Shown here piece after piece: positions 1 through 64,000 of a DNA stretch of 64,000 nucleotides. The stretch spans positions 62,001-126,000 of the forward strand of contig NZ_ATZA01000002.1 of the NCBI RefSeq assembly GCF_000427965.1, written 5' to 3'. Origin of the DNA: Olivibacter sitiensis DSM 17696 (GTDB lineage Bacteria > Bacteroidota > Bacteroidia > Sphingobacteriales > Sphingobacteriaceae). Every line of letters starts with the position of its first letter. Position 1 is the first letter of the stretch. The translations under genes were made by a program, and so were the position numbers. The notes under the pieces are model-generated. The model worked only from the letters and a program-made list of their open reading frames with translations. It was not told the origin of the DNA and searched no databases.

Positions 1-1
1 A

Positions 2-3000
2 AAGGCGGTTACCTTCTTAGAAAACAAAATTAAAACTCCCGTAAGAATAGCCCGTGTATCGCTGGACTTACCCAAACTGATTGTGCTAGAAGGTGTCTAT
101 TTTGAAGATCAGAAGCAAGATACGCTTTTAGCTGGCGATAAATTGATGGTCGACATCAGTCTGCTGAAACTTCTGAAAAACAAAGTGGAGATCAATGAGA
201 TAGACCTAGAGGGGATAACTGCCAAGATAGATAGAACGCTTCCCGACAGCGCTTTCAACTTCGATTATATCATTAGGGCATTTGTCAGTGAGGATCAGGA
301 AGAACCCAAACCTGAAGACACCACCTCTACCATGGAGTTTTCCATCGACAAAATAAAACTCGATAGGATCCGACTGGTATATCACGATGAGATAATAGGT
401 ACAGACGTCGATTTCAATCTCGTTCATTTCGATACGCGCATTAAGGTATTCGATCTCAATAACATGAATTTTGAGATCCCCAACATCAACATAAAAGGCA
501 TCAACACCAACCTGAAACAATGGCAAGTAGCGCAGGCAGAGGATATTCCTTCTCCTGACGACCTCGGCGTAGAGCAAGCTACCGGCGATACGGCAGCCAT
601 GCCAGGCCTCAAGCTAGGTAGAATCAATCTGGAGGACATACGCCTAGCCTACAATGACGAAAGCTCGGCAATGGATGCCAAGGTTGCTTTCAAGAAACTG
701 TTGGTGAATATCAATTCCCTTGACCTGAACAAGGAACTCGTTGACATTAAAGACCTGCTGTTGCAGGAGTCCAAATCGAGCATCGTTTTTGGGAAGACCA
801 ATCCCAAAACTACTGCCACTGCCAGCACCGCGGATACGTCCTCCATCAACTGGCAGGTAAAAGTGGGCGATATTAACCTCGCCAACAATGAACTTTCGTT
901 CTACGATGCCAATCAGCCAAAGATCAAACAAGGGATGGATTATTCCAATATCGACATCAAGCAATTTGACCTAAAGCTGGAAAACCTGTTCTTCTCTATG
1001 GACTCCATTAGCGGAAACTTGAACCAATTGAATTTCAAGGATAGAAGCGGATTGGAGCTGAAACGTGCGGAGACGGACTTTGCTTACAACGATCACGGAG
1101 CAACACTGTCCAACCTCCTTATCGAGACACCAAATACGCTGATCAGAGATAGGGCAGTGGTACAATATGCTTCTTTGGAAAGGTTAAGCGACGAAATTGG
1201 CAATATGTCGCTGGACGTCAACGTAAATCGCAGCCATGTAGGCATGAAGGACATCCTGCTGTTGATGCCCGATATAGCCACCATGCCGGAAGTACAGCCC
1301 CTGAGAAACCAAACTTTCAAAATCCACGGGAAAATAAATGGTAAAGTCAACGACTTACGCATCCCTAATCTGGAATTCAGCACCCTCAACCAGACCAAGA
1401 TACATGCCAGTGCCCATATCAAGGGATTGCCCGACACCGATAAGCTATATGCCGATCTGGTGATTAAAGATTTCAGAACCAGCAAAGGAGACCTGGATAG
1501 AATGTTGGCAAAAGGCATACTGCCCGATAGCATCAACATTCCGCAAAACATGCAGTTGCAGGGCTCTTTCAAGGGCGGCATGAGTAACTTCATCACGTCC
1601 ATGCATCTGAAAACAAGCAATGGCAACGCCGATGTAGATGCCAAATATAATGTGAATGGTCAACGGGACACCAGCTATAATGCCAATCTTAACATTGCCG
1701 ACCTGGATGTAGGCCATATCATGATGGATACCACTTTGGGTAAAGTTTCCTTTGAGGCGGAGCTGCAAGGCACTGGCCTAGATCCTTCAAAAATGGTGGC
1801 CGAAGCCAAGGCTACCCTGATCAGTGCGGAAGCAATGGGATATACTTATAAAGATATCCAGCTAGAGGCACAGGCCAATGCAGGAGACATGACGGCAAAG
1901 ATGAATAGCGATGATCCCAATATCCAGTTCAATATGGATGCCTCTGCCAATATGCAAGGTCAATATCCGCGTGTATCGGCACGATTGATGATTGACAGCG
2001 TCAACGCGCAGAACTTGAACCTTACGACCGATGAAATTCGCTTTCATGGCCAGATAGATGCCGATTTTGAAACGGCAGATCCCGATTTCCTGAATGGAAG
2101 GATTGACTTGGCCAAAGCTATCTTGGTCTACAACAACGAACGCTTCGTTTTTGACACCATCAGTGTGGTTGCTTCGGCTACAGAGCAACAAAACAGGATT
2201 CAACTGGTATCCGATTTCCTGAATGCGCATGTAACCGGAAAATACAAGCTGACAGAAATAGCTAATGCTCTCCAAGATGTCATTGCGGTATACTACCATC
2301 CCGAGGAAACGGAAGAGGCGGTCTTGGCAAGTCAACAGAACAATAAAAGCACTGCCGATACAACGGGCTACAGCCCTGCCGAATTTGAGTTTGGCGCCAC
2401 CTTCACCAGATCGGCACTTATCCAAAAGGTGGTACCTGACTTGACGGAGATGCAACCAATCAATATAGATGGGTATTTCAATAGCGATATGCAATTGGTC
2501 ATGATGAAAGCCGTGGCTCCACGTACGGAATATGCAGGCACACAACTCAGGAACATCGTAGTAGACGTCAACACGGCCGACAGCACTTTGTACTATTCGG
2601 TATTGGTAGGCGAAGTGGCATTGGCCGAATTTCAACTGATCAACACGATTCTAAGCGGCTCCGTAAAGGACAACAACGTAGATGTAGGACTTTGGATAAA
2701 AGATAAAAAGGGGAAAGAACAATACCATATAGGAGCCAATGTGCTGGCACAAGCCAAGGATTTTGTCTTCAGCCTGAAAGAGGATGGTCTTATGCTCAAC
2801 TATGACAGCTGGCAAGTAAACCCAGACAATGCCGTCATATTTGGAGGGAACGGCTTCTTGGCCCATCAATTCGATTTAAGCCTGAATGGACAGTCGCTTC
2901 ACGTTGTATCGCAAGACAGCAGTTACAATGCTCCGCTAAGGCTGGATTTTGAAAACTTTAAAATAGAAACATTTACCAATATCATAGAAAGTAATACCCT

Positions 3001-5194
3001 TGTGTTTGGAGGTAGCATCAATGGCAATGCAACGATAGATCGCTTGGAAAGTTCCCCAGTATTCACTTCAGATATATCGATCAACCAATTCACCTTTGGC
3101 AATGATCCGGTGGGCGACATCAATATTCAGGTGAACAATCTCAAAGAAAATACCTTTACCGCCAAAATATCCATTACCGGCAACGACAACGACGTGGTGC
3201 TCTCCGGAGACTATGTCAGTCCTCCAAATGGAACAGCAAATATGGATTTCACATTGGATGTAAACAGGTTGAACATGAGCACCATTCAGGCCTTCAGTTT
3301 GGGCAATTTGCGCCGCACTACCGGTGCCATACATGGCAGCTTGGATATCACCGGCACTACGGTAGCTCCCCGCATCAATGGCGATCTGATCTTCGATAAG
3401 GCGAGTCTGAACGTATCTATGCTCAACGCGACCTTCAACATGGACCAGCAACGCATCAATTTCAACGATCGAGGCATCCGTTTCAATCGTTTCACCCTAG
3501 CGGATAGCGTGGGCAACAAGGCCATCGTAAATGGCAGCATCAACACCACAAACTATACAGACTATGCGCTCAATCTCGATCTCACGGCCGATGATTTTCA
3601 GGTACTGAACAGTACCATTGAAGATAACGACCTGTTCTATGGCCTGCTCTTTCTCGATACGGACATGCATATCAGGGGACCTATGACTGCTCCATCCGTC
3701 AATGGCTCATTGAAAATCAATGGCAACACCGATATGACTTATATTATGCCGCTCACCGATCCGGGCATGGTGGACAGGGAAGGTATCGTAGAATTTGTGA
3801 GCCTAGCTCCGCAGACACAAGATAGTATATCCATACTCAACGTGCGGGATAGTACGGAAACGAGCGATGGCAGTAATGCCATCACGGGAATGAATATTTC
3901 TCTTAACCTGGAAATAGAGAAGAATGCAGCATTCCACGTGGTAGTAGATCCCGGAACGGGCGATCAGCTTAATATCAAAGGACAAGCCTTGCTCTCCCTT
4001 GGCATCGAACCAGGTGGAGAAATGACCTTGGCAGGAACCTATGAAGTGGAAGAAGGAGACTACTCGCTATCGTTTTCGATGATAAACCGCAAATTCCTCT
4101 TCAAAAAGGGTAGTACCATCACATGGGGAGGAGACGTAATGGATGCGGACCTCAACATGACGGCTATCTACAATGTACAGGCGCAACCTATCGACTTGGT
4201 ACAAAATCAAATGAGCGGTCAAAATTCCGCCTACTTCTTGCAACGCATTCCCTTTAACGTCAATCTCATCATTGGTGGCAAAATGATGAAACCTATTATT
4301 TCCTTTGATATCGATCTGGGCACAGGCGGCAACCTCAATACCTTGCCGCAGGATGCTACCCAACTGATCGAGACGCGATTGGCAGAGTTGAAGGAAAACG
4401 AATCGGAAATGAATAAGCAGACCTTTGCCTTGTTGGTATTGGGTAGGTTTATCGCCGATAATCCGTTCTCCTCGGCGGGTGGGTCGAGCACCGAGACCAT
4501 GGTACGTTCCAGCGTGAGCAGCCTGCTGTCCAATCAGCTAAACAAATTGGCTGGTGACCTGGTGGGTGGTGTCGAGTTAAATTTTGATCTGCAATCCACC
4601 GCCGATGATTATAGTACGGGAAGCCAGCAAACTCGAACCGACCTCAACGTCGGGGTGTCAAAAAGGTTGTTGGACGACCGCTTGAAAGTGACCGTAGGAT
4701 CGAGCTTTGAACTTGAGGGCAGCCAACAGCCAGGCCAAAAGGCCAACAATATTGCTGGCGATATTAACATTGAATACCAACTGTCCAGGGATGGCCGATA
4801 TGTGGCCCGGGTCTACCGCGTGAACCAATATCAAGTTACCCTACAAGGCCAATTCATAGAGACGGGCCTTGGATTTATCGTTAACATGAGCTATGACGAG
4901 TTCAGGGAAATATTTATGCGTGCGAAAAACCTAGAAAAATTAAATCAGCAGCGGGCTGATTCCGTTAGCACACAGATGAGAGAATATATGGACAGGAGAA
5001 GGACAGACTCGCTGGAAAGACGCCGACGCATCCCTCCGGCCGAGCGCAAAAGAAGAGCGATAGAGGAAAGTGGTGGCTCTGGCGACGAATCATCATCTAA
5101 CGAAAACAATGACCATAATCACAATAGTGCTGCTAGCAGAAATGAAAATGAAAGCTATATCCATGAAGAGACAGGAGGGCAAGATGCTAAATAA
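2..5194 (+). CDS. tamB: TamB-type translocation and assembly module protein (5' partial)
   Basis: This is a very large AsmA/TamB-like protein that probably spans the periplasm and helps outer membrane assembly or lipid transport together with the Omp85 protein encoded next. The frame is open from base 2, so the gene begins before the window; 1730 residues are visible and the GTG at 83 is not the true start. The sequence is mostly repeated beta-strand segments of the form LDLTADDF or INGNTDMTYIMP. The C-terminal quarter (about residues 1230-1650) matches the DUF490/TamB domain, with the typical sequence of a GTYEVEEGDYSLSF segment, a GGDVMDADLNMTA segment and a final beta-rich end. After the domain comes a charged Arg/Glu tail of about 70 residues, rich in Ser, Asn and His at the end. 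Its stop overlaps the next gene by 11 bp. Family assignment is firm; the precise cargo is unknown. Confidence 0.9.
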   Translation, partial: KAVTFLENKIKTPVRIARVSLDLPKLIVLEGVYFEDQKQDTLLAGDKLMVDISLLKLLKNKVEINEIDLEGITAKIDRTLPDSAFNFDYIIRAFVSEDQEEPKPEDTTSTMEFSIDKIKLDRIRLVYHDEIIGTDVDFNLVHFDTRIKVFDLNNMNFEIPNINIKGINTNLKQWQVAQAEDIPSPDDLGVEQATGDTAAMPGLKLGRINLEDIRLAYNDESSAMDAKVAFKKLLVNINSLDLNKELVDIKDLLLQESKSSIVFGKTNPKTTATASTADTSSINWQVKVGDINLANNELSFYDANQPKIKQGMDYSNIDIKQFDLKLENLFFSMDSISGNLNQLNFKDRSGLELKRAETDFAYNDHGATLSNLLIETPNTLIRDRAVVQYASLERLSDEIGNMSLDVNVNRSHVGMKDILLLMPDIATMPEVQPLRNQTFKIHGKINGKVNDLRIPNLEFSTLNQTKIHASAHIKGLPDTDKLYADLVIKDFRTSKGDLDRMLAKGILPDSINIPQNMQLQGSFKGGMSNFITSMHLKTSNGNADVDAKYNVNGQRDTSYNANLNIADLDVGHIMMDTTLGKVSFEAELQGTGLDPSKMVAEAKATLISAEAMGYTYKDIQLEAQANAGDMTAKMNSDDPNIQFNMDASANMQGQYPRVSARLMIDSVNAQNLNLTTDEIRFHGQIDADFETADPDFLNGRIDLAKAILVYNNERFVFDTISVVASATEQQNRIQLVSDFLNAHVTGKYKLTEIANALQDVIAVYYHPEETEEAVLASQQNNKSTADTTGYSPAEFEFGATFTRSALIQKVVPDLTEMQPINIDGYFNSDMQLVMMKAVAPRTEYAGTQLRNIVVDVNTADSTLYYSVLVGEVALAEFQLINTILSGSVKDNNVDVGLWIKDKKGKEQYHIGANVLAQAKDFVFSLKEDGLMLNYDSWQVNPDNAVIFGGNGFLAHQFDLSLNGQSLHVVSQDSSYNAPLRLDFENFKIETFTNIIESNTLVFGGSINGNATIDRLESSPVFTSDISINQFTFGNDPVGDINIQVNNLKENTFTAKISITGNDNDVVLSGDYVSPPNGTANMDFTLDVNRLNMSTIQAFSLGNLRRTTGAIHGSLDITGTTVAPRINGDLIFDKASLNVSMLNATFNMDQQRINFNDRGIRFNRFTLADSVGNKAIVNGSINTTNYTDYALNLDLTADDFQVLNSTIEDNDLFYGLLFLDTDMHIRGPMTAPSVNGSLKINGNTDMTYIMPLTDPGMVDREGIVEFVSLAPQTQDSISILNVRDSTETSDGSNAITGMNISLNLEIEKNAAFHVVVDPGTGDQLNIKGQALLSLGIEPGGEMTLAGTYEVEEGDYSLSFSMINRKFLFKKGSTITWGGDVMDADLNMTAIYNVQAQPIDLVQNQMSGQNSAYFLQRIPFNVNLIIGGKMMKPIISFDIDLGTGGNLNTLPQDATQLIETRLAELKENESEMNKQTFALLVLGRFIADNPFSSAGGSSTETMVRSSVSSLLSNQLNKLAGDLVGGVELNFDLQSTADDYSTGSQQTRTDLNVGVSKRLLDDRLKVTVGSSFELEGSQQPGQKANNIAGDINIEYQLSRDGRYVARVYRVNQYQVTLQGQFIETGLGFIVNMSYDEFREIFMRAKNLEKLNQQRADSVSTQMREYMDRRRTDSLERRRRIPPAERKRRAIEESGGSGDESSSNENNDHNHNSAASRNENESYIHEETGGQDAK

Positions 5195-7490
5195 ACTAAT
5201 ACGTCATTTGGCAATGTGCTTTGTTCTCCTCCTGACCCTATCGGCATGTAGCAACATCAAATACCTCAAGGAAGGAGAAAATCTATATGTGAGCGGAGAA
5301 GTAGAGTTAGACGATAGCGACAGTATTCCTGCCCGCTTTAGGGGACCGCTAGAAAGTGACCTGGAAGAACTGTTAAGACCCAAACCTACTTCCAGTATCT
5401 TTGGCCTTCGCCCACGCTTGTATATATACAATATGATGGGCGAACCCAAAAAGAAAACAGGCGTGCGCGCATGGATTAAGAACAAGGTAGGCAAGGCACC
5501 CGTGCTACTGAGCGATGTCAACGTAGAGTACAACCAAAATCTCTTGCGCAATAGACTAGAAAGCAGGGGATTTTTCAATGCCAGCATATCTGCCGACAGC
5601 ACCATCAGCAACAGGAAGGCAAGCCTCCTGTATACGGCACATACCGAAAGGATATTCCGAACCAGAAACGTTACCTGGCCAAAAGACACTTCGCTCATAT
5701 CCCGCGAAATAGCAGCCACAAAAGAGCAAAGTCTATTGCAACCAAGACGTCCCTACAACTTGGACAATATCATCACGGAAAGAGAACGCATAGACAATGT
5801 ACTGAAAGACAAGGGCTATTTCTTTTTCAGTCCAGATCATATCCTGGTACAGGTAGACAGTGCCTTAGGCAACAACCAGGTAGACATGAACGTCAAGATC
5901 AAAAAAGAAACGCCCGAAAATGCTAAACATCCCTATAAGATCAATAATGTATTCATCTATCCTGAATATTCCCTGCAGCAAGGCAACTACGTCATAGCCA
6001 GTTCCGAAAAAGCCGAAAACTACAAGGGCTATTATTTCGTAGATCCCAATAGAACCTTTCGCAAATTTGCACTGGCTAGGACGATATTTCTAAATAAAGG
6101 TGACACCTATAACAGAGACTTGCAGAATCAAACAATCAGTCAACTGGTGGGAATGGGAACCTTTCGTTTTGTGAAAACGAATTATATCGTTGCAGATAGT
6201 GCAAACCATTTATTAGATGTACACTACTATTTGACACCCCAGCAGAAAAAGACCATCCGGACAGAGCTGTTGGGCAAAACTGCCGCCGTTTACAACGGAG
6301 CTGAACTCAACGTAAGTTGGCGCCACAGGAATGCCTTTAAAGCGGCGGAACTCTTGCGCTTTTCGGTATACGGTGGTTACGAAGTGCAATCTGGCGGCGG
6401 TGTAAATATCAATTCAAACTTTTACCGTTATGGAGCCGAAGCGGCCTTGACTTGGCCTCGTATCATTGCGCCATTCAATTGGTCTCCTACACGCCGCTTC
6501 GTACCACATACCACCACCTTGGTAGCATACGAATTCCTCAACCGTAGACAGGCATACCGTTTGAACTCCATGCGCTTTGCATGGGGCTATCAATGGCAGG
6601 AGTCCATCAAAAAGGACCATAACCTCAATGTGCTGGATGTAGGCTATGTACAACCCAGAAACGTGACCGATTTTTACCTCGACTTGATAGAACAGTACCC
6701 CAATTTGCAACGCGCTATAGACAGACAGTTCACCTTCGGCCCTACGTATAAGTTTACCTATACCAACACGATGGAAAACACCAGGCGAAATACGATGTAT
6801 TTTCTGGGCGGGCTAGACCTATCTGGTAATATCACCGGCCTGCTGATGAATGCCGATGCCAATACGAATCCGAAAAACATATTTGGCGCACAATTCTCAC
6901 AATACATCAAGACCGAACTAGAGTACCGAAACTATTTTAAACTGACCTCCAAGAGTACCATTGCTGCACGTGCCATGGTGGGCTATGGCTATTCTTATGG
7001 AAATTCTCGACAATTGCCTTACGTGAAGCAATTCTTTGCTGGCGGGCCAAACAGCTTGAGAGCCTTCAGGGCCCGCGCCATTGGCCCCGGGTCTTATGAT
7101 CCAGACCGCATAGGCAACAACAACTTCGTGCCCGATATGACGGGCGACATCAAGATGGAACTCAATGCCGAGTACCGCGGAAAGATAGTCAGTTTTCTGG
7201 ATTGGGCGGCTTTTGTAGACGCAGGCAACATATGGTTGCAAAATGCCGATTCCTTAAGAGGGGGTGGTCAATTTACAAAAGACTTTGCCAAGGAATTTGC
7301 CGTGGGTGGCGGCCTAGGCCTACGGTTTGATTTCTCTGTACTGGTACTCCGTACCGATTTTGCCATTCCTTTCCGTCTTCCTTACTTGCCGGAAAACGAA
7401 AGATGGGTATTCAATAAAATCAATTTCAGGGATCCCGAATGGCGTAGCAACAATATTGTCTTCAACCTCGCTATTGGTTATCCATTCTAA
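5184..7490 (+). CDS. tamL: TamL-type lipidated Omp85 (BamA/TamA family) outer membrane protein
   Basis: A 768-residue Omp85 protein, the outer membrane partner of TamB. I chose the ATG at 5184 because it follows a strong Shine-Dalgarno (AGGAGGG at 5173-5179) and gives a clean lipoprotein signal peptide with lipobox LSAC; a longer in-frame reading from 5070 would bury that signal. POTRA-like segments fill roughly residues 20-370 and a beta-barrel the rest, with the barrel motif FFAGGPNSLRAFRARAIGPG near residue 620 and a C-terminal aromatic ending GYPF. Lipid-modified TamA variants (TamL) are known in Bacteroidota. The start overlaps tamB by 11 bp, indicating translational coupling. A retropepsin-like gene follows after 31 bp. 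Confidence 0.88.
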   Translation: MLNKLIRHLAMCFVLLLTLSACSNIKYLKEGENLYVSGEVELDDSDSIPARFRGPLESDLEELLRPKPTSSIFGLRPRLYIYNMMGEPKKKTGVRAWIKNKVGKAPVLLSDVNVEYNQNLLRNRLESRGFFNASISADSTISNRKASLLYTAHTERIFRTRNVTWPKDTSLISREIAATKEQSLLQPRRPYNLDNIITERERIDNVLKDKGYFFFSPDHILVQVDSALGNNQVDMNVKIKKETPENAKHPYKINNVFIYPEYSLQQGNYVIASSEKAENYKGYYFVDPNRTFRKFALARTIFLNKGDTYNRDLQNQTISQLVGMGTFRFVKTNYIVADSANHLLDVHYYLTPQQKKTIRTELLGKTAAVYNGAELNVSWRHRNAFKAAELLRFSVYGGYEVQSGGGVNINSNFYRYGAEAALTWPRIIAPFNWSPTRRFVPHTTTLVAYEFLNRRQAYRLNSMRFAWGYQWQESIKKDHNLNVLDVGYVQPRNVTDFYLDLIEQYPNLQRAIDRQFTFGPTYKFTYTNTMENTRRNTMYFLGGLDLSGNITGLLMNADANTNPKNIFGAQFSQYIKTELEYRNYFKLTSKSTIAARAMVGYGYSYGNSRQLPYVKQFFAGGPNSLRAFRARAIGPGSYDPDRIGNNNFVPDMTGDIKMELNAEYRGKIVSFLDWAAFVDAGNIWLQNADSLRGGGQFTKDFAKEFAVGGGLGLRFDFSVLVLRTDFAIPFRLPYLPENERWVFNKINFRDPEWRSNNIVFNLAIGYPF

Positions 7491-7521
7491 CTTATTTATT
7501 GGACGACGGAAAAGATACTAC

Positions 7522-7959
7522 ATGATCAAGATACCACTTGAAGTACTGCAACTGGAGGATGGGGTTCACCTCTTGGTGGAACTGTTTGCCTTCGGCAAAT
7601 CCTTCAAAGCCGTTTTGGACACGGGTGCTTCCAAAACGGTATTCGACAAGACCACCATAGAAAACTATCTCGATGGTAGTAGCCTCATTACTACCGACCG
7701 CGTATCCACGGGATTGGGTACCACCAATATGGAAAGCTTCCTGTGGAACGTGAGCCATTTAAAAATAGGAGATCTAGAATTAAGCGATATTGAAGTTGCT
7801 ATCCTAGATTTATCAACGATCAATTATGCTTATGCCAATATGAACCTCGAACCGGTCATAGGCGTAATAGGTGGAGATCTCCTATCGCAATACAAAGCGG
7901 TAATAGATTACGGCAAGGGTACCTTATCGCTCAAGAAACCGAGGTATAAGAGAACTTAG
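7522..7959 (+). CDS. Retropepsin-like aspartic protease family protein
   Basis: A 145-residue protein with the single-domain aspartic protease signature: a hydrophobic strand then DTGAS at residues 33-37, and a second glycine-rich segment VIGVIGGDLLSQY near residue 120, typical of retropepsin-like dimeric proteases. It has no signal peptide, so a cytoplasmic location is expected. A longer in-frame reading from 7327 overlaps tamL by 164 bp; the ATG at 7522, 31 bp after the tamL stop, is preferred because the domain starts right there. Whether it is an active protease is unproven. It ends 13 bp from the convergent aldo/keto reductase gene. Confidence 0.8.
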   Translation: MIKIPLEVLQLEDGVHLLVELFAFGKSFKAVLDTGASKTVFDKTTIENYLDGSSLITTDRVSTGLGTTNMESFLWNVSHLKIGDLELSDIEVAILDLSTINYAYANMNLEPVIGVIGGDLLSQYKAVIDYGKGTLSLKKPRYKRT

Positions 7960-7972
7960 TTGCACAAATCGA

Positions 7973-8869
7973 TTATCGATGTTCGGTATAGTGAATGGCC
8001 CTTATCTGTGAGGAAAGGGCATATACTTCCTCATTGCTTAAACTGACTTTATTTTCCCATGCCTTCAATGCCTCATCCAGCTGCTCTTCTGTGCGAATGC
8101 CCGTAACGGCACTGGCCACCACAGGATGATGCCATAGGTAAGACAAAGCTATAGTAATAGCGTCACAGTTTCTTTGCTCGGCCAAAGCTTCCACGGCTCT
8201 CGCTTCCTTGGCTACTTCGCTGGCAGTATATTGAAGGTAGTCCTTCGGTTCCTTGCCCAACAACAAACCTTGCGCCACTCCCCCTCTAGCGATAACGCTG
8301 ATGCCCTGCTCTTGCAATAGCTGCAATACCTCTTCTTCGGGTCGCCTGTCCAGCAAACTATATTGCATCATCACAGATTGGATATTCGAACGCTTCACGT
8401 ATTCCCGAATGACATTGGGTCTAATAGAGGAAATACCGTACCAACGAATCTTACCCTGCTTCTTGAGCAGTTCAAAAGCTTCTATCGTTTCGTCTATCGG
8501 GTCGTCTATGGTTCCCCCATGCAGTTGGTACAAGTCGATATAATCCGTCTGAAGGCGTTTCAGGCTTTGGTCTACCGCTTTGAGAATATAATCTTTGGTA
8601 GGATTCCAGTCCCATCCGCTCCCGTCAGGGCGCAATTGGTTGCCCACTTTTGTAGTAAGGATGACCTTCTTTCGAATATCTTTCAGGGCAGTACCAACAT
8701 GTAGTTCGTTTAGCCCCTTGTTATATAGATCCGCTGTATCAAAGAAATTGATTCCCTTGTCAAATGCCTTGTTCAATAAGTGGCTAACGTGCTTTTGGTT
8801 GTCGCCCAAAGACATGCAGCCAAAAGCCAATTCACTAACTTGTAGATCTGATTTCCCTAATTGTACCAT
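7973..8869 (-). CDS. Aldo/keto reductase
   Basis: A 298-residue NAD(P)H-dependent oxidoreductase of the aldo/keto reductase superfamily, expected to be a cytoplasmic TIM barrel. Visible motifs are GCMSLG near residue 17, the catalytic FFDTADLYNKG segment (Asp and Tyr of the tetrad) around residues 42-52, TTKVGNQ (catalytic Lys) near 73 and LYQLHGG (catalytic His) near 118. The C-terminal segment IALSYLWHHPVVASAVTGIRTEEQL is the usual cofactor-binding end. The substrate cannot be told from sequence. It lies downstream of the FKBP gene with an 84-bp spacer that contains a REP-like palindrome. Confidence 0.93.
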   Translation of the reverse strand: MVQLGKSDLQVSELAFGCMSLGDNQKHVSHLLNKAFDKGINFFDTADLYNKGLNELHVGTALKDIRKKVILTTKVGNQLRPDGSGWDWNPTKDYILKAVDQSLKRLQTDYIDLYQLHGGTIDDPIDETIEAFELLKKQGKIRWYGISSIRPNVIREYVKRSNIQSVMMQYSLLDRRPEEEVLQLLQEQGISVIARGGVAQGLLLGKEPKDYLQYTASEVAKEARAVEALAEQRNCDAITIALSYLWHHPVVASAVTGIRTEEQLDEALKAWENKVSLSNEEVYALSSQIRAIHYTEHR

Positions 8870-8900
8870 TTAAAAAAAATTACCCCATTCACCCATTCAG

Positions 8901-8926
8901 TAGGGACGTAATATATTACGCCTCTC
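8901..8926. repeat. REP-like imperfect palindrome
   Basis: A 26-bp inverted repeat in the spacer between two minus-strand genes. The core CGTAATATATTACG (8907-8920) is a perfect 14-bp palindrome, and the flanks TAGGGA and CCTCTA extend it with one mismatch and one G-T pair. The shape resembles short palindromic interspersed repeats, and it may also slow transcription downstream of the FKBP gene. Only one copy is in this window, so the repeat status is inference. Confidence 0.45.
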
Positions 8927-8953
8927 TAACCTTCTTCGCTCCTACTGTCGATA

Positions 8954-9667
8954 TTATTGTCCATTGATCTTGAACAGCTCGACATCAAAAATCAGTGCAC
9001 TATAAGGTGGAATATCATTGCCCGCGCCGCGCTCGCCATATGCCAGATCATAAGGGATAAAGAAACGGTAGTGACTGCCCACGGGCATCAGTTGCACTCC
9101 TTCGGTCCATCCTTTAATGACCCTGTTTAGCTGAAACGAGATAGTTTCATTTCGATCATACGAACTATCGAAAACTTTGCCGCCTATCAAAGTGCCTTTG
9201 TAATGTACAGTCACCTCGTCCGATTCACTACTTGGCTTGGGACCAGTTCCCTGTCGAACAACCTCATATTGTAATCCACTGGCCGTGGTGTGCACTCCTT
9301 CTCGTTTGGCATTTTCCTCCAAAAACTGTACGCCGGCTGCCATTTGCTTCTTCTTGAGCTCATCTGCCGCCTCGGTAAGTACGGTACGAATTGATTCCAT
9401 CATTTCACTTTCCTGCATTAGCAACGTGCTGTCGTTGAAAACATCCTCGATTGCCTTGGCTACAGCCTGAGCGTTCAACTTTTTGAGTCCACGTCCTTTC
9501 AAGTCCTTCGCCAGACTAAGTCCAAAAGCATAGGATGCCGAATCAATTTTGTTTTCCACCAATGGCTTCTTTTCTATCTCCATTACTTCTGTTTTTTTCT
9601 TTTTCTGGGCCATTAAATCTGCGCCAAAAGGACACAATATGGCCATTAATAAAACTATTGTTTTCAT
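8954..9667 (-). CDS. Periplasmic FKBP-type peptidyl-prolyl isomerase
   Basis: A 237-residue exported prolyl isomerase of the FkpA/Mip type. The N-terminus is a signal peptide ending near DLMAQ, followed by an alpha-helical dimerisation region (about residues 30-125, with KIDSASYAFGLSLAKDL) and a C-terminal FKBP domain containing VTVHYKGTLIGGKVFDSS, VIKGWTEGVQLMPVG and IPPYSALIFDVELF. It would help fold or chaperone envelope proteins. I chose the ATG at 9667 instead of a TTG at 9685 because the signal peptide begins there and a consensus promoter box covers the TTG. Confidence 0.93.
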   Translation of the reverse strand: MKTIVLLMAILCPFGADLMAQKKKKTEVMEIEKKPLVENKIDSASYAFGLSLAKDLKGRGLKKLNAQAVAKAIEDVFNDSTLLMQESEMMESIRTVLTEAADELKKKQMAAGVQFLEENAKREGVHTTASGLQYEVVRQGTGPKPSSESDEVTVHYKGTLIGGKVFDSSYDRNETISFQLNRVIKGWTEGVQLMPVGSHYRFFIPYDLAYGERGAGNDIPPYSALIFDVELFKINGQ

Positions 9668-9674
9668 CGCGTCG

Positions 9675-9682
9675 CAAAAATA
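9675..9682 (-). promoter_or_regulatory. Candidate -7 promoter element for the FKBP gene
   Basis: Read on the minus strand this is TATTTTTG, a match to the Bacteroidota -7 consensus TAnnTTTG. Its last base lies 8 nt before the ATG at 9667, which would put the transcription start almost at the start codon. Confidence 0.45.
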
Positions 9683-9700
9683 CAAAAAATAGTTGTTCGT

Positions 9701-9786
9701 TACCCGTTAACAGCTATGCGACACACTTTATGGTTTTCATTTTGTTTATCATTGCGAATTTATGAAACCATAAGCTATGACGGGTA
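9701..9786 (-). other. Nested inverted repeats between gpmA and the FKBP gene
   Basis: An 86-nt folded segment. TACCCGT (9701-9707) pairs with ACGGGTA (9780-9786), AGCT (9712-9715) can pair with AGCT (9773-9776), and TTATGGTTT (9728-9736) pairs with AAACCATAA (9765-9773), with CAT/ATG continuing the inner stem. It could end gpmA transcription or be a separate structured RNA. There is no T tract. Confidence 0.4.
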
Positions 9787-9801
9787 CCTGAGGGAGCAAA
9801 C

Positions 9802-10404
9802 TTATAAATAATCGGCAGACTTCACACTGCCGTCGGCATTAAACTCATATACCCTGGGTACGCCGGTAGGAATATTAATTTCGGTAATCTTCTCGGGTGA
9901 CAGGCCTTCCAACACCATGAGCAACGCCCTTAGACTATTGCCATGAGCTACTACCAACACATGTTCACCTTTATCTACATAGGGTTTTATTTGATGCTCG
10001 TAATAGGGGATCACTCGGGCCGCAGTATCCTTGAGGCTTTCGCCCCCTGGCGGCCGCACATCATAGCTTCTCCGCCAAATATGTACCTGATCCTCTCCAA
10101 AGCGCTTGGCTGTTTCGGTTTTATTCAACCCCTGGAGATCTCCATAATTTCTTTCATTGAGTGCCCTGTCGCACGCAATAGGCAAGCTCTTTGGTGCACC
10201 TATTTCTTCCAAGACAATCTGCAAGGTATGTTTTGCTCTCTTTAATTCAGAACAAAACGCTCTATCAAAAGTATAGCCTTTCAATTTTGCACCCGCCTCT
10301 TTCGCCTCTTCGATACCGTGCTTTGTCAAATCTATATCTACCTCTCCAGTAAACTTATTTTCCAAATTCCACTGCGACTCACCATGTCTTATCAATACCA
10401 GCAT
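9802..10404 (-). CDS. gpmA: 2,3-bisphosphoglycerate-dependent phosphoglycerate mutase
   Basis: A 200-residue glycolytic enzyme that interconverts 3- and 2-phosphoglycerate. The phosphohistidine signature [17 protein letters not shown] opens the protein (His7), [15 protein letters not shown] lies near residue 85, and the second active-site histidine sits in [12 protein letters not shown] near residue 154. It is shorter than the roughly 250-residue E. coli form and matches the compact GpmA type. A less likely alternative is another histidine phosphatase, but the conserved substrate-site segment [13 protein letters not shown] argues for GpmA. Confidence 0.92.
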
Positions 10405-10524
10405 AAATCATTAAATAAAATTTACTTGATGACGCTCCTCACTACAGCATAAGAAGTCATATTCACCAATCCTTAAACAACTCAAATTCATTAAAGTGTT
10501 TATTGGAATTAAAAATCAATCCTT

Positions 10525-11520
10525 TTATCGTTTTACTAAATGCCTACTGAGTACCAGATCGATAATTTCTTGGGTATTGTCAGGGTAATCAACAGAAACG
10601 CGATGGTTACTTTCCAGCCAAGCATCTATCTCTTCGTCATATTTAGGTTTCAAGCTCTTGATGACCGGCACACCCATCTGTTTCAAAGCTGCGGCATTAA
10701 GATGCTGCTCGTACTGATTCTTCATGGGGACTACCATTAACTTCTTACTAAGAAAAAGCGCTTCGGCCGGCGTTTCGAAACCTGCACCACATAGCACTCC
10801 CGTAGACGTAGCCATGCTCTTGACAAATGCCTCATTGTCGATGGGTTTTACCGAGACATTCTTGGTCGTGAACGGAGACTTATTGTGCTTGGAAAACACC
10901 TCCCACGACACATCCTTAAAACGCAGCAAATTCTTTATAAGCCTACGGTCGTCATATGCCGGCAAATAGACGGTATAATGATCTCCGGCAATCACCTCCT
11001 GCTCCCTCACTTGTTGCCTGATAACTGGAGTGAAGACGCAGTCGTTGTATATTTGAAAATGAAATCCGTAAGAAAGCGTACTAGGTGAATAATGCTTCAA
11101 AATAAACTTCCCCATCATGTCTTGCTCTTTGGGTTTGGGCGACAAGACATCGAGAACAGCCGCTTGATGGCTCAAACTAACGCATGGAAACTCCTTAAGG
11201 TAACATGCCCAAGCAGACACCGGTTCAAAGTCGGTAATCACCAGATCGTACTCTTCAATGGGCAAGCTATGGATTTCTTTAATGGTTTGGCGCAACTTGC
11301 TCTTCCGGAAGGTCCGCCATAAATCTACGCCCCCACTTTTCCCAAAGATAAAGCTCAATCCGCGCATGCGGTACTTAACGGCAAAGGGGACGGCTAGGTC
11401 AGCCTGTATCCCACTGATAAGAACATCCACGTCAACTCGTTTCTGCAGGCAGGGGACTATATCCATCGCCCTGCTAAGGTGACCATTGCCTGTGCCTTGA
11501 ATAGCGTATAGTACTTTCAT
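10525..11520 (-). CDS. Glycosyltransferase of GT-B fold (MurG/UDP-glycosyltransferase like)
   Basis: A 331-residue protein with a glycine-rich N-terminal loop IQGTGNGHLSRA (residues 5-16) and a C-terminal nucleotide-sugar site LCGAGFETPAEALFLSKKLMVVP near residue 250, followed by QYEQHLNAAALKQMG. This layout is typical of GT-B glycosyltransferases and of a family often annotated as MJ1255-like. Donor and acceptor are unknown. Start: a TTG two codons upstream exists, but the ATG at 11520 is more likely. A short hairpin (11527-11546) sits just before it. The upstream partner in the same direction is the Mpo1-like gene, 37 bp away. Confidence 0.8.
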   Translation of the reverse strand: MKVLYAIQGTGNGHLSRAMDIVPCLQKRVDVDVLISGIQADLAVPFAVKYRMRGLSFIFGKSGGVDLWRTFRKSKLRQTIKEIHSLPIEEYDLVITDFEPVSAWACYLKEFPCVSLSHQAAVLDVLSPKPKEQDMMGKFILKHYSPSTLSYGFHFQIYNDCVFTPVIRQQVREQEVIAGDHYTVYLPAYDDRRLIKNLLRFKDVSWEVFSKHNKSPFTTKNVSVKPIDNEAFVKSMATSTGVLCGAGFETPAEALFLSKKLMVVPMKNQYEQHLNAAALKQMGVPVIKSLKPKYDEEIDAWLESNHRVSVDYPDNTQEIIDLVLSRHLVKR

Positions 11521-11526
11521 TGACAA

Positions 11527-11546
11527 CCGATTAAGGACCTTATCGG
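11527..11546 (-). promoter_or_regulatory. Small inverted repeat just upstream of the glycosyltransferase start
   Basis: CCGAT/ATCGG arms with AAGG/CCTT between them form an imperfect hairpin that ends 6 nt before the ATG at 11520. It could mask the ribosome binding region. This is seen in the sequence; the role is inference. Confidence 0.3.
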
Positions 11547-11557
11547 CAAAATGGATG

Positions 11558-12091
11558 TTAATAACGCAAGCTCAGCTTGAGGAATACATACCTCCATAAC
11601 CATAAGGGCCCTATAAATAACAACTTCATATTATCTAGAAGAGATACCTTTTTTCCTTGTTTTTTGTCTATAATATACCGACCTATCAACCCAATTATCG
11701 ATGCAAGCACAAAAACAGCTAGACAGCACAGCCACGGCTCTGGCCCACTCTCTTTTTCCCAATATTCCAATTGGACAAAAAGATAGCTGAACAAACCAAA
11801 GGTAATCAACATAAAATAAGAAAGCATAGGTGAAAGGCGATAATAACAATAAATTAATATGGCCATTAAAAAAGTAAACCAATTAACAAATCCGTTATAT
11901 CTCCCAAAAAAAACCAGATAAGGAAATGGAATGAACCACACGAGCCCACACAAACCAAACCACCAGAAAAGCATACCTACCGCCTGTGCCCCCCTTTTGG
12001 AGGGAGATGGATATTGTTCTTCATAAAAACGGAAGTAGGTATCTATCGGTCTTAGGGGTTCCTTTTTTGGTTTTTTGTTCTTTGCTGTCAT
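11558..12091 (-). CDS. Mpo1/DUF962-like integral membrane protein lacking expected histidines
   Basis: A 177-residue protein with about four to five membrane segments. The pattern of a Tyr-rich N-terminal helix, GLVWFIPFP (50-57), NWFTFLMAILIYCYYRLSP (70-88) and the ending GKKVSLLDNMKLLFIGPLWL matches COG4539/DUF962, the family of the yeast Fe(II) dioxygenase Mpo1. As I recall the family, the conserved histidines fall in SHQNPxNKxxHW and IGH; here they appear as Tyr27, Gln36 and Asp142. If that alignment is right the protein cannot bind iron in the usual way. It precedes the glycosyltransferase, probably in one transcript. Confidence 0.65.
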   Translation of the reverse strand: MTAKNKKPKKEPLRPIDTYFRFYEEQYPSPSKRGAQAVGMLFWWFGLCGLVWFIPFPYLVFFGRYNGFVNWFTFLMAILIYCYYRLSPMLSYFMLITFGLFSYLFVQLEYWEKESGPEPWLCCLAVFVLASIIGLIGRYIIDKKQGKKVSLLDNMKLLFIGPLWLWRYVFLKLSLRY

Positions 12092-12106
12092 CTTATTGGC
12101 AAATCA

Positions 12107-12146
12107 AAAGGTGCGACCTAAGAAAAATTCCAAGTGCCGCACCTTT
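12107..12146 (-). terminator. Rho-independent terminator after rny
   Basis: AAAGGTGCG (12107-12115) and CGCACCTTT (12138-12146) form a 9-bp stem. On the minus strand the hairpin lies 20 nt after the rny stop and is followed by TTTTGATTTG, so it likely ends the pheT-rny transcript. Confidence 0.7.
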
Positions 12147-12165
12147 ACAAATAATATTCTAAAAA

Positions 12166-13719
12166 CTACTTGGCAAAGGATACCGAACGCGTCTCGCGTA
12201 TGACGGTCACCTTAATCTGCCCAGGATAAGTCATTTCGGTTTGAATTCTATTGGAAATATCGGCAGCTAGAATTTCGGCCTGTGCATCATTCACCTTTTC
12301 ACTCTCCACTACTACACGTAATTCCCTACCCGCCTGTATGGCGAAAGTTTTTTCGACTCCCGGGTACGAGAGTGCTAGCTCTTCGAGTTCCTTCAAGCGT
12401 TTGATATAACTCTCTACCACCTCGCGTCTGGCACCTGGACGTGCACCTGATATGGCGTCACAAGCTTGCACGATGGGAGAAATCAGGGAAGTCATTTCAA
12501 TTTCGTCATGGTGGGCACCAATTGCATTGCACACTTCCGGATGCTCTTTATATTTTTCTGCCAGTTGCATCCCCAAAATAGCGTGTGGCAACTCTGGATT
12601 ATCGTCAGGCACCTTACCAATATCATGCAGAAGTCCGGCGCGCTTAGCAAGTTTCACATTCAGGCCCAACTCTGCAGCCATCGTGGCACAGAAGTTTGCC
12701 ACTTCACGCGAGTGCTGCAATAGATTCTGTCCATAGGAGGAACGGTAGCGCATTCGGCCTACCATGCGGATAAGTTCTGGATGCAAACCGTGAATCCCCA
12801 AGTCTATGACTGTACGCTCGCCTATCTCCACAATCTCATCTTCAATCTGTTTTTTCGTTTTCGCTACCACCTCTTCTATTCTGGCGGGATGGATACGACC
12901 ATCGGTCACCAAGCGGTGCAATGCCAAACGAGCAATCTCCCTACGCACCGGGTCGAATCCCGACAAAATGATGGCTTCTGGGGTATCGTCTACTATAATT
13001 TCTACCCCCGTGGCAGCTTCCAATGCGCGGATATTTCTACCCTCCCGGCCTATTACCCTACCTTTAATCTCATCATTTTCAATATTGAAAATAGAAACAG
13101 TATTCTCTATGGCGCTTTCGGTAGCAGTACGTTGAATGGTTTGGATAACTACTTTTTTAGCTTCTTTATTGGCCGTTAGTTTGGCTTCGTCCACAATATC
13201 CTTTATTTGGCTCATTGCCTGCGTACGAGCTTCCTCACGCAAGTTGGCCACCAATTGTTCCCTTGCTTCGCTAGCAGATAACCCAGCTATTGTCTCCAAT
13301 TGCTTGATATGTTGTAGCTTTAACTGATCTACCTCTTCCTGCTTCTTCTCATTCAGCTCTATTTGTCTTTCGAGGTTCTTACGCGTATTGTCTATTTCTT
13401 GCTTTTCCCTGTTGGCATTTTCCAATTTCTGATTAAGGGACTGTTCCTTTTGCCTTAGACTATTCTCCTTTTGACTCAGGGTATTGTTCCGCTGATTTAC
13501 CTCTTTTTCATGCTCGGCCTTCAAGTGCAAAAACTTTTCCTTAGCTTCCAGCATACGGTTCTTTTTCATCAACTCAGCCTCTTGTTCGGCTTCCTTGAGT
13601 ATTTTCTTAGCTTTATTCTGGGCGGTTATCTCCTGCTTCTTCAACAATTTACGTAGCAGATATCGCCCTACAGCAAATCCGATTACCAGACCTATTATTA
13701 TACCTATTATTGTCTCCAT
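12166..13719 (-). CDS. rny: Ribonuclease Y
   Basis: A 517-residue membrane-anchored endoribonuclease that starts mRNA decay. Domains in order: an N-terminal membrane helix ([19 protein letters not shown], residues 4-22), a long Lys/Glu/Gln coiled coil (about 25-160), a KH RNA-binding domain with [17 protein letters not shown] near 220, and an HD phosphohydrolase domain with [12 protein letters not shown] near 363 and [10 protein letters not shown] near 398. Length and order match the family. It is the last gene of the pheT / coiled-coil / zapA / rny series and is separated from zapA by a 307-bp structured spacer. Confidence 0.97.
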
Positions 13720-13757
13720 GTACTAAACTATAATTAAACGATGTTTGTGTGTAAAAA

Positions 13758-13900
13758 CCACCTGTCTATCTTTTTGCAACAGGCGATAAGATCGTACCTT
13801 TTCTAAATTCTTTTTCTAAAAAAAAACCGCAGTTAATAATAAGATTCCAATATTTCAAACTTCTAATTACAAGTTTAGCGTACTAACTATCTTCAGGTGG
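13758..13900 (-). ncRNA. Candidate structured RNA (possibly 6S-like) in the zapA-rny spacer
   Basis: The 307-bp region 13720-14026 has no plausible gene but holds nested inverted repeats: CCACCTG (13758-13764) with CAGGTGG (13894-13900), AAGAT (13788-13792) with ATCTT (13889-13893), GTAC (13794-13797) with GTAC (13880-13883), and CTAAA (13803-13807) with TTTAG (13874-13878). A closing stem, a one-sided open region of 23 nt and an inner interrupted stem are the general design of 6S RNA, which is linked to zapA in other bacteria. Strand is assumed from the neighbours. The rest of the spacer includes the palindrome TAACCGCGGTTA (13980-13991). No sequence-level 6S consensus could be tested here. 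Confidence 0.35.
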
Positions 13901-14026
13901 CCTAAAAGGCAAAATGAAGTATGTCTATTTACGCTTCTTTATATTGAAGTGTTAAGTTTAAAAATAGTGAAATCCGCATTAACCGCGGTTATGTCTTCGA
14001 AGCTCTATCTATTACAAAGAACGTAT

Positions 14027-14320
14027 TTATCTGATGCTAAAAAAGCCTGTCAGCAATTCATCTAACTCGGCAACTTTACTAGCCACTGCCGTATCCTCAG
14101 ATTGCAGCGCTCGCTCGGCTTTCAGCGCAGTCGTGGCATAATGCAATACAGCCATCGACAATAAATCTTGTTTGTCTCTCACCGCATAATTTTCCTGATA
14201 ATCTTTCAAACGGTCATTGATCACTTTTGCCGCTTGCCTGATAACCTCTTCCTCTTCCATAGCAATGGTAAGTGGATAAATTCTGTCGGCGATATTTATT
14301 TTTATGGAAATATCTCCCAT
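14027..14320 (-). CDS. zapA: Cell division protein ZapA
   Basis: A 97-residue protein that binds FtsZ and promotes filament bundling at the division ring. It starts with the typical ZapA strand SIKINIADRIYPLTI, followed by EEEEVIRQAAKVINDRLKDYQ and a C-terminal helix with ALHYATTALKAE. Length fits the family. It lies 36 bp downstream of the small coiled-coil gene and ahead of the candidate RNA and rny. Confidence 0.9.
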   Translation of the reverse strand: MGDISIKINIADRIYPLTIAMEEEEVIRQAAKVINDRLKDYQENYAVRDKQDLLSMAVLHYATTALKAERALQSEDTAVASKVAELDELLTGFFSIR

Positions 14321-14356
14321 ATTGAGCTTGTCTTCACTATTTAACAGCAGAACATG

Positions 14357-14674
14357 CTACTTTAGCAGTTCTATGCACTTGTCAATTTCTCGCACAAAAT
14401 CGTTAATTTTTTGCTTTATGTCAAGTGTTTTTTCATTTACATCCCTTGTCACAGCAGATGTACCTTCCAATGTACGAGCCACCGCCAAGGCTTTCACCTT
14501 CTCTTCCAGCTCCTTTACTTTTCCTTTACTGGTATCCAGGGCCACTTCCAGTGCCTGGTTTTGCAATTGCAGCATATCGTTCTGTTCCTTCAATGATAAG
14601 CACAACTCGATTAATTTCGTTGTCTTATCGACCACCTTATCCAGTTGTTTAGACAGCGTAGACATGTATTGCAT
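14357..14674 (-). CDS. Small coiled-coil protein in the pheT-zapA cluster
   Basis: A 105-residue, highly charged protein predicted to be almost all helical: the heptad-like stretch DKVVDKTTKLIELCLSLKEQ continues through about residue 65 and a second helix IKQKINDFVREIDKCIELLK closes the protein. I do not recognise a named family. Its position between pheT and zapA, 36 bp from each, is shared by small coiled-coil proteins in other Bacteroidota, and a role with ZapA in division (in the manner of ZapB) is a guess. The ATG at 14665 (MSTLSK) is an alternative start three codons later. Confidence 0.75.
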   Translation of the reverse strand: MQYMSTLSKQLDKVVDKTTKLIELCLSLKEQNDMLQLQNQALEVALDTSKGKVKELEEKVKALAVARTLEGTSAVTRDVNEKTLDIKQKINDFVREIDKCIELLK

Positions 14675-14710
14675 TAAGTTTATATTCGTTCCGACAAGAG
14701 AGCGAGATAG

Positions 14711-17104
14711 CTATTTCCGTATCTCTGCTCCAGCCTGTTTTTCAAAGTTAAGAATTAATTTTTGCATCACCGCATCTATTTGTTTATCTGTGAGCGTTTT
14801 TTCATCGTCCTCCAGTATAAAGCTTAAAGCATACGATTTTTTATTTGCAGGAAGTTTTTCTCCCATATACACGTCAAACACGTTCACCTGTTTCAACAGC
14901 TTGCGTTCCGTTTTTTGGGCTATAGCTTTCAAATCCGCAAAACTCACAGACGACTCTATCAATAAGGACAAATCTCTTCTTACAGTAGGGAACTTGGATA
15001 CTTCCTGATAAGTGATTTTGTTCTTGCTAATGGCTTTAAGAATCATTGCCCAGTCAAAATCAGCATAGAACACCTCTCCTGAAACATCCGTCTTGTCTTT
15101 CGGACCCGTCGCTACCGCTCCAAAAGACACTAGCCTCTTTGCTCCCCTTACATAAGCCAAACCATATACAAGATGATCAGAATCAACTTCCTCAACTTGA
15201 AGGTTGCTTATACCCAATCGCTTTAAAATGGCATCTACCACCCCCTTGATATCGTAAAAGCTAACAGCGGCATCTGCATTGTTCCATTGCTCGGCATGCC
15301 GATTTCCAACCAAGAACAAACTTACCCTCTGTTGTTCTTCATAACCATTCTCATTCGCAAAATAGGTCTTCCCGAATTCAAAGAACTTCAGGTTGATATT
15401 GCGTCTTTTTTGGTTGTAGGATATGGCTTCCAAGCCAGAAAACAATAAGCTCTGCCTCATAGTATCTAGGTCACTGCTTAAGGGATTGATAATGCGAACT
15501 GCTGTCGATTCATCAACGTAGGCAAGCTTCGTTAGCGAGTTGCACATAATCTCGTTAAAGCCGTTGGCTATCAATAGATCGGCAATGCTATTGTTCAGAA
15601 CCTCTTTATCTGGTTTGGGTGACGTGGTGAGCGACGCCTTGATTTGCGTTTTAATTTCCACATTATTGTATCCATAGATACGCAGAATTTCTTCTATAAC
15701 ATCTATTTCTCTCGTCACATCCACCCTATAAGGCGGCACTTCTATCGAAAGCGCATCATCCTGTTCCTTTAGCACCTTGATGTCCAAGGCTTCGATGATT
15801 GCCTTAATCTCCGCAGGATCGATTTCCTTACCTATTATGGAAGTTACCCTGTCATAATGTACAGTTATGGCAAATGGCTCCATCTTTACGGGGTACACGT
15901 CGAGCACGGCCGAGCTAACGGCACCACCCGCCAACTCCTGAATGAGCAAGGCAGCCCATTTCAAGGCAATGACCGTCATATTGGGATCGGTACCGCGCTC
16001 GAAACGGAACGAAGAATCCGTCTTCAAGCCATGTCTTTTTGAAGATTTCCTTACGGTAACAGGAATAAAATAGGCACTTTCGAGAAATATTTTCGTAGTT
16101 CCTTCACTCACTCCCGAACCTTCCCCACCAAAAACACCCGCTATGCACATCGGCTCCTCGGCATTGCATATCATTAGATCTTCAGATGAAAGCTTACGTT
16201 CAACGCCATCCAGTGTCCTGAAGGGCGTCCCTTCTGAAACTCTTTTTACGACAACTTTGCCTCCAACAATCTTATCTGCATCGAAAGCATGCATAGGCTG
16301 ACCCAATGCGTGCAGCACATAGTTGGTAACATCTACAATGTTGTTGATGGGGCGTACCCCAATAGCAGCTAGTTTTTCCACCAACCAATCGGGCGAAGGC
16401 TTTACCTCCACTCCACTTATTGTAAGAGAGGAGTATCGAGGGCACAAGCCCGCATCTTCCACCTCTACTGGGATAGTGAGTCCGTCCCCGGCAACAAAAG
16501 CAGTCACATCGGGAATTTTCACATCTGCTCTCAAGTAGGCGGCCACATCCCTTGCCACACCCAGGTGAGAGGCAGCATCGGCTCTATTAGGCGTTAGACC
16601 TATTTCGAAGCAATAATCGTCTTTTACTTCAAAATACTCTTTGGCCAGAGCACCAACCGGTGCATCCACATCCAATACCATGATACCATCATGAGATTGG
16701 CCCAAACCTATCTCGTCCTCCGCACAAATCATCCCTTCGGACACCTCCCCCCTTATTTTTGATTTATTGATCTTGAAAGACTCCCCTTCCAAGGGATATA
16801 CGATGGTACCTACCGTAGCTACCACTACCTTTTGGCCTTCGGCTACGTTGGGTGCTCCACATACGATATGCAGAAGTTCTTCCCCACCTACGTCAACGGT
16901 AGTGACCCGCAGCCTGTCGGCATTCGGATGAGGCGCACATGATTTCACATGTCCAATCACCAGTCCTTCCAGGCCGCCAGGAATAGCCTGCACCAATTCC
17001 AAATGTTCCACTTCCAGGCCCACATCGGTCAGTATCAAAGCAAGCTCCTCCGGAGTTTTGTCTATTTGTATAAAATCTTTCAGCCAGTTATATGATATTT
17101 TCAT
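14711..17104 (-). CDS. pheT: Phenylalanine--tRNA ligase beta subunit
   Basis: A 797-residue subunit of the alpha2-beta2 enzyme that charges tRNA-Phe. Domains: an N-terminal EMAP-like tRNA-binding domain (VIGHVKSCAPHPNADRLRV, about residues 48-66), the B3/B4 editing region (about 210-400, with RPINNIVDVTNYVLH), the B5 domain (about 410-480) and the C-terminal FDX-ACB anticodon-binding domain (KFPTVRRDLSLLIE to the end). The length is standard. It heads the unit pheT / coiled coil / zapA / rny; a good promoter lies 56 bp upstream. pheS is not in the window. Confidence 0.98.
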   Translation of the reverse strand: MKISYNWLKDFIQIDKTPEELALILTDVGLEVEHLELVQAIPGGLEGLVIGHVKSCAPHPNADRLRVTTVDVGGEELLHIVCGAPNVAEGQKVVVATVGTIVYPLEGESFKINKSKIRGEVSEGMICAEDEIGLGQSHDGIMVLDVDAPVGALAKEYFEVKDDYCFEIGLTPNRADAASHLGVARDVAAYLRADVKIPDVTAFVAGDGLTIPVEVEDAGLCPRYSSLTISGVEVKPSPDWLVEKLAAIGVRPINNIVDVTNYVLHALGQPMHAFDADKIVGGKVVVKRVSEGTPFRTLDGVERKLSSEDLMICNAEEPMCIAGVFGGEGSGVSEGTTKIFLESAYFIPVTVRKSSKRHGLKTDSSFRFERGTDPNMTVIALKWAALLIQELAGGAVSSAVLDVYPVKMEPFAITVHYDRVTSIIGKEIDPAEIKAIIEALDIKVLKEQDDALSIEVPPYRVDVTREIDVIEEILRIYGYNNVEIKTQIKASLTTSPKPDKEVLNNSIADLLIANGFNEIMCNSLTKLAYVDESTAVRIINPLSSDLDTMRQSLLFSGLEAISYNQKRRNINLKFFEFGKTYFANENGYEEQQRVSLFLVGNRHAEQWNNADAAVSFYDIKGVVDAILKRLGISNLQVEEVDSDHLVYGLAYVRGAKRLVSFGAVATGPKDKTDVSGEVFYADFDWAMILKAISKNKITYQEVSKFPTVRRDLSLLIESSVSFADLKAIAQKTERKLLKQVNVFDVYMGEKLPANKKSYALSFILEDDEKTLTDKQIDAVMQKLILNFEKQAGAEIRK

Positions 17105-17159
17105 TTTCTATATTCATTTTGCCTTTTCCCTCATCTTTACCGCCTCTTTTAATAGGTTG

Positions 17160-17190
17160 CAAACTTAGACAAAATTGCGTTTAGATACAA
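17160..17190 (-). promoter_or_regulatory. Promoter of the pheT operon
   Basis: On the minus strand TTG (17188-17190), a 20-nt spacer and TAAGTTTG (17160-17167) fit the Bacteroidota consensus (-33 TTTG, -7 TAnnTTTG). The leader would be about 50 nt. Confidence 0.6.
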
Positions 17191-17247
17191 TTTGGTTTAA
17201 GAAAGGAAAATGTACTCCCGTTGTATCAGAAAAAGCCTCCGCTTGCC

Positions 17248-19182
17248 CTATACACGCTTGATGTTAATTTCTTTGGTACCGATAATGAGCAGCGGAACAC
17301 GCTCTATCGTGACGAAGCTGGAGTCCAAGCCGAAACCTTGTTCTTCAGACAAACTGAAGCGCTTGAGGAAATTATACACATCGATTACCATTTTGTCGAT
17401 AAAGCGCAGATCATTTGAACGCGACACGACCTTTTCCAGTACTACAAAACGAAAGTCACCCACCATATTGTATTTTTTCAATGTAACGTAACGACTGGTA
17501 ATATCCACTTCATTGTTTTTCACCATGTCCTCTATTACCTTCCTAAACAGCAAGCTAATACGCTGTTCCACGCGAAATCCCAAACGGAAATCTATTCTGA
17601 TCAGCTTTTGAGGGATCAAGTGATCTACCTTGTACTCACTCGTATAGGGCTCATCGGTCACATCCACATGCACAAACCAGTATACATCTGCCCTTTTCGG
17701 CTTCTTTTGCAAGATGGAGTACATAATTTTCGATTCGATTTCGGACCGGAAGTTGGCACTGGTCAGGTAAACGAGTTGCGAAGCATACCTTGGAATACTC
17801 TCATCTTCTGTTATTTCGCTCAGAATGGGGAAGTAGTCCTCCACATCCACAAAACGCAAATAACTGTTTTTTACTTTTCTCGCCCACCACCATACCATCA
17901 TTACAAACAGTACGATGGCAGACAACAATAGGGTAAGCCATCCACCATGGCTTATTTTACTGGCGTTAGCCATAAGAAAACCCAACTCGACCACCATATA
18001 AACACTTGCAAAAAGTGCCACAAGGTACCTGGAGACACGCTTGCGGTACAGGTATACAGTCATCAGAATAGTCGTCGTAACGAACGTGACGTTGATAGCC
18101 AATCCATACGCAGCCTCCATGTTTTTCGATTCCTGAAAAACTAGTACTACCAACATACAACCTAACCAAAGTATGGTGTTGATAGAAGGCACATAAAGCT
18201 GCCCTTTCTGATTGCTAGGATAATTGATCTTTACCTTGGGCCATATATTGAGTCTCACAGCCTCCGAAATAAGAGTGAAAGACCCCGAGATCATCGCCTG
18301 GCTGGCAATAATAGCAGCAATCGTTGCAATGACGATGCCATAGGTCAAAAACCAATCTGGCATAATGAGATAGAATGGATTCTTGCCATCTAAAATAGCT
18401 CCTTGGTGCTGGTATAACCAAGCACCTTGCCCAAAATAATTAAGCACCAAGCATATCTTAACATATATCCAGCTAATACGGATATTGGCACGACCACAAT
18501 GCCCCAAATCGGAATATAGGGATTCCGCACCTGTTGTACATAGGAAAATAGCACCCAAGATATACAATGAATTGGGATAATGGATTAGCAAGTCTATGGC
18601 ATAGTACGGATTGAGTGCTTTGAATATCTCCGGAAAAAGTGAGGCATTGAAAAAGCCAAGCAAGCCCATCATAGTGAACCAAATAAACATAAATGGCCCA
18701 AAAATCTTGCCTACTACGGAGGTTCCGAATCGCTGAAAGACAAAAAGCAAAGATATGATGGCCATTACAATTGGCACCGTAGGCAGTTGGGGATTATATG
18801 CACGCAAGCCCTCTACAGCGGACGATACCGTAATGGGGGGAGTAATCATGCCATCGGCCAACAGAGAAGCTCCCCCTACCATGGCCGGAAAAATAAGCCA
18901 TTTAGCACGCCTTTTGACCAAGGAATATAAAGATAAGATCCCGCCCTCCCCTTTATTATCTGCACGCAGGGTGATAATAACGTACTTGATCGTCGTCTGC
19001 AGGGTCAGCGTCCAAAAAACACAGGACAAGCCTCCGAGAACCACCATGGCACTAATGGCACCATCGCCTACTATCGCTTTGAAGACATATAAAGGGGAAG
19101 TACCTATATCTCCGAAAATGACACCTAAGCTGATAAGGAGTCCCGCGGCACTTAACCGGTGCAGGTTTTTTGAGTTTTCCAC
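17248..19182 (-). CDS. kup: Kup-type potassium uptake permease
   Basis: A 644-residue K+/H+ symporter of the KUP/HAK/KT family in the inner membrane. The N-terminal part (to about residue 440) is a multi-pass membrane region that begins with the family signature SLGVIFGDIGTSPLYVFKA; the last 200 residues are a soluble cytoplasmic domain. There is no ATG before the first membrane helix. A TTG at 19218 would give 12 more residues, but a consensus -7 box covers 19206-19213, so that TTG would lie upstream of the transcript. I therefore prefer the GTG at 19182, which gives the typical short lead MENSKNLHRLSAAG. Confidence 0.92.
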   Translation of the reverse strand: MENSKNLHRLSAAGLLISLGVIFGDIGTSPLYVFKAIVGDGAISAMVVLGGLSCVFWTLTLQTTIKYVIITLRADNKGEGGILSLYSLVKRRAKWLIFPAMVGGASLLADGMITPPITVSSAVEGLRAYNPQLPTVPIVMAIISLLFVFQRFGTSVVGKIFGPFMFIWFTMMGLLGFFNASLFPEIFKALNPYYAIDLLIHYPNSLYILGAIFLCTTGAESLYSDLGHCGRANIRISWIYVKICLVLNYFGQGAWLYQHQGAILDGKNPFYLIMPDWFLTYGIVIATIAAIIASQAMISGSFTLISEAVRLNIWPKVKINYPSNQKGQLYVPSINTILWLGCMLVVLVFQESKNMEAAYGLAINVTFVTTTILMTVYLYRKRVSRYLVALFASVYMVVELGFLMANASKISHGGWLTLLLSAIVLFVMMVWWWARKVKNSYLRFVDVEDYFPILSEITEDESIPRYASQLVYLTSANFRSEIESKIMYSILQKKPKRADVYWFVHVDVTDEPYTSEYKVDHLIPQKLIRIDFRLGFRVEQRISLLFRKVIEDMVKNNEVDITSRYVTLKKYNMVGDFRFVVLEKVVSRSNDLRFIDKMVIDVYNFLKRFSLSEEQGFGLDSSFVTIERVPLLIIGTKEINIKRV

Positions 19183-19205
19183 GCGCAATAATTGTGTGAT
19201 CGGTG

Positions 19206-19213
19206 CAAAGGTA
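19206..19213 (-). promoter_or_regulatory. Candidate -7 element of kup
   Basis: Reads TACCTTTG on the minus strand, an exact TAnnTTTG match, 24 nt before the GTG at 19182. No convincing -33 TTG is found at the right distance. Confidence 0.4.
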
Positions 19214-19344
19214 GCCAATTATACGACATACTAAATATTACCGTCAATTGGCATCAAAACAAACAACACAAACCCCAAGCAACTTCGCAACGATGAAACT
19301 TGTTAAAAATTGTTAAAATGTTTTTTTTATTTACAATACAACAG

Positions 19345-19372
19345 TTTTTGTGGAATAATTGTTATACTTTTG
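19345..19372 (+). promoter_or_regulatory. Candidate promoter of the T9SS-domain gene
   Basis: TTTTTG (19345-19350) and TACTTTTG (19365-19372) resemble the -33 and -7 elements, with a short 14-nt spacer. Two copies of TGTTAAAA lie upstream (19301 and 19311). The leader to the ATG at 19503 would be about 125 nt. Confidence 0.4.
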
Positions 19373-19502
19373 TAGTTAGATAAGCTGTAATTATCATAAA
19401 CCACTAAGTGAGTATAAAAACATTAAAGTTGACCCAATTTAAGGCTAACTTGTTTGATGATACAAAGTGACAAAAAAGGCGCTATCATTAAATACTATTT
19501 GC

Positions 19503-20027
19503 ATGAAAAAACGTTACTCTACTATATTTTTCACCACGCTCATAGCTTGTTTGGCTGTAGCCCTACACTGCCCTACGGTGTTGTTGGCAAATGCTGACCA
19601 ATTGCCAACAACAAGGGACACCATTTTTAAAATGAGAGCCAATATAGAGCGTAAGCAAACTGTTTCTGAATTGTTAAAAAAAGGAAACACACCGTACGAT
19701 AATGCGGTAAAAACCTATGCTGCCCTCACGACCTCTTCAAAGTATCTACAAGACACAGAAAAACTGCTTAGTAACGTAAAAGTGTTCCCTTCACAGGTGA
19801 CAGATCAAATATCGCTCTCTTTTCGCTTGAGCAAGGATACGAATATCTCAGTCAAGCTGATGGACGCCTTGGGCAATGAAGTAGCCATTTTACTGTCTCA
19901 ACGGTTAACCGCTGGCGACCACGATCACAGTTTCGCCATATCAAACAAGCTGAATAAAGGATATTATTTTCTTCGCGTAACGGCTGGTACAGAACAACCC
20001 ATTATTAAGCGCATCGAAGCATTGTGA
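19503..20027 (+). CDS. Small exported protein with T9SS type A-like sorting domain
   Basis: A 174-residue protein. A signal peptide (residues 1 to about 30, ending near VLLANA) is followed by a polar helical stretch of about 65 residues. The last 80 residues look like a type IX secretion C-terminal domain: VKVFPSQVTDQISLSF, then NISVKLMDALGNEVAIL, then LNKGYYFLRVTAG and a basic ending IIKRIEAL. In typical cargo the sorting domain follows a much larger functional part, so this is nearly a bare sorting domain. An in-frame ATG-less extension to 19467 is unlikely. Function unknown. Confidence 0.75.
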   Translation: MKKRYSTIFFTTLIACLAVALHCPTVLLANADQLPTTRDTIFKMRANIERKQTVSELLKKGNTPYDNAVKTYAALTTSSKYLQDTEKLLSNVKVFPSQVTDQISLSFRLSKDTNISVKLMDALGNEVAILLSQRLTAGDHDHSFAISNKLNKGYYFLRVTAGTEQPIIKRIEAL

Positions 20028-20030
20028 TTC

Positions 20031-20049
20031 GCAGGAGGTATGCTCCTGC
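20031..20049 (+). terminator. Terminator after the T9SS-domain gene
   Basis: GCAGGAG (20031-20037) and CTCCTGC (20043-20049) form a 7-bp stem with a 5-nt loop directly after the stop codon; TTTTC follows 9 nt later. Confidence 0.55.
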
Positions 20050-20216
20050 ACTACAAGTTTTCTTCACAACTCATAGCTGGAAGCGCATCTGCAGTATTTC
20101 CCCATCAAGTGCCACACGGTGCTGAAGCTGCATGCTAAACTCTTGCCCCTATAGCCTGTCAGAGAGCGATCTTAAAACCTTTAAAATACCCACCAATGGG
20201 TTAACCCTAAAATGCA

Positions 20217-20247
20217 TTGCATTGTCTCTCTTTTTTGCCTAAGTTTG
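20217..20247 (+). promoter_or_regulatory. Promoter of the FAH-family hydrolase gene
   Basis: TTG (20217-20219), a 20-nt spacer and TAAGTTTG (20240-20247) fit the Bacteroidota consensus well. The leader to the ATG at 20274 is about 20 nt, and the box rules out the in-frame ATG at 20217 as a start. Confidence 0.6.
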
Positions 20248-20273
20248 GACAGAAAACAAACAGACAAATTCCA

Positions 20274-20885
20274 ATGAAAATAATTGCCATCGGAAGAAAC
20301 TATTCAGAACATGCCAAGGAGCTTAACAACCCCATACCAGAAAAACCCGTTATCTTTCTGAAGCCTGACACAGCAGTTCTTAAGGACAATAAGGACTTTT
20401 ATTACCCTAGCTTTTCAAAAGATATTCACTATGAAGTGGAACTGATTTTGCAGATATGCAAAGAAGGAAGGCATATCAACCCCAAATTTGCATCCAACTA
20501 TTATGATAAAATAGGACTAGGTATTGACTTCACTGCCAGAGACATACAAAGCGAACACAAGGCAAAAGGTCTTCCCTGGGAATTGGCCAAAGCCTTTGAT
20601 CACTCGGCTCCCATCAGCGAATTACTCCCCAAATCGCAGTTTGCCGATTTGTATAACATTCATTTCTCGCTACTAAAAAATGGCAGCATCGTACAGAATG
20701 GCAACACACAGGATTTATTGTTTTCTTTCGAGGAGATTATCACCTTTGTCAGTCAATATATCACCTTACGAAAGGGAGACATCATCTTCACGGGCACGCC
20801 CTCTGGCGTAGGCCCTATTGCCATTGGCGATCACCTGGAGGGTTACATCGAACAAGAAAAGCTCTTGGACTTTAACATCAAATAA
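20274..20885 (+). CDS. Fumarylacetoacetate hydrolase (FAH) family protein
   Basis: A 203-residue metal-dependent enzyme of the FAH family (hydrolase or decarboxylase acting on beta-diketo acids). It starts with IIAIGRNYSEHAKELNN, and the metal and substrate motifs EVELILQICKEGR (about 60-72), LGIDFTARDIQ (about 84-94) and GDIIFTGTPSGVGPI (about 170-184) are all present. Members of this short type often act as acylpyruvase or oxaloacetate decarboxylase, but the substrate cannot be set from sequence. The M23 peptidase gene follows after 29 bp and is probably co-transcribed. Confidence 0.88.
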   Translation: MKIIAIGRNYSEHAKELNNPIPEKPVIFLKPDTAVLKDNKDFYYPSFSKDIHYEVELILQICKEGRHINPKFASNYYDKIGLGIDFTARDIQSEHKAKGLPWELAKAFDHSAPISELLPKSQFADLYNIHFSLLKNGSIVQNGNTQDLLFSFEEIITFVSQYITLRKGDIIFTGTPSGVGPIAIGDHLEGYIEQEKLLDFNIK

Positions 20886-20914
20886 AGCAGCTAAATACTC
20901 AAAAGTAAAAAAGA

Positions 20915-22642
20915 ATGCGGCACAAATTGACATTTGCAATCTTTCTCTATACTTATGGACTTTCCTCGGTGCTTGCACAGGAATCTATCATCCAAAGCAA
21001 GGTGTATCCAAAAGATTATTTCAGACCACCACTGGACCTAGCGCCACAGGCAGCCGGCTCATTTGGAGAGCTCAGGCCCAATCATTTCCATACCGGCACT
21101 GACTACCGTACCAATCAGCGCGAGGGCTATCCTGTATATGCCGTGGCCGATGGGTTCGTTTCTCGAGTACGCGTACAAATAGGTGGAGGTGGCAACATAC
21201 TTTATATAGATCATCCAAATGGATACACAAGCGTCTATATGCACTTGCAACGATTCAATGGACAAGTGGTCGATTTGCTTCGCGCCAAACAAAAGGAAGA
21301 AGAACGCTTCGACGTAGACTTCATGCTTCAGCCTTTGTTCGTTTCGGTAAAAAAGGGAGATGTCATAGCCTACTCTGGCAATACTGGAGGGTCGGCCGGT
21401 CCTCACCTGCACTTTGAACTCCGCAACACGAAAACCGAGATGCCCATCAATGCACAGCTCTTCGGACTCACCATTCCCGACCGCATTCCACCCACCATCA
21501 GTGGCATCACCGTTTACCATATGGGCGATGGCCCTTTCAGCGAAAACACGGAGAGGGCACATCTCACCGTAACTGGCACTAATGGCAACTACAAGCTCGC
21601 TACCACCAGTCCCATCGCCATAAATGGCAAAACGGGATTTGGAATAGTTACTACCGACCGAAACTCGGCTTCTGCCAATGTAAACGGTGTGTATTCCGTC
21701 GAGCTATACCTGGACAATAAACGGATTTACAGCGCCGTATTCGAAACACTTTCTTTTGACAACAACAGAGCCATCAACGCTCATATAGACTACCCCACAT
21801 ACATACTACACAGTCGAAGAATACAGAAAAGTTTTGTTGAACCAGGAAACAAACTAGAAATATATCACCACTTAATAGAGCAAGGTATCATAGATATTCA
21901 AGATGAAGACATCCACGAATTAAAGTACTTGGTAAAAGACGTGGCTGGCAATAGCAGTAGCCTGACTTTTCCTGTTAAAAAAACAACCACGCTCTCCATA
22001 AAAAACGCTGACCCAAATACAGCAACGGCCATTTTCAAAAGAGACAGGGAAAATATATTTAAAAACGACAACATAAAACTGGAAATGGCAAAAGATAATC
22101 TCTATAGCGACCTCTATTTCCAATATTCGCAGGGTAAGAAGCCACTTACTGGCTATTCCTCCCTGCATAACATCCACAATCGCATGATCCCTGTACATAA
22201 CGGGTACACGTTGTATATCAAGCCAGATTCCAACTTGCCCCCCGCACTGTATGACAAGGCACTAATTGTGGACAGTAAGGGCAATGCCCAAGGAGGTGCC
22301 TATGAAAATGGCTACGTCAAGGGATTCATGCGCACACTCGGCGCTTTCTACATTGCTGTAGATAGCGTAGCGCCCTCTATTACACCAGTAAACATCGTAG
22401 CTGGCAAAAGCATGAAAGGTATCTCCCGCATAAATCTGAAGATCAGGGATAACCTTTCGGGCATCAAATCGCTTAAAGGATATATCGACGACCAATGGGT
22501 GTTGATGGAATACGACAGCAAGACGGCATCGCTTTGGCACGTCTTCGACCCCAAGCTGCCCAGCGGCACGCATCACTTCAAACTGATAGTAAGCGATTGG
22601 AAAGACAATGTAAAGGAATATCAGGTAAACTTTGTGAGATAG
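20915..22642 (+). CDS. Secreted M23 (LytM-type) metallopeptidase
   Basis: A 575-residue exported protein, probably a peptidoglycan endopeptidase or a non-catalytic regulator of cell wall cleavage. A signal peptide (to about AQ at residue 20) is followed by a peptidase M23 domain: NHFHTGTDY (zinc His and Asp) near residue 53, YTSVYMHLQRF, and GPHLHFELRN (HxH) near 155. The remaining 400 residues are beta-rich, Ig- or fibronectin-like, without a recognised family; the last part has IRDNLSGIKSLKGYIDDQWVLMEYD. All expected zinc ligands are visible, so it may be active. Confidence 0.9.
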   Translation: MRHKLTFAIFLYTYGLSSVLAQESIIQSKVYPKDYFRPPLDLAPQAAGSFGELRPNHFHTGTDYRTNQREGYPVYAVADGFVSRVRVQIGGGGNILYIDHPNGYTSVYMHLQRFNGQVVDLLRAKQKEEERFDVDFMLQPLFVSVKKGDVIAYSGNTGGSAGPHLHFELRNTKTEMPINAQLFGLTIPDRIPPTISGITVYHMGDGPFSENTERAHLTVTGTNGNYKLATTSPIAINGKTGFGIVTTDRNSASANVNGVYSVELYLDNKRIYSAVFETLSFDNNRAINAHIDYPTYILHSRRIQKSFVEPGNKLEIYHHLIEQGIIDIQDEDIHELKYLVKDVAGNSSSLTFPVKKTTTLSIKNADPNTATAIFKRDRENIFKNDNIKLEMAKDNLYSDLYFQYSQGKKPLTGYSSLHNIHNRMIPVHNGYTLYIKPDSNLPPALYDKALIVDSKGNAQGGAYENGYVKGFMRTLGAFYIAVDSVAPSITPVNIVAGKSMKGISRINLKIRDNLSGIKSLKGYIDDQWVLMEYDSKTASLWHVFDPKLPSGTHHFKLIVSDWKDNVKEYQVNFVR

Positions 22643-22694
22643 ATATGAGAGACGGAATGTGGGACAACCAAGAACAAACAACCAACAAACAAAC

Positions 22695-23156
22695 ATGGCA
22701 ACACTAAAAGAGGGCGACATAGCCCCAAATTTTACGGCACAGGATCAATCGGGCAAATCCGTCACCTTGAGCGACTTTCGTGGCAAAAAGGTTATTCTCT
22801 ATTTCTACCCTAAAGACAATACACCGGGCTGCACCACGGAAGCATGCAGCTTTCGCGACAATTACCAATCCCTGGTAAAAGATGGCTTTGAAGTACTTGG
22901 CGTAAGCACAGACAGTGTAGCATCGCACCAGAAGTTTATTGCCAAACATAGCCTACCTTTTACCCTTTTGGCAGATGAAAACAAGCAGATAGTAGAAGCT
23001 TATGGGGTGTGGGGTGAAAAAAACATGTACGGAAAAAAATACATGGGTATTGCTAGAACGACCTTCGTAATTGACGAAAAGGGGCATATAACCCATATAA
23101 TCAAGAAAGTAGACACCAAAAATGCAAGCGAACAGGTAAGGTCACTATATCAATAG
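22695..23156 (+). CDS. bcp: Thioredoxin-dependent thiol peroxidase (Bcp/PrxQ)
   Basis: A 153-residue peroxiredoxin that reduces hydrogen peroxide and organic hydroperoxides using thioredoxin. The start ATG at 22695 gives the usual opening LKEGDIAPNF; an in-frame ATG at 22659 adds 12 unlikely residues. The site YPKDNTPGCTTEACSFRD (residues 38-55) holds the peroxidatic Cys and, five residues on, the resolving Cys typical of atypical two-Cys Bcp. It follows the M23 gene after 52 bp, with a T-rich stretch beyond its stop. Confidence 0.95.
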   Translation: MATLKEGDIAPNFTAQDQSGKSVTLSDFRGKKVILYFYPKDNTPGCTTEACSFRDNYQSLVKDGFEVLGVSTDSVASHQKFIAKHSLPFTLLADENKQIVEAYGVWGEKNMYGKKYMGIARTTFVIDEKGHITHIIKKVDTKNASEQVRSLYQ

Positions 23157-23206
23157 TCTTCCATTTTTTACTTTTTATTTTTTTACATTTTACTTATCCT
23201 ATTACT

Positions 23207-23214
23207 TACCTTTG
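23207..23214 (+). promoter_or_regulatory. Candidate -7 element of the transketolase genes
   Basis: TACCTTTG is an exact match to TAnnTTTG, 33 nt before the ATG at 23248. The -33 region is only T-rich. Confidence 0.5.
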
Positions 23215-23247
23215 CCGCATCGCATATAAGAACATAACCAATTCAAA

Positions 23248-24093
23248 ATGAATGCAGATATAACAAAACTAGAAAGCATTGCAAAACAAGTCCGAAGAGA
23301 CATAGTCAGGATGGTACATGGCTGCCAATCAGGACATCCGGGTGGCTCCTTAGGTTGTGCAGATTACTTTGTTGCCTTATACTTCCAAGTATTGAAGCAC
23401 GATCCAAGTTTTAATATGGACGGCATAGGCGAAGATCTTTTCTTTTTATCAAACGGACACATATCGCCCGTGTTTTACAGCACCTTGGCGCGGGCTGGGT
23501 ACTTCGATGTCAAAGAGCTAAGTACTTTCCGCAAAATTGATTCGCGCTTGCAGGGCCACCCTACCACGCATGAGCATCTTCCTGGCATACGCATAGCTTC
23601 CGGATCTCTGGGACAAGGGCTATCTGTTGCTATAGGAGCGGCACAAGCAAAGAAACTTAACAATGACGACCGCACCGTATACGTGTTGATGGGCGATGGT
23701 GAGCTACAAGAAGGCCAGATATGGGAAGCGGCCATGTACGCACCTCACAACAAAGTGGACAACCTCATTGCTACCATCGATGTAAACGGTCAGCAGATCG
23801 ATGGCTCAACCGAGCAGGTACTCTCTTTGGGTAATCTCGAAGCCAAGTGGCTAGCATTTGGTTGGGATGTATTGAAAACCAACGGCAATAACATGAGTGA
23901 GCTGCTAGAGGCTCTGGACGAAGCCAAAAGGCGTAGTGGCAGAGGAAAACCGATCATTATTCTCATGAGAACCGAAATGGGTAACGGTGTCGATTTCATG
24001 ATGGGATCGCACAAATGGCATGGCGTAGCACCAAACGACGAGCAACTGGCTACAGCTTTGGATCAATTGGAAGAAACGCTCGGTGATTATTAA
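23248..24093 (+). CDS. Transketolase, N-terminal (thiamine diphosphate) subunit
   Basis: A 281-residue protein matching the first domain of transketolase, which transfers two-carbon units in the pentose phosphate pathway. Motifs: GHPGGSLGCADYF near residue 28, SNGHISPVFYSTLARAG near 70, the thiamine diphosphate motif VLMGDGELQEGQIWEA near 148 and the closing metal-site segment. It needs the separately encoded second subunit that follows after 85 bp. Split transketolases are common in Bacteroidota and archaea. Confidence 0.95.
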   Translation: MNADITKLESIAKQVRRDIVRMVHGCQSGHPGGSLGCADYFVALYFQVLKHDPSFNMDGIGEDLFFLSNGHISPVFYSTLARAGYFDVKELSTFRKIDSRLQGHPTTHEHLPGIRIASGSLGQGLSVAIGAAQAKKLNNDDRTVYVLMGDGELQEGQIWEAAMYAPHNKVDNLIATIDVNGQQIDGSTEQVLSLGNLEAKWLAFGWDVLKTNGNNMSELLEALDEAKRRSGRGKPIIILMRTEMGNGVDFMMGSHKWHGVAPNDEQLATALDQLEETLGDY

Positions 24094-24141
24094 TTTTGAC
24101 CTGAAATTTGAGCCCATAGATTTGAGACCTTTAAACGCCGA

Positions 24142-24169
24142 TCTCATATCTCATATCTCACATCTCATA
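24142..24169 (+). repeat. Tandem 7-bp repeat ahead of the second transketolase subunit
   Basis: Four head-to-tail units of TCTCATA (third unit TCTCACA) followed by a partial unit TCTGAG. The array ends 10 nt before the ATG at 24179. It lies in the 85-bp spacer between the two subunit genes. A change in copy number would alter the leader and the distance from the upstream gene, not the coding frame. Confidence 0.7.
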
Positions 24170-24178
24170 TCTGAGTAC

Positions 24179-25135
24179 ATGAAAAAATACACATATACAG
24201 AAAAGAAAGATACCCGCTCTGGCTTTGGTGCAGGCTTACATGAAGCTGGAAAGAAAAACGATCAGGTGGTGGCACTCTGTGCCGACCTCATTGGTTCATT
24301 GAAAATGGATGCCTTTAAGAAGGATTTTCCTGAGCGATTTTTCCAGACAGGGATAGCCGAAGCCAACATGATAGGCATGGCGGCAGGATTGACCATAGGT
24401 GGAAAAATCCCTTTCACCGGCACTTTTGCCAATTTTTCCACGGGAAGGGTCTATGACCAGATCAGGCAATCAGTGGCCTATTCTAACAAGAATGTGAAGA
24501 TCTGCGCCAGCCACGCCGGCCTCACCTTAGGCGAAGATGGCGCTACCCATCAAATACTGGAAGACATCGGCCTGATGAAAATGCTTCCGGGCATGACGGT
24601 CATTAACCCCTGTGATTTCAATCAAACCAAGGCTGCCACCATAGCTATTGCTGAATATGAAGGCCCCGTATACCTCCGTTTTGGGCGTCCCGCCGTACCT
24701 ATCTTTACCGATCCCGATCAGAAATTTGAGATCGGCAAAGCATGGATGGTCAATGAAGGCAGCGACGTGAGCATCATAGCTACCGGCCACATGGTATGGG
24801 AAGCCATACTTGCAGGAGAAAGACTGGAAGAAATGGGTATAGATGCCGAGATCATAAACATCCACACCATTAAACCCTTAGATGAAGAAGCTATCTTGAA
24901 ATCGGTAGGGAAAACAGGTTGTGTCGTCACGGCAGAGGAGCACAACAGACTTGGTGGATTGGGAGATAGCGTTGCTCAGGTATTGTCCAAGCACCTCCCT
25001 ACTCCACAAGAATATGTGGCAGTCAACGATAGCTTTGGAGAAAGCGGCACCCCAGCTCAATTGATGAAGAAATATGGACTAGATGCCGAAAGTATCGTAA
25101 ATGCCGTAAAAAAAGTAATGGAACGCAAGAAATAG
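24179..25135 (+). CDS. Transketolase, C-terminal subunit
   Basis: A 318-residue protein corresponding to the middle (pyrimidine-binding) and C-terminal domains of transketolase. Motifs: TRSGFGAGLHEAGKK at the start, FPERFFQTGIAEANMIGMAAGL near residue 50 (catalytic Glu of the cofactor site), SHAGLTLGEDGATHQ near 107, and the C-terminal transketolase domain with EEHNRLGGLGDSVAQVL. I chose the ATG at 24179 over the open frame from 24083, which runs through the repeat array and overlaps the first subunit gene. A strong terminator follows. Confidence 0.95.
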   Translation: MKKYTYTEKKDTRSGFGAGLHEAGKKNDQVVALCADLIGSLKMDAFKKDFPERFFQTGIAEANMIGMAAGLTIGGKIPFTGTFANFSTGRVYDQIRQSVAYSNKNVKICASHAGLTLGEDGATHQILEDIGLMKMLPGMTVINPCDFNQTKAATIAIAEYEGPVYLRFGRPAVPIFTDPDQKFEIGKAWMVNEGSDVSIIATGHMVWEAILAGERLEEMGIDAEIINIHTIKPLDEEAILKSVGKTGCVVTAEEHNRLGGLGDSVAQVLSKHLPTPQEYVAVNDSFGESGTPAQLMKKYGLDAESIVNAVKKVMERKK

Positions 25136-25149
25136 TGCTTCCTCTCTTC

Positions 25150-25188
25150 AAAAAAGGTGAAAATATTCATGGTATTTTCGCCTTTTTT
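25150..25188 (+). terminator. Strong rho-independent terminator after the transketolase genes
   Basis: A 16-bp stem (25150-25165 with 25173-25188, one G-T pair) with a 7-nt loop. The 3' arm ends in CGCCTTTTTT and is followed by ATTTTATTTT. Confidence 0.9.
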
Positions 25189-25208
25189 ATTTTATTTTCG
25201 TCCATATC

Positions 25209-25754
25209 ATGACCGACGCTGAGATAATTGAAAAGTTTGCTGATGAGCAGTCGCGACACACGGCATTTAATGAGCTATTAAAAAAATACCAACAAAAGAT
25301 TTATTGGCATGTACGCCGTTTTGTAGTCAATCATGACGATGCAGATGACCTGGTACAAGACATATTTGTAAAGGTATGGCGCAATTTGGCCAATTTCAGG
25401 GCAGATGCCCAATTGTATACTTGGCTATACCGCATTGCCAGCAATGAGTGTATCACCTTTCTCAATAAGAAGAAACAACAGCAAAATATTTCTCTGAATG
25501 ACGAATCTTCTGCCTACCTTGCAGAGAACCTAACCGCATCCAACTACTTTAATGGCAATCAGGCACAGCTGAAACTGCAACAAGCTTTGCTCACACTGCC
25601 CGACAAACAACGGTTGGTATTCAACATGAAGTACTTTGATGACATGAAGTACGAGGAGATTTCCGAAGCGCTAGGAACCAGTGTGGGAGCCCTTAAGGCC
25701 TCATACCATCTTGCAGTAAAAAAAATAGAGCACTTTTTTAAGAATACGGATTAA
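25209..25754 (+). CDS. ECF-type RNA polymerase sigma factor
   Basis: A 181-residue sigma-70 family factor of the extracytoplasmic function group. Region 2 spans about residues 20-90 with DADDLVQDIFVKVWRNL and the -10 recognition helix; region 4 spans about 125-175 with LPDKQRLVFNMKYFDDMKYEEISEALGTSVGALKASYHLA, a helix-turn-helix for the -35 element. The next two genes (a single-pass membrane protein and a small exported protein) look like its regulators, forming one operon with spacers of 35 and 6 bp. The target genes are unknown. Confidence 0.93.
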   Translation: MTDAEIIEKFADEQSRHTAFNELLKKYQQKIYWHVRRFVVNHDDADDLVQDIFVKVWRNLANFRADAQLYTWLYRIASNECITFLNKKKQQQNISLNDESSAYLAENLTASNYFNGNQAQLKLQQALLTLPDKQRLVFNMKYFDDMKYEEISEALGTSVGALKASYHLAVKKIEHFFKNTD

Positions 25755-25789
25755 ACCTTTTAGTCAAGCAGTTATCTAATTCAGGTACT

Positions 25790-26431
25790 ATGAACGGAAA
25801 ATCAATCAATCAAGAAGGGCACGAAAACGGGATGATCTTCCTCCAGGAGGCAAAGGGAAATCCTTTTATCGTACCTACAGGTTATTTTGATTCCCTTACA
25901 AATCGAATCAACACGCGCATTCAGGTCAATGAAGCGGTAAAGGAGTCTTTTGTGGTACCGGAAAATTATTTTACCGGGCTATCGGAAGATATCCATACGC
26001 GCATAGCCGAATTTGAGTTGAAAAGCGAAGTTCCCTCTATTGACTATGAAGTTCCTAATGATTATTTCGACAGTCTATCGTCTCGTATCCAATCCAAGAT
26101 TGCAGAAGAAAGTACACAACCAAAAGATGGTGGTGCGGTTATCCCTATAGGACGAAGAAAAAAATTCCCACTCTTCTATAGATATGCCGCCGCTGCATGC
26201 CTCTTCCTTGGTATCGGTACCATCACCTACAACAGGCTGTACCACGAAGCAAGTTTGCAAGAACGCATTGAACAAGTATCCGATAGCGATATTATCACCT
26301 ATTTGGATTACTACGCTCAACTGGACGATATGGAATACTTATTGGAAAGCATGGGCGAAGAAGATCTAATATTAGAGTCAACCAGCTTTTCTCGGGAAGA
26401 AATAGAGGACTACCTGTCCCAAAATTTTTAA
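25790..26431 (+). CDS. Single-pass membrane protein with three VPxxYF repeats (putative anti-sigma factor)
   Basis: A 213-residue protein without a zinc-type anti-sigma motif. The cytoplasmic N-terminal part holds three copies of a short repeat, VPxxYFxxLxxxIxxxI, starting at residues 28, 56 and 88. A membrane helix follows (about residues 127-145, YAAAACLFLGIGTITY) and then an acidic C-terminal part of about 65 residues that faces the periplasm. Position directly after the sigma factor suggests it holds the sigma factor inactive or transmits a signal to it. The repeats may be the sigma-binding part; this is inference. Confidence 0.7.
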   Translation: MNGKSINQEGHENGMIFLQEAKGNPFIVPTGYFDSLTNRINTRIQVNEAVKESFVVPENYFTGLSEDIHTRIAEFELKSEVPSIDYEVPNDYFDSLSSRIQSKIAEESTQPKDGGAVIPIGRRKKFPLFYRYAAAACLFLGIGTITYNRLYHEASLQERIEQVSDSDIITYLDYYAQLDDMEYLLESMGEEDLILESTSFSREEIEDYLSQNF

Positions 26432-26437
26432 ACACAC

Positions 26438-26842
26438 ATGAGACGTATTCTATTTATTTGTTTTATCGGTCTTGTTGGTATAGGCATAGTGAAAGGGCAA
26501 GATCATGATAGATTTAAAAAGATTGAAGCGGCCAAAATAGCCTACATTACCAAGGAGCTGGAGCTTACCCCCAAAGAGGCCGAGCGCTTCTTTCCTTTGT
26601 ACAATCAGTACCATAGGGAAATGCGCTTACTTATGGATCGCAAGCACAGCAAAGATAACCGCAAAGGTGAAATCGAATCGGATGCAGAAATTGTCGCACT
26701 TAAGAAACGTTACAGGGAAGAGTTTGTCCCTATCATCAACCCACAGCGTGCCAGCCGTTTCTTTGAAGTGGAACGCGAGTTCAGGGAAGAATTGATGAAG
26801 GTGATCAGACAACGTAGGAAAAATGAAAACCCTGAACTATAG
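26438..26842 (+). CDS. Small exported sensor-like protein of the sigma factor operon
   Basis: A 134-residue protein with a signal peptide (cleavage near VKGQ, residue 21) and a helical mature part. The segment ELTPKEAERFFPLYNQYHREMR near residue 45 resembles the LTPxQ motif of Spy/CpxP-type periplasmic sensors, and similar proteins in Bacteroidota are called sensors of ECF-type sigma factors. It begins 6 bp after the putative anti-sigma gene, and its last 20 bp overlap the aminotransferase gene. It may detect misfolded or envelope-derived ligands; that is not shown. Confidence 0.65.
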   Translation: MRRILFICFIGLVGIGIVKGQDHDRFKKIEAAKIAYITKELELTPKEAERFFPLYNQYHREMRLLMDRKHSKDNRKGEIESDAEIVALKKRYREEFVPIINPQRASRFFEVEREFREELMKVIRQRRKNENPEL

Positions 26843-28016
26843 ACAGCTTTTTTTGCTGAATACGGCCCAAACCTCCACTAGTCCCCGACTCATCGAAGTG
26901 GAAAAGGCCGAAGGAATATATCTCTATGGCCCCAATGGGGAAAAGTACATGGATCTAGTATCTGGTTTTGCCGTGAGCAATATTGGCCACAGGCACCCCA
27001 GAGTAGTACAAGCAGTGAAAGACCAGGTAGACAAATACATGCATGTCACGGTCTATGGCGAGTTTATACAAGCACCCCAGGTCTTATTGGCCACAGAACT
27101 CATTGCACTGTTGCCCAAGAGTCTCAACACCGTTTACTTCACCAATTCGGGTACGGAAGCTACAGAAGGTGCTATGAAAATAGCAAAAAAATATAGTGGA
27201 AAATCTAAATTCATAGCAGCCAGAAAAGCCTACCATGGCAGTACACAAGGTGCACTAAGCCTTATAGGCGATGAAAAATTCAGGACTCCTTTTGAGCCTT
27301 TGCTTCCAAACGTAGAATTTATACAATACAACGATAAGGACGAGCTGGACAAGATAGACGAAAATACGGCAGCGGTCATTTTGGAGTCTATCCAAGGTGA
27401 AGCTGGTATTCGAGTGCCAGATTTGGCTTATATGCAGGCCGTCCGCAAGAAATGTGATGAAACGGGCGCATTGCTCATCTTGGATGAAATACAAACCGGC
27501 TTTGGTCGCACAGGCAAGCTTTTTGCCTTTGAACACTACCTGATAGTGCCTGACATTCTCTTATTGGCCAAAGGCTTAGGCGGAGGCATGCCTTTGGGTG
27601 CTTTCGTAACAAGGCACGAAATAATGGATGTGATCAAAGATAACCCCATATTGGGGCATATCACTACCTTCGGCGGACATCCAGTGAGCTGTGCCGCTGG
27701 CCTTGCGTCGTTACAGGCTATATTGGATGAGCACCTAATGGATAAAGTAGAGGAAAAGCATCGCTTGTTCAGGCAATTGCTGGTACATCCAAGCATCAAA
27801 GAGATACGAGGTAAGGGGTTGATGATGTGTATCCAACTGGATACGTTCTACCAAGTGGAGAATATAAGCAAGTACTGCGCAGAACACGGCATTATGATAG
27901 ATTGGTTCTTGCACCACGAAACCGCCTTAAGGCTAGCGCCACCATTGATTATTTCCGACAAACAAATCAGCGAGGCTTGTCAAGTGATCTTGCAGGGCAT
28001 AGAAAAATATAGTTAA
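26823..28016 (+). CDS. Class III pyridoxal-phosphate aminotransferase
   Basis: A 397-residue aminotransferase of subgroup III (acetylornithine/4-aminobutyrate/ornithine type). Motifs: VSGFAVSNIGHRHPRVV near residue 46, FTNSGTEATEGAMKIAKKY (phosphate loop) near 100, ILDEIQTGFGRTGKLF near 219 and LLLAKGLGGGMPLGAF with the cofactor lysine near 250. It is related to ArgD but the amino donor is not certain, and no arginine genes are nearby. It overlaps the end of the sensor-like gene by 20 bp in another frame, so it is probably part of the sigma factor operon. Confidence 0.85.
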   Translation: MKTLNYRQLFLLNTAQTSTSPRLIEVEKAEGIYLYGPNGEKYMDLVSGFAVSNIGHRHPRVVQAVKDQVDKYMHVTVYGEFIQAPQVLLATELIALLPKSLNTVYFTNSGTEATEGAMKIAKKYSGKSKFIAARKAYHGSTQGALSLIGDEKFRTPFEPLLPNVEFIQYNDKDELDKIDENTAAVILESIQGEAGIRVPDLAYMQAVRKKCDETGALLILDEIQTGFGRTGKLFAFEHYLIVPDILLLAKGLGGGMPLGAFVTRHEIMDVIKDNPILGHITTFGGHPVSCAAGLASLQAILDEHLMDKVEEKHRLFRQLLVHPSIKEIRGKGLMMCIQLDTFYQVENISKYCAEHGIMIDWFLHHETALRLAPPLIISDKQISEACQVILQGIEKYS

Positions 28017-28109
28017 TCCAAGAAAAAATCAAAAAAAAGACTACTTAATTAGTGGATTATTAATATATTTGTCGTTCCACACTCATATTAGGTTTATAAT
28101 TGGTTAGCT

Positions 28110-28138
28110 CATCCCCTATTGCCCATCAATAGGGGATG
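28110..28138 (+). terminator. Rho-independent terminator after the aminotransferase gene
   Basis: CATCCCCTATTG and CAATAGGGGATG form a perfect 12-bp stem with a 5-nt loop, followed by TTTTGTTT. It lies between convergent genes. An exact -7-like TATATTTG (28064-28071) sits just upstream. Confidence 0.85.
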
Positions 28139-28144
28139 TTTTGT

Positions 28145-29608
28145 TTAGCCCAACAGATTACCCGTAAACTTTACCCTCACACCAGTTTGAAAGTTTTCAA
28201 TGCTTTTGAAAATTTCTTTAAGAGTCACTTTTTCTATTTTTGTAATGTCCTTTATATCCATATAATTGTCGGGGGGTACTTTTTGCTCTATGATTTGTGT
28301 CACTTGCTTATTGAGGCGCATGCTCATCAAGAAATAATAGGCCTGATAGAGTTCCTTGTATCGACCGTCGTCAAAGACCCCCATATCGCGCAATACTTCC
28401 ATTCGCTCACCGGTATTTTCCCTAAAGACACGGTTTCGCAAGGCGTATAAACGTACCAAATCCACAATGGGAGTCATGGTTTTCTTGATGTCAAAAACAT
28501 CCCTATTATCGACACGCATAGTTTTTATAGAGCCAAACAGAGAGCTTGGCGGTTCATATTGCAGGGCGTTCTTTGCCAAATAGACAAAAAACTTGTCCAA
28601 TGGTTCTTGCAACTTCCTGTCTAGGTATTCCTTCAGTTCCTCCATTAACATCCGATTGCCATACAAATATCTACAATCAAAGAAAGTAGAAAATTGGATG
28701 GCAGTCTTTGGTTGCGACTCTTCCATCCAAGTATAGTAATTTTGTTTCCAATGCGACAGTGAGTGGGTCCACTTCGGATTGCTGGCCATATAGCCTCCAG
28801 TGCAATAGACAAAGCCCACCTCATGGAGCATGTCAGACACCTTTTGCCCAAATTGCAGAAAATACTCCCGCACTCCGTTTCTTTTCCCAGCCTCTACATC
28901 TTCATAAATAATGGCATTGTCCTGATCGGTTTTCAAAGTTTGCTCTCTCCTGCCCTCACTCCCTAATACCATAAAAACAAAACGAACCGGTGCCTCCCCC
29001 AGCTCTTTCAGTACAAGTTCAATGATATTTTGCGCAATGGTATCCGAAATAGTAGTGATCAGCTCGTTGATAATGGAGACCTTAACCTCTTCTTGCAGCA
29101 GTTGCTGAATGAAATAAGGTACCAACTCCCACTTCTGCTTCATTTCCGCAACTGTTTTTGCCAGTCTAACAGATTGTATAAATACTAAAGGAGATTGTGC
29201 TTGTTCGCTCAGCAGTTTATTCCTACTCAAAAAACCTATATACCTGTTTTCATCAATCACCAGTAGATACCTGATCCTATGATTGAACATATGCAACAAT
29301 GCTTGATAAACGTAGTCACCCACGTCGATGCTATGTAGATCATAATTCATCACATTTCTTATTGGGCCATCCACATTGGCATCTACCGCAATAACCTTAT
29401 CCCGCAAGATGATGTCGGTAACGTAGCCCACAATCATGCCACCTGGCGTTTTTACGAAAATACAACTCACTTTATTGGCCGCCATCAGATGGGCAACCTG
29501 CCTGATGGGCTCGCTTTCCAAACAAGTGACTAATTCCTTGTACGTAATCTCTTTGATGCGCTTGGCATATAGTTGCTGAACGCCCGAAAACTGTACGTTA
29601 TTTTCCAT
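28145..29608 (-). CDS. CBS-domain protein with DUF294 nucleotidyltransferase-like domain
   Basis: A 487-residue cytoplasmic protein. Two CBS domains (about residues 20-135; MAANKVSCIFVKTPGG and MFNHRIRYLLVIDEN) probably bind adenine nucleotides. A nucleotidyltransferase-like domain of the GlnD/DUF294 type follows, with GSEGRREQTLKTDQDNAII near residue 215, and a DUF294 C-terminal helical domain with MRVDNRDVFDIKKTMTPIVDLVRLYALR. The substrate is unknown. The next gene upstream in the same direction, 6 bp away, encodes a DnaQ-type exonuclease, a pairing I have seen in other Bacteroidota and Proteobacteria. Confidence 0.88.
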   Translation of the reverse strand: MENNVQFSGVQQLYAKRIKEITYKELVTCLESEPIRQVAHLMAANKVSCIFVKTPGGMIVGYVTDIILRDKVIAVDANVDGPIRNVMNYDLHSIDVGDYVYQALLHMFNHRIRYLLVIDENRYIGFLSRNKLLSEQAQSPLVFIQSVRLAKTVAEMKQKWELVPYFIQQLLQEEVKVSIINELITTISDTIAQNIIELVLKELGEAPVRFVFMVLGSEGRREQTLKTDQDNAIIYEDVEAGKRNGVREYFLQFGQKVSDMLHEVGFVYCTGGYMASNPKWTHSLSHWKQNYYTWMEESQPKTAIQFSTFFDCRYLYGNRMLMEELKEYLDRKLQEPLDKFFVYLAKNALQYEPPSSLFGSIKTMRVDNRDVFDIKKTMTPIVDLVRLYALRNRVFRENTGERMEVLRDMGVFDDGRYKELYQAYYFLMSMRLNKQVTQIIEQKVPPDNYMDIKDITKIEKVTLKEIFKSIENFQTGVRVKFTGNLLG

Positions 29609-29614
29609 AAAAAA

Positions 29615-30289
29615 CTAAAACGTAATGACATAAAGTATAAACAACACAAACCCTACCACTACTACCCAAAGCAATAGGTGAAACCACCTGTTCATCTTAT
29701 TATTAGTCAAAAAGGCTTTGCCTATCAAACCCTGATCATACAAACGATAAAAGCATCGAGCTGTTGCTTCTGCATCTTCAGCAGCATTATGCCAGTTCCT
29801 ATTTGTTTCACCAAAGAGAAGCGCATACAATTCATCCAGCTTATAGAACTTACGGAAAGGATAGTCAACCAACAATGCACTGGCCTGCATAGTACAGCAA
29901 GTAGCAAGGTTGGCACACGGATTATACATGCCGACCCTTTCAAACTCTAGAGCAAGCAATTGCATATCGAATCGTATGTAATGTCCCACTATCATCCCTT
30001 TATATTGCTCTAGGTCCTCCTGTAGCAGCCTAAGAGCCATTTTTCTGTCTACCCCTAGCTGCCTTAATTTGTCTTTATCTATGCCGTGTAGCTTTATGGC
30101 ATCCTCCGATATTTCAAAATCGGCATTTCCAATATAAAAATCTCGCTTCTCTACCAGCTCACGTTTAGCATTGTGCACCAACCACGATACTTGTACCATG
30201 GCCAAAGGCTGGCCGTCTATCGTCCATCCGCCATCTCCGTCGGGCATTCCATTTGCCTCAGTATCTATAAATATGTAATATGGCTGCAC
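29615..30289 (-). CDS. DnaQ-like 3'-5' exonuclease with C-terminal membrane anchor
   Basis: A 224-residue DEDDh-type exonuclease. Exo I (FIDTEANGMP, residues 8-17), Exo II (GHYIRFDMQLLALEFE near 95) and Exo III (HNAAEDAEATARCFY near 160) are visible. The C-terminus carries one hydrophobic helix (LLLWVVVVGFVLFILYVITF) that should anchor it in the membrane, unusual for this family. The start is GTG at 30289; no in-frame ATG precedes the catalytic core. It forms an operon with the CBS/DUF294 gene, 6 bp apart. Confidence 0.85.
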   Translation of the reverse strand: MQPYYIFIDTEANGMPDGDGGWTIDGQPLAMVQVSWLVHNAKRELVEKRDFYIGNADFEISEDAIKLHGIDKDKLRQLGVDRKMALRLLQEDLEQYKGMIVGHYIRFDMQLLALEFERVGMYNPCANLATCCTMQASALLVDYPFRKFYKLDELYALLFGETNRNWHNAAEDAEATARCFYRLYDQGLIGKAFLTNNKMNRWFHLLLWVVVVGFVLFILYVITF

Positions 30290-30493
30290 ATTAATTGGTT
30301 TAACTTAACGCATTAAAGATAAGATAAAACTTCCAAAGCTATTAGGTGTCCCTCAAATTTATCCTTTTGTAAAATCGGTATTCATACCCATTAGCAGGAC
30401 GTTTACATACAATTGCTAGGGTGTCTCCTGTTTTTAGGTGAATAATCCCTATATTCCACCCTAAAATCCAATTGATATAAACATCCAGAAGAC

Positions 30494-31690
30494 ATGTACA
30501 AACTGAAACTTTCATTTTTTGCCCTTTTACTTTCTGTGGTTCTCCTCATCCCAGGTTGCGGTAAAGACTCCGTTTCACCCGAGGAAATTTTCGTGCCAGA
30601 ATTCTTAGTGAGTACTGAACCAGTGACCGTTGTCACTGCCGCCGAGATTAGGGAACGCTATCCACTAGCGGCAGCCATGGTAAACCAAGACGTAGCCGTG
30701 CTGAAAGTAGTTTATAACACAAAAATGGGCGAGACCTCCTTGCGTGCCTCGGGACTAGTGCTTCTACCGAATCATCCCCAAACCAATCTAACGATACTCA
30801 GTTTTCAACATGGAACCATTGCCACGCAGGATGAAGCACCATCGGCCTATAAGCCCGTGGGCAATATGGAGGCCTATGTAGCTGGCACGCTAGGCGCTTC
30901 TCTGGCCAAGGGTTATATGGTAGTGATGCCCGACTATATAGGCTATGGCGAAAGCAGCGAAGTATCTCATCCTTACCAGGAAAAGGCGAGTTTGGCTACG
31001 GCTTGTTTGGACATGCTGAAGGCCGTGAAGGAATTGGCTTATGTCAACCAAATAAACATCAATAAAGGGATACGGCTGCTAGGTTATTCGGAGGGTGGCT
31101 ATGCCACCCTGGCTTTGCATCAGGCCATCGAGCAAGAGTCCAATGTCGATTTCAACGTGGAAGCAAGTTATCCTGCGGCTGGAGCTTATGATATGGTAGG
31201 TACAGCACAATGGGTAGTCAATCAAACATCCACTTTGCCCAGCCCCGCCACTTCTTTCTATATGTGGACATTGCTTACTTACAATCAGCTGTACGGCATC
31301 AATATGCCATTAGAAAGTGTCCTACAGCCCGAATATGTAGTCGCCGTGCAGCAAGCCCTAGCGGCAGGCAATCCCATGTCGGCACAAGTAAGCGACAATC
31401 CATCAGAATTGTTCGCGCCCAGTTTTATTGCGGGTATTACAGAAGGCAGCAATACCCCCTTCCTTGCGGCCTTGCAACAAAACAACGTATATGATTGGAA
31501 ACCTAATGCTCCAGTAACCTTATACCATTCAGAAGGAGATCATATCGTACCATTTCTCAATGCCACCAATGCAAAAGCTGCTATGGAAGCACGGGGCGCC
31601 ACGGTCAATATAATATCGCTTGGAGACCTAGAGCACCAAGCTGCCTCGGCGGCCTATATACAAGCAGTATTGCCTCAATTACTTCAATAG
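30494..31690 (+). CDS. Lipoprotein alpha/beta hydrolase (secretory lipase-like)
   Basis: A 398-residue exported hydrolase. The signal peptide ends in the lipobox IPGC (Cys22), so it should be lipid-anchored. The nucleophile elbow LLGYSEGGYATLAL lies near residue 193, with an oxyanion-side segment VVMPDYIGYGES near 142; candidate Asp (HSEGDHIVPF) and His (DLEHQAAS) lie near 350 and 381. It resembles the fungal-type secretory lipase/peptidase family; the substrate is unknown. A long inverted repeat follows. Confidence 0.85.
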   Translation: MYKLKLSFFALLLSVVLLIPGCGKDSVSPEEIFVPEFLVSTEPVTVVTAAEIRERYPLAAAMVNQDVAVLKVVYNTKMGETSLRASGLVLLPNHPQTNLTILSFQHGTIATQDEAPSAYKPVGNMEAYVAGTLGASLAKGYMVVMPDYIGYGESSEVSHPYQEKASLATACLDMLKAVKELAYVNQININKGIRLLGYSEGGYATLALHQAIEQESNVDFNVEASYPAAGAYDMVGTAQWVVNQTSTLPSPATSFYMWTLLTYNQLYGINMPLESVLQPEYVVAVQQALAAGNPMSAQVSDNPSELFAPSFIAGITEGSNTPFLAALQQNNVYDWKPNAPVTLYHSEGDHIVPFLNATNAKAAMEARGATVNIISLGDLEHQAASAAYIQAVLPQLLQ

Positions 31691-31726
31691 AGCTTTCCTC
31701 CATTACTATAATAACCTAGTCTGATT

Positions 31727-31754
31727 ATCTTATGTCCCTCCTGGGGCATAAGAT
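31727..31754. terminator. Bidirectional hairpin between the hydrolase gene and the DUF4136 gene
   Basis: ATCTTATGTCCC (31727-31738) and GGGGCATAAGAT (31743-31754) pair over 12 bp with one G-T pair and a 4-nt loop. No T tract follows on either strand. It is probably the end of the hydrolase transcript. Confidence 0.6.
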
Positions 31755-31766
31755 ATAGATATAAAG

Positions 31767-31973
31767 ATGGCAAAAACGGATACGGTAGCGGACATTCCCA
31801 TCGTCCTTCGAGAGAACGGAAAAAGTACCTGTCTGGATTAGAGGCCGTGCGTCTACCTTGATATGTGTAAAGACAGGGTGCTGTTCCATCCTATTAGCCT
31901 TGAGAAGGGAAATATATCAGTCGAAATTACTACCTACATTCAACAGTTGCATCGTAAAAAACGAGCAAAATAG
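31767..31973 (+). pseudogene. Short decayed reading frame resembling the N-terminus of a tyrosine recombinase
   Basis: The 364-bp gap 31691-32054 has no intact gene. Within it a 69-codon frame from an ATG at 31767 to TAG at 31971 is broken once, by a TAG at 31839. Its translation contains IPIVLRENGK, then PCVYLDMCKDR and HPISLEKG, an order that recalls the arm-type DNA-binding domain of Bacteroidota tyrosine recombinases (IVLR, YLR, DR, SLG). The match is by eye only, the frame is short, and it may be chance. The rest of the gap holds only the hairpin at 31727-31754. Confidence 0.25.
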
Positions 31974-32054
31974 GATGACGAATTTAATTCTCTGAATAGG
32001 TTCACTTTCCAATCCCAGCGACCAAGAAAGGGAAAACAGGGAAAATAATAACCT

Positions 32055-32621
32055 TTACTTGCTTGCTAATGTCCTTGCAGGATATTGTTCCATGATACGA
32101 GAGACCACATCTGGCAATTGATTCACAGCCCTTTCTGGGTTTCTAACTTCGCCACTACCTCTACCTTGCCAAACTAATTTCTTTGTTTTGGCGTCAAAAG
32201 CCTCAATGATGATGTGTCCGGCACGATAACGCTCTGTACCAACGCCACCGCCCCAGCCCATACCCCAATATGGATTCCAGCCCCAACCCCAGCCCCAGCC
32301 GCCCCACATAGGAGCATAAACCGTGCGGCTGGTATTGTTCACAATAGCTTTATAACGGAACAGAATATCGGGATTCTGTTCTGTGAATTGGAGACCAAAA
32401 GACTGGAGCTCCTTGTCGACAGTTTCCAATATATTCTCTTCTGCTATTGTGTTATTATAATATGATTTGGACAAGCTATCTAATCCTGGCAACCAGGAAT
32501 AAGTTTTATATTTTGAAAAATCTATGTTCTTGCTCTGAGTATTATAATAACGGTAACTCGAACAAGACGCTAATAGAAGCACCAGTAAAACAGGCATAGC
32601 AATAAACCATTTGCTTTTCAT
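32055..32621 (-). CDS. DUF4136 family lipoprotein
   Basis: A 188-residue lipoprotein with lipobox LASC near residue 20. The mature part begins with a DUF4136-like motif (DFSKYKTYSWLPG), a domain found in many Bacteroidota outer-membrane-linked lipoproteins of unknown function, and contains a Gly/Trp-rich stretch (about residues 103-125) before a final beta-rich part (IIIEAFDAKTKKLVWQGRG). The ATG at 32621 is chosen because a GGAGG lies 10 bases upstream, inside the longer in-frame reading from 32636. Confidence 0.85.
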   Translation of the reverse strand: MKSKWFIAMPVLLVLLLASCSSYRYYNTQSKNIDFSKYKTYSWLPGLDSLSKSYYNNTIAEENILETVDKELQSFGLQFTEQNPDILFRYKAIVNNTSRTVYAPMWGGWGWGWGWNPYWGMGWGGGVGTERYRAGHIIIEAFDAKTKKLVWQGRGSGEVRNPERAVNQLPDVVSRIMEQYPARTLASK

Positions 32622-32706
32622 AATAATATCCTCCAACTATCTGTTTCTTTTTGACAGAAAACATGTTAATGGGTTTAATCCATTTATGAAATAAATAACA
32701 TTTTTT

Positions 32707-34353
32707 TTAACGAGATGTTCTAGCCACTAGAGGCATCATCCTGCCTGCACCAAAGGACTTACGCGTAACCCGCAATATAGGCGGAGTCTGAAATCGCTTA
32801 AACTCAGCTCCGTTGACCAATGAAATAACACGTTCTACGACATCCTTGTCAAAGCCCATAAGCTTTATTTCCTCACCACTTCTCTCATATTCTACATAAA
32901 ACGTCAATATAGCATCAAGAATATCGTATTCAGGCAACGAGTCGCTGTCTTTTTGGTCATGCCTCAGTTCAGCAGACGGTGCCTTGGTCATCGTGTTGAT
33001 CGGGATAATTTCCCTTTCCCTGTTTATATATCGAGCTAATGCATATACTTTGGTCTTCAACACATCTCCTATGATGCCCAAAGCTCCCGCCATATCGCCA
33101 TATAGGGTACCATAACCTACGGCCGCCTCACTTTTATTGGAGGTGTTGAGCAGGATATAACCATGTTTGTTGGACATGGCCATCAATATAACGGCTCTGC
33201 AACGTGCCTGAATATTTTCTTCGGTAATATCTGGCGACTTCCCCCTGAATGCCTCGCTCAATATATCGTCAAAAGCGGCGGCAACAGTTTTTATGGGAAT
33301 AACCTCGTGCATACAGCCTGTGTTGCGCACCAAATCTAAGGCATCTTTCAAAGAATGATCTGTAGAATAAACAGAAGGCATCAGCACTGCCATGACATTT
33401 TCGGCTCCCAGCGCCTCACAAGCAAGTGACGCTACTACCGCCGAGTCGATACCTCCCGACAGCCCCAGTATAGCCTTGCTAAAGCCCGATTTCTGAAAAA
33501 AATCCCGAATACCCAATACGAGCGCATCATGAATCAGGGCTTCCTCGCTTGGCTCTTTATATGGGCTATAATTTCCCTTGGCACTTATTTTCCCTCCTTC
33601 ATCTAAGCTATAAAATCGCAGCTCTTCCTTGAAGGCTGCTAAAGTGCCAGCCACCTCTCCCGCAGCGTCGATAACCAAAGACCGTCCGTCATAGATGATG
33701 TCAGTATGCGCTCCTACCTGGTTGACATAAAACATAGGTAGTCCATAATCCTTGGCTTGTGGCAACAGAACTGACAGCCTTGTTTCATAATGCCCTAGAG
33801 AAAATGGACTAGCAGCGATATTGACCACAAAATCGGGTCCTTCTTTGGCGAGCTCCTTCAGCGGGTCGACACCGTACAAGTGCGGTTGCAAGGGTCCCCA
33901 TAAATCTTCACATATAGTAACCGCTATTTTTTTCCCTTCAAAGGTGATACAACCGAAATGCTTATTAGGCTCAAAATACCGATATTCATCAAAGACATCG
34001 TAATCTGGCAACAAAGTCTTACGTACAATATGCTGCACCTTGCCCTCGGCCATAAAAAAGGCAGCATTGCTTAACGACTTGCTATAACCTTCTACATTAC
34101 GCACTGGCCCACCTATCACACAAGCAATTCCTATACATTCGCGAGCAATGAGCGCCACGTGTTTTTCACAATCGTCCAAAAAGGCCTTATAGCGAAACAG
34201 GTCTTTTGCAGCATACCCGCCTATCGCTAGTTCTGCAAACACGATCAGATCCGCCCCTTGTTCTTTGGCCCTCTTGATGGTTTGAACGATTTTTGCTGTA
34301 TTTTTCTCAAAATCACCAATATGATAGTTAAGTTGTGCTAATGCAATGATCAT
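32707..34353 (-). CDS. nadE: Glutamine-dependent NAD+ synthetase
   Basis: A 548-residue two-domain enzyme that makes NAD+ from nicotinic acid adenine dinucleotide, ATP and glutamine. The N-terminal carbon-nitrogen hydrolase (glutaminase) domain (about residues 1-250) shows FAELAIGGY (catalytic Glu), KTLLPDYDVFDEYRYF (Lys) and VTICEDLW (nucleophile Cys); the C-terminal ATP pyrophosphatase domain begins with LGLSGGIDSAVVASLA. Start ATG 34353 gives the usual opening IIALAQLNYHIGDF; the in-frame extension to 34413 crosses into the divergent gldB region. It faces gldB head to head. Confidence 0.95.
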   Translation of the reverse strand: MIIALAQLNYHIGDFEKNTAKIVQTIKRAKEQGADLIVFAELAIGGYAAKDLFRYKAFLDDCEKHVALIARECIGIACVIGGPVRNVEGYSKSLSNAAFFMAEGKVQHIVRKTLLPDYDVFDEYRYFEPNKHFGCITFEGKKIAVTICEDLWGPLQPHLYGVDPLKELAKEGPDFVVNIAASPFSLGHYETRLSVLLPQAKDYGLPMFYVNQVGAHTDIIYDGRSLVIDAAGEVAGTLAAFKEELRFYSLDEGGKISAKGNYSPYKEPSEEALIHDALVLGIRDFFQKSGFSKAILGLSGGIDSAVVASLACEALGAENVMAVLMPSVYSTDHSLKDALDLVRNTGCMHEVIPIKTVAAAFDDILSEAFRGKSPDITEENIQARCRAVILMAMSNKHGYILLNTSNKSEAAVGYGTLYGDMAGALGIIGDVLKTKVYALARYINREREIIPINTMTKAPSAELRHDQKDSDSLPEYDILDAILTFYVEYERSGEEIKLMGFDKDVVERVISLVNGAEFKRFQTPPILRVTRKSFGAGRMMPLVARTSR

Positions 34354-34426
34354 ATAGAAAAGTAAAAAATTAGTTGCCGCAGCTATTGTTTTTTTACGAA
34401 CTTCGCTCGGCATGAGCGGCCCTTAC

Positions 34427-35455
34427 ATGAAAGCGCAAATTTATCTCTTTTTTTTAATTATATGCTATTGTTGCTGTCAGAACAGGAAATCGATAGATGT
34501 AAGCCATATTCCCGTCGACATACACATTGAGCGATTCGACCGAGAACTAGCTTCGCTCGACGTCGATAATATGCGAGAAAAAAATACGTTATGGCATCGA
34601 CAATACGGTCAATTCTATGTCGATTTCATGCAATATATGTTGTCCGCAGGAAACATCAATGATACCACCGCACTTTATCAGAATCTCGGAGAGATAACTG
34701 CCAGCGAGGATTTCAAAGAGTTATCCAAAGAAATAGCCAAGATTTTCCCTGACCTCGACAGCCAAGACAAAGGTCTCACCAACGCTTTCAAAAGGATTAA
34801 ATATTATTTCCCTCAAGCAAAAATCCCCCGATTTATCGCGTTTTTTAGTGGCTTTGGTGTACAAAGCCCCATCAATGAAGAATACATAGGTATCGGTTTA
34901 GATATGTTCTTGGGTGCTGATTCTAAATTTTATCCCGCCATAAGTTCCAGCACCCCGCGCTATGTGAGCCAAAAGTTTACCCCAGAAAACATTGTACCGC
35001 GATGTACTGAAGTGTTTTTGCGAGAGGAGCTTTTTCCAGAAACGGTCAATCTTGTCACTATGCTGGACCATATGGTATATAATGGCAAAGTAATGTACTT
35101 GATGGACAATATGCTTCCGCAAGTACCGGATAGCCTTAAAATAGGCTACACCGCCAAGCAAATGGCCTGGACACAGCAGTACCAGCGAGAGATATGGACA
35201 TGGATGGTAAAAGAACAGATGCTCTATTCGCCAGATTATGCTTCGCTAAGAAAACATTTTGACGACGCACCATTTACGGCAGAGTTGGGCGAGCCCGGAG
35301 AATCCGCCCCAAAATTGGGTGTTTATATCGGATGGCAAATAGTAAGGCAATATATGGATAAAAATACAGATGCCAGTTTACAAGATATGCTTGCGATGCC
35401 CGCACAAACGATACTAAACGGAGCCAAATATAAAGGAAAATATCAGTCAAAATAA
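34427..35455 (+). CDS. gldB: Gliding motility lipoprotein GldB-like
   Basis: A 342-residue predicted lipoprotein; the signal peptide ends in a Cys-rich stretch (ICYCCCQ, residues 12-18). The mature part, opening with VDIHIERFDRELASLD and containing FPQAKIPRFIAFFSGFG near residue 130 and IGIGLDMFLG near 155, matches GldB. In flavobacteria GldB is needed for gliding and is linked to type IX secretion, though many non-gliding Bacteroidota keep it. It is divergent from nadE, an arrangement seen elsewhere; the usual partner gldC is not next to it but 23 kb away. It ends 3 bp from a convergent gene. Confidence 0.85.
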   Translation: MKAQIYLFFLIICYCCCQNRKSIDVSHIPVDIHIERFDRELASLDVDNMREKNTLWHRQYGQFYVDFMQYMLSAGNINDTTALYQNLGEITASEDFKELSKEIAKIFPDLDSQDKGLTNAFKRIKYYFPQAKIPRFIAFFSGFGVQSPINEEYIGIGLDMFLGADSKFYPAISSSTPRYVSQKFTPENIVPRCTEVFLREELFPETVNLVTMLDHMVYNGKVMYLMDNMLPQVPDSLKIGYTAKQMAWTQQYQREIWTWMVKEQMLYSPDYASLRKHFDDAPFTAELGEPGESAPKLGVYIGWQIVRQYMDKNTDASLQDMLAMPAQTILNGAKYKGKYQSK

Positions 35456-35458
35456 GCA

Positions 35459-36136
35459 TCAAAAGCCCGAACTGGCCTTTATCTCTGTCTTTCCATCCCG
35501 TCCGGGTGAACCAGAGTAAATTTGCCCTTGGGGTGTGCTCCCTAGTCGGCCATTTCCTACCCGTATGCCCGCCGCGATTTGGCTATAGACAATAGCTAGA
35601 TCACGTTGAGGCACTACCTTATAGCCACCCGCACGATTGTCTACACGTAGGTAATTGTCAGCTTTTTCATCATCAGTTTGTGGTTCTATCGCCGATTGCA
35701 AATAATAAAAGTTAACATTACCACCGTTCCCATTTGGAAAAGTTTTAAAACCATTATTCGCATCTCTTCCAGCGGTCAAGACATACAAGGACTTCAATTT
35801 ATCCAACCCCATATAGATATCCATATGGCTGCCGTTGTTCTTATTGTCAGTTCCAGTTATATAAGCTTTCCCCTCAATAAATGCGTGCTTGACCTTTAAA
35901 GTTACTTTTTTGGCCGATAAAAAAGAAAGTGTAGCCCTATCCTTCATGATCAGCGTATCGATGCTCAGCGTGAACGAAGAGTCTCTATTTCTAACTTGGA
36001 TGTGCTCTGTTTTTTTTCTACCTATTTCCAACTTATCCAAGTGCCGTATGCTGTCAACTTGTGCATGCAAAAAACTTGGCATAACTACTGACAAAAGCAG
36101 CAAGAGATATTGCAAAAACTTTTTCAATCGAACCAT
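35459..36136 (-). CDS. Exported hypothetical protein with Gly-rich C-terminus
   Basis: A 225-residue protein I do not recognise. The ATG at 36136 is preceded by a GGAGG-type ribosome binding site and gives a good signal peptide (cleavage near FLHAQ); the longer reading from 36199 is less likely. The mature part is beta-rich, with alternating polar and hydrophobic residues through about 130, then Gly/Asn-rich text with FPNGNGGNVNFYYL and, at the end, GNGRLGSTPQGQIYSGSPG, loosely like a collagen-type GxP spacing. Exported or cell-surface location is likely. Its stop lies 3 bp from the gldB stop. Confidence 0.65.
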   Translation of the reverse strand: MVRLKKFLQYLLLLLSVVMPSFLHAQVDSIRHLDKLEIGRKKTEHIQVRNRDSSFTLSIDTLIMKDRATLSFLSAKKVTLKVKHAFIEGKAYITGTDNKNNGSHMDIYMGLDKLKSLYVLTAGRDANNGFKTFPNGNGGNVNFYYLQSAIEPQTDDEKADNYLRVDNRAGGYKVVPQRDLAIVYSQIAAGIRVGNGRLGSTPQGQIYSGSPGRDGKTEIKASSGF

Positions 36137-36283
36137 AGTCTCACCTCCTCCTTCATCAAATGTAAAAAAACAGGCACAACTCCATCTCAATAGCCTCAAA
36201 CATCAAACCAAGTTGCGCCTGTAAAAATACACCTAAAAATCAATTCAATCTTTGGACAACTATGAACGCGAAAGGTTTAAGAA

Positions 36284-36318
36284 CAAAAAAACCATTGGCA
36301 AAACGAATTCACCAATGG
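36284..36318 (-). terminator. Terminator after the small membrane protein gene
   Basis: CCATTGG (36292-36298) and CCAATGG (36312-36318) form a 7-bp stem. On the minus strand it lies 27 nt after the stop at 36346 and is followed by TTTTTTTGTTC. Confidence 0.7.
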
Positions 36319-36345
36319 CTACTTTTTATTTTATTGTATTTCTAC

Positions 36346-36564
36346 TTATTTCATAATTCTGAACACGGCACGTAAGGCAATGACAACTCCTATAATCAAT
36401 AAAATATTGGAAATAGAAGTAAACAGAAATGAATCTTGGATAAATCTAAAGAATGTACCTGCAAGACCAAATATAACAGCAAACAATATTCCTATATAAT
36501 ATTCCGTCTTGTTCGCATTATTGTCCGTACTAACATGAGGTCTTTTTTCTACTGAACTTGCCAT
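36346..36564 (-). CDS. Small two-helix membrane protein, unknown function
   Basis: A 72-residue protein with a polar N-terminus (about 20 residues) and two predicted membrane helices (YYIGILFAVIFGLAGTFF and ISNILLIIGVVIALRAVF). No family recognised. The ATG at 36564 gives the whole protein, and the ORF is followed by a good terminator, which supports a real gene. It sits 50 bp from the acid phosphatase gene, in the same direction, which ends at 36615. Confidence 0.6.
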   Translation of the reverse strand: MASSVEKRPHVSTDNNANKTEYYIGILFAVIFGLAGTFFRFIQDSFLFTSISNILLIIGVVIALRAVFRIMK

Positions 36565-36614
36565 AAACTATTTTTTTGAAACAAAAATAAACATAATTGC
36601 GATATATAAAAGGA

Positions 36615-37394
36615 CTAAAAGCCAATTATCTTCTTCTTTCTCATTTCGGCTTTTTCTTCATCTGTCAAATTGCGCTTGCCCTCATACAATTCCTGTTCCC
36701 AATCGCCATACATGGGGTTTGGCAACACAATAAAAGAAACGCCAAACAAGAACCCCAAGCGGTTCACTTCATCAAAAGTCTCCTTTCCTTCCTGATAGAA
36801 TACCGTAGAGAAATCACTTAGGTTGTCCCCTACCAACAGCAAAACCTCATGCGTTTCCGAAACAAGATTTCTGCGCCTCTCCTTGTTGGAAACATCGCTT
36901 CTCAACAAGATATGCGCGGTATCTGCATCAGGAAGATCAAAATAACGAAGATTCTTAATGGTTGCATCCATCTCGCTTGGGTCTCTATTGCTAACATAGA
37001 AAACCTCCAAGCCTACAGAAGCAGCATATTTCAGAAAACTAGGCGCGCCCGGCACCGTATCTGCCTGTGCCAAGCCAGTCCAACGTTTCCACTCGTCAAG
37101 ACTAAAGCTACGATTTCGAAGAATATCCTCCCCGCTAGAAGGAGAGTTATCCAGCACAGTTTCATCGATATCTACTATAACCGCCTTCGGCCTGCTATCC
37201 ACACGCTTCAATTTTTGATCAAGGCTGAATCTGGCGGCGTTGTATGCCTGAAAACATAGTGCGCGATATTCTCCGGAACGTTGCTGCCAAAGCACTGCAT
37301 TGGTATAATCTCTACTTGGCTGTTGAGCAATACACAACGCTGGATACGTGCAGAAAAGCACAAACACCCATAGATATATTTGAAATAATTTCAT
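36615..37394 (-). CDS. 5'-nucleotidase / acid phosphatase of the e(P4) family
   Basis: A 259-residue exported HAD-superfamily phosphatase related to lipoprotein e(P4), which dephosphorylates nucleotides such as NMN and 5'-mononucleotides in the periplasm. A signal peptide (to about residue 24) lacks a convincing lipobox, so it is probably soluble. Motif I is VDIDETVLDNSPSSG near residue 73, motif II is YVSNRDPSEM near 132, and motif III/IV is LLVGDNLSDFS near 188. Catalytic aspartates are all present. It lies downstream of atpG and just after the ATP synthase operon terminator. Confidence 0.9.
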   Translation of the reverse strand: MKLFQIYLWVFVLFCTYPALCIAQQPSRDYTNAVLWQQRSGEYRALCFQAYNAARFSLDQKLKRVDSRPKAVIVDIDETVLDNSPSSGEDILRNRSFSLDEWKRWTGLAQADTVPGAPSFLKYAASVGLEVFYVSNRDPSEMDATIKNLRYFDLPDADTAHILLRSDVSNKERRRNLVSETHEVLLLVGDNLSDFSTVFYQEGKETFDEVNRLGFLFGVSFIVLPNPMYGDWEQELYEGKRNLTDEEKAEMRKKKIIGF

Positions 37395-37424
37395 ACGAAA
37401 TGGTTCAAAGTATTGAACTAAACA

Positions 37425-37453
37425 CGAAAGCCTCTAAATAATAGAGGCTTTCG
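37425..37453 (-). terminator. Terminator of the ATP synthase operon
   Basis: CGAAAGCCTCT (37425-37435) and AGAGGCTTTCG (37443-37453) form an 11-bp stem with a 7-nt loop, 39 nt after the atpG stop. On the minus strand TGTTTAGTTC follows, so the T tract is weak. Confidence 0.65.
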
Positions 37454-37491
37454 ACAGATTATATTTATATAAAACTGTGTCTTGCTTCTGC

Positions 37492-38379
37492 CTAGCCTTC
37501 TGAAAGCGCAGCAGCACCACTTACAATCTCCGTCAACTCCGTAGTAATAGCGGCCTGCCTAGCTCTATTATAAGATATTTTCAATGACTTCAGTAGTTCA
37601 CCAGCATTATCTGTTGCTTTGTCCATTGCTGTCATCCGTGCTCCGTGCTCTGAGGCGTGCGAATCCAAGACCGCTTTGTACAACTGGATTTTAATCGACT
37701 TTGGTATCAAATCTCGGATTATTCTGTCTTGAGAAGGTTCCAAGATATAATCGACAGATACGCCATCGGTTTCTACATGCTCGTTATCCAAAGCTTGTAA
37801 AGGCAGCAACTGCTCTGTTGTCAATACCTGTACCGCTGCGTTCTTAAATTGGTTATATACAAGTTCTACGCGATCGTATTTTCCTTCCGCGAAATCGTGC
37901 ATCACCTTATCGGCCAATTCGGAAACATGTTCAAAATCCAGATTGGCGAACAGATCGGTATTCTCACCTAAAATCTGGTAATCGCGCCGACTAAAAAAAT
38001 CGTACCCTTTCTTACCGACAGTAATCAAGGTGACTTTGCCATTTTCCTTCTGTTTACTATACTTCGTGTTAATGAGAGTGCTAGTCGCTTTTATGACATT
38101 CATGTTAAACGCGCCAGCCAAGCCCCTATTGGAAGCAACAACAATAACCAATATATTCTTTGGGCTTCGCTGCTCCATGAAAGGAGAAAGTCCCCCTTCT
38201 GCAGTTGCGGACAAATTGGAAAGAATCTCTCTCAATTTCTCCGCATAGGGCCTCATTTGAACGATAGCATCTGTCGCACGTTTTAGCTTAGCGGCAGAGA
38301 CCATCTTCATGGCTTTCGTAATTTGCTGCGTTGAGGTAATTGAAACAATTCTATTTCTAACTTCCTTTAAGTTTGCCAT
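37492..38379 (-). CDS. atpG: F1F0 ATP synthase gamma subunit
   Basis: A 295-residue central-stalk subunit that rotates within F1. It shows the typical ends: NLKEVRNRIVSITSTQQITKAMKMVSAAKLKRA at the start, and SEHGARMTAMDKATDNAGELLKSL and RARQAAITTELTEIVSGAAAL at the C-terminus. It is the last gene of this operon; atpD (beta) and atpC (epsilon) are not in the window, as is usual for Bacteroidota where they lie elsewhere. Confidence 0.97.
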   Translation of the reverse strand: MANLKEVRNRIVSITSTQQITKAMKMVSAAKLKRATDAIVQMRPYAEKLREILSNLSATAEGGLSPFMEQRSPKNILVIVVASNRGLAGAFNMNVIKATSTLINTKYSKQKENGKVTLITVGKKGYDFFSRRDYQILGENTDLFANLDFEHVSELADKVMHDFAEGKYDRVELVYNQFKNAAVQVLTTEQLLPLQALDNEHVETDGVSVDYILEPSQDRIIRDLIPKSIKIQLYKAVLDSHASEHGARMTAMDKATDNAGELLKSLKISYNRARQAAITTELTEIVSGAAALSEG

Positions 38380-38473
38380 CTTTGTTTATCTAGACATCGG
38401 ATAGTAGCCATCAGACAAAGGTATTTCTTAACTCCTTATCAAACCAGCTACTACCTTTAGCACTAATACTCTA

Positions 38474-40048
38474 TTAATAATTTTCCGCAGTTTCCTTAGC
38501 TACTTTATCAAGTACGCCAGTGATTTCTTCGTTGAATTTACCGGCTTTCAACTCCTTCAATACTTCTGGATACCGCATTTCCAATTGCTCAAGGTATAGT
38601 CGCTCGAAGTCTTTTACCTTATTCACCGGAACTTTTCTGAACAAGCCCTTCACTCCGGCATAGATAATGGCCACTTGTTTCTCAACCGGCATTGGCGAAA
38701 ACTGTCCTTGTTTCAAAATCTCCACATTGCGACGCCCTTTGTCGATCACCCCTTGGGTAGCGGCATCCAAATCGGATCCAAACTTGGCGAATGCTTCCAA
38801 TTCCCGATACTGAGCCTGATCCAATTTAAGCGTACCCGCAACTTTCTTCATGGATTTAATTTGGGCACTTCCCCCAACACGTGACACCGAAATACCCACA
38901 TTGATGGCCGGACGTACACCAGCATTGAACAAGTTCGATTCCAAGAAAATTTGCCCGTCAGTAATCGATATTACATTGGTTGGGATATAAGCTGAGACAT
39001 CCCCTGCTTGTGTCTCGATGATCGGTAAAGCGGTCAATGACCCCCCGCCTTTCACAATATCCTTAATAGAATCTGGCAAATCGTTCATAGACTGCGCTAT
39101 TTTGTCCGAAGCATTGATCTTAGCAGCACGCTCTAATAAGCGACTGTGCAGATAAAAAACATCACCAGGGTAGGCCTCACGTCCAGGAGGACGACGCAGC
39201 AAGAGAGAAACCTCACGATAAGCCACTGCTTGCTTTGACAAGTCATCATACACAATCAAAGCTGGACGTCCGGTATCGCGGAAAAACTCGCCAATTGCCG
39301 CACCAGCAAAAGGAGCGTAAAACTGCATTGGAGCAGGATCTGCAGCTGAAGCAGACACCACAATTGTGTACGCCATAGCTCCATTTTCTTCCAAGGTACG
39401 AACGATATTCGCTACCGTAGAATTCTTTTGGCCAACAGCTACATATATACAGTAAACAGGGTTTCCTGCTTCATAAAATTCCTTTTGGTTAATGATGGTA
39501 TCAACACATACCGCCGTTTTACCTACCTGACGGTCACCAATAACCAATTCACGCTGTCCCCTACCAATAGGAATCATGGCATCTATTGCCTTAATCCCTG
39601 TTTGCAAAGGCTCGTTAACAGGTTGACGAAAAATAACGCCAGGTGCCTTACGTTCTATTGGCATTTCGTAAGTCTTTCCGGTTATTGGCCCCTTTCCATC
39701 AATAGGTTGTCCAAGCGTATTTACAACACGACCCAGCAGTCCCTCACCTACATTGATAGATGCAATTTTCTTTGTACGCTTAATGGTATCACCTTCCTTA
39801 ATCTCATCGGACGAACCGAGCAATACCACCCCTACGTTATCCTCTTCAAGGTTCAAAACGATACCTTGCAATCCGTTTTCGAATTCAACCAATTCCCCTG
39901 ATTGAACTTTGGTTAGGCCGTATATACGAGCAATACCATCACCCACCTGGAGTACGGTACCAACTTCCTCGAGTTCGGCTTCTGATTTGAAGTTCGATAG
40001 CTGCTCCCTCAAGATCGCCGATACTTCATCTGGTCTTACCTCTACCAT
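38474..40048 (-). CDS. atpA: F1F0 ATP synthase alpha subunit
   Basis: A 524-residue F1 subunit that forms the catalytic hexamer with beta. It has the Walker A loop [18 protein letters not shown] near residue 173, the conserved arginine-containing motif [16 protein letters not shown] near 380 and the standard C-terminal domain. The start at 40048 gives the usual [16 protein letters not shown] opening. Its gene lies between atpH (46 bp) and atpG (94 bp). Confidence 0.98.
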
Positions 40049-40094
40049 GGTCTTTATATTTGAGTTTTATTTTTGTAAAAAATTAAATTACCAA

Positions 40095-40634
40095 TCAGCT
40101 TAACTGAAAACTACGACTTAGTCTATTCAGCTTTCCAGACACGCTAGCATCTATTCGCTGATCACCTATTTGCAGTATAAAACCTCCTATAAGTGACGAA
40201 TCAATTGCTGTATTCAGTTTAACTTTTCCGTTATAGGCCTCCGCAATCTGGCTTGACAATGTCGACTTTACCTTATCCGAAAGTGCAACAGCCGAAACAA
40301 CATCGGCTATTATGATATGTTCATATTCGTTGTACTGTATTCCAAATTCCTTAGTGATAGCTAATAAAAGAGATGCTCTTCCTTTCTTCACCATCAATTT
40401 AAGAAAATCAACAATAATTGGTTCTACCCTCCCATCGAAAATTGCCAGTAAAACATCCATCTTCTTTTTGATAGGAACAATGGGATTGGCCAGCACTGCC
40501 TTGAGTTCGGTATTAGCCTTCAAAAGATCTGCTATCGCATCCATGTCGGACTTGAACGTATCTACTTTCTGCATTTCTTTGGCCAAATCGAGCAATGCTT
40601 TGGCATATCTAGAAGCTACTTTAAATTCTGACAT
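40095..40634 (-). CDS. atpH: F1F0 ATP synthase delta subunit
   Basis: A 179-residue peripheral-stalk protein joining F1 to the b subunit. It begins with VASRYAKALLDLAKEM, the usual AtpH helix, and ends with SSLIGGFILQIGDQRIDASVSGKLNRL, the C-terminal signature. It is 9 bp downstream of atpF, so translation is probably coupled. Confidence 0.95.
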   Translation of the reverse strand: MSEFKVASRYAKALLDLAKEMQKVDTFKSDMDAIADLLKANTELKAVLANPIVPIKKKMDVLLAIFDGRVEPIIVDFLKLMVKKGRASLLLAITKEFGIQYNEYEHIIIADVVSAVALSDKVKSTLSSQIAEAYNGKVKLNTAIDSSLIGGFILQIGDQRIDASVSGKLNRLSRSFQLS

Positions 40635-40643
40635 CTTTATCGA

Positions 40644-41138
40644 TTAATTCAATTTTACTTCTTTCAGCAGCTTGTCTACCAATACTTCCTGCTTTACCTG
40701 ATCAGAAAGCTCAGATTCAAGTATTTTACGCGCTATTGCTATAGACAGTGTAGACACTTGATCTTTCACCTCCGATATAGCGATGGCCTTTTGGTTATTA
40801 ATTTCCAATTTAGCATTTTCTATCAATCGGGCTCCTTCTTTCTGTGCCAGATCTTTAGCGTCTTTAAGCATTTGATCTTTAATCTGCTTTGCTTCTTTCA
40901 AAATAAGATCACGTTCCTCTCTAGCTTTCTTCAAGAGTTGTTCGTTTTCACTGGTCAATCGAGACATTTCGGCCTTGGCCTTTTCGGCTGCATCCAATGC
41001 ATCTTCAATAGAACGCTCCCGTTCGCCTATAGCTTTCATCACAGGCTTCCAGGCAAATTTCCCTAACAGGAATAGCAAGATGAGAAATGAAATCGTATTC
41101 CAAAACAGAAGGCCAATCTCTGGGGTCAGTAAATCCAT
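40644..41138 (-). CDS. atpF: F1F0 ATP synthase b subunit
   Basis: A 164-residue peripheral stalk protein. One membrane helix (LLFWNTISFLILLFLLGKFAWKPV, residues 10-33) is followed by a long charged coiled coil with repeated Glu/Lys/Ala heptads. It is standard in length. It follows atpE after a 146-bp spacer that carries a strong hairpin. Confidence 0.95.
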   Translation of the reverse strand: MDLLTPEIGLLFWNTISFLILLFLLGKFAWKPVMKAIGERERSIEDALDAAEKAKAEMSRLTSENEQLLKKAREERDLILKEAKQIKDQMLKDAKDLAQKEGARLIENAKLEINNQKAIAISEVKDQVSTLSIAIARKILESELSDQVKQEVLVDKLLKEVKLN

Positions 41139-41226
41139 TGTTGTATATTATTGTATCAAAAAACTATTAATAATTCCTTTTCGGCTAATTGTTGCAATTT
41201 TAATTTTGGGAAGCTCAATCAAATCA

Positions 41227-41260
41227 AGGATCCACTTCCGGCAACCCCATGGTGGATCCT
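41227..41260 (-). promoter_or_regulatory. Hairpin between atpE and atpF
   Basis: AGGATCCAC (41227-41235) and GTGGATCCT (41252-41260) pair perfectly over 9 bp. It lies 24 nt after the atpE stop on the minus strand. The rest of the 146-bp spacer is AT-rich and has no reading frame. A partial terminator or an RNA-stabilising structure would help to make more c subunit than b subunit. Confidence 0.6.
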
Positions 41261-41284
41261 CGTTTTCAGTTTACTCCTAGATTA

Positions 41285-41494
<210 letters not shown>

Positions 41495-41528
41495 TTATTT
41501 TTAAAGTTTAACAAAAAATTGTTCATAA

Positions 41529-42695
41529 TTAGTGGTGGTCAGCAGCATGTTCTTCTACCGCCATACCGATAAACAAGGCGCTCAGTATAGTAAAGATAAA
41601 TGCTTGTATAAAAGCCACCAAAAGCTCGATAGCGCCAATAAATACGGCAAAAAATATGGACGCAGGTGCCACAGCCAATGAATTGAAAATGAAGATCAAA
41701 CAAAGGAGAGACAACACCAAAATGTGCCCTGCTGTTATATTTGCAAAAAGACGAATCATCAAGGCAAAAGGCCTAGATATAATACTAATCATTTCGACGG
41801 GAATCATCAGCGGCTTCAACCACCAGGGCACTGGGGGATTAAAAATATGTCCCCAATAATACTTATTGCCGTTGAAATTAATCAAGATCATCGTAAACAT
41901 AGCTAAAACCAACGTAGTCGCTATATTACCCGTCACGTTCGCCCCTCCAGGAAAGAAAGGAACTAAACCAAGCATATTGTTTATCCAAATAAAGAAAAAG
42001 ACGGTCAATAAATAAGGCATAAAGCGCTCATACTTATAACCTAGATTTGGACGCGCGATATCATCACGCACAAACAAAATGATAGGTTCTATTAAAGACT
42101 GAAAACCTTTAGGTGCTTTCCCCTCGCGTTTTTTATAGGCATTAGCCACCGAAATAAATATCACTAACAACAATGCCACGGAAAAGAAGACGGAAAACAC
42201 GTTCTTCGTAATCGAAAAGTCAAGCGGCCGTTCATTAGTGATCACATCTTTTCCCTTTTTATTTTTTTCGTGACTCACATATGAGCCATGCTCAGCTTCC
42301 TCATTGGCATAGTAAATCTTGCCATGCGCCTGCACAAAACGCATCCCTTTTACCTCAACGACCTTGCTCCCATCATCGTTCAGTTCAAAAGCCTTGGAGC
42401 TAAACGTTACCAACCCATTGTGGGTATATAAAATGATCGGAAGATATAGTCCTTTCCAATGCTCGCCTTCTCCCCAAAAGTGAAAAACATGCGAATCGCC
42501 TATGTGGTGAAATATAAATTCCGTTATGTTGAATTTCTCCTCTCCATGTTCCTTCGATACACTTTCGATATGTGCACTTTCACCTTCATGCGACGCATGC
42601 ACATCTTGTGCCATTACAGCGCCAAACAGGCAGAAAAAAGCGAGAAAAGCGGTCAAAAAATATTTTTTTGAAATCAAAAACGGCCTATATTTCAT
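41529..42695 (-). CDS. atpB: F1F0 ATP synthase a subunit with His-rich N-terminal extension
   Basis: A 388-residue membrane subunit with the proton half-channels. The core (from about residue 170) has the usual motifs PIILFVRDDIARPNLG, MPYLLTVFFFIWINN and PFALMIRLFANITAGHI with the essential Arg. It starts with a predicted signal peptide (about residues 1-30) and a polar domain of about 135 residues holding about 13 histidines, not present in the 271-residue E. coli protein. Such extensions are usual in Bacteroidota. Confidence 0.95.
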   Translation of the reverse strand: MKYRPFLISKKYFLTAFLAFFCLFGAVMAQDVHASHEGESAHIESVSKEHGEEKFNITEFIFHHIGDSHVFHFWGEGEHWKGLYLPIILYTHNGLVTFSSKAFELNDDGSKVVEVKGMRFVQAHGKIYYANEEAEHGSYVSHEKNKKGKDVITNERPLDFSITKNVFSVFFSVALLLVIFISVANAYKKREGKAPKGFQSLIEPIILFVRDDIARPNLGYKYERFMPYLLTVFFFIWINNMLGLVPFFPGGANVTGNIATTLVLAMFTMILINFNGNKYYWGHIFNPPVPWWLKPLMIPVEMISIISRPFALMIRLFANITAGHILVLSLLCLIFIFNSLAVAPASIFFAVFIGAIELLVAFIQAFIFTILSALFIGMAVEEHAADHH

Positions 42696-42709
42696 CTATC
42701 CAACGATTT

Positions 42710-43105
42710 TTAAGAATTCTTTTGGTCGCGCAAGTTACTCAACAAACCAATAAGTTCAAAGACCGAAAACAATAAAACCAAAGAAAAATAACTAAAAGCG
42801 AAAACCGTTTGATTATCACTATATTTCTTTAGGTAAAAAACTGGAAGTAGCATGGCAAACAGCATCTTAACAATAATTCCAGAAAGAATAGCTACTGTGG
42901 CTGTTTGTCCGCCCTTCTGTATCCCAAAATAAGACACACCATAGGCTACAAGCACAATTATAAATAGAAATCCAAATACAAGCCAATAATGAGGAACTTT
43001 TTCTATGTAAGGGAAGATAGTGCTGTCAATAAGCACCGAAAATATCGCTATCAATACACCATAAATAAGATATACAGGGAGAAAGAAACGCTGCAAAAAC
43101 CTCAT
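42710..43105 (-). CDS. AtpI-like membrane protein of the ATP synthase operon
   Basis: A 131-residue protein with four predicted membrane helices: YLIYGVLIAIFSVLI, YWLVFGFLFIIVLVAYGVSYF, ATVAILSGIIVKMLFAMLLPVF and FSYFSLVLLFSVFELIGLL. It resembles the AtpI-type helper of ATP synthase in position and topology, not in a clear motif. It overlaps the AtpZ-like gene by 4 bp and precedes atpB by 14 bp, so it is surely part of the operon. Confidence 0.7.
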   Translation of the reverse strand: MRFLQRFFLPVYLIYGVLIAIFSVLIDSTIFPYIEKVPHYWLVFGFLFIIVLVAYGVSYFGIQKGGQTATVAILSGIIVKMLFAMLLPVFYLKKYSDNQTVFAFSYFSLVLLFSVFELIGLLSNLRDQKNS

Positions 43106-43332
43106 TTTTTCTGATTGTCCTTCTTGATTATTGATCTAATCGTACTCACCAAACTCAATACTACACCGAGCAACGAAAATACGATGGTAAAAACCCCCAC
43201 CTCCCCCGATCTGGAAGTGTCTATTTTATATCCTATAAAAGTCAATATACCTATTACGGCTATCATCTGGAATCCTACACCCGTATAATAGGCATAGTTC
43301 TTAGCGTTATTTTTTATATCGTCCTTATCCAT
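43102..43332 (-). CDS. AtpZ/AtpI family protein
   Basis: A 76-residue two-helix membrane protein at the head of the ATP synthase operon. The segment YAYYTGVGFQMIAVIGILTFIGYKID and the second helix VGVFTIVFSLLGVVLSLVSTIRSI match the AtpZ/AtpI family, thought to help c-ring assembly or to handle magnesium at the complex. The stop overlaps the next gene by 4 bp. Confidence 0.85.
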   Translation of the reverse strand: MDKDDIKNNAKNYAYYTGVGFQMIAVIGILTFIGYKIDTSRSGEVGVFTIVFSLLGVVLSLVSTIRSIIKKDNQKK

Positions 43333-43363
43333 TTTCGATGCCGATTTCTATTCCTCGACTTTG

Positions 43364-43398
43364 CAAAGGTAGTAAATTGAGAAGCTAAAGCTAACAAA
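43364..43398 (-). promoter_or_regulatory. Promoter of the ATP synthase operon
   Basis: On the minus strand TTTG (43395-43398), a 23-nt spacer and TACCTTTG (43364-43371) match the Bacteroidota consensus. The leader to the ATG at 43332 is about 25 nt. Confidence 0.6.
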
Positions 43399-43435
43399 CA
43401 ATATATGCTGTCTCAGGGATCAGCCAGCTTTGCGT

Positions 43436-44626
43436 CTAGTCTAAATACCAATCCTTATATCGTTTCAAGGCTTCTAAGAAATAATAATCAGCATAAATGA
43501 TCGGAATGTCGATCTCGGAATTGAGAGGTAAGGCACCCGTGCTGTGCATCAGCAAAAAACCACCATTTTCTTTGGGTTGCGACCTGTAAGCATCGCTAGC
43601 TAAGGAGCGGATCATGGTTTCTGCTGCATCTACATATTCCTTTTGCTTCGCTTTTTTGGAATACTGACCAAGCTCTAGAAGGGCCGATGCTATCAATGCT
43701 CCTGCGGATGCGTCCTTAACGGCATATGGAATAAAGGGGGCATCAAAATCCCAAAATGGTATCTTATCTTCGGGCAAGTCCGGATGATTCAGTATAAAGT
43801 TAGCCACGGCCTTTGCCTGCCTCAGATACTTCTTATCCTTGGTACTCCGATACATGAGTATATAGCCATATAAAGACCAGCCCTGTCCCCTCGCCCATGC
43901 AGAGCTGTTGGCCGCACCCTGCCACGTCGCTTTCCGCAACACTTCTCCCGTCTCAGGGTTGTAGTCTACAACATGATAGGAACTTCCATCGGGTCTGAAA
44001 TGATTCTTCAATGTGGTATTGGCATGCGTAATGGATATATCCTTGAACTTCTTATCTCCCCCCTGCTCACTTACCCAATTGAGTAACTCCAGGTTCATCA
44101 TATTATCAATAATCACCGGATACTCCCAGTATTTGCTCTTGTTCCATGATTGAATTGCCTTAACGGCAGGCCTATAACGCGTAGACAAGGAAGCGGCCGA
44201 CTCGAATAGGATATCTTTATAAGATGGTTCAGCAGTAATACGGTAGGCATTGCCAAAGCTGCAGAACATCATAAATCCCAGATCGTGATTTCCAGTATAT
44301 GTCTTATTAGGAGAGATTACCTCAAGGGCCCGTATCGCCTCTTTCTTTATCGCTTCGTCTTTCGTTTGTTCATATATATACCACAAAGAACCTGGGTAAA
44401 AGCCGCTGCACCACCATTGGATATCACGTGAATCTACCTTTCCAGTCTTCGGGTCATAAGCTTGTGGCATTTTGTCCGAGGGAATATTAGAGGCTAACAA
44501 CTTGTATTGACTATTGGCAAACTGGAAGTTTTCTTCAATCAATTTGGCCATTTCTTTTTCTTGCGCAAAACAAGGGAGTGTCAACATTGACATGGCAACC
44601 AAGCCTTTTACGAACAAACCTTTCAT
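43436..44626 (-). CDS. Exported glycoside hydrolase family 88 (unsaturated uronyl hydrolase)
   Basis: A 396-residue protein that should remove unsaturated uronic acids from oligosaccharides made by polysaccharide lyases. It has a signal peptide (cleavage near CFAQ) and an alpha/alpha-barrel pattern with NHDLGFMMFCSFGNAYRIT near residue 118 (the family Asp), WQGAANSSAWARGQGWSLYGY near 235 and YYFLEALKRYKDW at the end. No polysaccharide lyase, SusC/SusD pair or regulator lies next to it, so it seems to be a lone gene. It is divergent from nothing; the glycogen operon ends 146 bp upstream. Confidence 0.88.
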   Translation of the reverse strand: MKGLFVKGLVAMSMLTLPCFAQEKEMAKLIEENFQFANSQYKLLASNIPSDKMPQAYDPKTGKVDSRDIQWWCSGFYPGSLWYIYEQTKDEAIKKEAIRALEVISPNKTYTGNHDLGFMMFCSFGNAYRITAEPSYKDILFESAASLSTRYRPAVKAIQSWNKSKYWEYPVIIDNMMNLELLNWVSEQGGDKKFKDISITHANTTLKNHFRPDGSSYHVVDYNPETGEVLRKATWQGAANSSAWARGQGWSLYGYILMYRSTKDKKYLRQAKAVANFILNHPDLPEDKIPFWDFDAPFIPYAVKDASAGALIASALLELGQYSKKAKQKEYVDAAETMIRSLASDAYRSQPKENGGFLLMHSTGALPLNSEIDIPIIYADYYFLEALKRYKDWYLD

Positions 44627-44772
44627 CTATATGTAACAGATATGTGTTTAAAATAAGCTATTAACACCACTAAAATAGTTCAATAAATGGCTATTGCAAA
44701 TGAATATACCTACGCAACCGTTTGCGTTATTTTTCTATGCGCTATTTATCATAGAGAGGAGAAAATATCCAC

Positions 44773-46044
44773 TCATCCTATAACCGTACCGCTAGGTATT
44801 ACCGCTTTCTTTTTGACGACTATAATGCCATCTTTGATGGTATGGGTAGGGAAGTCGCCATCCTCCAGGTGTTTCCCGCCCTTGATTTGCACATCGTCAC
44901 CTACAGCACAGCTTTTGTCCAGAATGGCAGTATCTATGTAACAATTTTCACCTACTCCTATCACTGGAATACCTCTTTCTTTGCTGCGATTCAGCTCCTC
45001 CAGGGATTGGTAAAAATCTGTTCCCATCATATAGGTGTTTCTAATAACCGTTCCCCCACCTATACGCGAACGCACACCGATGACCGATCGCTCTATCAGC
45101 TTAGCGTTGATGATGCACCCATCAGCAACAATGGCGTTGTGCAAGGTTGTGAGCAACATTTTGGAGGGGGGAAGCATACGAGGTCTGGTATATATCGTTT
45201 GCTTATCGAACAAATTGAATTCAGGAATTTCGTCGGTTAATCCTATATTCGCTTCCCAGAAAGAGTCTATATTCCCTATATCCGTCCAGTATCCATCATA
45301 TTGGTAGCTCACCACCTTTTTATCGCCTTCAATTGCTTCCGGTAAAAGTTCCTTACCAAAATCAATGCCTGGAGAGTTTGACAACATATCTGACAATACG
45401 CCTTTGCTAAACACATAAATACCCATGGACGCAAGATAAATCCTCCCTTTTTCTTTCATCTCTTGGCTCACCTCCGAGCTCCAATCCTTGAGCAGTTCCG
45501 AATTGGGCTTTTCTATAAATGAGATGATATTGTCTTGATCATCGGCTTTCAGTATCCCAAAGGAAGTGGCATCCTTAGCATTGACGGGGATTGTGGCGAT
45601 GGTAACCTGTGCTTTTTTACTAATATGGGCTTCTATCATTTCCTGAAAATCGATCTGATACAACTGATCGCCAGAAAGAATAAGTATAAAATCATATTCG
45701 TGATTGGCCATATAGCGCATGGCATGACGCACGGCATCGGCCGTACCCTGAAACCATTTATCACCTTCTATTGTCTGCTCGGCCGCTATAATATCCACAA
45801 AGCCTTTGCTAAAAATGCTGAAATTATAGGTGTTCTTGATATGCTTGTTTAAAGAAGCAGAGTTAAACTGGGTAAGCACAAAGATCCGGTTGTAGCCTGA
45901 ATTGAGGCAATTGGAAATAGGGATATCTACTAGCCTATATTTACCGGCAATAGGCACGGCAGGTTTCGAACGTTGATCGGTTAGTGGTGAAAGGCGCGTT
46001 CCCCGGCCGCCGCCAAGCACAATAGAAAGAACTTTTGGTTTCAT
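44773..46044 (-). CDS. glgC: Glucose-1-phosphate adenylyltransferase
   Basis: A 423-residue enzyme that makes ADP-glucose, the first committed step of glycogen synthesis. The nucleotidyltransferase signature VLGGGRGTRLSPLTDQRSKPAVPIAGKYRLVDIPISN opens the protein, ILSGDQLYQIDF lies near residue 118, and a left-handed beta-helix with hexapeptide-like repeats fills the C-terminus. It is the last gene of the GH31-glgB-glgA-glgC series, after a 127-bp spacer with an inverted repeat. Confidence 0.97.
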   Translation of the reverse strand: MKPKVLSIVLGGGRGTRLSPLTDQRSKPAVPIAGKYRLVDIPISNCLNSGYNRIFVLTQFNSASLNKHIKNTYNFSIFSKGFVDIIAAEQTIEGDKWFQGTADAVRHAMRYMANHEYDFILILSGDQLYQIDFQEMIEAHISKKAQVTIATIPVNAKDATSFGILKADDQDNIISFIEKPNSELLKDWSSEVSQEMKEKGRIYLASMGIYVFSKGVLSDMLSNSPGIDFGKELLPEAIEGDKKVVSYQYDGYWTDIGNIDSFWEANIGLTDEIPEFNLFDKQTIYTRPRMLPPSKMLLTTLHNAIVADGCIINAKLIERSVIGVRSRIGGGTVIRNTYMMGTDFYQSLEELNRSKERGIPVIGVGENCYIDTAILDKSCAVGDDVQIKGGKHLEDGDFPTHTIKDGIIVVKKKAVIPSGTVIG

Positions 46045-46084
46045 GATACTATAATTTTCTTCGTTTTAAATGTCCGCCCATGAC

Positions 46085-46132
46085 GATGTAGGTTGCAACC
46101 AGTCAATTCTTTCTTTTTCAACCTTGCACATC
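46085..46132 (-). promoter_or_regulatory. Inverted repeats in the glgA-glgC spacer
   Basis: GATGTAGGTT (46085-46094) pairs with AACCT and ACATC (46120-46132, 3-nt bulge). Inside it GGTTGCAACC (46091-46100) is a perfect 10-bp palindrome, a possible operator. The role is not known. Confidence 0.35.
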
Positions 46133-46171
46133 ATGCTATAGATTCATCATTGGATTTATTGTTATTGTTTA

Positions 46172-47596
46172 CTATTTTACTTCTACCAATTCGGTATAAA
46201 TGGCTTGATATTTTGCGGCCGATTTCTCCCAAGAAAAATCAAGTTGCATAATATGTTTCCTTATTTTAGATACCTGTTCATTATTTTCGAACAGACTGAT
46301 TGCTCGCTCAATTGCCGTTACCGCAGCTCCAATATCCGCTTTACTAAAAAGAAAGCCGTAACCGTTCGGTTCACTTATGTCTATTACTGTATCTCTTAAT
46401 CCACCGGTAGCACTTACTATTGGAATGGTGCCATAACGAAGTGCGTACAATTGATTAAGACCACAGGGTTCAACCCACGACGGCATCAGCAGAAAGTCGG
46501 CAGATGCGTAGATCTGGTGAGCCAATCCTTCGTTATAACCTATGTATAAGCCCATTTGTTGAGAATAATTGCCAAAAAGTTGTTGTAGTTCCCAAGTAAC
46601 CTGTGCATCACCAGATCCCAGTACAAGGAAATTGACTTTACCCTGATTGTTGTTCAAAACTTGCCTAATAACGCTTGGAAGAAGATCTGCTCCTTTCTCT
46701 AGCGCAAAACGACCGATAAAGACCACTAAGGGAAGGGCAACGTCTAGTCCATATTGCTCGCAAAGGGCCAACTTGTTTGCCTGTTTACCGCGCCCCGCAT
46801 CTTTAAGGCTATAGTTATTTGCCAACATAGGGTCATTTTTGGTATCCCAAACCTGCTTATCTATGCCATTCACAATTCCCGTAGCCTTAAAACTAAACTC
46901 GGCAAAAAGACGCTCCAAGCCATTCGCTTCCCTAAACAATTCCCTAAGATATCCCTCGGAAACGGTGGTATAATGCCATGCGGACCTCACCAAGCTGGCC
47001 AAAGGGTTAATCTGTCCGTTATATTCTAGCATAAAGGCACGATAGTCATCAAAAGGAGGGTAAAACCTCAACATATCCCACGGCTGCCATCCCTGATACT
47101 GCGCATTATGTATCGTAGCTACCGTAGGCGTACGCTTAATACGTCTAAATAGGGGCACATTTTCCAAAAAGAACGGGATCAGGCCTACGTGGTGGTCATG
47201 ACAATGTATAATATCTGGTTGAAGGCCCGCAAAACAAATCCATTGTAGCGCAGCGTGCTGAAAAGCCAAGAATTGCAAGCTTTCATCGGGATAACAATAA
47301 ACCTCTTCCCTATCGAGCAAGCCCGGTATCTGGATAAGATAGAGCTCAAAACCGAGTACGTCATGCCTCTCCTTTAACACCACGTATGGTTTTACGACAC
47401 TGTCCTGCACAATCTCGCCGCTGTGGACAATCAACATTTCATGACTCTCCACAAAAGGTTTGCGAACATAAGGCATCACCACGGCAGCTCGCAGGCCAGC
47501 CTGCTGCTGGTATTTAGGCAATGCACCCAATACATCGGCTAGCCCCCCTACCTTGGCTACCGGATAACACTCTGCACTAAAATGGATGACGAACAT
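46172..47596 (-). CDS. glgA: Glycogen synthase (GT5)
   Basis: A 474-residue glucosyltransferase that extends glycogen from ADP-glucose. The opening FSAECYPVAKVGGLADVLGALPKY is the family's ADP-glucose motif, HCHDHHVGLIPF lies near residue 130, and the C-terminal donor site MPSWVEPCGLNQLYALRYGTIPIVSATGGLRDTV is near 375. It lies 32 bp downstream of glgB. Confidence 0.96.
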   Translation of the reverse strand: MFVIHFSAECYPVAKVGGLADVLGALPKYQQQAGLRAAVVMPYVRKPFVESHEMLIVHSGEIVQDSVVKPYVVLKERHDVLGFELYLIQIPGLLDREEVYCYPDESLQFLAFQHAALQWICFAGLQPDIIHCHDHHVGLIPFFLENVPLFRRIKRTPTVATIHNAQYQGWQPWDMLRFYPPFDDYRAFMLEYNGQINPLASLVRSAWHYTTVSEGYLRELFREANGLERLFAEFSFKATGIVNGIDKQVWDTKNDPMLANNYSLKDAGRGKQANKLALCEQYGLDVALPLVVFIGRFALEKGADLLPSVIRQVLNNNQGKVNFLVLGSGDAQVTWELQQLFGNYSQQMGLYIGYNEGLAHQIYASADFLLMPSWVEPCGLNQLYALRYGTIPIVSATGGLRDTVIDISEPNGYGFLFSKADIGAAVTAIERAISLFENNEQVSKIRKHIMQLDFSWEKSAAKYQAIYTELVEVK

Positions 47597-47628
47597 ATAC
47601 CGTGTTAATTTTTAACATTATAAATTTA

Positions 47629-49770
47629 TCATTCTTTTTTCTTTCTTGTAAGTTTGGCACCACTAGCGGGTATTTTTCCTTCCTCGTCATCTTTTTTGTT
47701 TTTCCTTGCTGGCTTAGTTTTAGACCTGGTAAGCTTGGGTTCATCCGCACTTTTATCATCCGCAAATTTCTCTCCCGCACTTGGTTTTTTCCTAGGAGTG
47801 AGTGTCTTATCTTCCACAACGGCTTCTTGTGTTACTTTTTTCTTTGCAGGCACCTCTTTCTTAGCTTTCTTTTTCAAAATAAGCCCACCTAAAGGAGGCA
47901 AGGTAAAATTGGCCGAGAAGTCCTTGTTCATCCATGCTATATATTCAGCCACTACTGGCTCCTGAATCACTCCGCTTCCGCCAAAACGAGCATCATCCGA
48001 GTTGAGTATGATCTCATACGTGCCTTTTTGGGGCAGGCCAATCCGATAATAGTAGCGCACTACTGGTGTGAGGTTCAAAATGACTACCAAATCCTCCTCC
48101 TTATCAAATCCTTTTCGATAATAGACCAAAACCGAATTTTCATTGTCTCCCAGTTCTACCCATTCGAATCCTTCATAGGAAAAGTTTCTTTCGTACAAGG
48201 CGGGCTGATGGCGATACAACCGGTTAAGTTCCTTTACAAATTCAAACAGGACCGCATGTGGCGCATATTCCAGCAAATGCCAATCTAAAGAAGTATTTGA
48301 GTTCCATTCGGAGGTTTGCCCAAACTCATTTCCCATAAAAAGCAATTTTGCTCCAGAATGGGTAAACATATATAGGTACATCGCTCTCAGATTGGCAAAG
48401 CGTTGCCATTCGTCGCCGGGCATGCGACTTATGAGCGATCCCTTTCCGTGCACCACCTCATCATGCGATAGCGGTAGCATAAAATTTTCGCTAAATGCGT
48501 ACACCGTACTAAAGGTAATCTGCCCATGGTGGAATTTACGATTTATCGGATCTTCTCTAAAATAGTCAAGGGTGTCGTGCATCCAGCCCATCATCCACTT
48601 CATGCCAAATCCCAATCCGCCCAAAAATACGGGCCTACTTACGCCTGGCCATGCTGTTGATTCTTCGGCTATGGTTTGCACATCTGGATAGTGCTTGTAA
48701 ACTGCCACATTCAGATCCTTTAGAAAAGAAATTGCTTCCAGATTCTCACGTCCTCCATATTCGTTTGGAATCCATTCGCCTTCTTTTCTTGAATAATCCA
48801 GATAGAGCATCGATGCTACCGCATCCACTCGCAATCCATCTGCATGATAGCGATCCAACCAGAATAAGGCATTGCTAATGAGAAAGGACCTCACCTCATT
48901 GCGTCCATAATTAAAGATGTACGAACTCCAGTCGGGATGAAAACCTTTTCTGGGGTCGGCATGCTCATATAGATGGGTACCATCAAACTTATAAAGTCCA
49001 TTGGCATCACCGGGAAAATGGGAAGGAACCCAATCGAAAATAACGCCAATATCATTGAGATGCAGTTGTTCAATAAGATACATCAATTCCTGCGGTGGAC
49101 CATAACGGGCACTTGCCGCAAAATAGCCCGTTATCTGATATCCCCATGAAGGGTAATAGGGATGCTCCATGAGCGGCATAAACTCCACGTGTGTGAAGCC
49201 TGCTTCTTTTATATATGGGATCAAGCTGTCGGCCACTTGTCCATAGCTCAAGTAATTTTTCGGGTTTTCGGGATCTCTACGCCAAGAGCCCAAGTGCATC
49301 TCATAGACCGAAATGGGTTTATCCAATGCGTTGTACTCCGTACGCTTTCCCATCCATGCTTCGTCTTTCCATTCGTACCATGTTGTTCCAATTTTCGAAG
49401 CTGTCTTGGGTGCTGTTTCCCACTCCAAAGCAAAAGGATCCCCTTTTTCCAAAAGCTCCCCTGTGTTGGAAACGATATAATATTTATACAATTCGCCAAG
49501 TATCACCTGGGGCACAAAGCCCTCCCATATGCCAGAACCGTCCCAACGTACGTATAGAGCATGGCTTTTCCTGTTCCAGCCGTTGAAATTGCCCACGACG
49601 TATACTTCTCGCGCATTAGGTGCCCAAACAGCGAAATAAGTTCCCTTGACGCCCTCCTTTTCTATTTCATGTGCACCAAACTTTTCATACAACCTATAGT
49701 GAGTTCCTTCACGGAACAAATTGATATCATAATCGGTAAAGAGCGTAAATGCTTCTACGGCGTTGGTCAT
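47629..49770 (-). CDS. glgB: 1,4-alpha-glucan branching enzyme with Lys-rich tail
   Basis: A 713-residue GH13 enzyme that introduces alpha-1,6 branches in glycogen. An N-terminal CBM48 (KGTYFAVWAPNAREVYVVGNFNGW, about 42-65) precedes the catalytic barrel with GVIFDWVPSHF, GLRVDAVASMLYLDY (nucleophile Asp), TIAEESTAWPG (acid/base Glu) and PLSHDEVVHGKGS. The catalytic domain ends near residue 632; residues 633-713 are a low-complexity tail rich in Lys, Pro, Asp and Glu with no known domain. The tail is odd and is not needed for known branching enzymes. Confidence 0.95.
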   Translation of the reverse strand: MTNAVEAFTLFTDYDINLFREGTHYRLYEKFGAHEIEKEGVKGTYFAVWAPNAREVYVVGNFNGWNRKSHALYVRWDGSGIWEGFVPQVILGELYKYYIVSNTGELLEKGDPFALEWETAPKTASKIGTTWYEWKDEAWMGKRTEYNALDKPISVYEMHLGSWRRDPENPKNYLSYGQVADSLIPYIKEAGFTHVEFMPLMEHPYYPSWGYQITGYFAASARYGPPQELMYLIEQLHLNDIGVIFDWVPSHFPGDANGLYKFDGTHLYEHADPRKGFHPDWSSYIFNYGRNEVRSFLISNALFWLDRYHADGLRVDAVASMLYLDYSRKEGEWIPNEYGGRENLEAISFLKDLNVAVYKHYPDVQTIAEESTAWPGVSRPVFLGGLGFGMKWMMGWMHDTLDYFREDPINRKFHHGQITFSTVYAFSENFMLPLSHDEVVHGKGSLISRMPGDEWQRFANLRAMYLYMFTHSGAKLLFMGNEFGQTSEWNSNTSLDWHLLEYAPHAVLFEFVKELNRLYRHQPALYERNFSYEGFEWVELGDNENSVLVYYRKGFDKEEDLVVILNLTPVVRYYYRIGLPQKGTYEIILNSDDARFGGSGVIQEPVVAEYIAWMNKDFSANFTLPPLGGLILKKKAKKEVPAKKKVTQEAVVEDKTLTPRKKPSAGEKFADDKSADEPKLTRSKTKPARKNKKDDEEGKIPASGAKLTRKKKE

Positions 49771-49801
49771 AAATCTGTTGCTGTTATACTTGGTTTTTTA
49801 T

Positions 49802-52255
49802 TCATTTAATCCATATCAACTGGAATTTTTTTGTCACTTCACACCTCATCATCCCATTGTCGTCTATTTCAAATGCGACATGCTTGTCATCGACTATGAC
49901 TTGTGCTGGAAGAAACGGCAATCCTATAATGCAAAAAACATAAGCTTCGTACCTCTCTGTAAACAGCCCTTCCACTGATTGGTTTATGCGAAAGCTACTT
50001 TTTTCACCTTTTATTGTAAATTTCTTTTCAAGATATAGTTGCTGCTCATATGCCAAAGTATCGCCTTGGTCTTCATAAAGATAAGAATTGACCTCATAAT
50101 CCGCATAATACACATTGAGTATTAGTTTATCTACTACATTCAGGTCTACATATTGCATCACCGGAAATTCAGGTATAACGCTTCCGGCTTTCACAAAGAT
50201 GGGCATCTCGTCTATCGGAGTCTTTACCGTATATTCTTTACCTCCCTCATAGGTCTCCTCCGAGCGGAACTCATACCATTTCCCATTCGGCAAGTACACA
50301 TTTTTTTCCATCTGCCCAGGGTATAACACGGGCGACACCAATAATTTGTCTCCAAACGTAAACTCCTCCTCACGAGCGATATTGGTGCCAACACGCTGTT
50401 CGTGCATCACCACTGGTCTTAGGATAGGAAAGCCATAGCGTGTTTGTTCCCAAAAAGTTGAATAGATATAGGGTAGTAAACGATATCGAAGTTCGATGAA
50501 CTTGCGATTTATATTCTCAAAAAATGCGCCGAAACTCCAGGGCTCACGTTCACGCGTATCACCTGCAGAATGTGCCCTCATAAAAGGAGAAAACACGCCA
50601 AACTGTATCCACCTCGCAAAAAGTTCGCCATCTGGTTCGCCACTGAAACCGCCTATGTCTGTACCGCAAAAACAAAGCCCAGACATAGACAGGCGCTGAA
50701 GTTGCAATACGCCAAGTCTCAAATGCTCCCAAGTAGCCACATTATCGCCCGTCCATACCAACGCATAGCGCTGTGTACCCGAATAGGCAGAACGTGTAAT
50801 GGTGAAAGGCCGTTTGTCTTTAAATAAACTTTTCAAACCTTCGTAGGTGGCCCGTACCATCTGCATACCGTAAACGTTATGCGCCTTACGGTGCGAGCCG
50901 CTATATCCTTCATAATCATGTCGTACGTCATTTGGGAAGGTTCCCCGTCCAAAAACTGCTGGTTCGTTCATGTCATTCCAGACCCCAGCTACCCCAAAAT
51001 CCACTAGCTCCCGAAATAGCCTCCCCCACCAGACCCTTGTTTCAGGATTGGTAAAATCAGGGAATTGGCAACGCCCCGGCCATACATAACCTTCCATGAA
51101 ATAATCATCTCCTCGCCGACAGAAATGTTTCTTCTCCTTCCCTTCTTTAAACACCCAATAGTTATCATCTATCTTGATGCCCGGATCGATGATAACTACC
51201 GTCTTAAAGCCACTGTCCGACAACTCCTTTATCATTCTTTTAGGATCTGGAAAATATTGCTTATTCCATGTGAAACAGCGATAGCCATCCATATAGTCTA
51301 TATCGAGGTATAGGGCATCGCAGGGTATATTGCGCTTGCGGAATTCTTGTGCTATTTTCCTTACCTTGCTATCGGGATAATAGCTCCATCTAGATTGGTG
51401 ATAACCTAGTGCCCACATGGGGGGAAGATAATGCGTACCAGTTAGCATATGATAACGCCTTACGACATCCAGCATACGTGGACCATGTATGTAATAATAT
51501 TGCAGCTCTCCCCCCTCTGACCAAAAACTGGTTTGATCATAGTGTTCATGACCAAAGTCAAAGAAAGTTTTAAATGTATTATCGAAGAATATGCCATAGG
51601 CATCACCATCGTTTAGTCCGATATAAAAGGGGACGCTTCTGTACAGAGGATCCTGATCGAAACCAAAAGAGTAGGTGTCGGAATTCCAGTTCACAAAGCG
51701 CTTTCCTCTAATATTTAGGTGAGTAGGTTTGTCCCCCAATCCATAAAAAGCTTCATTTGAAGGCAAATACTTTGTACAAAACACGTAGTAGCCACCGAAG
51801 TCCGCATTTTCCTCCCAATGCATGGGCGCAAAATCCCTATTGATGATTTTGCCATTTCTATCTTCAAAAGAAATCAGAAAACTCTTTTTTTCTATCTTGC
51901 AAGATATCGTATTGGTCTTTACGACATAAGTATCACTTGTTTCCTTAAATTCAAAGACAGCAACATGCTGATCTTTATTCTCCACTGCATAGGAAAAATC
52001 TTCCAAAAATTGGCCTTGGGGGGCCAAACGAACACGAATGATTTCATCACTCACGACTTTCACTTCCACTGCGGCATTACCGTCAGTAAAAAAATAATTG
52101 TTGTCCTGCTGGTAATGGCCACTCACTGCCTTCAGGTAGCGTTTTACTATCTGCGGCAGATCCAGTACCGGGTTATTCTTATGTTGAATCCCTGAGTCTA
52201 GCGTCTCGTTCACCATCTCCCCATCACCGATAGATCCTTTGCTGTTATCCGCCAT
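49802..52255 (-). CDS. Glycoside hydrolase family 31 alpha-glucosidase
   Basis: An 817-residue enzyme that probably trims glucose from alpha-glucans. The N-terminal beta-sandwich is followed by a barrel with GYHQSRWSYYPDSKVRKIA near residue 285, VAGVWNDMNEPAVFG (nucleophile Asp) near 415 and HSAGDTREREPW (acid/base) near 560. The C-terminal part fits the DUF5110-like ending. No signal peptide is seen, so it is cytoplasmic. As first gene of the glycogen operon, 32 bp before glgB, it may act in glycogen turnover. Confidence 0.93.
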   Translation of the reverse strand: MADNSKGSIGDGEMVNETLDSGIQHKNNPVLDLPQIVKRYLKAVSGHYQQDNNYFFTDGNAAVEVKVVSDEIIRVRLAPQGQFLEDFSYAVENKDQHVAVFEFKETSDTYVVKTNTISCKIEKKSFLISFEDRNGKIINRDFAPMHWEENADFGGYYVFCTKYLPSNEAFYGLGDKPTHLNIRGKRFVNWNSDTYSFGFDQDPLYRSVPFYIGLNDGDAYGIFFDNTFKTFFDFGHEHYDQTSFWSEGGELQYYYIHGPRMLDVVRRYHMLTGTHYLPPMWALGYHQSRWSYYPDSKVRKIAQEFRKRNIPCDALYLDIDYMDGYRCFTWNKQYFPDPKRMIKELSDSGFKTVVIIDPGIKIDDNYWVFKEGKEKKHFCRRGDDYFMEGYVWPGRCQFPDFTNPETRVWWGRLFRELVDFGVAGVWNDMNEPAVFGRGTFPNDVRHDYEGYSGSHRKAHNVYGMQMVRATYEGLKSLFKDKRPFTITRSAYSGTQRYALVWTGDNVATWEHLRLGVLQLQRLSMSGLCFCGTDIGGFSGEPDGELFARWIQFGVFSPFMRAHSAGDTREREPWSFGAFFENINRKFIELRYRLLPYIYSTFWEQTRYGFPILRPVVMHEQRVGTNIAREEEFTFGDKLLVSPVLYPGQMEKNVYLPNGKWYEFRSEETYEGGKEYTVKTPIDEMPIFVKAGSVIPEFPVMQYVDLNVVDKLILNVYYADYEVNSYLYEDQGDTLAYEQQLYLEKKFTIKGEKSSFRINQSVEGLFTERYEAYVFCIIGLPFLPAQVIVDDKHVAFEIDDNGMMRCEVTKKFQLIWIK

Positions 52256-52368
52256 ACGTATGCTTCAATTATTCCAAGACAAAATACTACATCTTCCTTT
52301 AAGTAAAAAATAAAAATTAATCCCGTGCCGAACGCATGCCAAGATAAAAATGCGAAAAATTTAGATTA

Positions 52369-52433
52369 TATAATTGAAAAAGGCTTACCTAACTTCCAAA
52401 GACAATCATCGACAGTCCGAAGTTCGGTAAGCC
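52369..52433 (-). terminator. Rho-independent terminator after the acyl-CoA dehydrogenase gene
   Basis: GGCTTACC-AACTTC (52382-52396, one mismatch between) pairs with GAAGTT-GGTAAGCC (52419-52433). On the minus strand the stem follows the stop at 52448 closely and is followed by TTTTTCAATTAT. Confidence 0.8.
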
Positions 52434-52447
52434 AGCTGTTATTCTAA

Positions 52448-53962
52448 TTAGGCGAAAGCCAACCAGTTGCTACTCTCAGAATAGCACTCTACCACATTTA
52501 CTTTACTATTAAACGCAAAAGAGCTCATTAAGCAACTAATATCTTGACGCAGGATGGCAATACAACTCGCCACAAGTTCCCTGTTATAGCCTTTATCTTC
52601 CAATTTCAACACATAGCCCATGTTAATAAGCTTGGCTAATGCTCTTCCTAGGTCGATTTGCTTGCGCTGGGGCAAATTTCCGTCCACGCTTACAGCCATC
52701 TCATCTTTCACATAAACACAAGCGCTGGTCGTAAGCGGATTTTGACTTAAATACTCAAGCAGGTTATTGGCTTTCTTTTTTCTCATATCGCGCAACACGA
52801 TGTCCGCGATCTGTGTATACAACATCTCATTAGATCCTTCAAATATCTGAAAGGGCCTGCTATCAAGTGTTCCTCTGCCGCCAATATGGCTGATCCGGTA
52901 ACCATTGGCCCCTGAAAGTTGCATCAGCAATTGCGACGATTCCTGCATCAGATCGGTCACCAAGGCTTTCATGCTGTTTGCCTCCAACCCTTCGCTAGCT
53001 ACGTTATTGTCCGTTCCACTGATATCGCAACTCCTTGCACACATGGCAGAACAGATGGTGTAGGCTGCCTGCATGCGGGAAATCTGATATTGCACCTGAT
53101 CATAAGACAGCAAGTTACCCGATCCTACGTACCTATTCTGACAGTGGGCCACTGCCTCGTCTAGCATTCGCTTCAAGAAGCCCATTCCCATACCTGGGAA
53201 TTGCATTCTACTGCGATGAAGGATATCCAACATCATTTTTAAACCCGTAGATTCAGGCTCCAAGCGGTTTAGCTTTGGCACCTCGACATCTACCTTATTC
53301 AACCCATAGGGAATCATATAAAGTCCCAGATTATCATAGTACTCCAAAACCTCTATCTGCTGGTTATCTTGGTAGGAATCGCATATAAAGAAATCTATAT
53401 CTCTTGCTAACTCGCCATTGGGCAGCGTTTTGCGAGCGGTCATCAGCCAATAATCGGCCATACCTGTGAGGCCCTGCCAATGTTTCGTCCCCTGGATATG
53501 ATATTTATCCTCATATTCCATATAGCAGGTCTTCATATTCAAGGCATCGCTACCGTAAGCGGGTTCCGTAATCATCAGCCCACCCATATTCTGCCTTTCA
53601 AGAAAGCGGCTGAAAATTCCGGATTTCATCAACTCATTGGCATATTTGCTCACAGGCTCCAGAAATAGCGCTATATTGATACCAAAGGTAAGCGAAAGTG
53701 GCAACGATTGATAAGACGCAGCGGAAAGTAGTCCTAAACACTCTTTTACCATGCCGCCACGACCTCCAAAACATTTGGGAATAGCAACAGACAAAGGCTG
53801 CTTGGACATAATCCCCTCGAGGATATTTGCTGGCAGACCACGCTTATGGCTCAATTCATTAATATCGTTCTTTACTTGAAATAGATCTTTCAGGGTATCC
53901 TCAAAATCCTTGATGAACTCAGCAAACGTAAGTTCGGGTACTGAAATATTTAAAACACTCAC
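52448..53962 (-). CDS. Acyl-CoA dehydrogenase family protein
   Basis: A 504-residue flavoenzyme of the acyl-CoA dehydrogenase fold. The middle domain has LMITEPAYGSDALNMKT near residue 130 and HIQGTKHWQGLTGMADYWL, and the catalytic glutamate lies in the motif PFQIFEGSNEMLYTQIAD near 375. Length exceeds typical short-chain enzymes (about 380) by about 120 residues, mainly a C-terminal part. Start is GTG at 53962, directly after an in-frame stop. It is not in a beta-oxidation cluster, so the substrate is open. Confidence 0.85.
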   Translation of the reverse strand: MSVLNISVPELTFAEFIKDFEDTLKDLFQVKNDINELSHKRGLPANILEGIMSKQPLSVAIPKCFGGRGGMVKECLGLLSAASYQSLPLSLTFGINIALFLEPVSKYANELMKSGIFSRFLERQNMGGLMITEPAYGSDALNMKTCYMEYEDKYHIQGTKHWQGLTGMADYWLMTARKTLPNGELARDIDFFICDSYQDNQQIEVLEYYDNLGLYMIPYGLNKVDVEVPKLNRLEPESTGLKMMLDILHRSRMQFPGMGMGFLKRMLDEAVAHCQNRYVGSGNLLSYDQVQYQISRMQAAYTICSAMCARSCDISGTDNNVASEGLEANSMKALVTDLMQESSQLLMQLSGANGYRISHIGGRGTLDSRPFQIFEGSNEMLYTQIADIVLRDMRKKKANNLLEYLSQNPLTTSACVYVKDEMAVSVDGNLPQRKQIDLGRALAKLINMGYVLKLEDKGYNRELVASCIAILRQDISCLMSSFAFNSKVNVVECYSESSNWLAFA

Positions 53963-54170
53963 TTATTATAAATTTGATTCTTGATGAAAACATATAGGTA
54001 TAAAACCGTTTCTGATCTAATAATGTGTCAAACGGTTAACTTAAGAAACACATAAAACCTTGCTCTTAACCATAGTACGGGTAAAGATAGGCAAAAAAGG
54101 AGCAACAATTTAGAAAAATTCAAAATAATGTCAAAAATCATTTTTTAATATGATTGCAGACAAAAAGCTA

Positions 54171-54656
54171 CTATCGCACAATCAAATCTGCAGTTTTGCC
54201 TTGCGTCATCAGGAGTAAATCGGCAGGTGCCAAACCAATAAGCAGGCCCTGACGTCCTCCGCTCACAACTATTTCCTCATGATTCAACAGGCTTTGTTGG
54301 TAATATGTTGGATAAGCTTTTTTCATTCCTATGGGAGAGCAACCACCGCGGATATATCCGGTAAGCCCCAACAGTTCCTTAACCTCTACCATGTCTATAT
54401 GTTTTTCTCCTATGACCTTTGCGGCCTTTTTGAGATCCAAATGTTCCAACACAGGAATTACCAAAACATATATTTTCTTTTCCCTCGATTTTGCTACAAG
54501 CGTCTTGAAAAACATGGCAGGCTCAGCTCCCACTTTCCGGCAGACAGACATTCCATCTATCTCACCATCGTCTATATCGTACACTATCTCCCGATAAGGA
54601 ACGGAATGTGTATCTAACAAGCGCATAGCATTTGTCTTAGCAACTTTCTTTGACAT
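54171..54656 (-). CDS. ybaK: Cys-tRNA(Pro) deacylase (YbaK)
   Basis: A 161-residue protein of the YbaK/ProX editing family that hydrolyses mischarged Cys-tRNA(Pro). It has MFFKTLVAKS (the conserved lysine near residue 46) and the GYIRGGCSPIGMKKAYPTY signature near 105. The ATG at 54656 is preferred to a TTG three codons upstream because a -7 box lies at 54663-54670. It is a single gene between two others in the same direction. Confidence 0.92.
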   Translation of the reverse strand: MSKKVAKTNAMRLLDTHSVPYREIVYDIDDGEIDGMSVCRKVGAEPAMFFKTLVAKSREKKIYVLVIPVLEHLDLKKAAKVIGEKHIDMVEVKELLGLTGYIRGGCSPIGMKKAYPTYYQQSLLNHEEIVVSGGRQGLLIGLAPADLLLMTQGKTADLIVR

Positions 54657-54662
54657 TGGGCA

Positions 54663-54670
54663 CAAAGCTA
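54663..54670 (-). promoter_or_regulatory. Candidate -7 element of ybaK
   Basis: Reads TAGCTTTG on the minus strand, an exact TAnnTTTG match whose last base is 7 nt before the ATG at 54656. Confidence 0.5.
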
Positions 54671-54721
54671 GGAAAAAGATAGATGGGTATTATAGTCGTT
54701 TTTTCGAATAGCCCAAGGCCT

Positions 54722-55501
54722 CTACACCATCCGCTTTATGATCCTTAGCCGATGGGTGTATCTATTCTCTTCCTTTGAATAAATCCCCTGACTGTCTATT
54801 TGATCAATTTTCACCCTTCCGCTAGCATGGATTATTTCTGATTCGCCCAACATCATCCCCACATGTGAAATTCTACCCTCCTCATTGTCAAAGAAAGCCA
54901 AATCGCCCAATTTTGCTTCCTGTACAAAATCTACTTGACTGCCTTGCTCAGCTTGCTGCCAAGCATCTCTCGAAAGCTGGATGCCGAAAAACCGATAGAC
55001 AGCCTGTACAAACCCAGAACAATCAACTCCAAACAGGGTCCTCCCTCCCCACAGATAGGGTGCATTAAGAAAGAATTGACTTACCTCGGCCACTTCATTT
55101 TCAAAATTGGACAGTACAGGTTCTCTCACAAGGCCCAAAAAAAGGTATTCCTGTGCGTTGATGCGAAACATGTTGTCCTCCAAGAAAGGCAGCACGCTTC
55201 CAGGCAACAAATGTATGCTTTCCTCCTTGCCTACCTTTAAGGCCATTGCCATGGTGGACAAATCGGACAACTGCTGAGGTTGCCGCAATAGCGCATATAC
55301 TTCGTCGTCTATGGGCTGCTGCTGTTTTGTGCTGATCCATCCTTGATAACCATCGTGAGCCAAACGGACATAAACATGGTCCTTCGAGCTTTCCAACACC
55401 TCAAAGGATTCTCCGAACAATACTTGAGAAATCATCTCACTCTTATTGGAAATATCTTCTCGCAAAGGAATTACAGGAAGGTTACATATACCGTATCTCA
55501 T
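54722..55501 (-). CDS. NlpC/P60 family (C40) peptidase with SH3-like domain
   Basis: A 259-residue peptidase that likely cleaves gamma-D-Glu-diaminopimelate bonds of peptidoglycan fragments. The N-terminal SH3b-like part has ICNLPVIPLREDISNKSEM; the NlpC/P60 domain has FGVDCSGFVQAVYRFFGI (catalytic Cys near residue 158) and GRISHVGMMLG (His). There is no signal peptide, so it should be cytoplasmic and act on recycled muropeptides. The ATG at 55501 is chosen because a -7 box covers the region where the alternative start at 55546 lies. Confidence 0.92.
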   Translation of the reverse strand: MRYGICNLPVIPLREDISNKSEMISQVLFGESFEVLESSKDHVYVRLAHDGYQGWISTKQQQPIDDEVYALLRQPQQLSDLSTMAMALKVGKEESIHLLPGSVLPFLEDNMFRINAQEYLFLGLVREPVLSNFENEVAEVSQFFLNAPYLWGGRTLFGVDCSGFVQAVYRFFGIQLSRDAWQQAEQGSQVDFVQEAKLGDLAFFDNEEGRISHVGMMLGESEIIHASGRVKIDQIDSQGIYSKEENRYTHRLRIIKRMV

Positions 55502-55543
55502 CAGTTCGTCAGCTATAGGACTATCATTTATTTTATAGAAAAG

Positions 55544-55551
55544 CAAATATA
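55544..55551 (-). promoter_or_regulatory. Candidate -7 element of the NlpC/P60 gene
   Basis: Reads TATATTTG on the minus strand, an exact TAnnTTTG match, giving a leader of about 38 nt to the ATG at 55501. Confidence 0.4.
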
Positions 55552-55596
55552 TAGCTTCGCGGCAAATTTCCAGATTAAAAAAATAATAGTTACCAC

Positions 55597-55624
55597 TTGT
55601 TGAAACTTAACTTGGATATATTTG
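55597..55624 (+). promoter_or_regulatory. Promoter of the universal stress protein gene
   Basis: TTG (55597-55599), a 17-nt spacer and TATATTTG (55617-55624) fit the consensus; the leader to the ATG at 55659 is about 30 nt. Confidence 0.6.
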
Positions 55625-55658
55625 TTTTGTTGTATAACAAAAATCAAATAACAACATA

Positions 55659-56144
55659 ATGGAAACTACAACCTACAAATTAAGACATATCCTAATAGCT
55701 GTAGACAACAGCGCCTATTCGGAAAAAGCCGTACAGTATGGCTTCGATCTAGCTGTATCTTTGAAGGCACGTGTGACGCTCATACATGTAATAGATCCGC
55801 CTACCGCGAATAGCTACGGTGGTATGGATCCCATAATGGGCTCCCAAACAGCTTTCATCCCCGAATTGAATGAAATTCAGGAAGAGAACTCAAAGGAGTT
55901 GTTGGACAACCTGAAAAAAAGATGGACCGACGACGACAGCCTGGTCAATACAGTAAGCAAAATTGGGCAACCAAAGAATGAAATCCTAGAGACAGCACAA
56001 GAGATAAGCGCCGATCTCATTGTTTTAGGCACACACGGCAGAACTGGTTTTGATCATTTCATCTCCGGTAGCGTCTCGGAAAGCGTGGCTAGGCATTCTG
56101 TATGTCCAGTACTGATTGTACCCAGCAAGGACGAGAAAAAATAA
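55659..56144 (+). CDS. Universal stress protein (UspA family)
   Basis: A 161-residue cytoplasmic protein. The fold's first strand HILIAVDNSAYSEKAVQYGFDLA and the ATP-binding motif LIVLGTHGRTGFDHFISGSVSESVARHSVCPVLIV near the end (G2xG9xG(S/T)) place it in the ATP-binding USP group. It is transcribed alone, with its own promoter and a terminator behind. It probably responds to stress or growth arrest. Confidence 0.93.
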   Translation: METTTYKLRHILIAVDNSAYSEKAVQYGFDLAVSLKARVTLIHVIDPPTANSYGGMDPIMGSQTAFIPELNEIQEENSKELLDNLKKRWTDDDSLVNTVSKIGQPKNEILETAQEISADLIVLGTHGRTGFDHFISGSVSESVARHSVCPVLIVPSKDEKK

Positions 56145-56167
56145 CCGCAATAAGCTTATCAAAAATG

Positions 56168-56195
56168 GAAAACGACCCTAAAGTGGGTCGTTTTC
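56168..56195. terminator. Bidirectional terminator between the USP and ferredoxin genes
   Basis: GAAAACGACCC (56168-56178) and GGGTCGTTTTC (56185-56195) pair over 11 bp with a 6-nt loop. The stem ends in TTTTC on the plus strand and in GGAAAAC on the other, so it can serve both converging genes. Confidence 0.8.
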
Positions 56196-56246
56196 TGATT
56201 GTTCAAAAGGCTTGCAGGATGTTGCAGCAAAAGCTGATTTGCTTTG

Positions 56247-56597
56247 CTATTCGCCATGCAGCCAAGCTTTTTTTGCAAGAAGCTCATCTTCGCTTTCACG
56301 AATATCCTCGTCATCCACGCAGCAATCCACAGGACATACAGCTGCGCACTGCGGCTCATCGTGAAAACCTACGCATTCGGTACATTTATCTGAAACAATA
56401 TAATAAACCTCGTCCGAAAATGCTTCTTGAGACTCGTCCGCATCCAATGTATTTCCTTCGCCAAAATCTATTACCCCATGTAAAGCCGTTCCTTCGGAAA
56501 ACTTCCACGAAGCACCTGCATCATATATGGCATTGTTTGGGCATTCCGGCTCGCAAGCTCCACAATTGATGCATTCATCTGTAATCTTAATCGCCAT
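56247..56597 (-). CDS. 4Fe-4S dicluster ferredoxin
   Basis: A 116-residue ferredoxin-like protein with two cysteine clusters: CINCGACEPECPNN (residues 10-23) and, after a spacer of about 40 residues, CTECVGFHDEPQCAAVCPVDCC (about 69-90). The spacing fits the 4Fe-4S double-cluster type; the longer spacing in the second cluster is of the kind seen in the YfhL/Fd type. It is divergent from the LuxC-like reductase gene with a 132-bp space between starts, and may supply electrons in redox steps. Confidence 0.9.
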   Translation of the reverse strand: MAIKITDECINCGACEPECPNNAIYDAGASWKFSEGTALHGVIDFGEGNTLDADESQEAFSDEVYYIVSDKCTECVGFHDEPQCAAVCPVDCCVDDEDIRESEDELLAKKAWLHGE

Positions 56598-56729
56598 TAT
56601 AATATAATAAATCGGGTATTAAACTTATTTTTGCAAATCCAAATTGATTTGTCTACAAAGTAAGTAGTTTTTACTCACACGTCAAATCAAAAGATTTTGC
56701 AAATATAACATTAATATCTTTTATCTGTT

Positions 56730-57776
56730 TTGAACAACTCGAATTTGACATATAGCAAACGTATAGAAGCCTTTAAAAAACTTGGCTACTACATGCAAGA
56801 AGCACACGATTTGCCTTCTCTAATAAGCACCGCAGCACAGGGCAATCCTTGGTTTACTACACAAAACGTCCAACTGTCTATCCGCTCTTGGGCGGACAAG
56901 CTCACTATCGAAAAGCTAGATGAATGGCTAGCTCCCTACTCCGGAAAAATAGCTGAAACAAGCGATAAGGTAGTAGGATTGGTGCTTGCGGGCAATATTC
57001 CTATGGTGGGATGGCATGATGTCTTGGCAACCCTGCTGATCGGATTAAAAGTTCAGATCAAACTTTCTTCCGATGATAAGCTATTAATCCCTCACTTTCT
57101 TTCGAAGCTCATTGAGATTGAGCCAGCCTTTTCAAACCGTATAGATTTGGTAGAACGCTTACAGGGTATCGATATAATTATCGCCACCGGCAGTAATAAT
57201 ACTTCTAGGTATTTCGACTATTATTTTGGAAAGTACCCACACATCATACGTAAAAACCGCAATGGGATAGCAGTTCTTACGGGAAAGGAAACAACGGACG
57301 AAATTGTTCGGCTGGGGCACGATATATTCGACTACTTTGGCCTAGGCTGTCGCAATGTCTCTAAAATATATGTCCCAAAGGAATATGATTTCAAGCAATT
57401 TTTTGAACCGCTTGAACACTTTTCTGACATCAGTCTACACCATAAATACCATAATAACTATGACTATAACAAATCCATTTACTTGGTAAATGGGGATGTA
57501 CATTATGATAATGGTTTTCTACTTTTAAAAGAGGATACACGAATAGCTTCACCATTAGCGGTGGTGTACTATGAAAGTTACGACAACATAAATGATGTAG
57601 CTGCAGTCTTACAGAACAGATCCACCGAAATACAATGTATCGTAGCTGAAAATAACAGTATTGAACCTCTGTCAAATTTACCAGTGTTCACATTTGGACA
57701 AACGCAATATCCTGCACTAGACGATTATGCAGATGGAGTAAACACGGTGCAATTTCTCATTGAGAATATTAATTGA
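56730..57776 (+). CDS. LuxC-like acyl-CoA reductase
   Basis: A 348-residue protein of the LuxC/acyl-CoA reductase family, which reduces fatty acyl groups to aldehydes. It has VVGLVLAGNIPMVGWHDVLATLL near residue 85, IIIATGSNNTSRYFDYYFGKYPHIIRKNRNGIAVLTG near 150 and the nucleophile Cys in FDYFGLGCRNVSKIYVP near 208. It starts with TTG at 56730; an in-frame stop precedes it and no ATG is found before residue 22. It is opposite a ferredoxin gene, an arrangement seen in other Bacteroidota. Substrate is unknown. Confidence 0.85.
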   Translation: MNNSNLTYSKRIEAFKKLGYYMQEAHDLPSLISTAAQGNPWFTTQNVQLSIRSWADKLTIEKLDEWLAPYSGKIAETSDKVVGLVLAGNIPMVGWHDVLATLLIGLKVQIKLSSDDKLLIPHFLSKLIEIEPAFSNRIDLVERLQGIDIIIATGSNNTSRYFDYYFGKYPHIIRKNRNGIAVLTGKETTDEIVRLGHDIFDYFGLGCRNVSKIYVPKEYDFKQFFEPLEHFSDISLHHKYHNNYDYNKSIYLVNGDVHYDNGFLLLKEDTRIASPLAVVYYESYDNINDVAAVLQNRSTEIQCIVAENNSIEPLSNLPVFTFGQTQYPALDDYADGVNTVQFLIENIN

Positions 57777-57795
57777 ACAGGCAGTTAGTGGAAGC

Positions 57796-58797
57796 TTAGC
57801 TTAATTTATCAGCCAACTGCCGCATGATATATACCGGCGATTTCTTTTCATATACAATAGTATATACTGCTTCGCATATGGGCATATCCACCTGATATCT
57901 TTTATTGATCTCGTGCAAACAGGCAGAAGCATAATAACCTTCCGCTATCATGTTCATCTCCAACTGTGCAGATGTGACGGTGTACCCCTTACCCAGCATG
58001 TTGCCAAAGGTCCTATTTCGACTAAATTGCGAGTATGCGGTAACCAATAAATCTCCTAGATAGGCGGATTCGTTAATATCTCTATCGATAGGGTGTACCG
58101 TGCTGAGGAACCTAGCCATTTCCCGTATTGCATTGGAAATAAGAACGGCCTGAAAATTATCCCCATAACCGATGCCATGACAAATGCCACTCGCCACAGC
58201 ATATATATTTTTCAGCACGGCACCATATTCCGTTCCATAAATATCGTCGGAAATAACCGTCTTTATATACCTCGTGCGCAAAAAGTGGGCAAAATGCGCA
58301 GCCATTTCCATATCTACGGAAGCAACCGTCAGGTACGATAATTTTTCCAACGAGACTTCCTCCGCATGGCATGGCCCGCTAATAACGGCTATTTTATGCA
58401 AGGGTATATCATAGGTAGACTGCAAGAAATCGCCTACTATCTTATTGTCTTCCGGCACGATCCCCTTAATTGCGGAAATCACAGATTTACCTTTAAACAG
58501 TTCCTTATCCACACCTTTAAGGGCATCTTTGAGAAATGCTGCGGGCACATTGAGCACTACATAGTCCGCTTCTGTGATAGCATGCACGATGTCTGTCGTG
58601 ACTTGCTGCGATGGCAACTTTACTTCTACCGCGCTTAAATAATTGGGATTGTGGTGGTACTCCCTGATATATATAGCAGTCTCTTCATTCCTCATCCACC
58701 AAAAAATGGATTTATCCTCCCGATTGTCGCTCAGCATTTTGATCATAGCTGTCGCCCAGCTACCACCGCCTATGACAGCGATTTTGTTTTTTTTCAT
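57796..58797 (-). CDS. gpsA: NAD(P)-dependent glycerol-3-phosphate dehydrogenase
   Basis: A 333-residue enzyme that makes sn-glycerol 3-phosphate for phospholipids. The N-terminal Rossmann motif IAVIGGGSWATAMIKML is followed by VISAIKGIVPEDN, AVISGPCHAEEVSL and EYGAVLKNIYAVASGICHGIGYGDN with the catalytic lysine. The ATG at 58797 gives the domain start and overlaps the gldC stop by 4 bp; the longer frame to 58839 is unlikely. It is co-transcribed with gldC. Confidence 0.95.
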   Translation of the reverse strand: MKKNKIAVIGGGSWATAMIKMLSDNREDKSIFWWMRNEETAIYIREYHHNPNYLSAVEVKLPSQQVTTDIVHAITEADYVVLNVPAAFLKDALKGVDKELFKGKSVISAIKGIVPEDNKIVGDFLQSTYDIPLHKIAVISGPCHAEEVSLEKLSYLTVASVDMEMAAHFAHFLRTRYIKTVISDDIYGTEYGAVLKNIYAVASGICHGIGYGDNFQAVLISNAIREMARFLSTVHPIDRDINESAYLGDLLVTAYSQFSRNRTFGNMLGKGYTVTSAQLEMNMIAEGYYASACLHEINKRYQVDMPICEAVYTIVYEKKSPVYIMRQLADKLS

Positions 58798-59141
58798 TGC
58801 TTTTCCACTACTTCCATCTTCTCGGCAAAATGTGCACAATAGTCCCTGAGGTCACCTATCACCGCTTCTGCCAGCGGATCGCTATTTGCTGCGCGAAGAA
58901 AGCTGTCGCCCATGGTCTGCAATGTTTCATAGAAAAAACGTTTCATTTCGTCCAAAGGCATATCCTTTGTCCAAAGATCTATACGCAGGGAATTTTTGTA
59001 ATGGTGGTCCCATAAGGCCAAGAACAATGCCTTGGCAGGAAGGCTGTCTTTATTTTCGCCATCGCTGGACTGCCATGTAATATTTTCTGGCACATTATTG
59101 TCGTCCAGCTCTATAGTCAAATTGATGTTTGCTTTTTTCAT
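58794..59141 (-). CDS. gldC: Gliding motility protein GldC-like
   Basis: A 115-residue cytoplasmic protein. The central segment SLRIDLWTKDMPLDEMKRFFYETLQTMGDSFLRA, together with the opening ITIELDD-type strand and the ending YCAHFAEKMEV, matches GldC, which in flavobacteria sits next to gldB and supports gliding. Here it lies 23 kb from gldB, overlapping the gpsA start by 4 bp. It has no signal peptide and no membrane helix. The true role in a possibly non-gliding organism is unknown. Confidence 0.85.
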   Translation of the reverse strand: MKKANINLTIELDDNNVPENITWQSSDGENKDSLPAKALFLALWDHHYKNSLRIDLWTKDMPLDEMKRFFYETLQTMGDSFLRAANSDPLAEAVIGDLRDYCAHFAEKMEVVEKQ

Positions 59142-59199
59142 GTACTCTAATCGTCGCTATTAAAATTCCAACCACATACTCAAATTATGAATATGCATG

Positions 59200-60525
59200 T
59201 TATTTTTTTCTTCCAAATTTCCTATTTCCTTTTGTTGTATTTTTTTTAGGCTTCGTTTTCTCCTTCGCTTTTGTATTACTGGCTTTTTTTTCGTGAAAGG
59301 CGCCCTTATACTCTGGGTTTTCCTTTCGCTTTTGCATATCTATTTCACGAGCCATAGCCTGCCGTTCTTCGTAAGGGGTGGCCTCCACAACTACGTCTTC
59401 CGGAATTTCGCTCACGGGGATCTCTTGCCGAATTAATCGTTCTATTTTCTTCACATAATATGCTTCGGCCTCATTGTAAAACGTGATAGCAACACCTGTA
59501 TGTTGTGCCCGCCCCGTACGGCCAATGCGATGTACGTAATCTTCTATCACAATGGGTACATCGAAATTGATAACATGGCTCACCTCACTAACGTCCAGTC
59601 CGCGCGCCGCTACGTCAGTGGCTACCAGTACACGTATATTACCTTCCTTAAATGCGTTAATACTATTGATCCGCGTGTTTTGTCCCTTGTTTGCATGTAT
59701 GACCCGAACATTGTCCTCCCCATATTTGCGAGACAGGAACTTGAACAGGTTATCGGCCACGACCTTGGTCTTGCAAAAGACAATAAGCCGAGTAATCTGC
59801 TCGGTATTGCCAAGCAAGTAATGGAGTAGGTTAATCTTTGTCTTATTATTGGGCACGCGGTACAGGAATTGTGATATGCTATTTGCTGGCGTAGCTTGTG
59901 GCATCACTTCTACCACGACGGGAAATTTCAAAAAGTCTCCTGCAATCTTATGCACCAATTCACTCATGGTAGCAGAAAACAACAGGTTCTGCCTCCTGCG
60001 GGGAACCACTTCCAGGATGCGATGAATTTTGCCAACAAAACCCATATCCATCATCTTGTCGGCTTCGTCCATGACCAGAAACTTAAGAGATTTGGTCACG
60101 ATGTCGCCATCCAAATAGAGATCCAAAAATCGACCCGGAGTTGCCACCAAAATATCCACGCCTCTTGCCAACGCTTCTTTCTGTGTTTTCGGCCCCAACC
60201 CGCCGTAAAGCACTACGGTACGTAAATCGGTATACTTAGCAAATAGCTTAATATTCTCTTCTATTTGCATGGCCAGTTCACGCGTAGGCGAAAGAATCAA
60301 CGCACGTGCATCATTACCTTGAGCATACTTAAGCTGCATGATAATGGGCAATACATAGGCCGCGGTTTTCCCCGTTCCTGTCTGTGCAACGCCCATAAGG
60401 TCCTGTCCGGCAAGAATGGGACTTATAGCCTTTTGCTGTATAGGTGTTGGCTCCTCATACCCTGCATCTGCTATTGCATTGAGTATCTGCCTATTGAACT
60501 TGAAATCTTCAAACGATGCACGCAT
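59200..60525 (-). CDS. DEAD-box RNA helicase (RhlE-like)
   Basis: A 441-residue ATP-dependent RNA helicase. Motifs in order: Q motif PTPIQQKAI near residue 28, Walker A AQTGTGKTAAYVLP near 48, PTRELAMQ, DEAD in FLVMDEADKMMD near 155, SAT (LLFSATMSE) near 180, and helicase C motifs VLVATDVAARGLDV and HRIGRTGRAQHTG. The last 60 residues are a basic Lys-rich tail, typical of RNA-binding ends. The ATG at 60525 follows a -7 box by 7 nt. Confidence 0.95.
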   Translation of the reverse strand: MRASFEDFKFNRQILNAIADAGYEEPTPIQQKAISPILAGQDLMGVAQTGTGKTAAYVLPIIMQLKYAQGNDARALILSPTRELAMQIEENIKLFAKYTDLRTVVLYGGLGPKTQKEALARGVDILVATPGRFLDLYLDGDIVTKSLKFLVMDEADKMMDMGFVGKIHRILEVVPRRRQNLLFSATMSELVHKIAGDFLKFPVVVEVMPQATPANSISQFLYRVPNNKTKINLLHYLLGNTEQITRLIVFCKTKVVADNLFKFLSRKYGEDNVRVIHANKGQNTRINSINAFKEGNIRVLVATDVAARGLDVSEVSHVINFDVPIVIEDYVHRIGRTGRAQHTGVAITFYNEAEAYYVKKIERLIRQEIPVSEIPEDVVVEATPYEERQAMAREIDMQKRKENPEYKGAFHEKKASNTKAKEKTKPKKNTTKGNRKFGRKK

Positions 60526-60531
60526 AGGCCG

Positions 60532-60539
60532 CAAAGATA
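60532..60539 (-). promoter_or_regulatory. Candidate -7 element of the helicase gene
   Basis: Reads TATCTTTG on the minus strand, an exact TAnnTTTG match whose last base is 7 nt before the ATG at 60525. Confidence 0.5.
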
Positions 60540-60566
60540 CGAATACGAAGCCGTATTTTGCTCTTT

Positions 60567-61289
60567 CTAGCCCGCCATATCCGATATACACCGCACCAAT
60601 TTTCGCTTGGCGAGGGGAAGCAGGGTTTGTTCCAGTGGGAAATTCATGTCGCTTACAATGTGGTACACAGCTGGATTGGGAATAGCTCTGTTGCTCAGAA
60701 TGAGGTCCGTACGAATCGCTTCAGGAGCACTAAAAATAAAGGAACGCTCATAACTGGTCACAAAAGTAGTATTGACCCCTCTATATTTTTCATCTTGGCC
60801 TTCAAATATTGTTATTTGATATTCGTACACACGTGTATCGCGCTCAGAACCGTTGCGCAACAGCAAATAACCGTGATATGGATAGAGCGGGACAAGCCCC
60901 ACAGGTTCCACTGCCAAACGGCTATCAATAAATTCATATAGTTCCTTGCCTTCCTGTAAGGCTGGGCTCATCTTGTTCAAAGAATAACTGATGATTTGCT
61001 CTATCTGCTCCATCATTTCATTATCTTCTACAATCTTTGTATAAATCAGTTTGAGATTCTGCAAATCAATCGCCTTGAGTTTTCCTGGAAAAGTCTTGCA
61101 CAAGGCTGTTTTGTTGCGCTTAAAGGACAACAAATTATTATAATGAAAAATCAAATCATTTAGATCGGGATACAATTTATTCTTATGAAAACAGGCATTG
61201 ACATGTTGCAAATATGCCAAAACCTGGTATTTCTTACTTTCGAAATCGATATTTCCCTCGATAAACCAATTAACTGTGAGTTTTTTCAT
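60567..61289 (-). CDS. Conserved hypothetical protein
   Basis: A 240-residue cytoplasmic protein I do not recognise. The first 60 residues are Lys/Leu/His-rich with a helical pattern (KLTVNWFIEGNIDFESKKYQVLA), a central helical part has IEQIISYSLNKMSPALQEGKELYEFI, and the last 100 residues look beta-rich (VGLVPLYPYHGYLLLRNGSERDTRVYEYQ). There is no signal peptide, membrane segment or known motif. It is upstream of the helicase gene (41 bp from its start) but a promoter box in that spacer suggests the two are not strictly tied. Confidence 0.7.
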   Translation of the reverse strand: MKKLTVNWFIEGNIDFESKKYQVLAYLQHVNACFHKNKLYPDLNDLIFHYNNLLSFKRNKTALCKTFPGKLKAIDLQNLKLIYTKIVEDNEMMEQIEQIISYSLNKMSPALQEGKELYEFIDSRLAVEPVGLVPLYPYHGYLLLRNGSERDTRVYEYQITIFEGQDEKYRGVNTTFVTSYERSFIFSAPEAIRTDLILSNRAIPNPAVYHIVSDMNFPLEQTLLPLAKRKLVRCISDMAG

Positions 61290-61418
61290 ATCAACATTCC
61301 TTTTTTTTATATTTTCATATATAAGAGTTTTTCAATGAGACAAAACTAACGCCTGCATAAAACTAGCGAAAAAATAGCAAAAAAAACAACACTTTCTATT
61401 TTTATTATATCGTTTCTA

Positions 61419-61426
61419 TATGTTTG
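61419..61426 (+). promoter_or_regulatory. Candidate -7 element of pyrC
   Basis: TATGTTTG is an exact TAnnTTTG match, 21 nt before the ATG at 61448. The -33 region is T-rich without a clear TTG. Confidence 0.45.
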
Positions 61427-61447
61427 TAAGAAATTATTCCTTTTCAT

Positions 61448-62782
61448 ATGTCCTCAATACTCATCAAGTCTGCGAACATAATCAACGAAGGTGAAAGCTT
61501 TGTTGCCGATGTTTATCTCAATCATGGAATCATCGAAATGATCTCATCGGAAATAAACCATCCTGCAGATACCGTTATTAACGCCGCAGGGCTACACCTC
61601 CTGCCGGGACTGATTGACGACCAAGTCCATTTTCGCGAACCTGGGCTCACGCACAAGGCAGATATCTGGCACGAAAGCAGGGCTGCCGTAGCGGGTGGAA
61701 TCACCAGCTTCATGGAAATGCCCAATACCATTCCCAACACGCTCACGCAGGAACTTTTAGAAGAAAAGTACGACATTGCCGCAAAGAATTCCGTAGCCAA
61801 TTATTCCTTCTTCATGGGAGCGGCCAATGATAACCTGGACGAAGTGCTGAAAACCGATCCAAGCAATGTATGCGGCATTAAAGTGTTCATGGGATCTTCT
61901 ACCGGAAATATGCTGGTAGACAACGAAGCCACCTTGGAGGGCATTTTCAAAAATACGCCTATGCTCGTAGCCACACATTGCGAAGATGAAAAAACTATCC
62001 AAGATAACCTTGCTTATTATAAGGTACACGGCAATGGCGAATTGACCATTGAGATGCACCCAAAAATACGCTCGGCAGAAGCATGCTACCTATCCAGTAG
62101 CCGCGCAGTAGCACTGGCAAAAAAACACAACACGCGGTTGCACATTCTCCATATCAGCACGGCCAGAGAGATAGATTTGTTCAACAATGAAATCCCGCTT
62201 GCGCAAAAACGTATTACTGCCGAAGCCTGCACGCACCACCTATGGTTCACCGATAAGGACTATACCACCAAGGGAAATTTCATCAAGTGGAATCCAGCAG
62301 TAAAGACAGAAATAGACCGGGCAGCGATTAGACAGGCCGTAATAGGTGGGTACATTGATGTGATCGCTACAGATCATGCTCCGCATACTTTTGGTGAAAA
62401 ATCGCAGCCTTATGCACTTGCACCCTCGGGAGGTCCTTTGGTGCAGCATACCCTTATGGCTTTGTTAGACCTAGTTCATCAAGGTGTATTCACTTTGCAG
62501 CAGATCGTAGAAAAAACCGCACACAATCCAGCAATCTGTTTTCAGATAGCCAATCGTGGATTCATTCGCGAAGGTTATGCCGCAGATTTGGTATTGGTAG
62601 ATCTCGATCGGCCTTACCTGGTGAGCAAGGAAAACATTTTGTCAAAATGCGGATGGTCTCCTTTTCAAGGCCATACGTTTCGCTCGAGTATTGCGCATAC
62701 TATCGTATCTGGCAATTTGATATATTCTAATGGCCATTTTCAAAATGACCAGCCAGGAAAAAGGCTTTTGTTCAATCGTTGA
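61448..62782 (+). CDS. pyrC: Dihydroorotase
   Basis: A 444-residue zinc amidohydrolase of pyrimidine synthesis. Metal and substrate motifs are complete: DDQVHFREPGLTHKAD (HxH-like site) near residue 57, the carboxylated lysine segment GIKVFMGSSTG near 142, ATHCED near 176, LHILHIST near 233 and ATDHAPHT near 303. It matches type I dihydroorotases of Bacteroidota. The organism-wide pathway genes are not nearby. Confidence 0.93.
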   Translation: MSSILIKSANIINEGESFVADVYLNHGIIEMISSEINHPADTVINAAGLHLLPGLIDDQVHFREPGLTHKADIWHESRAAVAGGITSFMEMPNTIPNTLTQELLEEKYDIAAKNSVANYSFFMGAANDNLDEVLKTDPSNVCGIKVFMGSSTGNMLVDNEATLEGIFKNTPMLVATHCEDEKTIQDNLAYYKVHGNGELTIEMHPKIRSAEACYLSSSRAVALAKKHNTRLHILHISTAREIDLFNNEIPLAQKRITAEACTHHLWFTDKDYTTKGNFIKWNPAVKTEIDRAAIRQAVIGGYIDVIATDHAPHTFGEKSQPYALAPSGGPLVQHTLMALLDLVHQGVFTLQQIVEKTAHNPAICFQIANRGFIREGYAADLVLVDLDRPYLVSKENILSKCGWSPFQGHTFRSSIAHTIVSGNLIYSNGHFQNDQPGKRLLFNR

Positions 62783-62919
62783 TGTTTCTCCTTTGGAGAG
62801 CGCATCGATGTCTTAAGAAACTTTGTCGTTTTTTGGTGCATTTATTGCTCATTGCAAGATATCCATTATATAAGACTTTGGCACTTGTAGTAGAAAATAT
62901 ATTTACACGCAAAAACACC

Positions 62920-64000
62920 ATGAAAACCGCATATTTTTTTGTCATATCGATGATCATCGCTCTTACCTCATGCATGGAAAATCACGGCCAAAGTCATTTT
63001 AAGGACAACTATTTACCGGATACTAATATGTTTCAAAAAGCGTTCGCCCAGTATCGCGAGGGCACACTTACGCACAGGCGGATAAAACACATTGACATAG
63101 AACCGCTGATTTCAAAAAGAAATAGCAACTTATTTGTCACGGAAAAACTTGGTGAATCGGTAGAAAAAAGGGCTATTTATCAATTAAAATATGGGCAAGG
63201 AGAACAAAAGGTGCTCCTTTGGTCGCAAATGCACGGCAATGAGAGCACGGCAACTATGGCGCTATTCGATCTATTCAATTTCTTGGAAGGGAAAAATGAT
63301 GGATTCGATGACGTAAGAAATTTAATTAGCAAAAGCACCACCTTATATTTCATCCCCATGGTCAATCCAGATGGGGCCGAACGATTTATACGTAGAAATG
63401 CCTTGGACATTGACCTAAATCGTGACTTTCGGGAGCACGTCAGTCCAGAATCCAGCCTGTTGCGCGCTGCGGCCGAACGTATTAAGCCCGACTACGGCTT
63501 CAACTTACACGACCAGCAGATATACTACAACGTGCCGAGAACAGGAACTCCGGCAACAATTTCTTTATTGGCACCGGCCTACAACTATGAACGGGATATC
63601 AATGATACCCGTGGCAGAGCCATACAACTCATCGTGGGCATAAACAAACTATTGCAAAACTATATACCAAACGGCGTGGCCAAATATAGCGATGCGCACG
63701 AACCGAGAGGCTTTGGGGACAATGTACAAAAACTTGGAGCAAGTACCATATTGATAGAGTCTGGTGGCTACAAAAACGACCCAGAAAAGCAATATATCCG
63801 TAAACTCAACTTCTTCATTATTCTGAACGCACTCATAGAGATATCCAAGAACTCTTATGAACAATACGATAAGGATGAGTATGAAATGATACCCGAGAAC
63901 GCAACGAAGTTATGCGATCTTCTTATCAAAAACATCGAGCATTCTGTAAACGAATACGACTACAAGGTGGATCTAGCCATTAAGCGCGATGAGATCAATG
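62920..64000 (+). CDS. M14-family zinc carboxypeptidase lipoprotein (3' partial)
   Basis: Open from the ATG at 62920 to the window end, 360 visible residues. The signal peptide ends in the lipobox LTSC (Cys18). The zinc motif HGNE lies in QMHGNESTATMALF near residue 108, VNPDGAERFIRRNALDIDLNRDF (substrate Arg and Asn) near 149, the third zinc ligand in NYGFNLHDQ-like GFNLHDQQ near 189, and a catalytic Glu in STILIESGGY near 276. It is a periplasmic or outer membrane peptidase; substrate unknown. Confidence 0.88.
   Translation, partial: MKTAYFFVISMIIALTSCMENHGQSHFKDNYLPDTNMFQKAFAQYREGTLTHRRIKHIDIEPLISKRNSNLFVTEKLGESVEKRAIYQLKYGQGEQKVLLWSQMHGNESTATMALFDLFNFLEGKNDGFDDVRNLISKSTTLYFIPMVNPDGAERFIRRNALDIDLNRDFREHVSPESSLLRAAAERIKPDYGFNLHDQQIYYNVPRTGTPATISLLAPAYNYERDINDTRGRAIQLIVGINKLLQNYIPNGVAKYSDAHEPRGFGDNVQKLGASTILIESGGYKNDPEKQYIRKLNFFIILNALIEISKNSYEQYDKDEYEMIPENATKLCDLLIKNIEHSVNEYDYKVDLAIKRDEIN

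Follow-up and report, generated by a model that had tools for sequence, protein, structure and literature searches.

Can a membrane protein that lacks every histidine expected to hold its catalytic metal still be kept by selection, and, if so, for which function? This question is raised by a gene of Olivibacter sitiensis AW-6T (assembly of 5,053,571 bases in 110 contigs), located within the window analysed here, a whole stretch of 64,000 nucleotides of contig NZ_ATZA01000002.1. A sequence-only reading of the window had described its product as a relative of the Mpo1/DUF962 proteins without the expected metal-binding histidines, and had tentatively linked it to the glycosyltransferase encoded next door. 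We analysed the descent of this gene, the spread of histidine loss among its relatives, the selection acting on the His-less proteins and the conservation of its neighbours. The positions of the relevant features are summarized in Table 1.

Table 1. Positions within the window of the gene, its neighbours and the sites discussed in the text
Feature	Position	Strand	Basis or remark
His-less Mpo1-like membrane protein gene, long form, PF06127-derived	11558..12091	minus (12091 -> 11558)	ORF list (177 aa and a stop codon), homology, alignment, model
Codon Tyr27, column of first conserved His (SHQNP)	12011..12013	minus	alignment
Codon Gln36, column of second conserved His (NKxIHW)	11984..11986	minus	alignment
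Codon Asp142, column of third conserved His (IGH)	11666..11668	minus	alignment
Middle segment, residues 53-118 (IPFP...NW...LSPxLSY...QLE...GP)	11738..11935	minus	best kept in His-less proteins, missing from short PF06127 proteins
rny (RNase Y), upstream neighbour, 74 bp away	12166..13719	minus	usual neighbour across homologous loci
Glycosyltransferase, MJ1255/VC2487 family, downstream neighbour	10525..11526	minus	TIGR00661 match

Identification of the gene as a long-form Mpo1-like gene

The O. sitiensis protein matched PF06127 with a score of 16.3 bits (E = 0.011), under the curated Pfam cut-off of 24, so that Pfam alone would miss it. Its descent was nevertheless established through four other Olivibacter genomes (G001-G004, including Olivibacter jilunii, Olivibacter sp. 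XZL3 and O. domesticus), of which the orthologues, flanked by the same neighbours, matched the O. sitiensis protein at E 7e-52 to 9e-55 with 49-51% identity, and themselves matched PF06127 at E 1.2e-15 to 1.4e-18, well above the cut-off as judged by E-value. The relation to DUF962 that had been read from the sequence was thus borne out by homology to bona fide members of the family. The opposite possibility, that there is no such relation, was ruled out by the Olivibacter matches at E 7e-52 and better. The C-terminal signature pointed out in the same reading (GKKxSxLDN, IGPLWL and RY) was present in full, as GKKVSLLDN, IGPLWL and RY, and the multi-helix membrane layout that it had assigned to the protein agreed with the predicted helices of the O. 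domesticus orthologue.

A search for a second, histidine-containing copy elsewhere in the O. sitiensis genome, which that reading had proposed as a check, found none: PF06127 gave no matches and the protein itself as query gave one. A single-protein scan of genome contigs confirmed no relative. The O. sitiensis gene is the single-copy orthologue of the long-form Mpo1-like protein encoded downstream of rny in Sphingobacteriaceae. With the long form of PF06127 in Bacteroidia (roughly 150-180 aa), the O. sitiensis protein has in common its descent, its length, its predicted helices, the motifs WxIPFP, NW, YxxLSP and GPxWL, the C-terminal Y and, within Sphingobacteriaceae, the place of its gene downstream of rny. 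It differs from the long form in that all three histidines and most of the surrounding columns are replaced, and in its score below the family cut-off.

Replacement of the three conserved histidines

We aligned 303 distinct family proteins from 352 homologous loci. In the O. sitiensis protein, the three conserved histidine columns were occupied by Tyr27, Gln36 and Asp142, exactly the residues that had been named from the sequence as standing in place of the expected histidines. A fourth histidine (WLLHF), which is less conserved and occurs in 138 of the 151 intact proteins, was replaced by Arg167. No histidine was detected anywhere among the 177 aa, which rules out the replacement of the lost columns by other histidines. 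All four other Olivibacter copies contained the three histidines (hereafter HHH), and the loss in O. sitiensis, if loss is one-way, occurred after its split from these four genomes.

Spread of histidine loss within Sphingobacteriaceae

The gene was present in 388 of 399 Sphingobacteriaceae genomes and absent from 11, five of which belong to genus g18 with small genomes (2.2-2.8 Mb). The 303 distinct proteins comprised 151 HHH proteins, 100 with none of the three histidines and 52 in a partial state, including one truncated row (L060). The loss of all three histidines, noted at first for O. sitiensis alone, therefore extends to a recurrent feature of the family. At the level of genera, for which 252 genomes were read (in g16, 72 of the 92 in which the gene was matched), none of the three histidines was found in 72/72 genomes of g16, probably Sphingobacterium at a guess, nor in 4/4 genomes of g4, and all 19 genomes of g14 (Pedobacter) were HHH. 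Mixed states were observed in Olivibacter (4 HHH, 1 none), g3 (1 HHH, 2 none), g7 (1 HHH, 1 partial, 1 none) and the Mucilaginibacter-type genus g15 (37 HHH, 47 partial, 17 none and 3 with both kinds of copy). Since the g15 and g16 loci were fetched mainly among low-scoring matches, the share of lost copies in these counts is not a prevalence. Outside Sphingobacteriaceae, 67 distinct long-form proteins (73 loci) were read from the same class, and 65 of them were HHH; of the two exceptions, one came from a frame disrupted ahead of the first two columns and the other was a spurious weak match.

The 51 complete partial proteins consisted of 27 with the first and second histidines (HHx), 23 with the first only (Hxx) and one with the second only (xHx). 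The third histidine was gone in all 51, as if the losses were ordered and this residue were lost first; 47 of the 51 came from g15, and thus few independent events lie behind this order.

His-less and intact copies occurred together in 3 of the 252 genomes read. In these three Mucilaginibacter-type genomes (G443, G581 and G722; L304-L309), the His-less copy lay beside rny, and a second, HHH long copy was found elsewhere, with no rny in the stretch read.

Number of independent losses

To count the losses, we used a gene tree built from 52 selected rows, with the active-site columns left out. In this tree, O. sitiensis grouped with the four HHH Olivibacter (support 100/96), and the sister group of Olivibacter was a clade formed by g4, g19 and g16, in which the histidines are lost throughout (100/95). 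Five changes of state were placed on it: in O. sitiensis, in the ancestor of g4, g16 and g19, in g7 together with g12, in g3 and in g15. Where the g7-g12, g3 and g15 losses separate from one another, several forks had a bootstrap of only 84-90. Two DNA trees of RNase Y were also analysed (260 rows, 99 of them not intact, with L060 removed as a contig-end truncation), in which the lost clades numbered 15 and 17 unfiltered, 12 and 10 at a support of 0.9, and 8 and 6 at 0.95. In addition, both states were observed within a single genus in four genera (g1, g3, g7 and g15). Based on the five changes in the gene tree and on these four genera, we put the number of histidine losses in Sphingobacteriaceae at about five or more, if loss is one-way; parallel losses to that of O. 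sitiensis have occurred elsewhere in the family.

The same trees bear on a different history, with one older loss in the ancestor of Olivibacter, g4, g16 and g19, followed by regain of the motifs through recombination in four Olivibacter. O. sitiensis, the other Olivibacter and the all-lost genera do form one clade of the gene tree (96/88) and lie close together in the RNase Y tree, and under strict settings, with weak branches of the RNase Y trees collapsed, O. sitiensis is no longer separate from the g16 losses. However, the position of O. sitiensis as sister to the four intact Olivibacter was obtained outside the active-site columns, and a regain would require many columns to have been restored simultaneously, as 24 are released in the His-less proteins (see below). 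We consider such a history very unlikely.

Selection on the His-less proteins

We estimated dN/dS from non-overlapping pairs at moderate dS. The median was 0.067 for 26 HHH pairs, 0.065 for 18 His-less pairs (16 from g16 and 2 from g15) and 0.096 for nine partial pairs, which included one outlier at 0.53. The His-less proteins are under strong purifying selection in g16 and g15, the two genera measured. For the O. sitiensis copy, dS was saturated, and dN to the other Olivibacter was 0.40-0.42, compared with 0.09-0.17 among those. The identity of RNase Y between O. sitiensis and the other Olivibacter was 94-95%, against 95-99% among the others. This high dN together with a near-normal RNase Y indicates that the O. 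sitiensis gene changed fast.

The fast change of the O. sitiensis copy would be expected if the enzyme were no longer needed and the gene were drifting to loss under relaxed selection. The absence of the gene from the 11 genomes described above, including the small genomes of g18, and the common partial states of the Mucilaginibacter-type genus, in combination with the higher median of the partial pairs, point in the same direction. In contrast, the median of the His-less pairs, most of them from g16, is like that of the intact pairs, no internal stop codon was found across 92 matches of genus g16, and the same middle columns are kept in separate lineages. Taken as a whole, relaxed selection is an unlikely explanation of the His-less proteins.

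Conservation of the middle segment and predicted structure

Next, we compared the columns conserved in HHH proteins between the middle segment and the rest of the protein. Of the 16 such columns within residues 53-118, 13 were kept in the O. sitiensis protein, 12 in the g16 proteins and 10 in the other His-less proteins; of the 48 in the rest of the protein, the respective numbers were 23, 11 and 4 (Fisher p 0.02, 5e-4 and 3e-5 for the three sets). These tests treat columns as independent and, like the row counts, ignore the phylogeny of the related rows. Ten columns were kept in all three His-less sets, namely, F45, W52, P55, F56, P57, N70, W71, Y81, P162 and W164. A further 24 columns were released in all three sets, and all of these lie within the N- and C-terminal parts that bear the histidines.

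This pattern also bears on the idea that the chemistry was changed rather than lost, i.e. that Tyr, Gln, Asp or Glu residues act as the ligands of a newly formed active site, which performs a related lipid reaction. Asp142 and Gln36 are able in principle to bind metals, and in several lineages the first histidine column again holds an aromatic residue, or the second one Gln. The replacements nevertheless vary by lineage (FQK, FYA, YQK, YLS and others), and the release of the 24 columns of the histidine-bearing parts in all three His-less sets is more readily explained by the loss of a site than by the rise of a new, conserved site. A changed chemistry appears quite improbable to us.

The AlphaFold model of the O. 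sitiensis protein (mean pLDDT 88.3) contained helices at residues 15-26, 30-52, 60-65, 71-86, 88-113, 119-145 and 151-172. That of the O. domesticus orthologue (mean pLDDT 89.5) agreed with it in the helices at approximately 30-52, 71-86, 88-113, 119-141/145 and 147/151-169/172. In O. domesticus, the three histidines (residues 27, 36 and 138) were located where the first long helix starts and where the fourth one ends, and would share one side of the membrane if each long helix spans it. The loops of the O. sitiensis model contained 7, 0 and 4 Lys/Arg residues on the histidine side and 1, 0 and 1 on the other, which, under the positive-inside rule, suggests that the histidine side is cytoplasmic. 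A sequence search of the PDB gave a best E of 1.6. At the level of folds, the intact orthologue had no Foldseek match to the PDB at E <= 0.001 (best VIA Z 4.6), and a second look with the O. sitiensis model at 43 chains gave a best Z of 3.6.

Proposed function and comparison with known proteins

Our proposal starts from the putative binding of Fe(II) by the histidines of this family, an expectation in line with a one-line statement on yeast Mpo1 in PMC9624242. In the intact relatives, the three histidines on the predicted cytoplasmic side would hold Fe(II). The O. sitiensis product would likewise be a helical membrane protein and, since the expected iron ligands are missing, the Mpo1-type dioxygenation of 2-hydroxy fatty acids is not expected of it. 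Judged from its residues, the protein is very probably non-catalytic in the Mpo1 sense, in agreement with the earlier putative assignment. Given that the site was lost, the gene was kept and the middle segment is the part best kept, the simplest account would be a two-function protein, of which the metal chemistry was dispensable in Sphingobacteriaceae. In that case, the middle segment of the ancestral protein would also have served a second role, one independent of metal, for which the gene would have been kept. We regard it as likely that the O. sitiensis protein is a non-catalytic Mpo1-like relative kept for a membrane function of its middle segment. The metal-independent role would most likely be played in the inner membrane, where the protein would bind acyl lipids or act as a scaffold; a putative lipid-binding scaffold role for the O. 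sitiensis protein itself is a tentative assignment, somewhat below an even chance.

Extended to Sphingobacteriaceae as a whole, this reading would mean that the long Mpo1-like protein linked to rny primarily serves a membrane function that needs no metal and is carried by the middle segment, with the dioxygenase site as an ancestral extra that was discarded repeatedly, the third histidine first. The chance of this generalization may not be far short of even. If it is true, the family is a natural experiment that separates the catalysis of an enzyme from a second function. The retention of His-less versions, under purifying selection where measured, points to an activity besides metal chemistry, with the middle segment as its likely seat. 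Annotation by family name would wrongly call the His-less relatives dioxygenases, and the occurrence of intact and His-less copies within one genus makes a clean genetic test possible.

The short PF06127 proteins of Bacteroidia are without the middle segment, and their alignment to the long form is confined to the parts on either side of it. Their three-histidine framework was observed in all 29 proteins read (of 30), where only the first two histidines are an independent test, the frames having been picked by a motif that contains the third. No short form was found in the O. sitiensis genome. Among the matches listed, a short copy occurred in none of 140 non-HHH genomes and in at least 31 of 93 HHH genomes, and the short form thus seems not to take over the chemistry where the long form has lost it. 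With respect to yeast Mpo1 (Seki et al. 2019, as cited in PMC9624242), the relationship is one of Pfam family name only; the O. sitiensis protein differs from it in lacking the expected iron ligands, and so its reaction would not be expected.

Pseudoenzymes are conserved proteins that have lost a catalytic site and are kept by selection. The O. sitiensis protein resembles them as a conserved protein with a lost catalytic site. Compared with pseudoenzymes generally, the present case stands apart in that the loss happened repeatedly, about five times or more, within a single bacterial family; most of the losses concern one locus, and in most cases no additional intact copy is present. A search of a limited literature collection found no paper on recurrent loss in pseudoenzymes, and no study on the function of bacterial Mpo1-like proteins or their His-less members, which is no proof of absence.

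Neighbouring genes

The distance of 37 bp between the gene and the glycosyltransferase, as given in the sequence-only reading, holds if counted from the ATG of the latter (11520), and is 31 bp from the TTG used in the ORF list. The glycosyltransferase matched TIGR00661 at E 1.4e-43 with 149.4 bits, below the cut-off of 195.9, and is thus an outlying member of that family. That reading had further suggested that the His-less protein now serves this MJ1255-type enzyme. The two genes are close together on the same strand, and the glycosyltransferase is a neighbour common to all five Olivibacter genomes compared. However, in the four other Olivibacter genomes, the glycosyltransferase (70-72% identical) adjoins an HHH copy. 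Over the stretches read, it was a neighbour at only 13 of the 352 loci, from nine distinct genomes, and 11 of these 13 copies were HHH, the exceptions being O. sitiensis and L035 only. As the same neighbour adjoins intact copies, the link finds no support in synteny, and we consider a service to the glycosyltransferase extremely improbable. Promoter-like and terminator-like sites between 10300 and 12400 showed no excess over shuffled sequences (3 versus 4.7 and 0 versus 2.1, respectively).

The upstream neighbour rny was matched at 300 of the 352 homologous loci, on the same strand in 300/300 and within 200 bp in 244/300. Outside Sphingobacteriaceae, no rny was seen beside the gene in the stretches read at nine HHH loci; the rny link is therefore a lead and not proof, and a direct role with RNase Y is improbable in our estimate. 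The adjacency is also broken in part of g16, where the interval between rny and the gene is widened to 0.85-1.3 kb at many of L125-L149 and rny was not in the fetched stretch at other loci.

Follow-up and report, generated by a model that had tools for sequence, protein, structure and literature searches.

The spacer between zapA and rny in Olivibacter sitiensis, 307 bp long (13720–14026), raises the question of whether it encodes an RNA of its own, and to which class such an RNA would belong. Positions are those of the window, i.e., the whole stretch of 64,000 nucleotides which was analysed. An earlier note on this DNA had suggested a 6S RNA on the minus strand. 6S RNA is a small RNA which imitates a promoter and keeps RNA polymerase in check; the 6S RNAs hold the housekeeping polymerase and are freed by the synthesis of pRNA on the 5' strand of their bubble. 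From the analyses described here, the element is very probably ssrS, the 6S RNA gene, transcribed from the minus strand in the zapA-rny spacer and orthologous to 6S-Flavo; it would presumably act by the sigma-polymerase mechanism.

The genes pheT, zapA and rny and a 105-aa ORF are all carried by the minus strand (Table 1). No ORF of at least 40 aa was detected inside the spacer, in agreement with the previous statement that it lacks a coding frame. The 105-aa ORF had no match in Pfam; a comparable small ORF upstream of zapA is also present in L001 and L002. The nearest named relatives of the ZapA protein of the window belong to Pedobacter, Mucilaginibacter and Daejeonella. A record entitled "Flavobacteriaceae bacterium PS02338" (L169) contains a ZapA which is 75% identical to the Sphingobacteriaceae ZapA of the window, and its taxon label may be wrong. 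Scanning for sigma-70-type promoters yielded chance-level matches only, both close to rny, including that at 13755–13727 upstream of this gene.

Table 1. Features of the zapA-rny locus in the window, parts of the predicted 6S-type RNA, and loci of relatives with a bubble-less hairpin.
Feature	Position	Strand	Basis or remarks
pheT	14711–17104	-	PheT by Pfam
105-aa coiled-coil-like ORF	14357–14674	-	upstream of zapA, position of a zapB
zapA	14027–14320	-	Pfam ZapA, 5e-17
Small hairpin ACGUUCU...AGAGC	14002–14024	-	immediately 3' of zapA stop codon
6S-type RNA, whole structured element	13818–13998	-	R1/R2/R3 matches; MFE z -6.2 (13814–13990)
Closing stem P1, 5' strand (AACCGCGGUUAAUG)	13977–13990	-	predicted fold; helix 1 covariation
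Inner closing helix, 5' strand (CGGAUUUCA), includes start of conserved UUUCACUA motif	13968–13976	-	helix 2
AAACUU, 5' strand of bubble-bordering helix	13954–13959	-	hexamer complementarity
Central bubble, 5' strand (AACACUUCAAUAUAAA)	13938–13953	-	near-invariant; conserved columns in A1, A2, A4
Apical arm, P2 GCGU/ACGC and P3 ACUUC/GAAG	13877–13937	-	tree-aware pairs; helices 4 and 6 covary
Central bubble, 3' strand (AAACUUGUAAUUAG)	13863–13876	-	R3 alignment
AAGUUU, 3' strand of bubble-bordering helix	13857–13862	-	hexamer complementarity, sequence
Inner closing helix, 3' strand (UGGAAUCU)	13842–13849	-	covariation, sequence
Closing stem P1, 3' strand (...AUUAACUGCGGUU)	13825–13838	-	sequence, fold, covariation
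T9 tract ending closing stem	13818–13826	-	sequence; T-run kept in relatives
rny	12166–13719	-	Pfam RNase_Y_N, 3e-40 (RNase Y)
Bubble-less loci, g14			L023, L024, L027, L032, L065, L075, L081, L084
Bubble-less loci, g15			L086, L089
Bubble-less loci, g5			L123–L125
Bubble-less loci, g6			L094, L105
Bubble-less loci, g11			L126, L127
Bubble-less locus, g25			L091

When the window was scanned with Rfam, no family was found at its cut-off. The best match in the spacer was 6S-Flavo (RF01685; Weinberg et al. 2010, PMC2864571), which aligned over the full model (1–108) to minus-strand positions 13957–13857, with 28.4 bits versus a curated cut-off of 85 and an E-value of 0.057 over all 4227 families. 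Canonical 6S (RF00013) had no match in the spacer, its best score in the genome being 15.2 bits elsewhere (E 1.8). Of the two models which had been proposed for checking the 6S assignment, one thus matched over its own full length and below threshold, and the other found nothing. The 85-bit cut-off, which the window RNA does not reach, was passed by none of 60 Sphingobacteriaceae relatives searched, and 6S was absent at E ≤ 1 from an all-family scan of 11 relatives; annotation at the curated cut-off therefore overlooks the 6S RNA of this family. In an RF01685 search of the whole genome the spacer element was not among the matches listed, and independent evidence was therefore needed.

Such evidence was provided by three custom models. 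R1, which was derived from 15 sequences, detected the element in nearly all genomes of the family searched, mostly as the sole strong match and adjoining zapA. The hold-out family model R2, from whose training the genus of the window had been left out, gave 95.5 bits on the window and an E-value of 1.2e-15 (E-values of all three models are rough, because their calibration was short), and this was the sole strong match in the 5.05-Mb genome. Only sequences of other families which match RF01685 went into R3, which aligned at full length with 48.4 bits and a similarly rough genome-wide E-value of 3.8e-5, as the top match in the genome. In addition, of 37 family loci, R3 matched 33 at E ≤ 0.1, including 25 at E ≤ 0.01, with identical position throughout. 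The R3 matches are the direct link between the window RNA and 6S-Flavo. The element is a single chromosomal copy, since each of the three models had one strong match in the genome. R1 and R2 matches extended over 13998–13820, the R3 match over 13994–13811.

The structured RNA extends approximately from 13990 to 13818 on the minus strand. Its minimum free energy (13814–13990) had a z-score of -6.2, versus -3.6 for the plus strand, and a rod was also obtained when flanks were included (13735–13990, minus strand, z -5.4). The order along the rod is closing stem, inner helices, asymmetric central bubble and apical arm; in the closing stem, 13990–13977 pairs with 13838–13825, and the T9 tract follows, which is the probable 3' end or terminator of the RNA.

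These results bear on the fold which had been drawn in the earlier note, a nested series of inverted repeats over 13758–13900 closed by CCACCTG/CAGGTGG. The complementary words, AAACTT/AAGTTT and others among them, are indeed present, and 13758–13900 folded alone does close with that stem. However, the z-score of this fold on the minus strand was only -1.7 (11 of 200 shuffles equalled it), and it was displaced by the rod as soon as flanks were included. The stem would join 13900–13894, which is part of the apical arm, to 13764–13758, about 55 nt beyond the T-tract, and would thus span the latter; its downstream partner occurred in just 2 of 87 full-length RNAs, namely that of the window and of one congener. 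As a conserved fold, the stem was rejected on account of partner count, z-score and flank-included folding, and that the element is a chance or genus-specific inverted repeat has next to no probability. The earlier note is right about locus, strand and identification of the RNA, for which the best genome matches of R2 and R3, covariation and the conserved position between zapA and rny speak; it is wrong about the stem, and its boundaries have to be replaced by those given above.

For a survey of conservation, the locus was retrieved via ZapA from 151 Sphingobacteriaceae genomes, and 110 downstream zapA-rny spacers were read. A full-length element was contained in 88 spacers (one, L073, reassigned by eye and backed by an R1 match), a shorter hairpin in 18 and nothing recognisable in 2, while 2 were unclear. 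Full-length elements share near-invariant GUUUCACUA, AARCUUAACRCUUCAAUAU and, on the 3' side, RAGYUU and GCGGUUUUUU. In 61 model-aligned sequences, 92% of the cells were paired and changes on both sides were seen in 34 of 46 pairs, i.e., related spacers contain the compensatory changes which had been named as a check. The covariation score was 0.388 versus 0.193 for shuffled alignments, none of which reached it; structures which had been slid along the alignment scored at most 0.108, with at most 48% pairing. In helix 1 (P1), 96% of the cells were paired, with both-sided changes in 8 of 15 pairs; in helix 2, the inner closing helix, there were 8 of 10.

Alignment A4 was fitted to the structure and is biased towards the pairs counted; therefore, a tree-aware null was also run. 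With the model-guided alignment three column pairs were significant and all three belong to the structure (13933–13879, 13919–13891 and 13910–13900); they are confined to the apical arm, because the closing stem hardly varies. A sequence-only MAFFT alignment gave one significant pair, likewise within the structure; the apical arm is not correctly aligned in it, which weakens this test. Taken together, the model-guided and tree-aware tests argue strongly for extensive compensatory change in the RNA structure. The outcome which had been set against the 6S assignment from the outset, neither a covariance-model match nor compensatory changes, did not occur.

At the border of the bubble, the hexamers AARCUU and AAGYUU, whose helix is absent from the covariance model, were fully complementary in 66% of the genomes versus 6% for shuffled hexamers, and genomes with AAGCUU on the 5' side have AAGCUU on the 3' side, too. 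A competing hairpin AAACTT/AAGTTT (13876–13857) had also been pointed out. Its sequence is real, but the pairing of AAGUUU which is conserved is that with the 5' AAACUU at 13959–13954. Roughly half of the relatives have a local 6-bp hairpin in the 3' strand, inconsistently within genera; it is therefore at most an alternative state.

The rod by which 6S RNAs in general are recognised, with a large central bubble between closing stem and apical arm, is present here with support from covariation, as are the homology in sequence and structure (R3) and the genomic position in Bacteroidia which are characteristic of 6S-Flavo. In common with the latter the window RNA has the rod, AAACUYAACRCU and RAGYUU on the 5' and 3' sides of the bubble, respectively, a T-tract after the closing stem, the location between zapA and rny, and the direct model match; AAACUUGUAAUUAG of the 3' bubble strand is aligned by R3 with AAAACUUGU of 6S-Flavo members from other families. 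It differs in the sequence of the closing stem, in the apical arm and in a score far below the Rfam cut-off. Escherichia coli ssrS and Bacillus subtilis 6S-1 (RF00013) are likewise rods in which a central bubble separates the closing stem from the apical arm, but there is no match to their sequence model. The data support a diverged member of a known RNA class which had apparently escaped annotation until now.

Could the element be a cis-acting terminator or processing hairpin, which separates the zapA and rny transcripts and has no 6S role in trans? Nine T directly follow the closing stem, and some relatives retain just a long hairpin and a T-tract at the same site. A terminator, however, would need neither the near-invariant unpaired AACRCUUCAAUAU nor a covarying apical arm of 50–60 nt; a terminator scan found no short-loop terminator, and the element is homologous to 6S-Flavo. 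This explanation is considered unlikely, though the 3' stem of a 6S RNA may well double as a terminator, which is compatible with the 6S assignment. If the element were no free RNA but a riboswitch-like part of the 5'-UTR of rny, this would be in keeping with its location immediately 5' of this gene in the same orientation and with the short spacer between T-tract and rny in many relatives. No Rfam riboswitch family was matched, however, the T-tract would cut the element off from rny, and the predicted fold is one rod which does not branch, has a bubble of the 6S type and lacks a multi-helix junction; such a UTR element appears extremely unlikely.

If the RNA is a 6S RNA, as we prefer, its mode of action can be proposed by analogy. 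We infer that it is expressed and ends at the T-tract; the minus-strand transcript would fold into the rod, with a central bubble similar to an open promoter, and would bind RNA polymerase with the housekeeping sigma factor, mainly in stationary phase, blocking access to promoters. The polymerase would then copy the 5' strand of the bubble (13953–13938), the presumed pRNA template, into a short pRNA, upon which the RNA would be released. Candidates for alternative states are the helix AAACUU/AAGUUU and, locally, the hairpin AAACUUG...AAGUUU; a rearrangement of helices at the bubble belongs to the 6S cycle (PMC8876501). 6S RNA was detected experimentally in Flavobacterium psychrophilum (PMC9723704) and, together with pRNAs, in Bacteroides thetaiotaomicron (PMC7366714), which belongs to the same phylum and to which the window RNA is likened by description. 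The match of the bubble strand to the Bacteroidetes -7 box TAnnTTTG was no better than in shuffled sequence; this counts against a 6S identity, as do the 28.4 bits versus 85 with RF01685 and the blank result with RF00013, though a promoter-like motif in this strand is not a strict criterion for 6S RNA.

Shape alone cannot discriminate between 6S RNA and Ms1 of Actinobacteria, which is structurally akin to 6S yet binds the core polymerase (PMC9130861; likened here by description). An Ms1-like RNA would be a 6S-like rod which associates with core polymerase lacking the housekeeping sigma factor and which yields no pRNA. This possibility is very unlikely in view of the homology of sequence and structure to 6S-Flavo and of the pRNAs reported for Bacteroides 6S RNA (PMC7366714); moreover, Ms1 was described from another phylum and in a different gene context.

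The gene context of the 6S-type RNA was also examined with a position-blind RF01685 search of the class Bacteroidia (295 genomes), which produced 21 matches at E ≤ 0.01. Eighteen of these, including both which exceeded the curated cut-off, are situated between zapA and rny; therefore, the arrangement zapA-6S-rny is common to the class. These matches have the rod fold, AAACUCAACRC at the 5' side, GAGUUU at the 3' side and a T-tract. L151, L152 and L153 showed weak matches (E 5e-4 to 4e-3) away from zapA and rny, which may be chance matches or relocated 6S genes. In beta- and gammaproteobacteria, ssrS is located directly 3' of zapA (PMC7641849), with ygfA/EVE as the downstream neighbour, in contrast to rny here. 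The zapA-6S neighbourhood, familiar from Proteobacteria, is now seen in Bacteroidia, and together with models R1, R2 and R3 the zapA-6S-rny locus provides a simple rule for locating 6S RNA in Sphingobacteriaceae.

The 18 genomes with a shorter hairpin possess a closing stem and a T-tract at the zapA-rny site and no bubble, mostly within about 80–140 nt. They comprise 8 of 13 members of a largely Pedobacter genus, two Mucilaginibacter, and every sampled member of four further genera (Table 1). In 16 of these genomes, which were searched, no full-length copy was found elsewhere. To judge from these sequences, the 6S core seems to have been lost repeatedly. With somewhat less than even confidence, it may be suggested that 6S RNA in Sphingobacteriaceae decayed repeatedly to a terminator-like stem, and that these free-living bacteria dispensed several times with the control of polymerase by 6S RNA. 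Since the bubble is missing in several relatives, the RNA is not indispensable, which counts against the 6S identity; the bubble-less relatives constitute a natural experiment from which the need for 6S RNA could be judged.

Two small features of the spacer lie outside the rod. Between T-tract and rny (13720–13817), the window has about 98 bp and its congeners have a similar length, versus 15–30 bp in many other genera; the genus of the window seems to have acquired extra leader sequence there. Just past the zapA stop codon, GTTCTTT recurs in most relatives and its AGAGC partner in fewer; the two can pair as a 5-bp hairpin, which, like GTTCTTT itself, could be a processing site or a promoter element.
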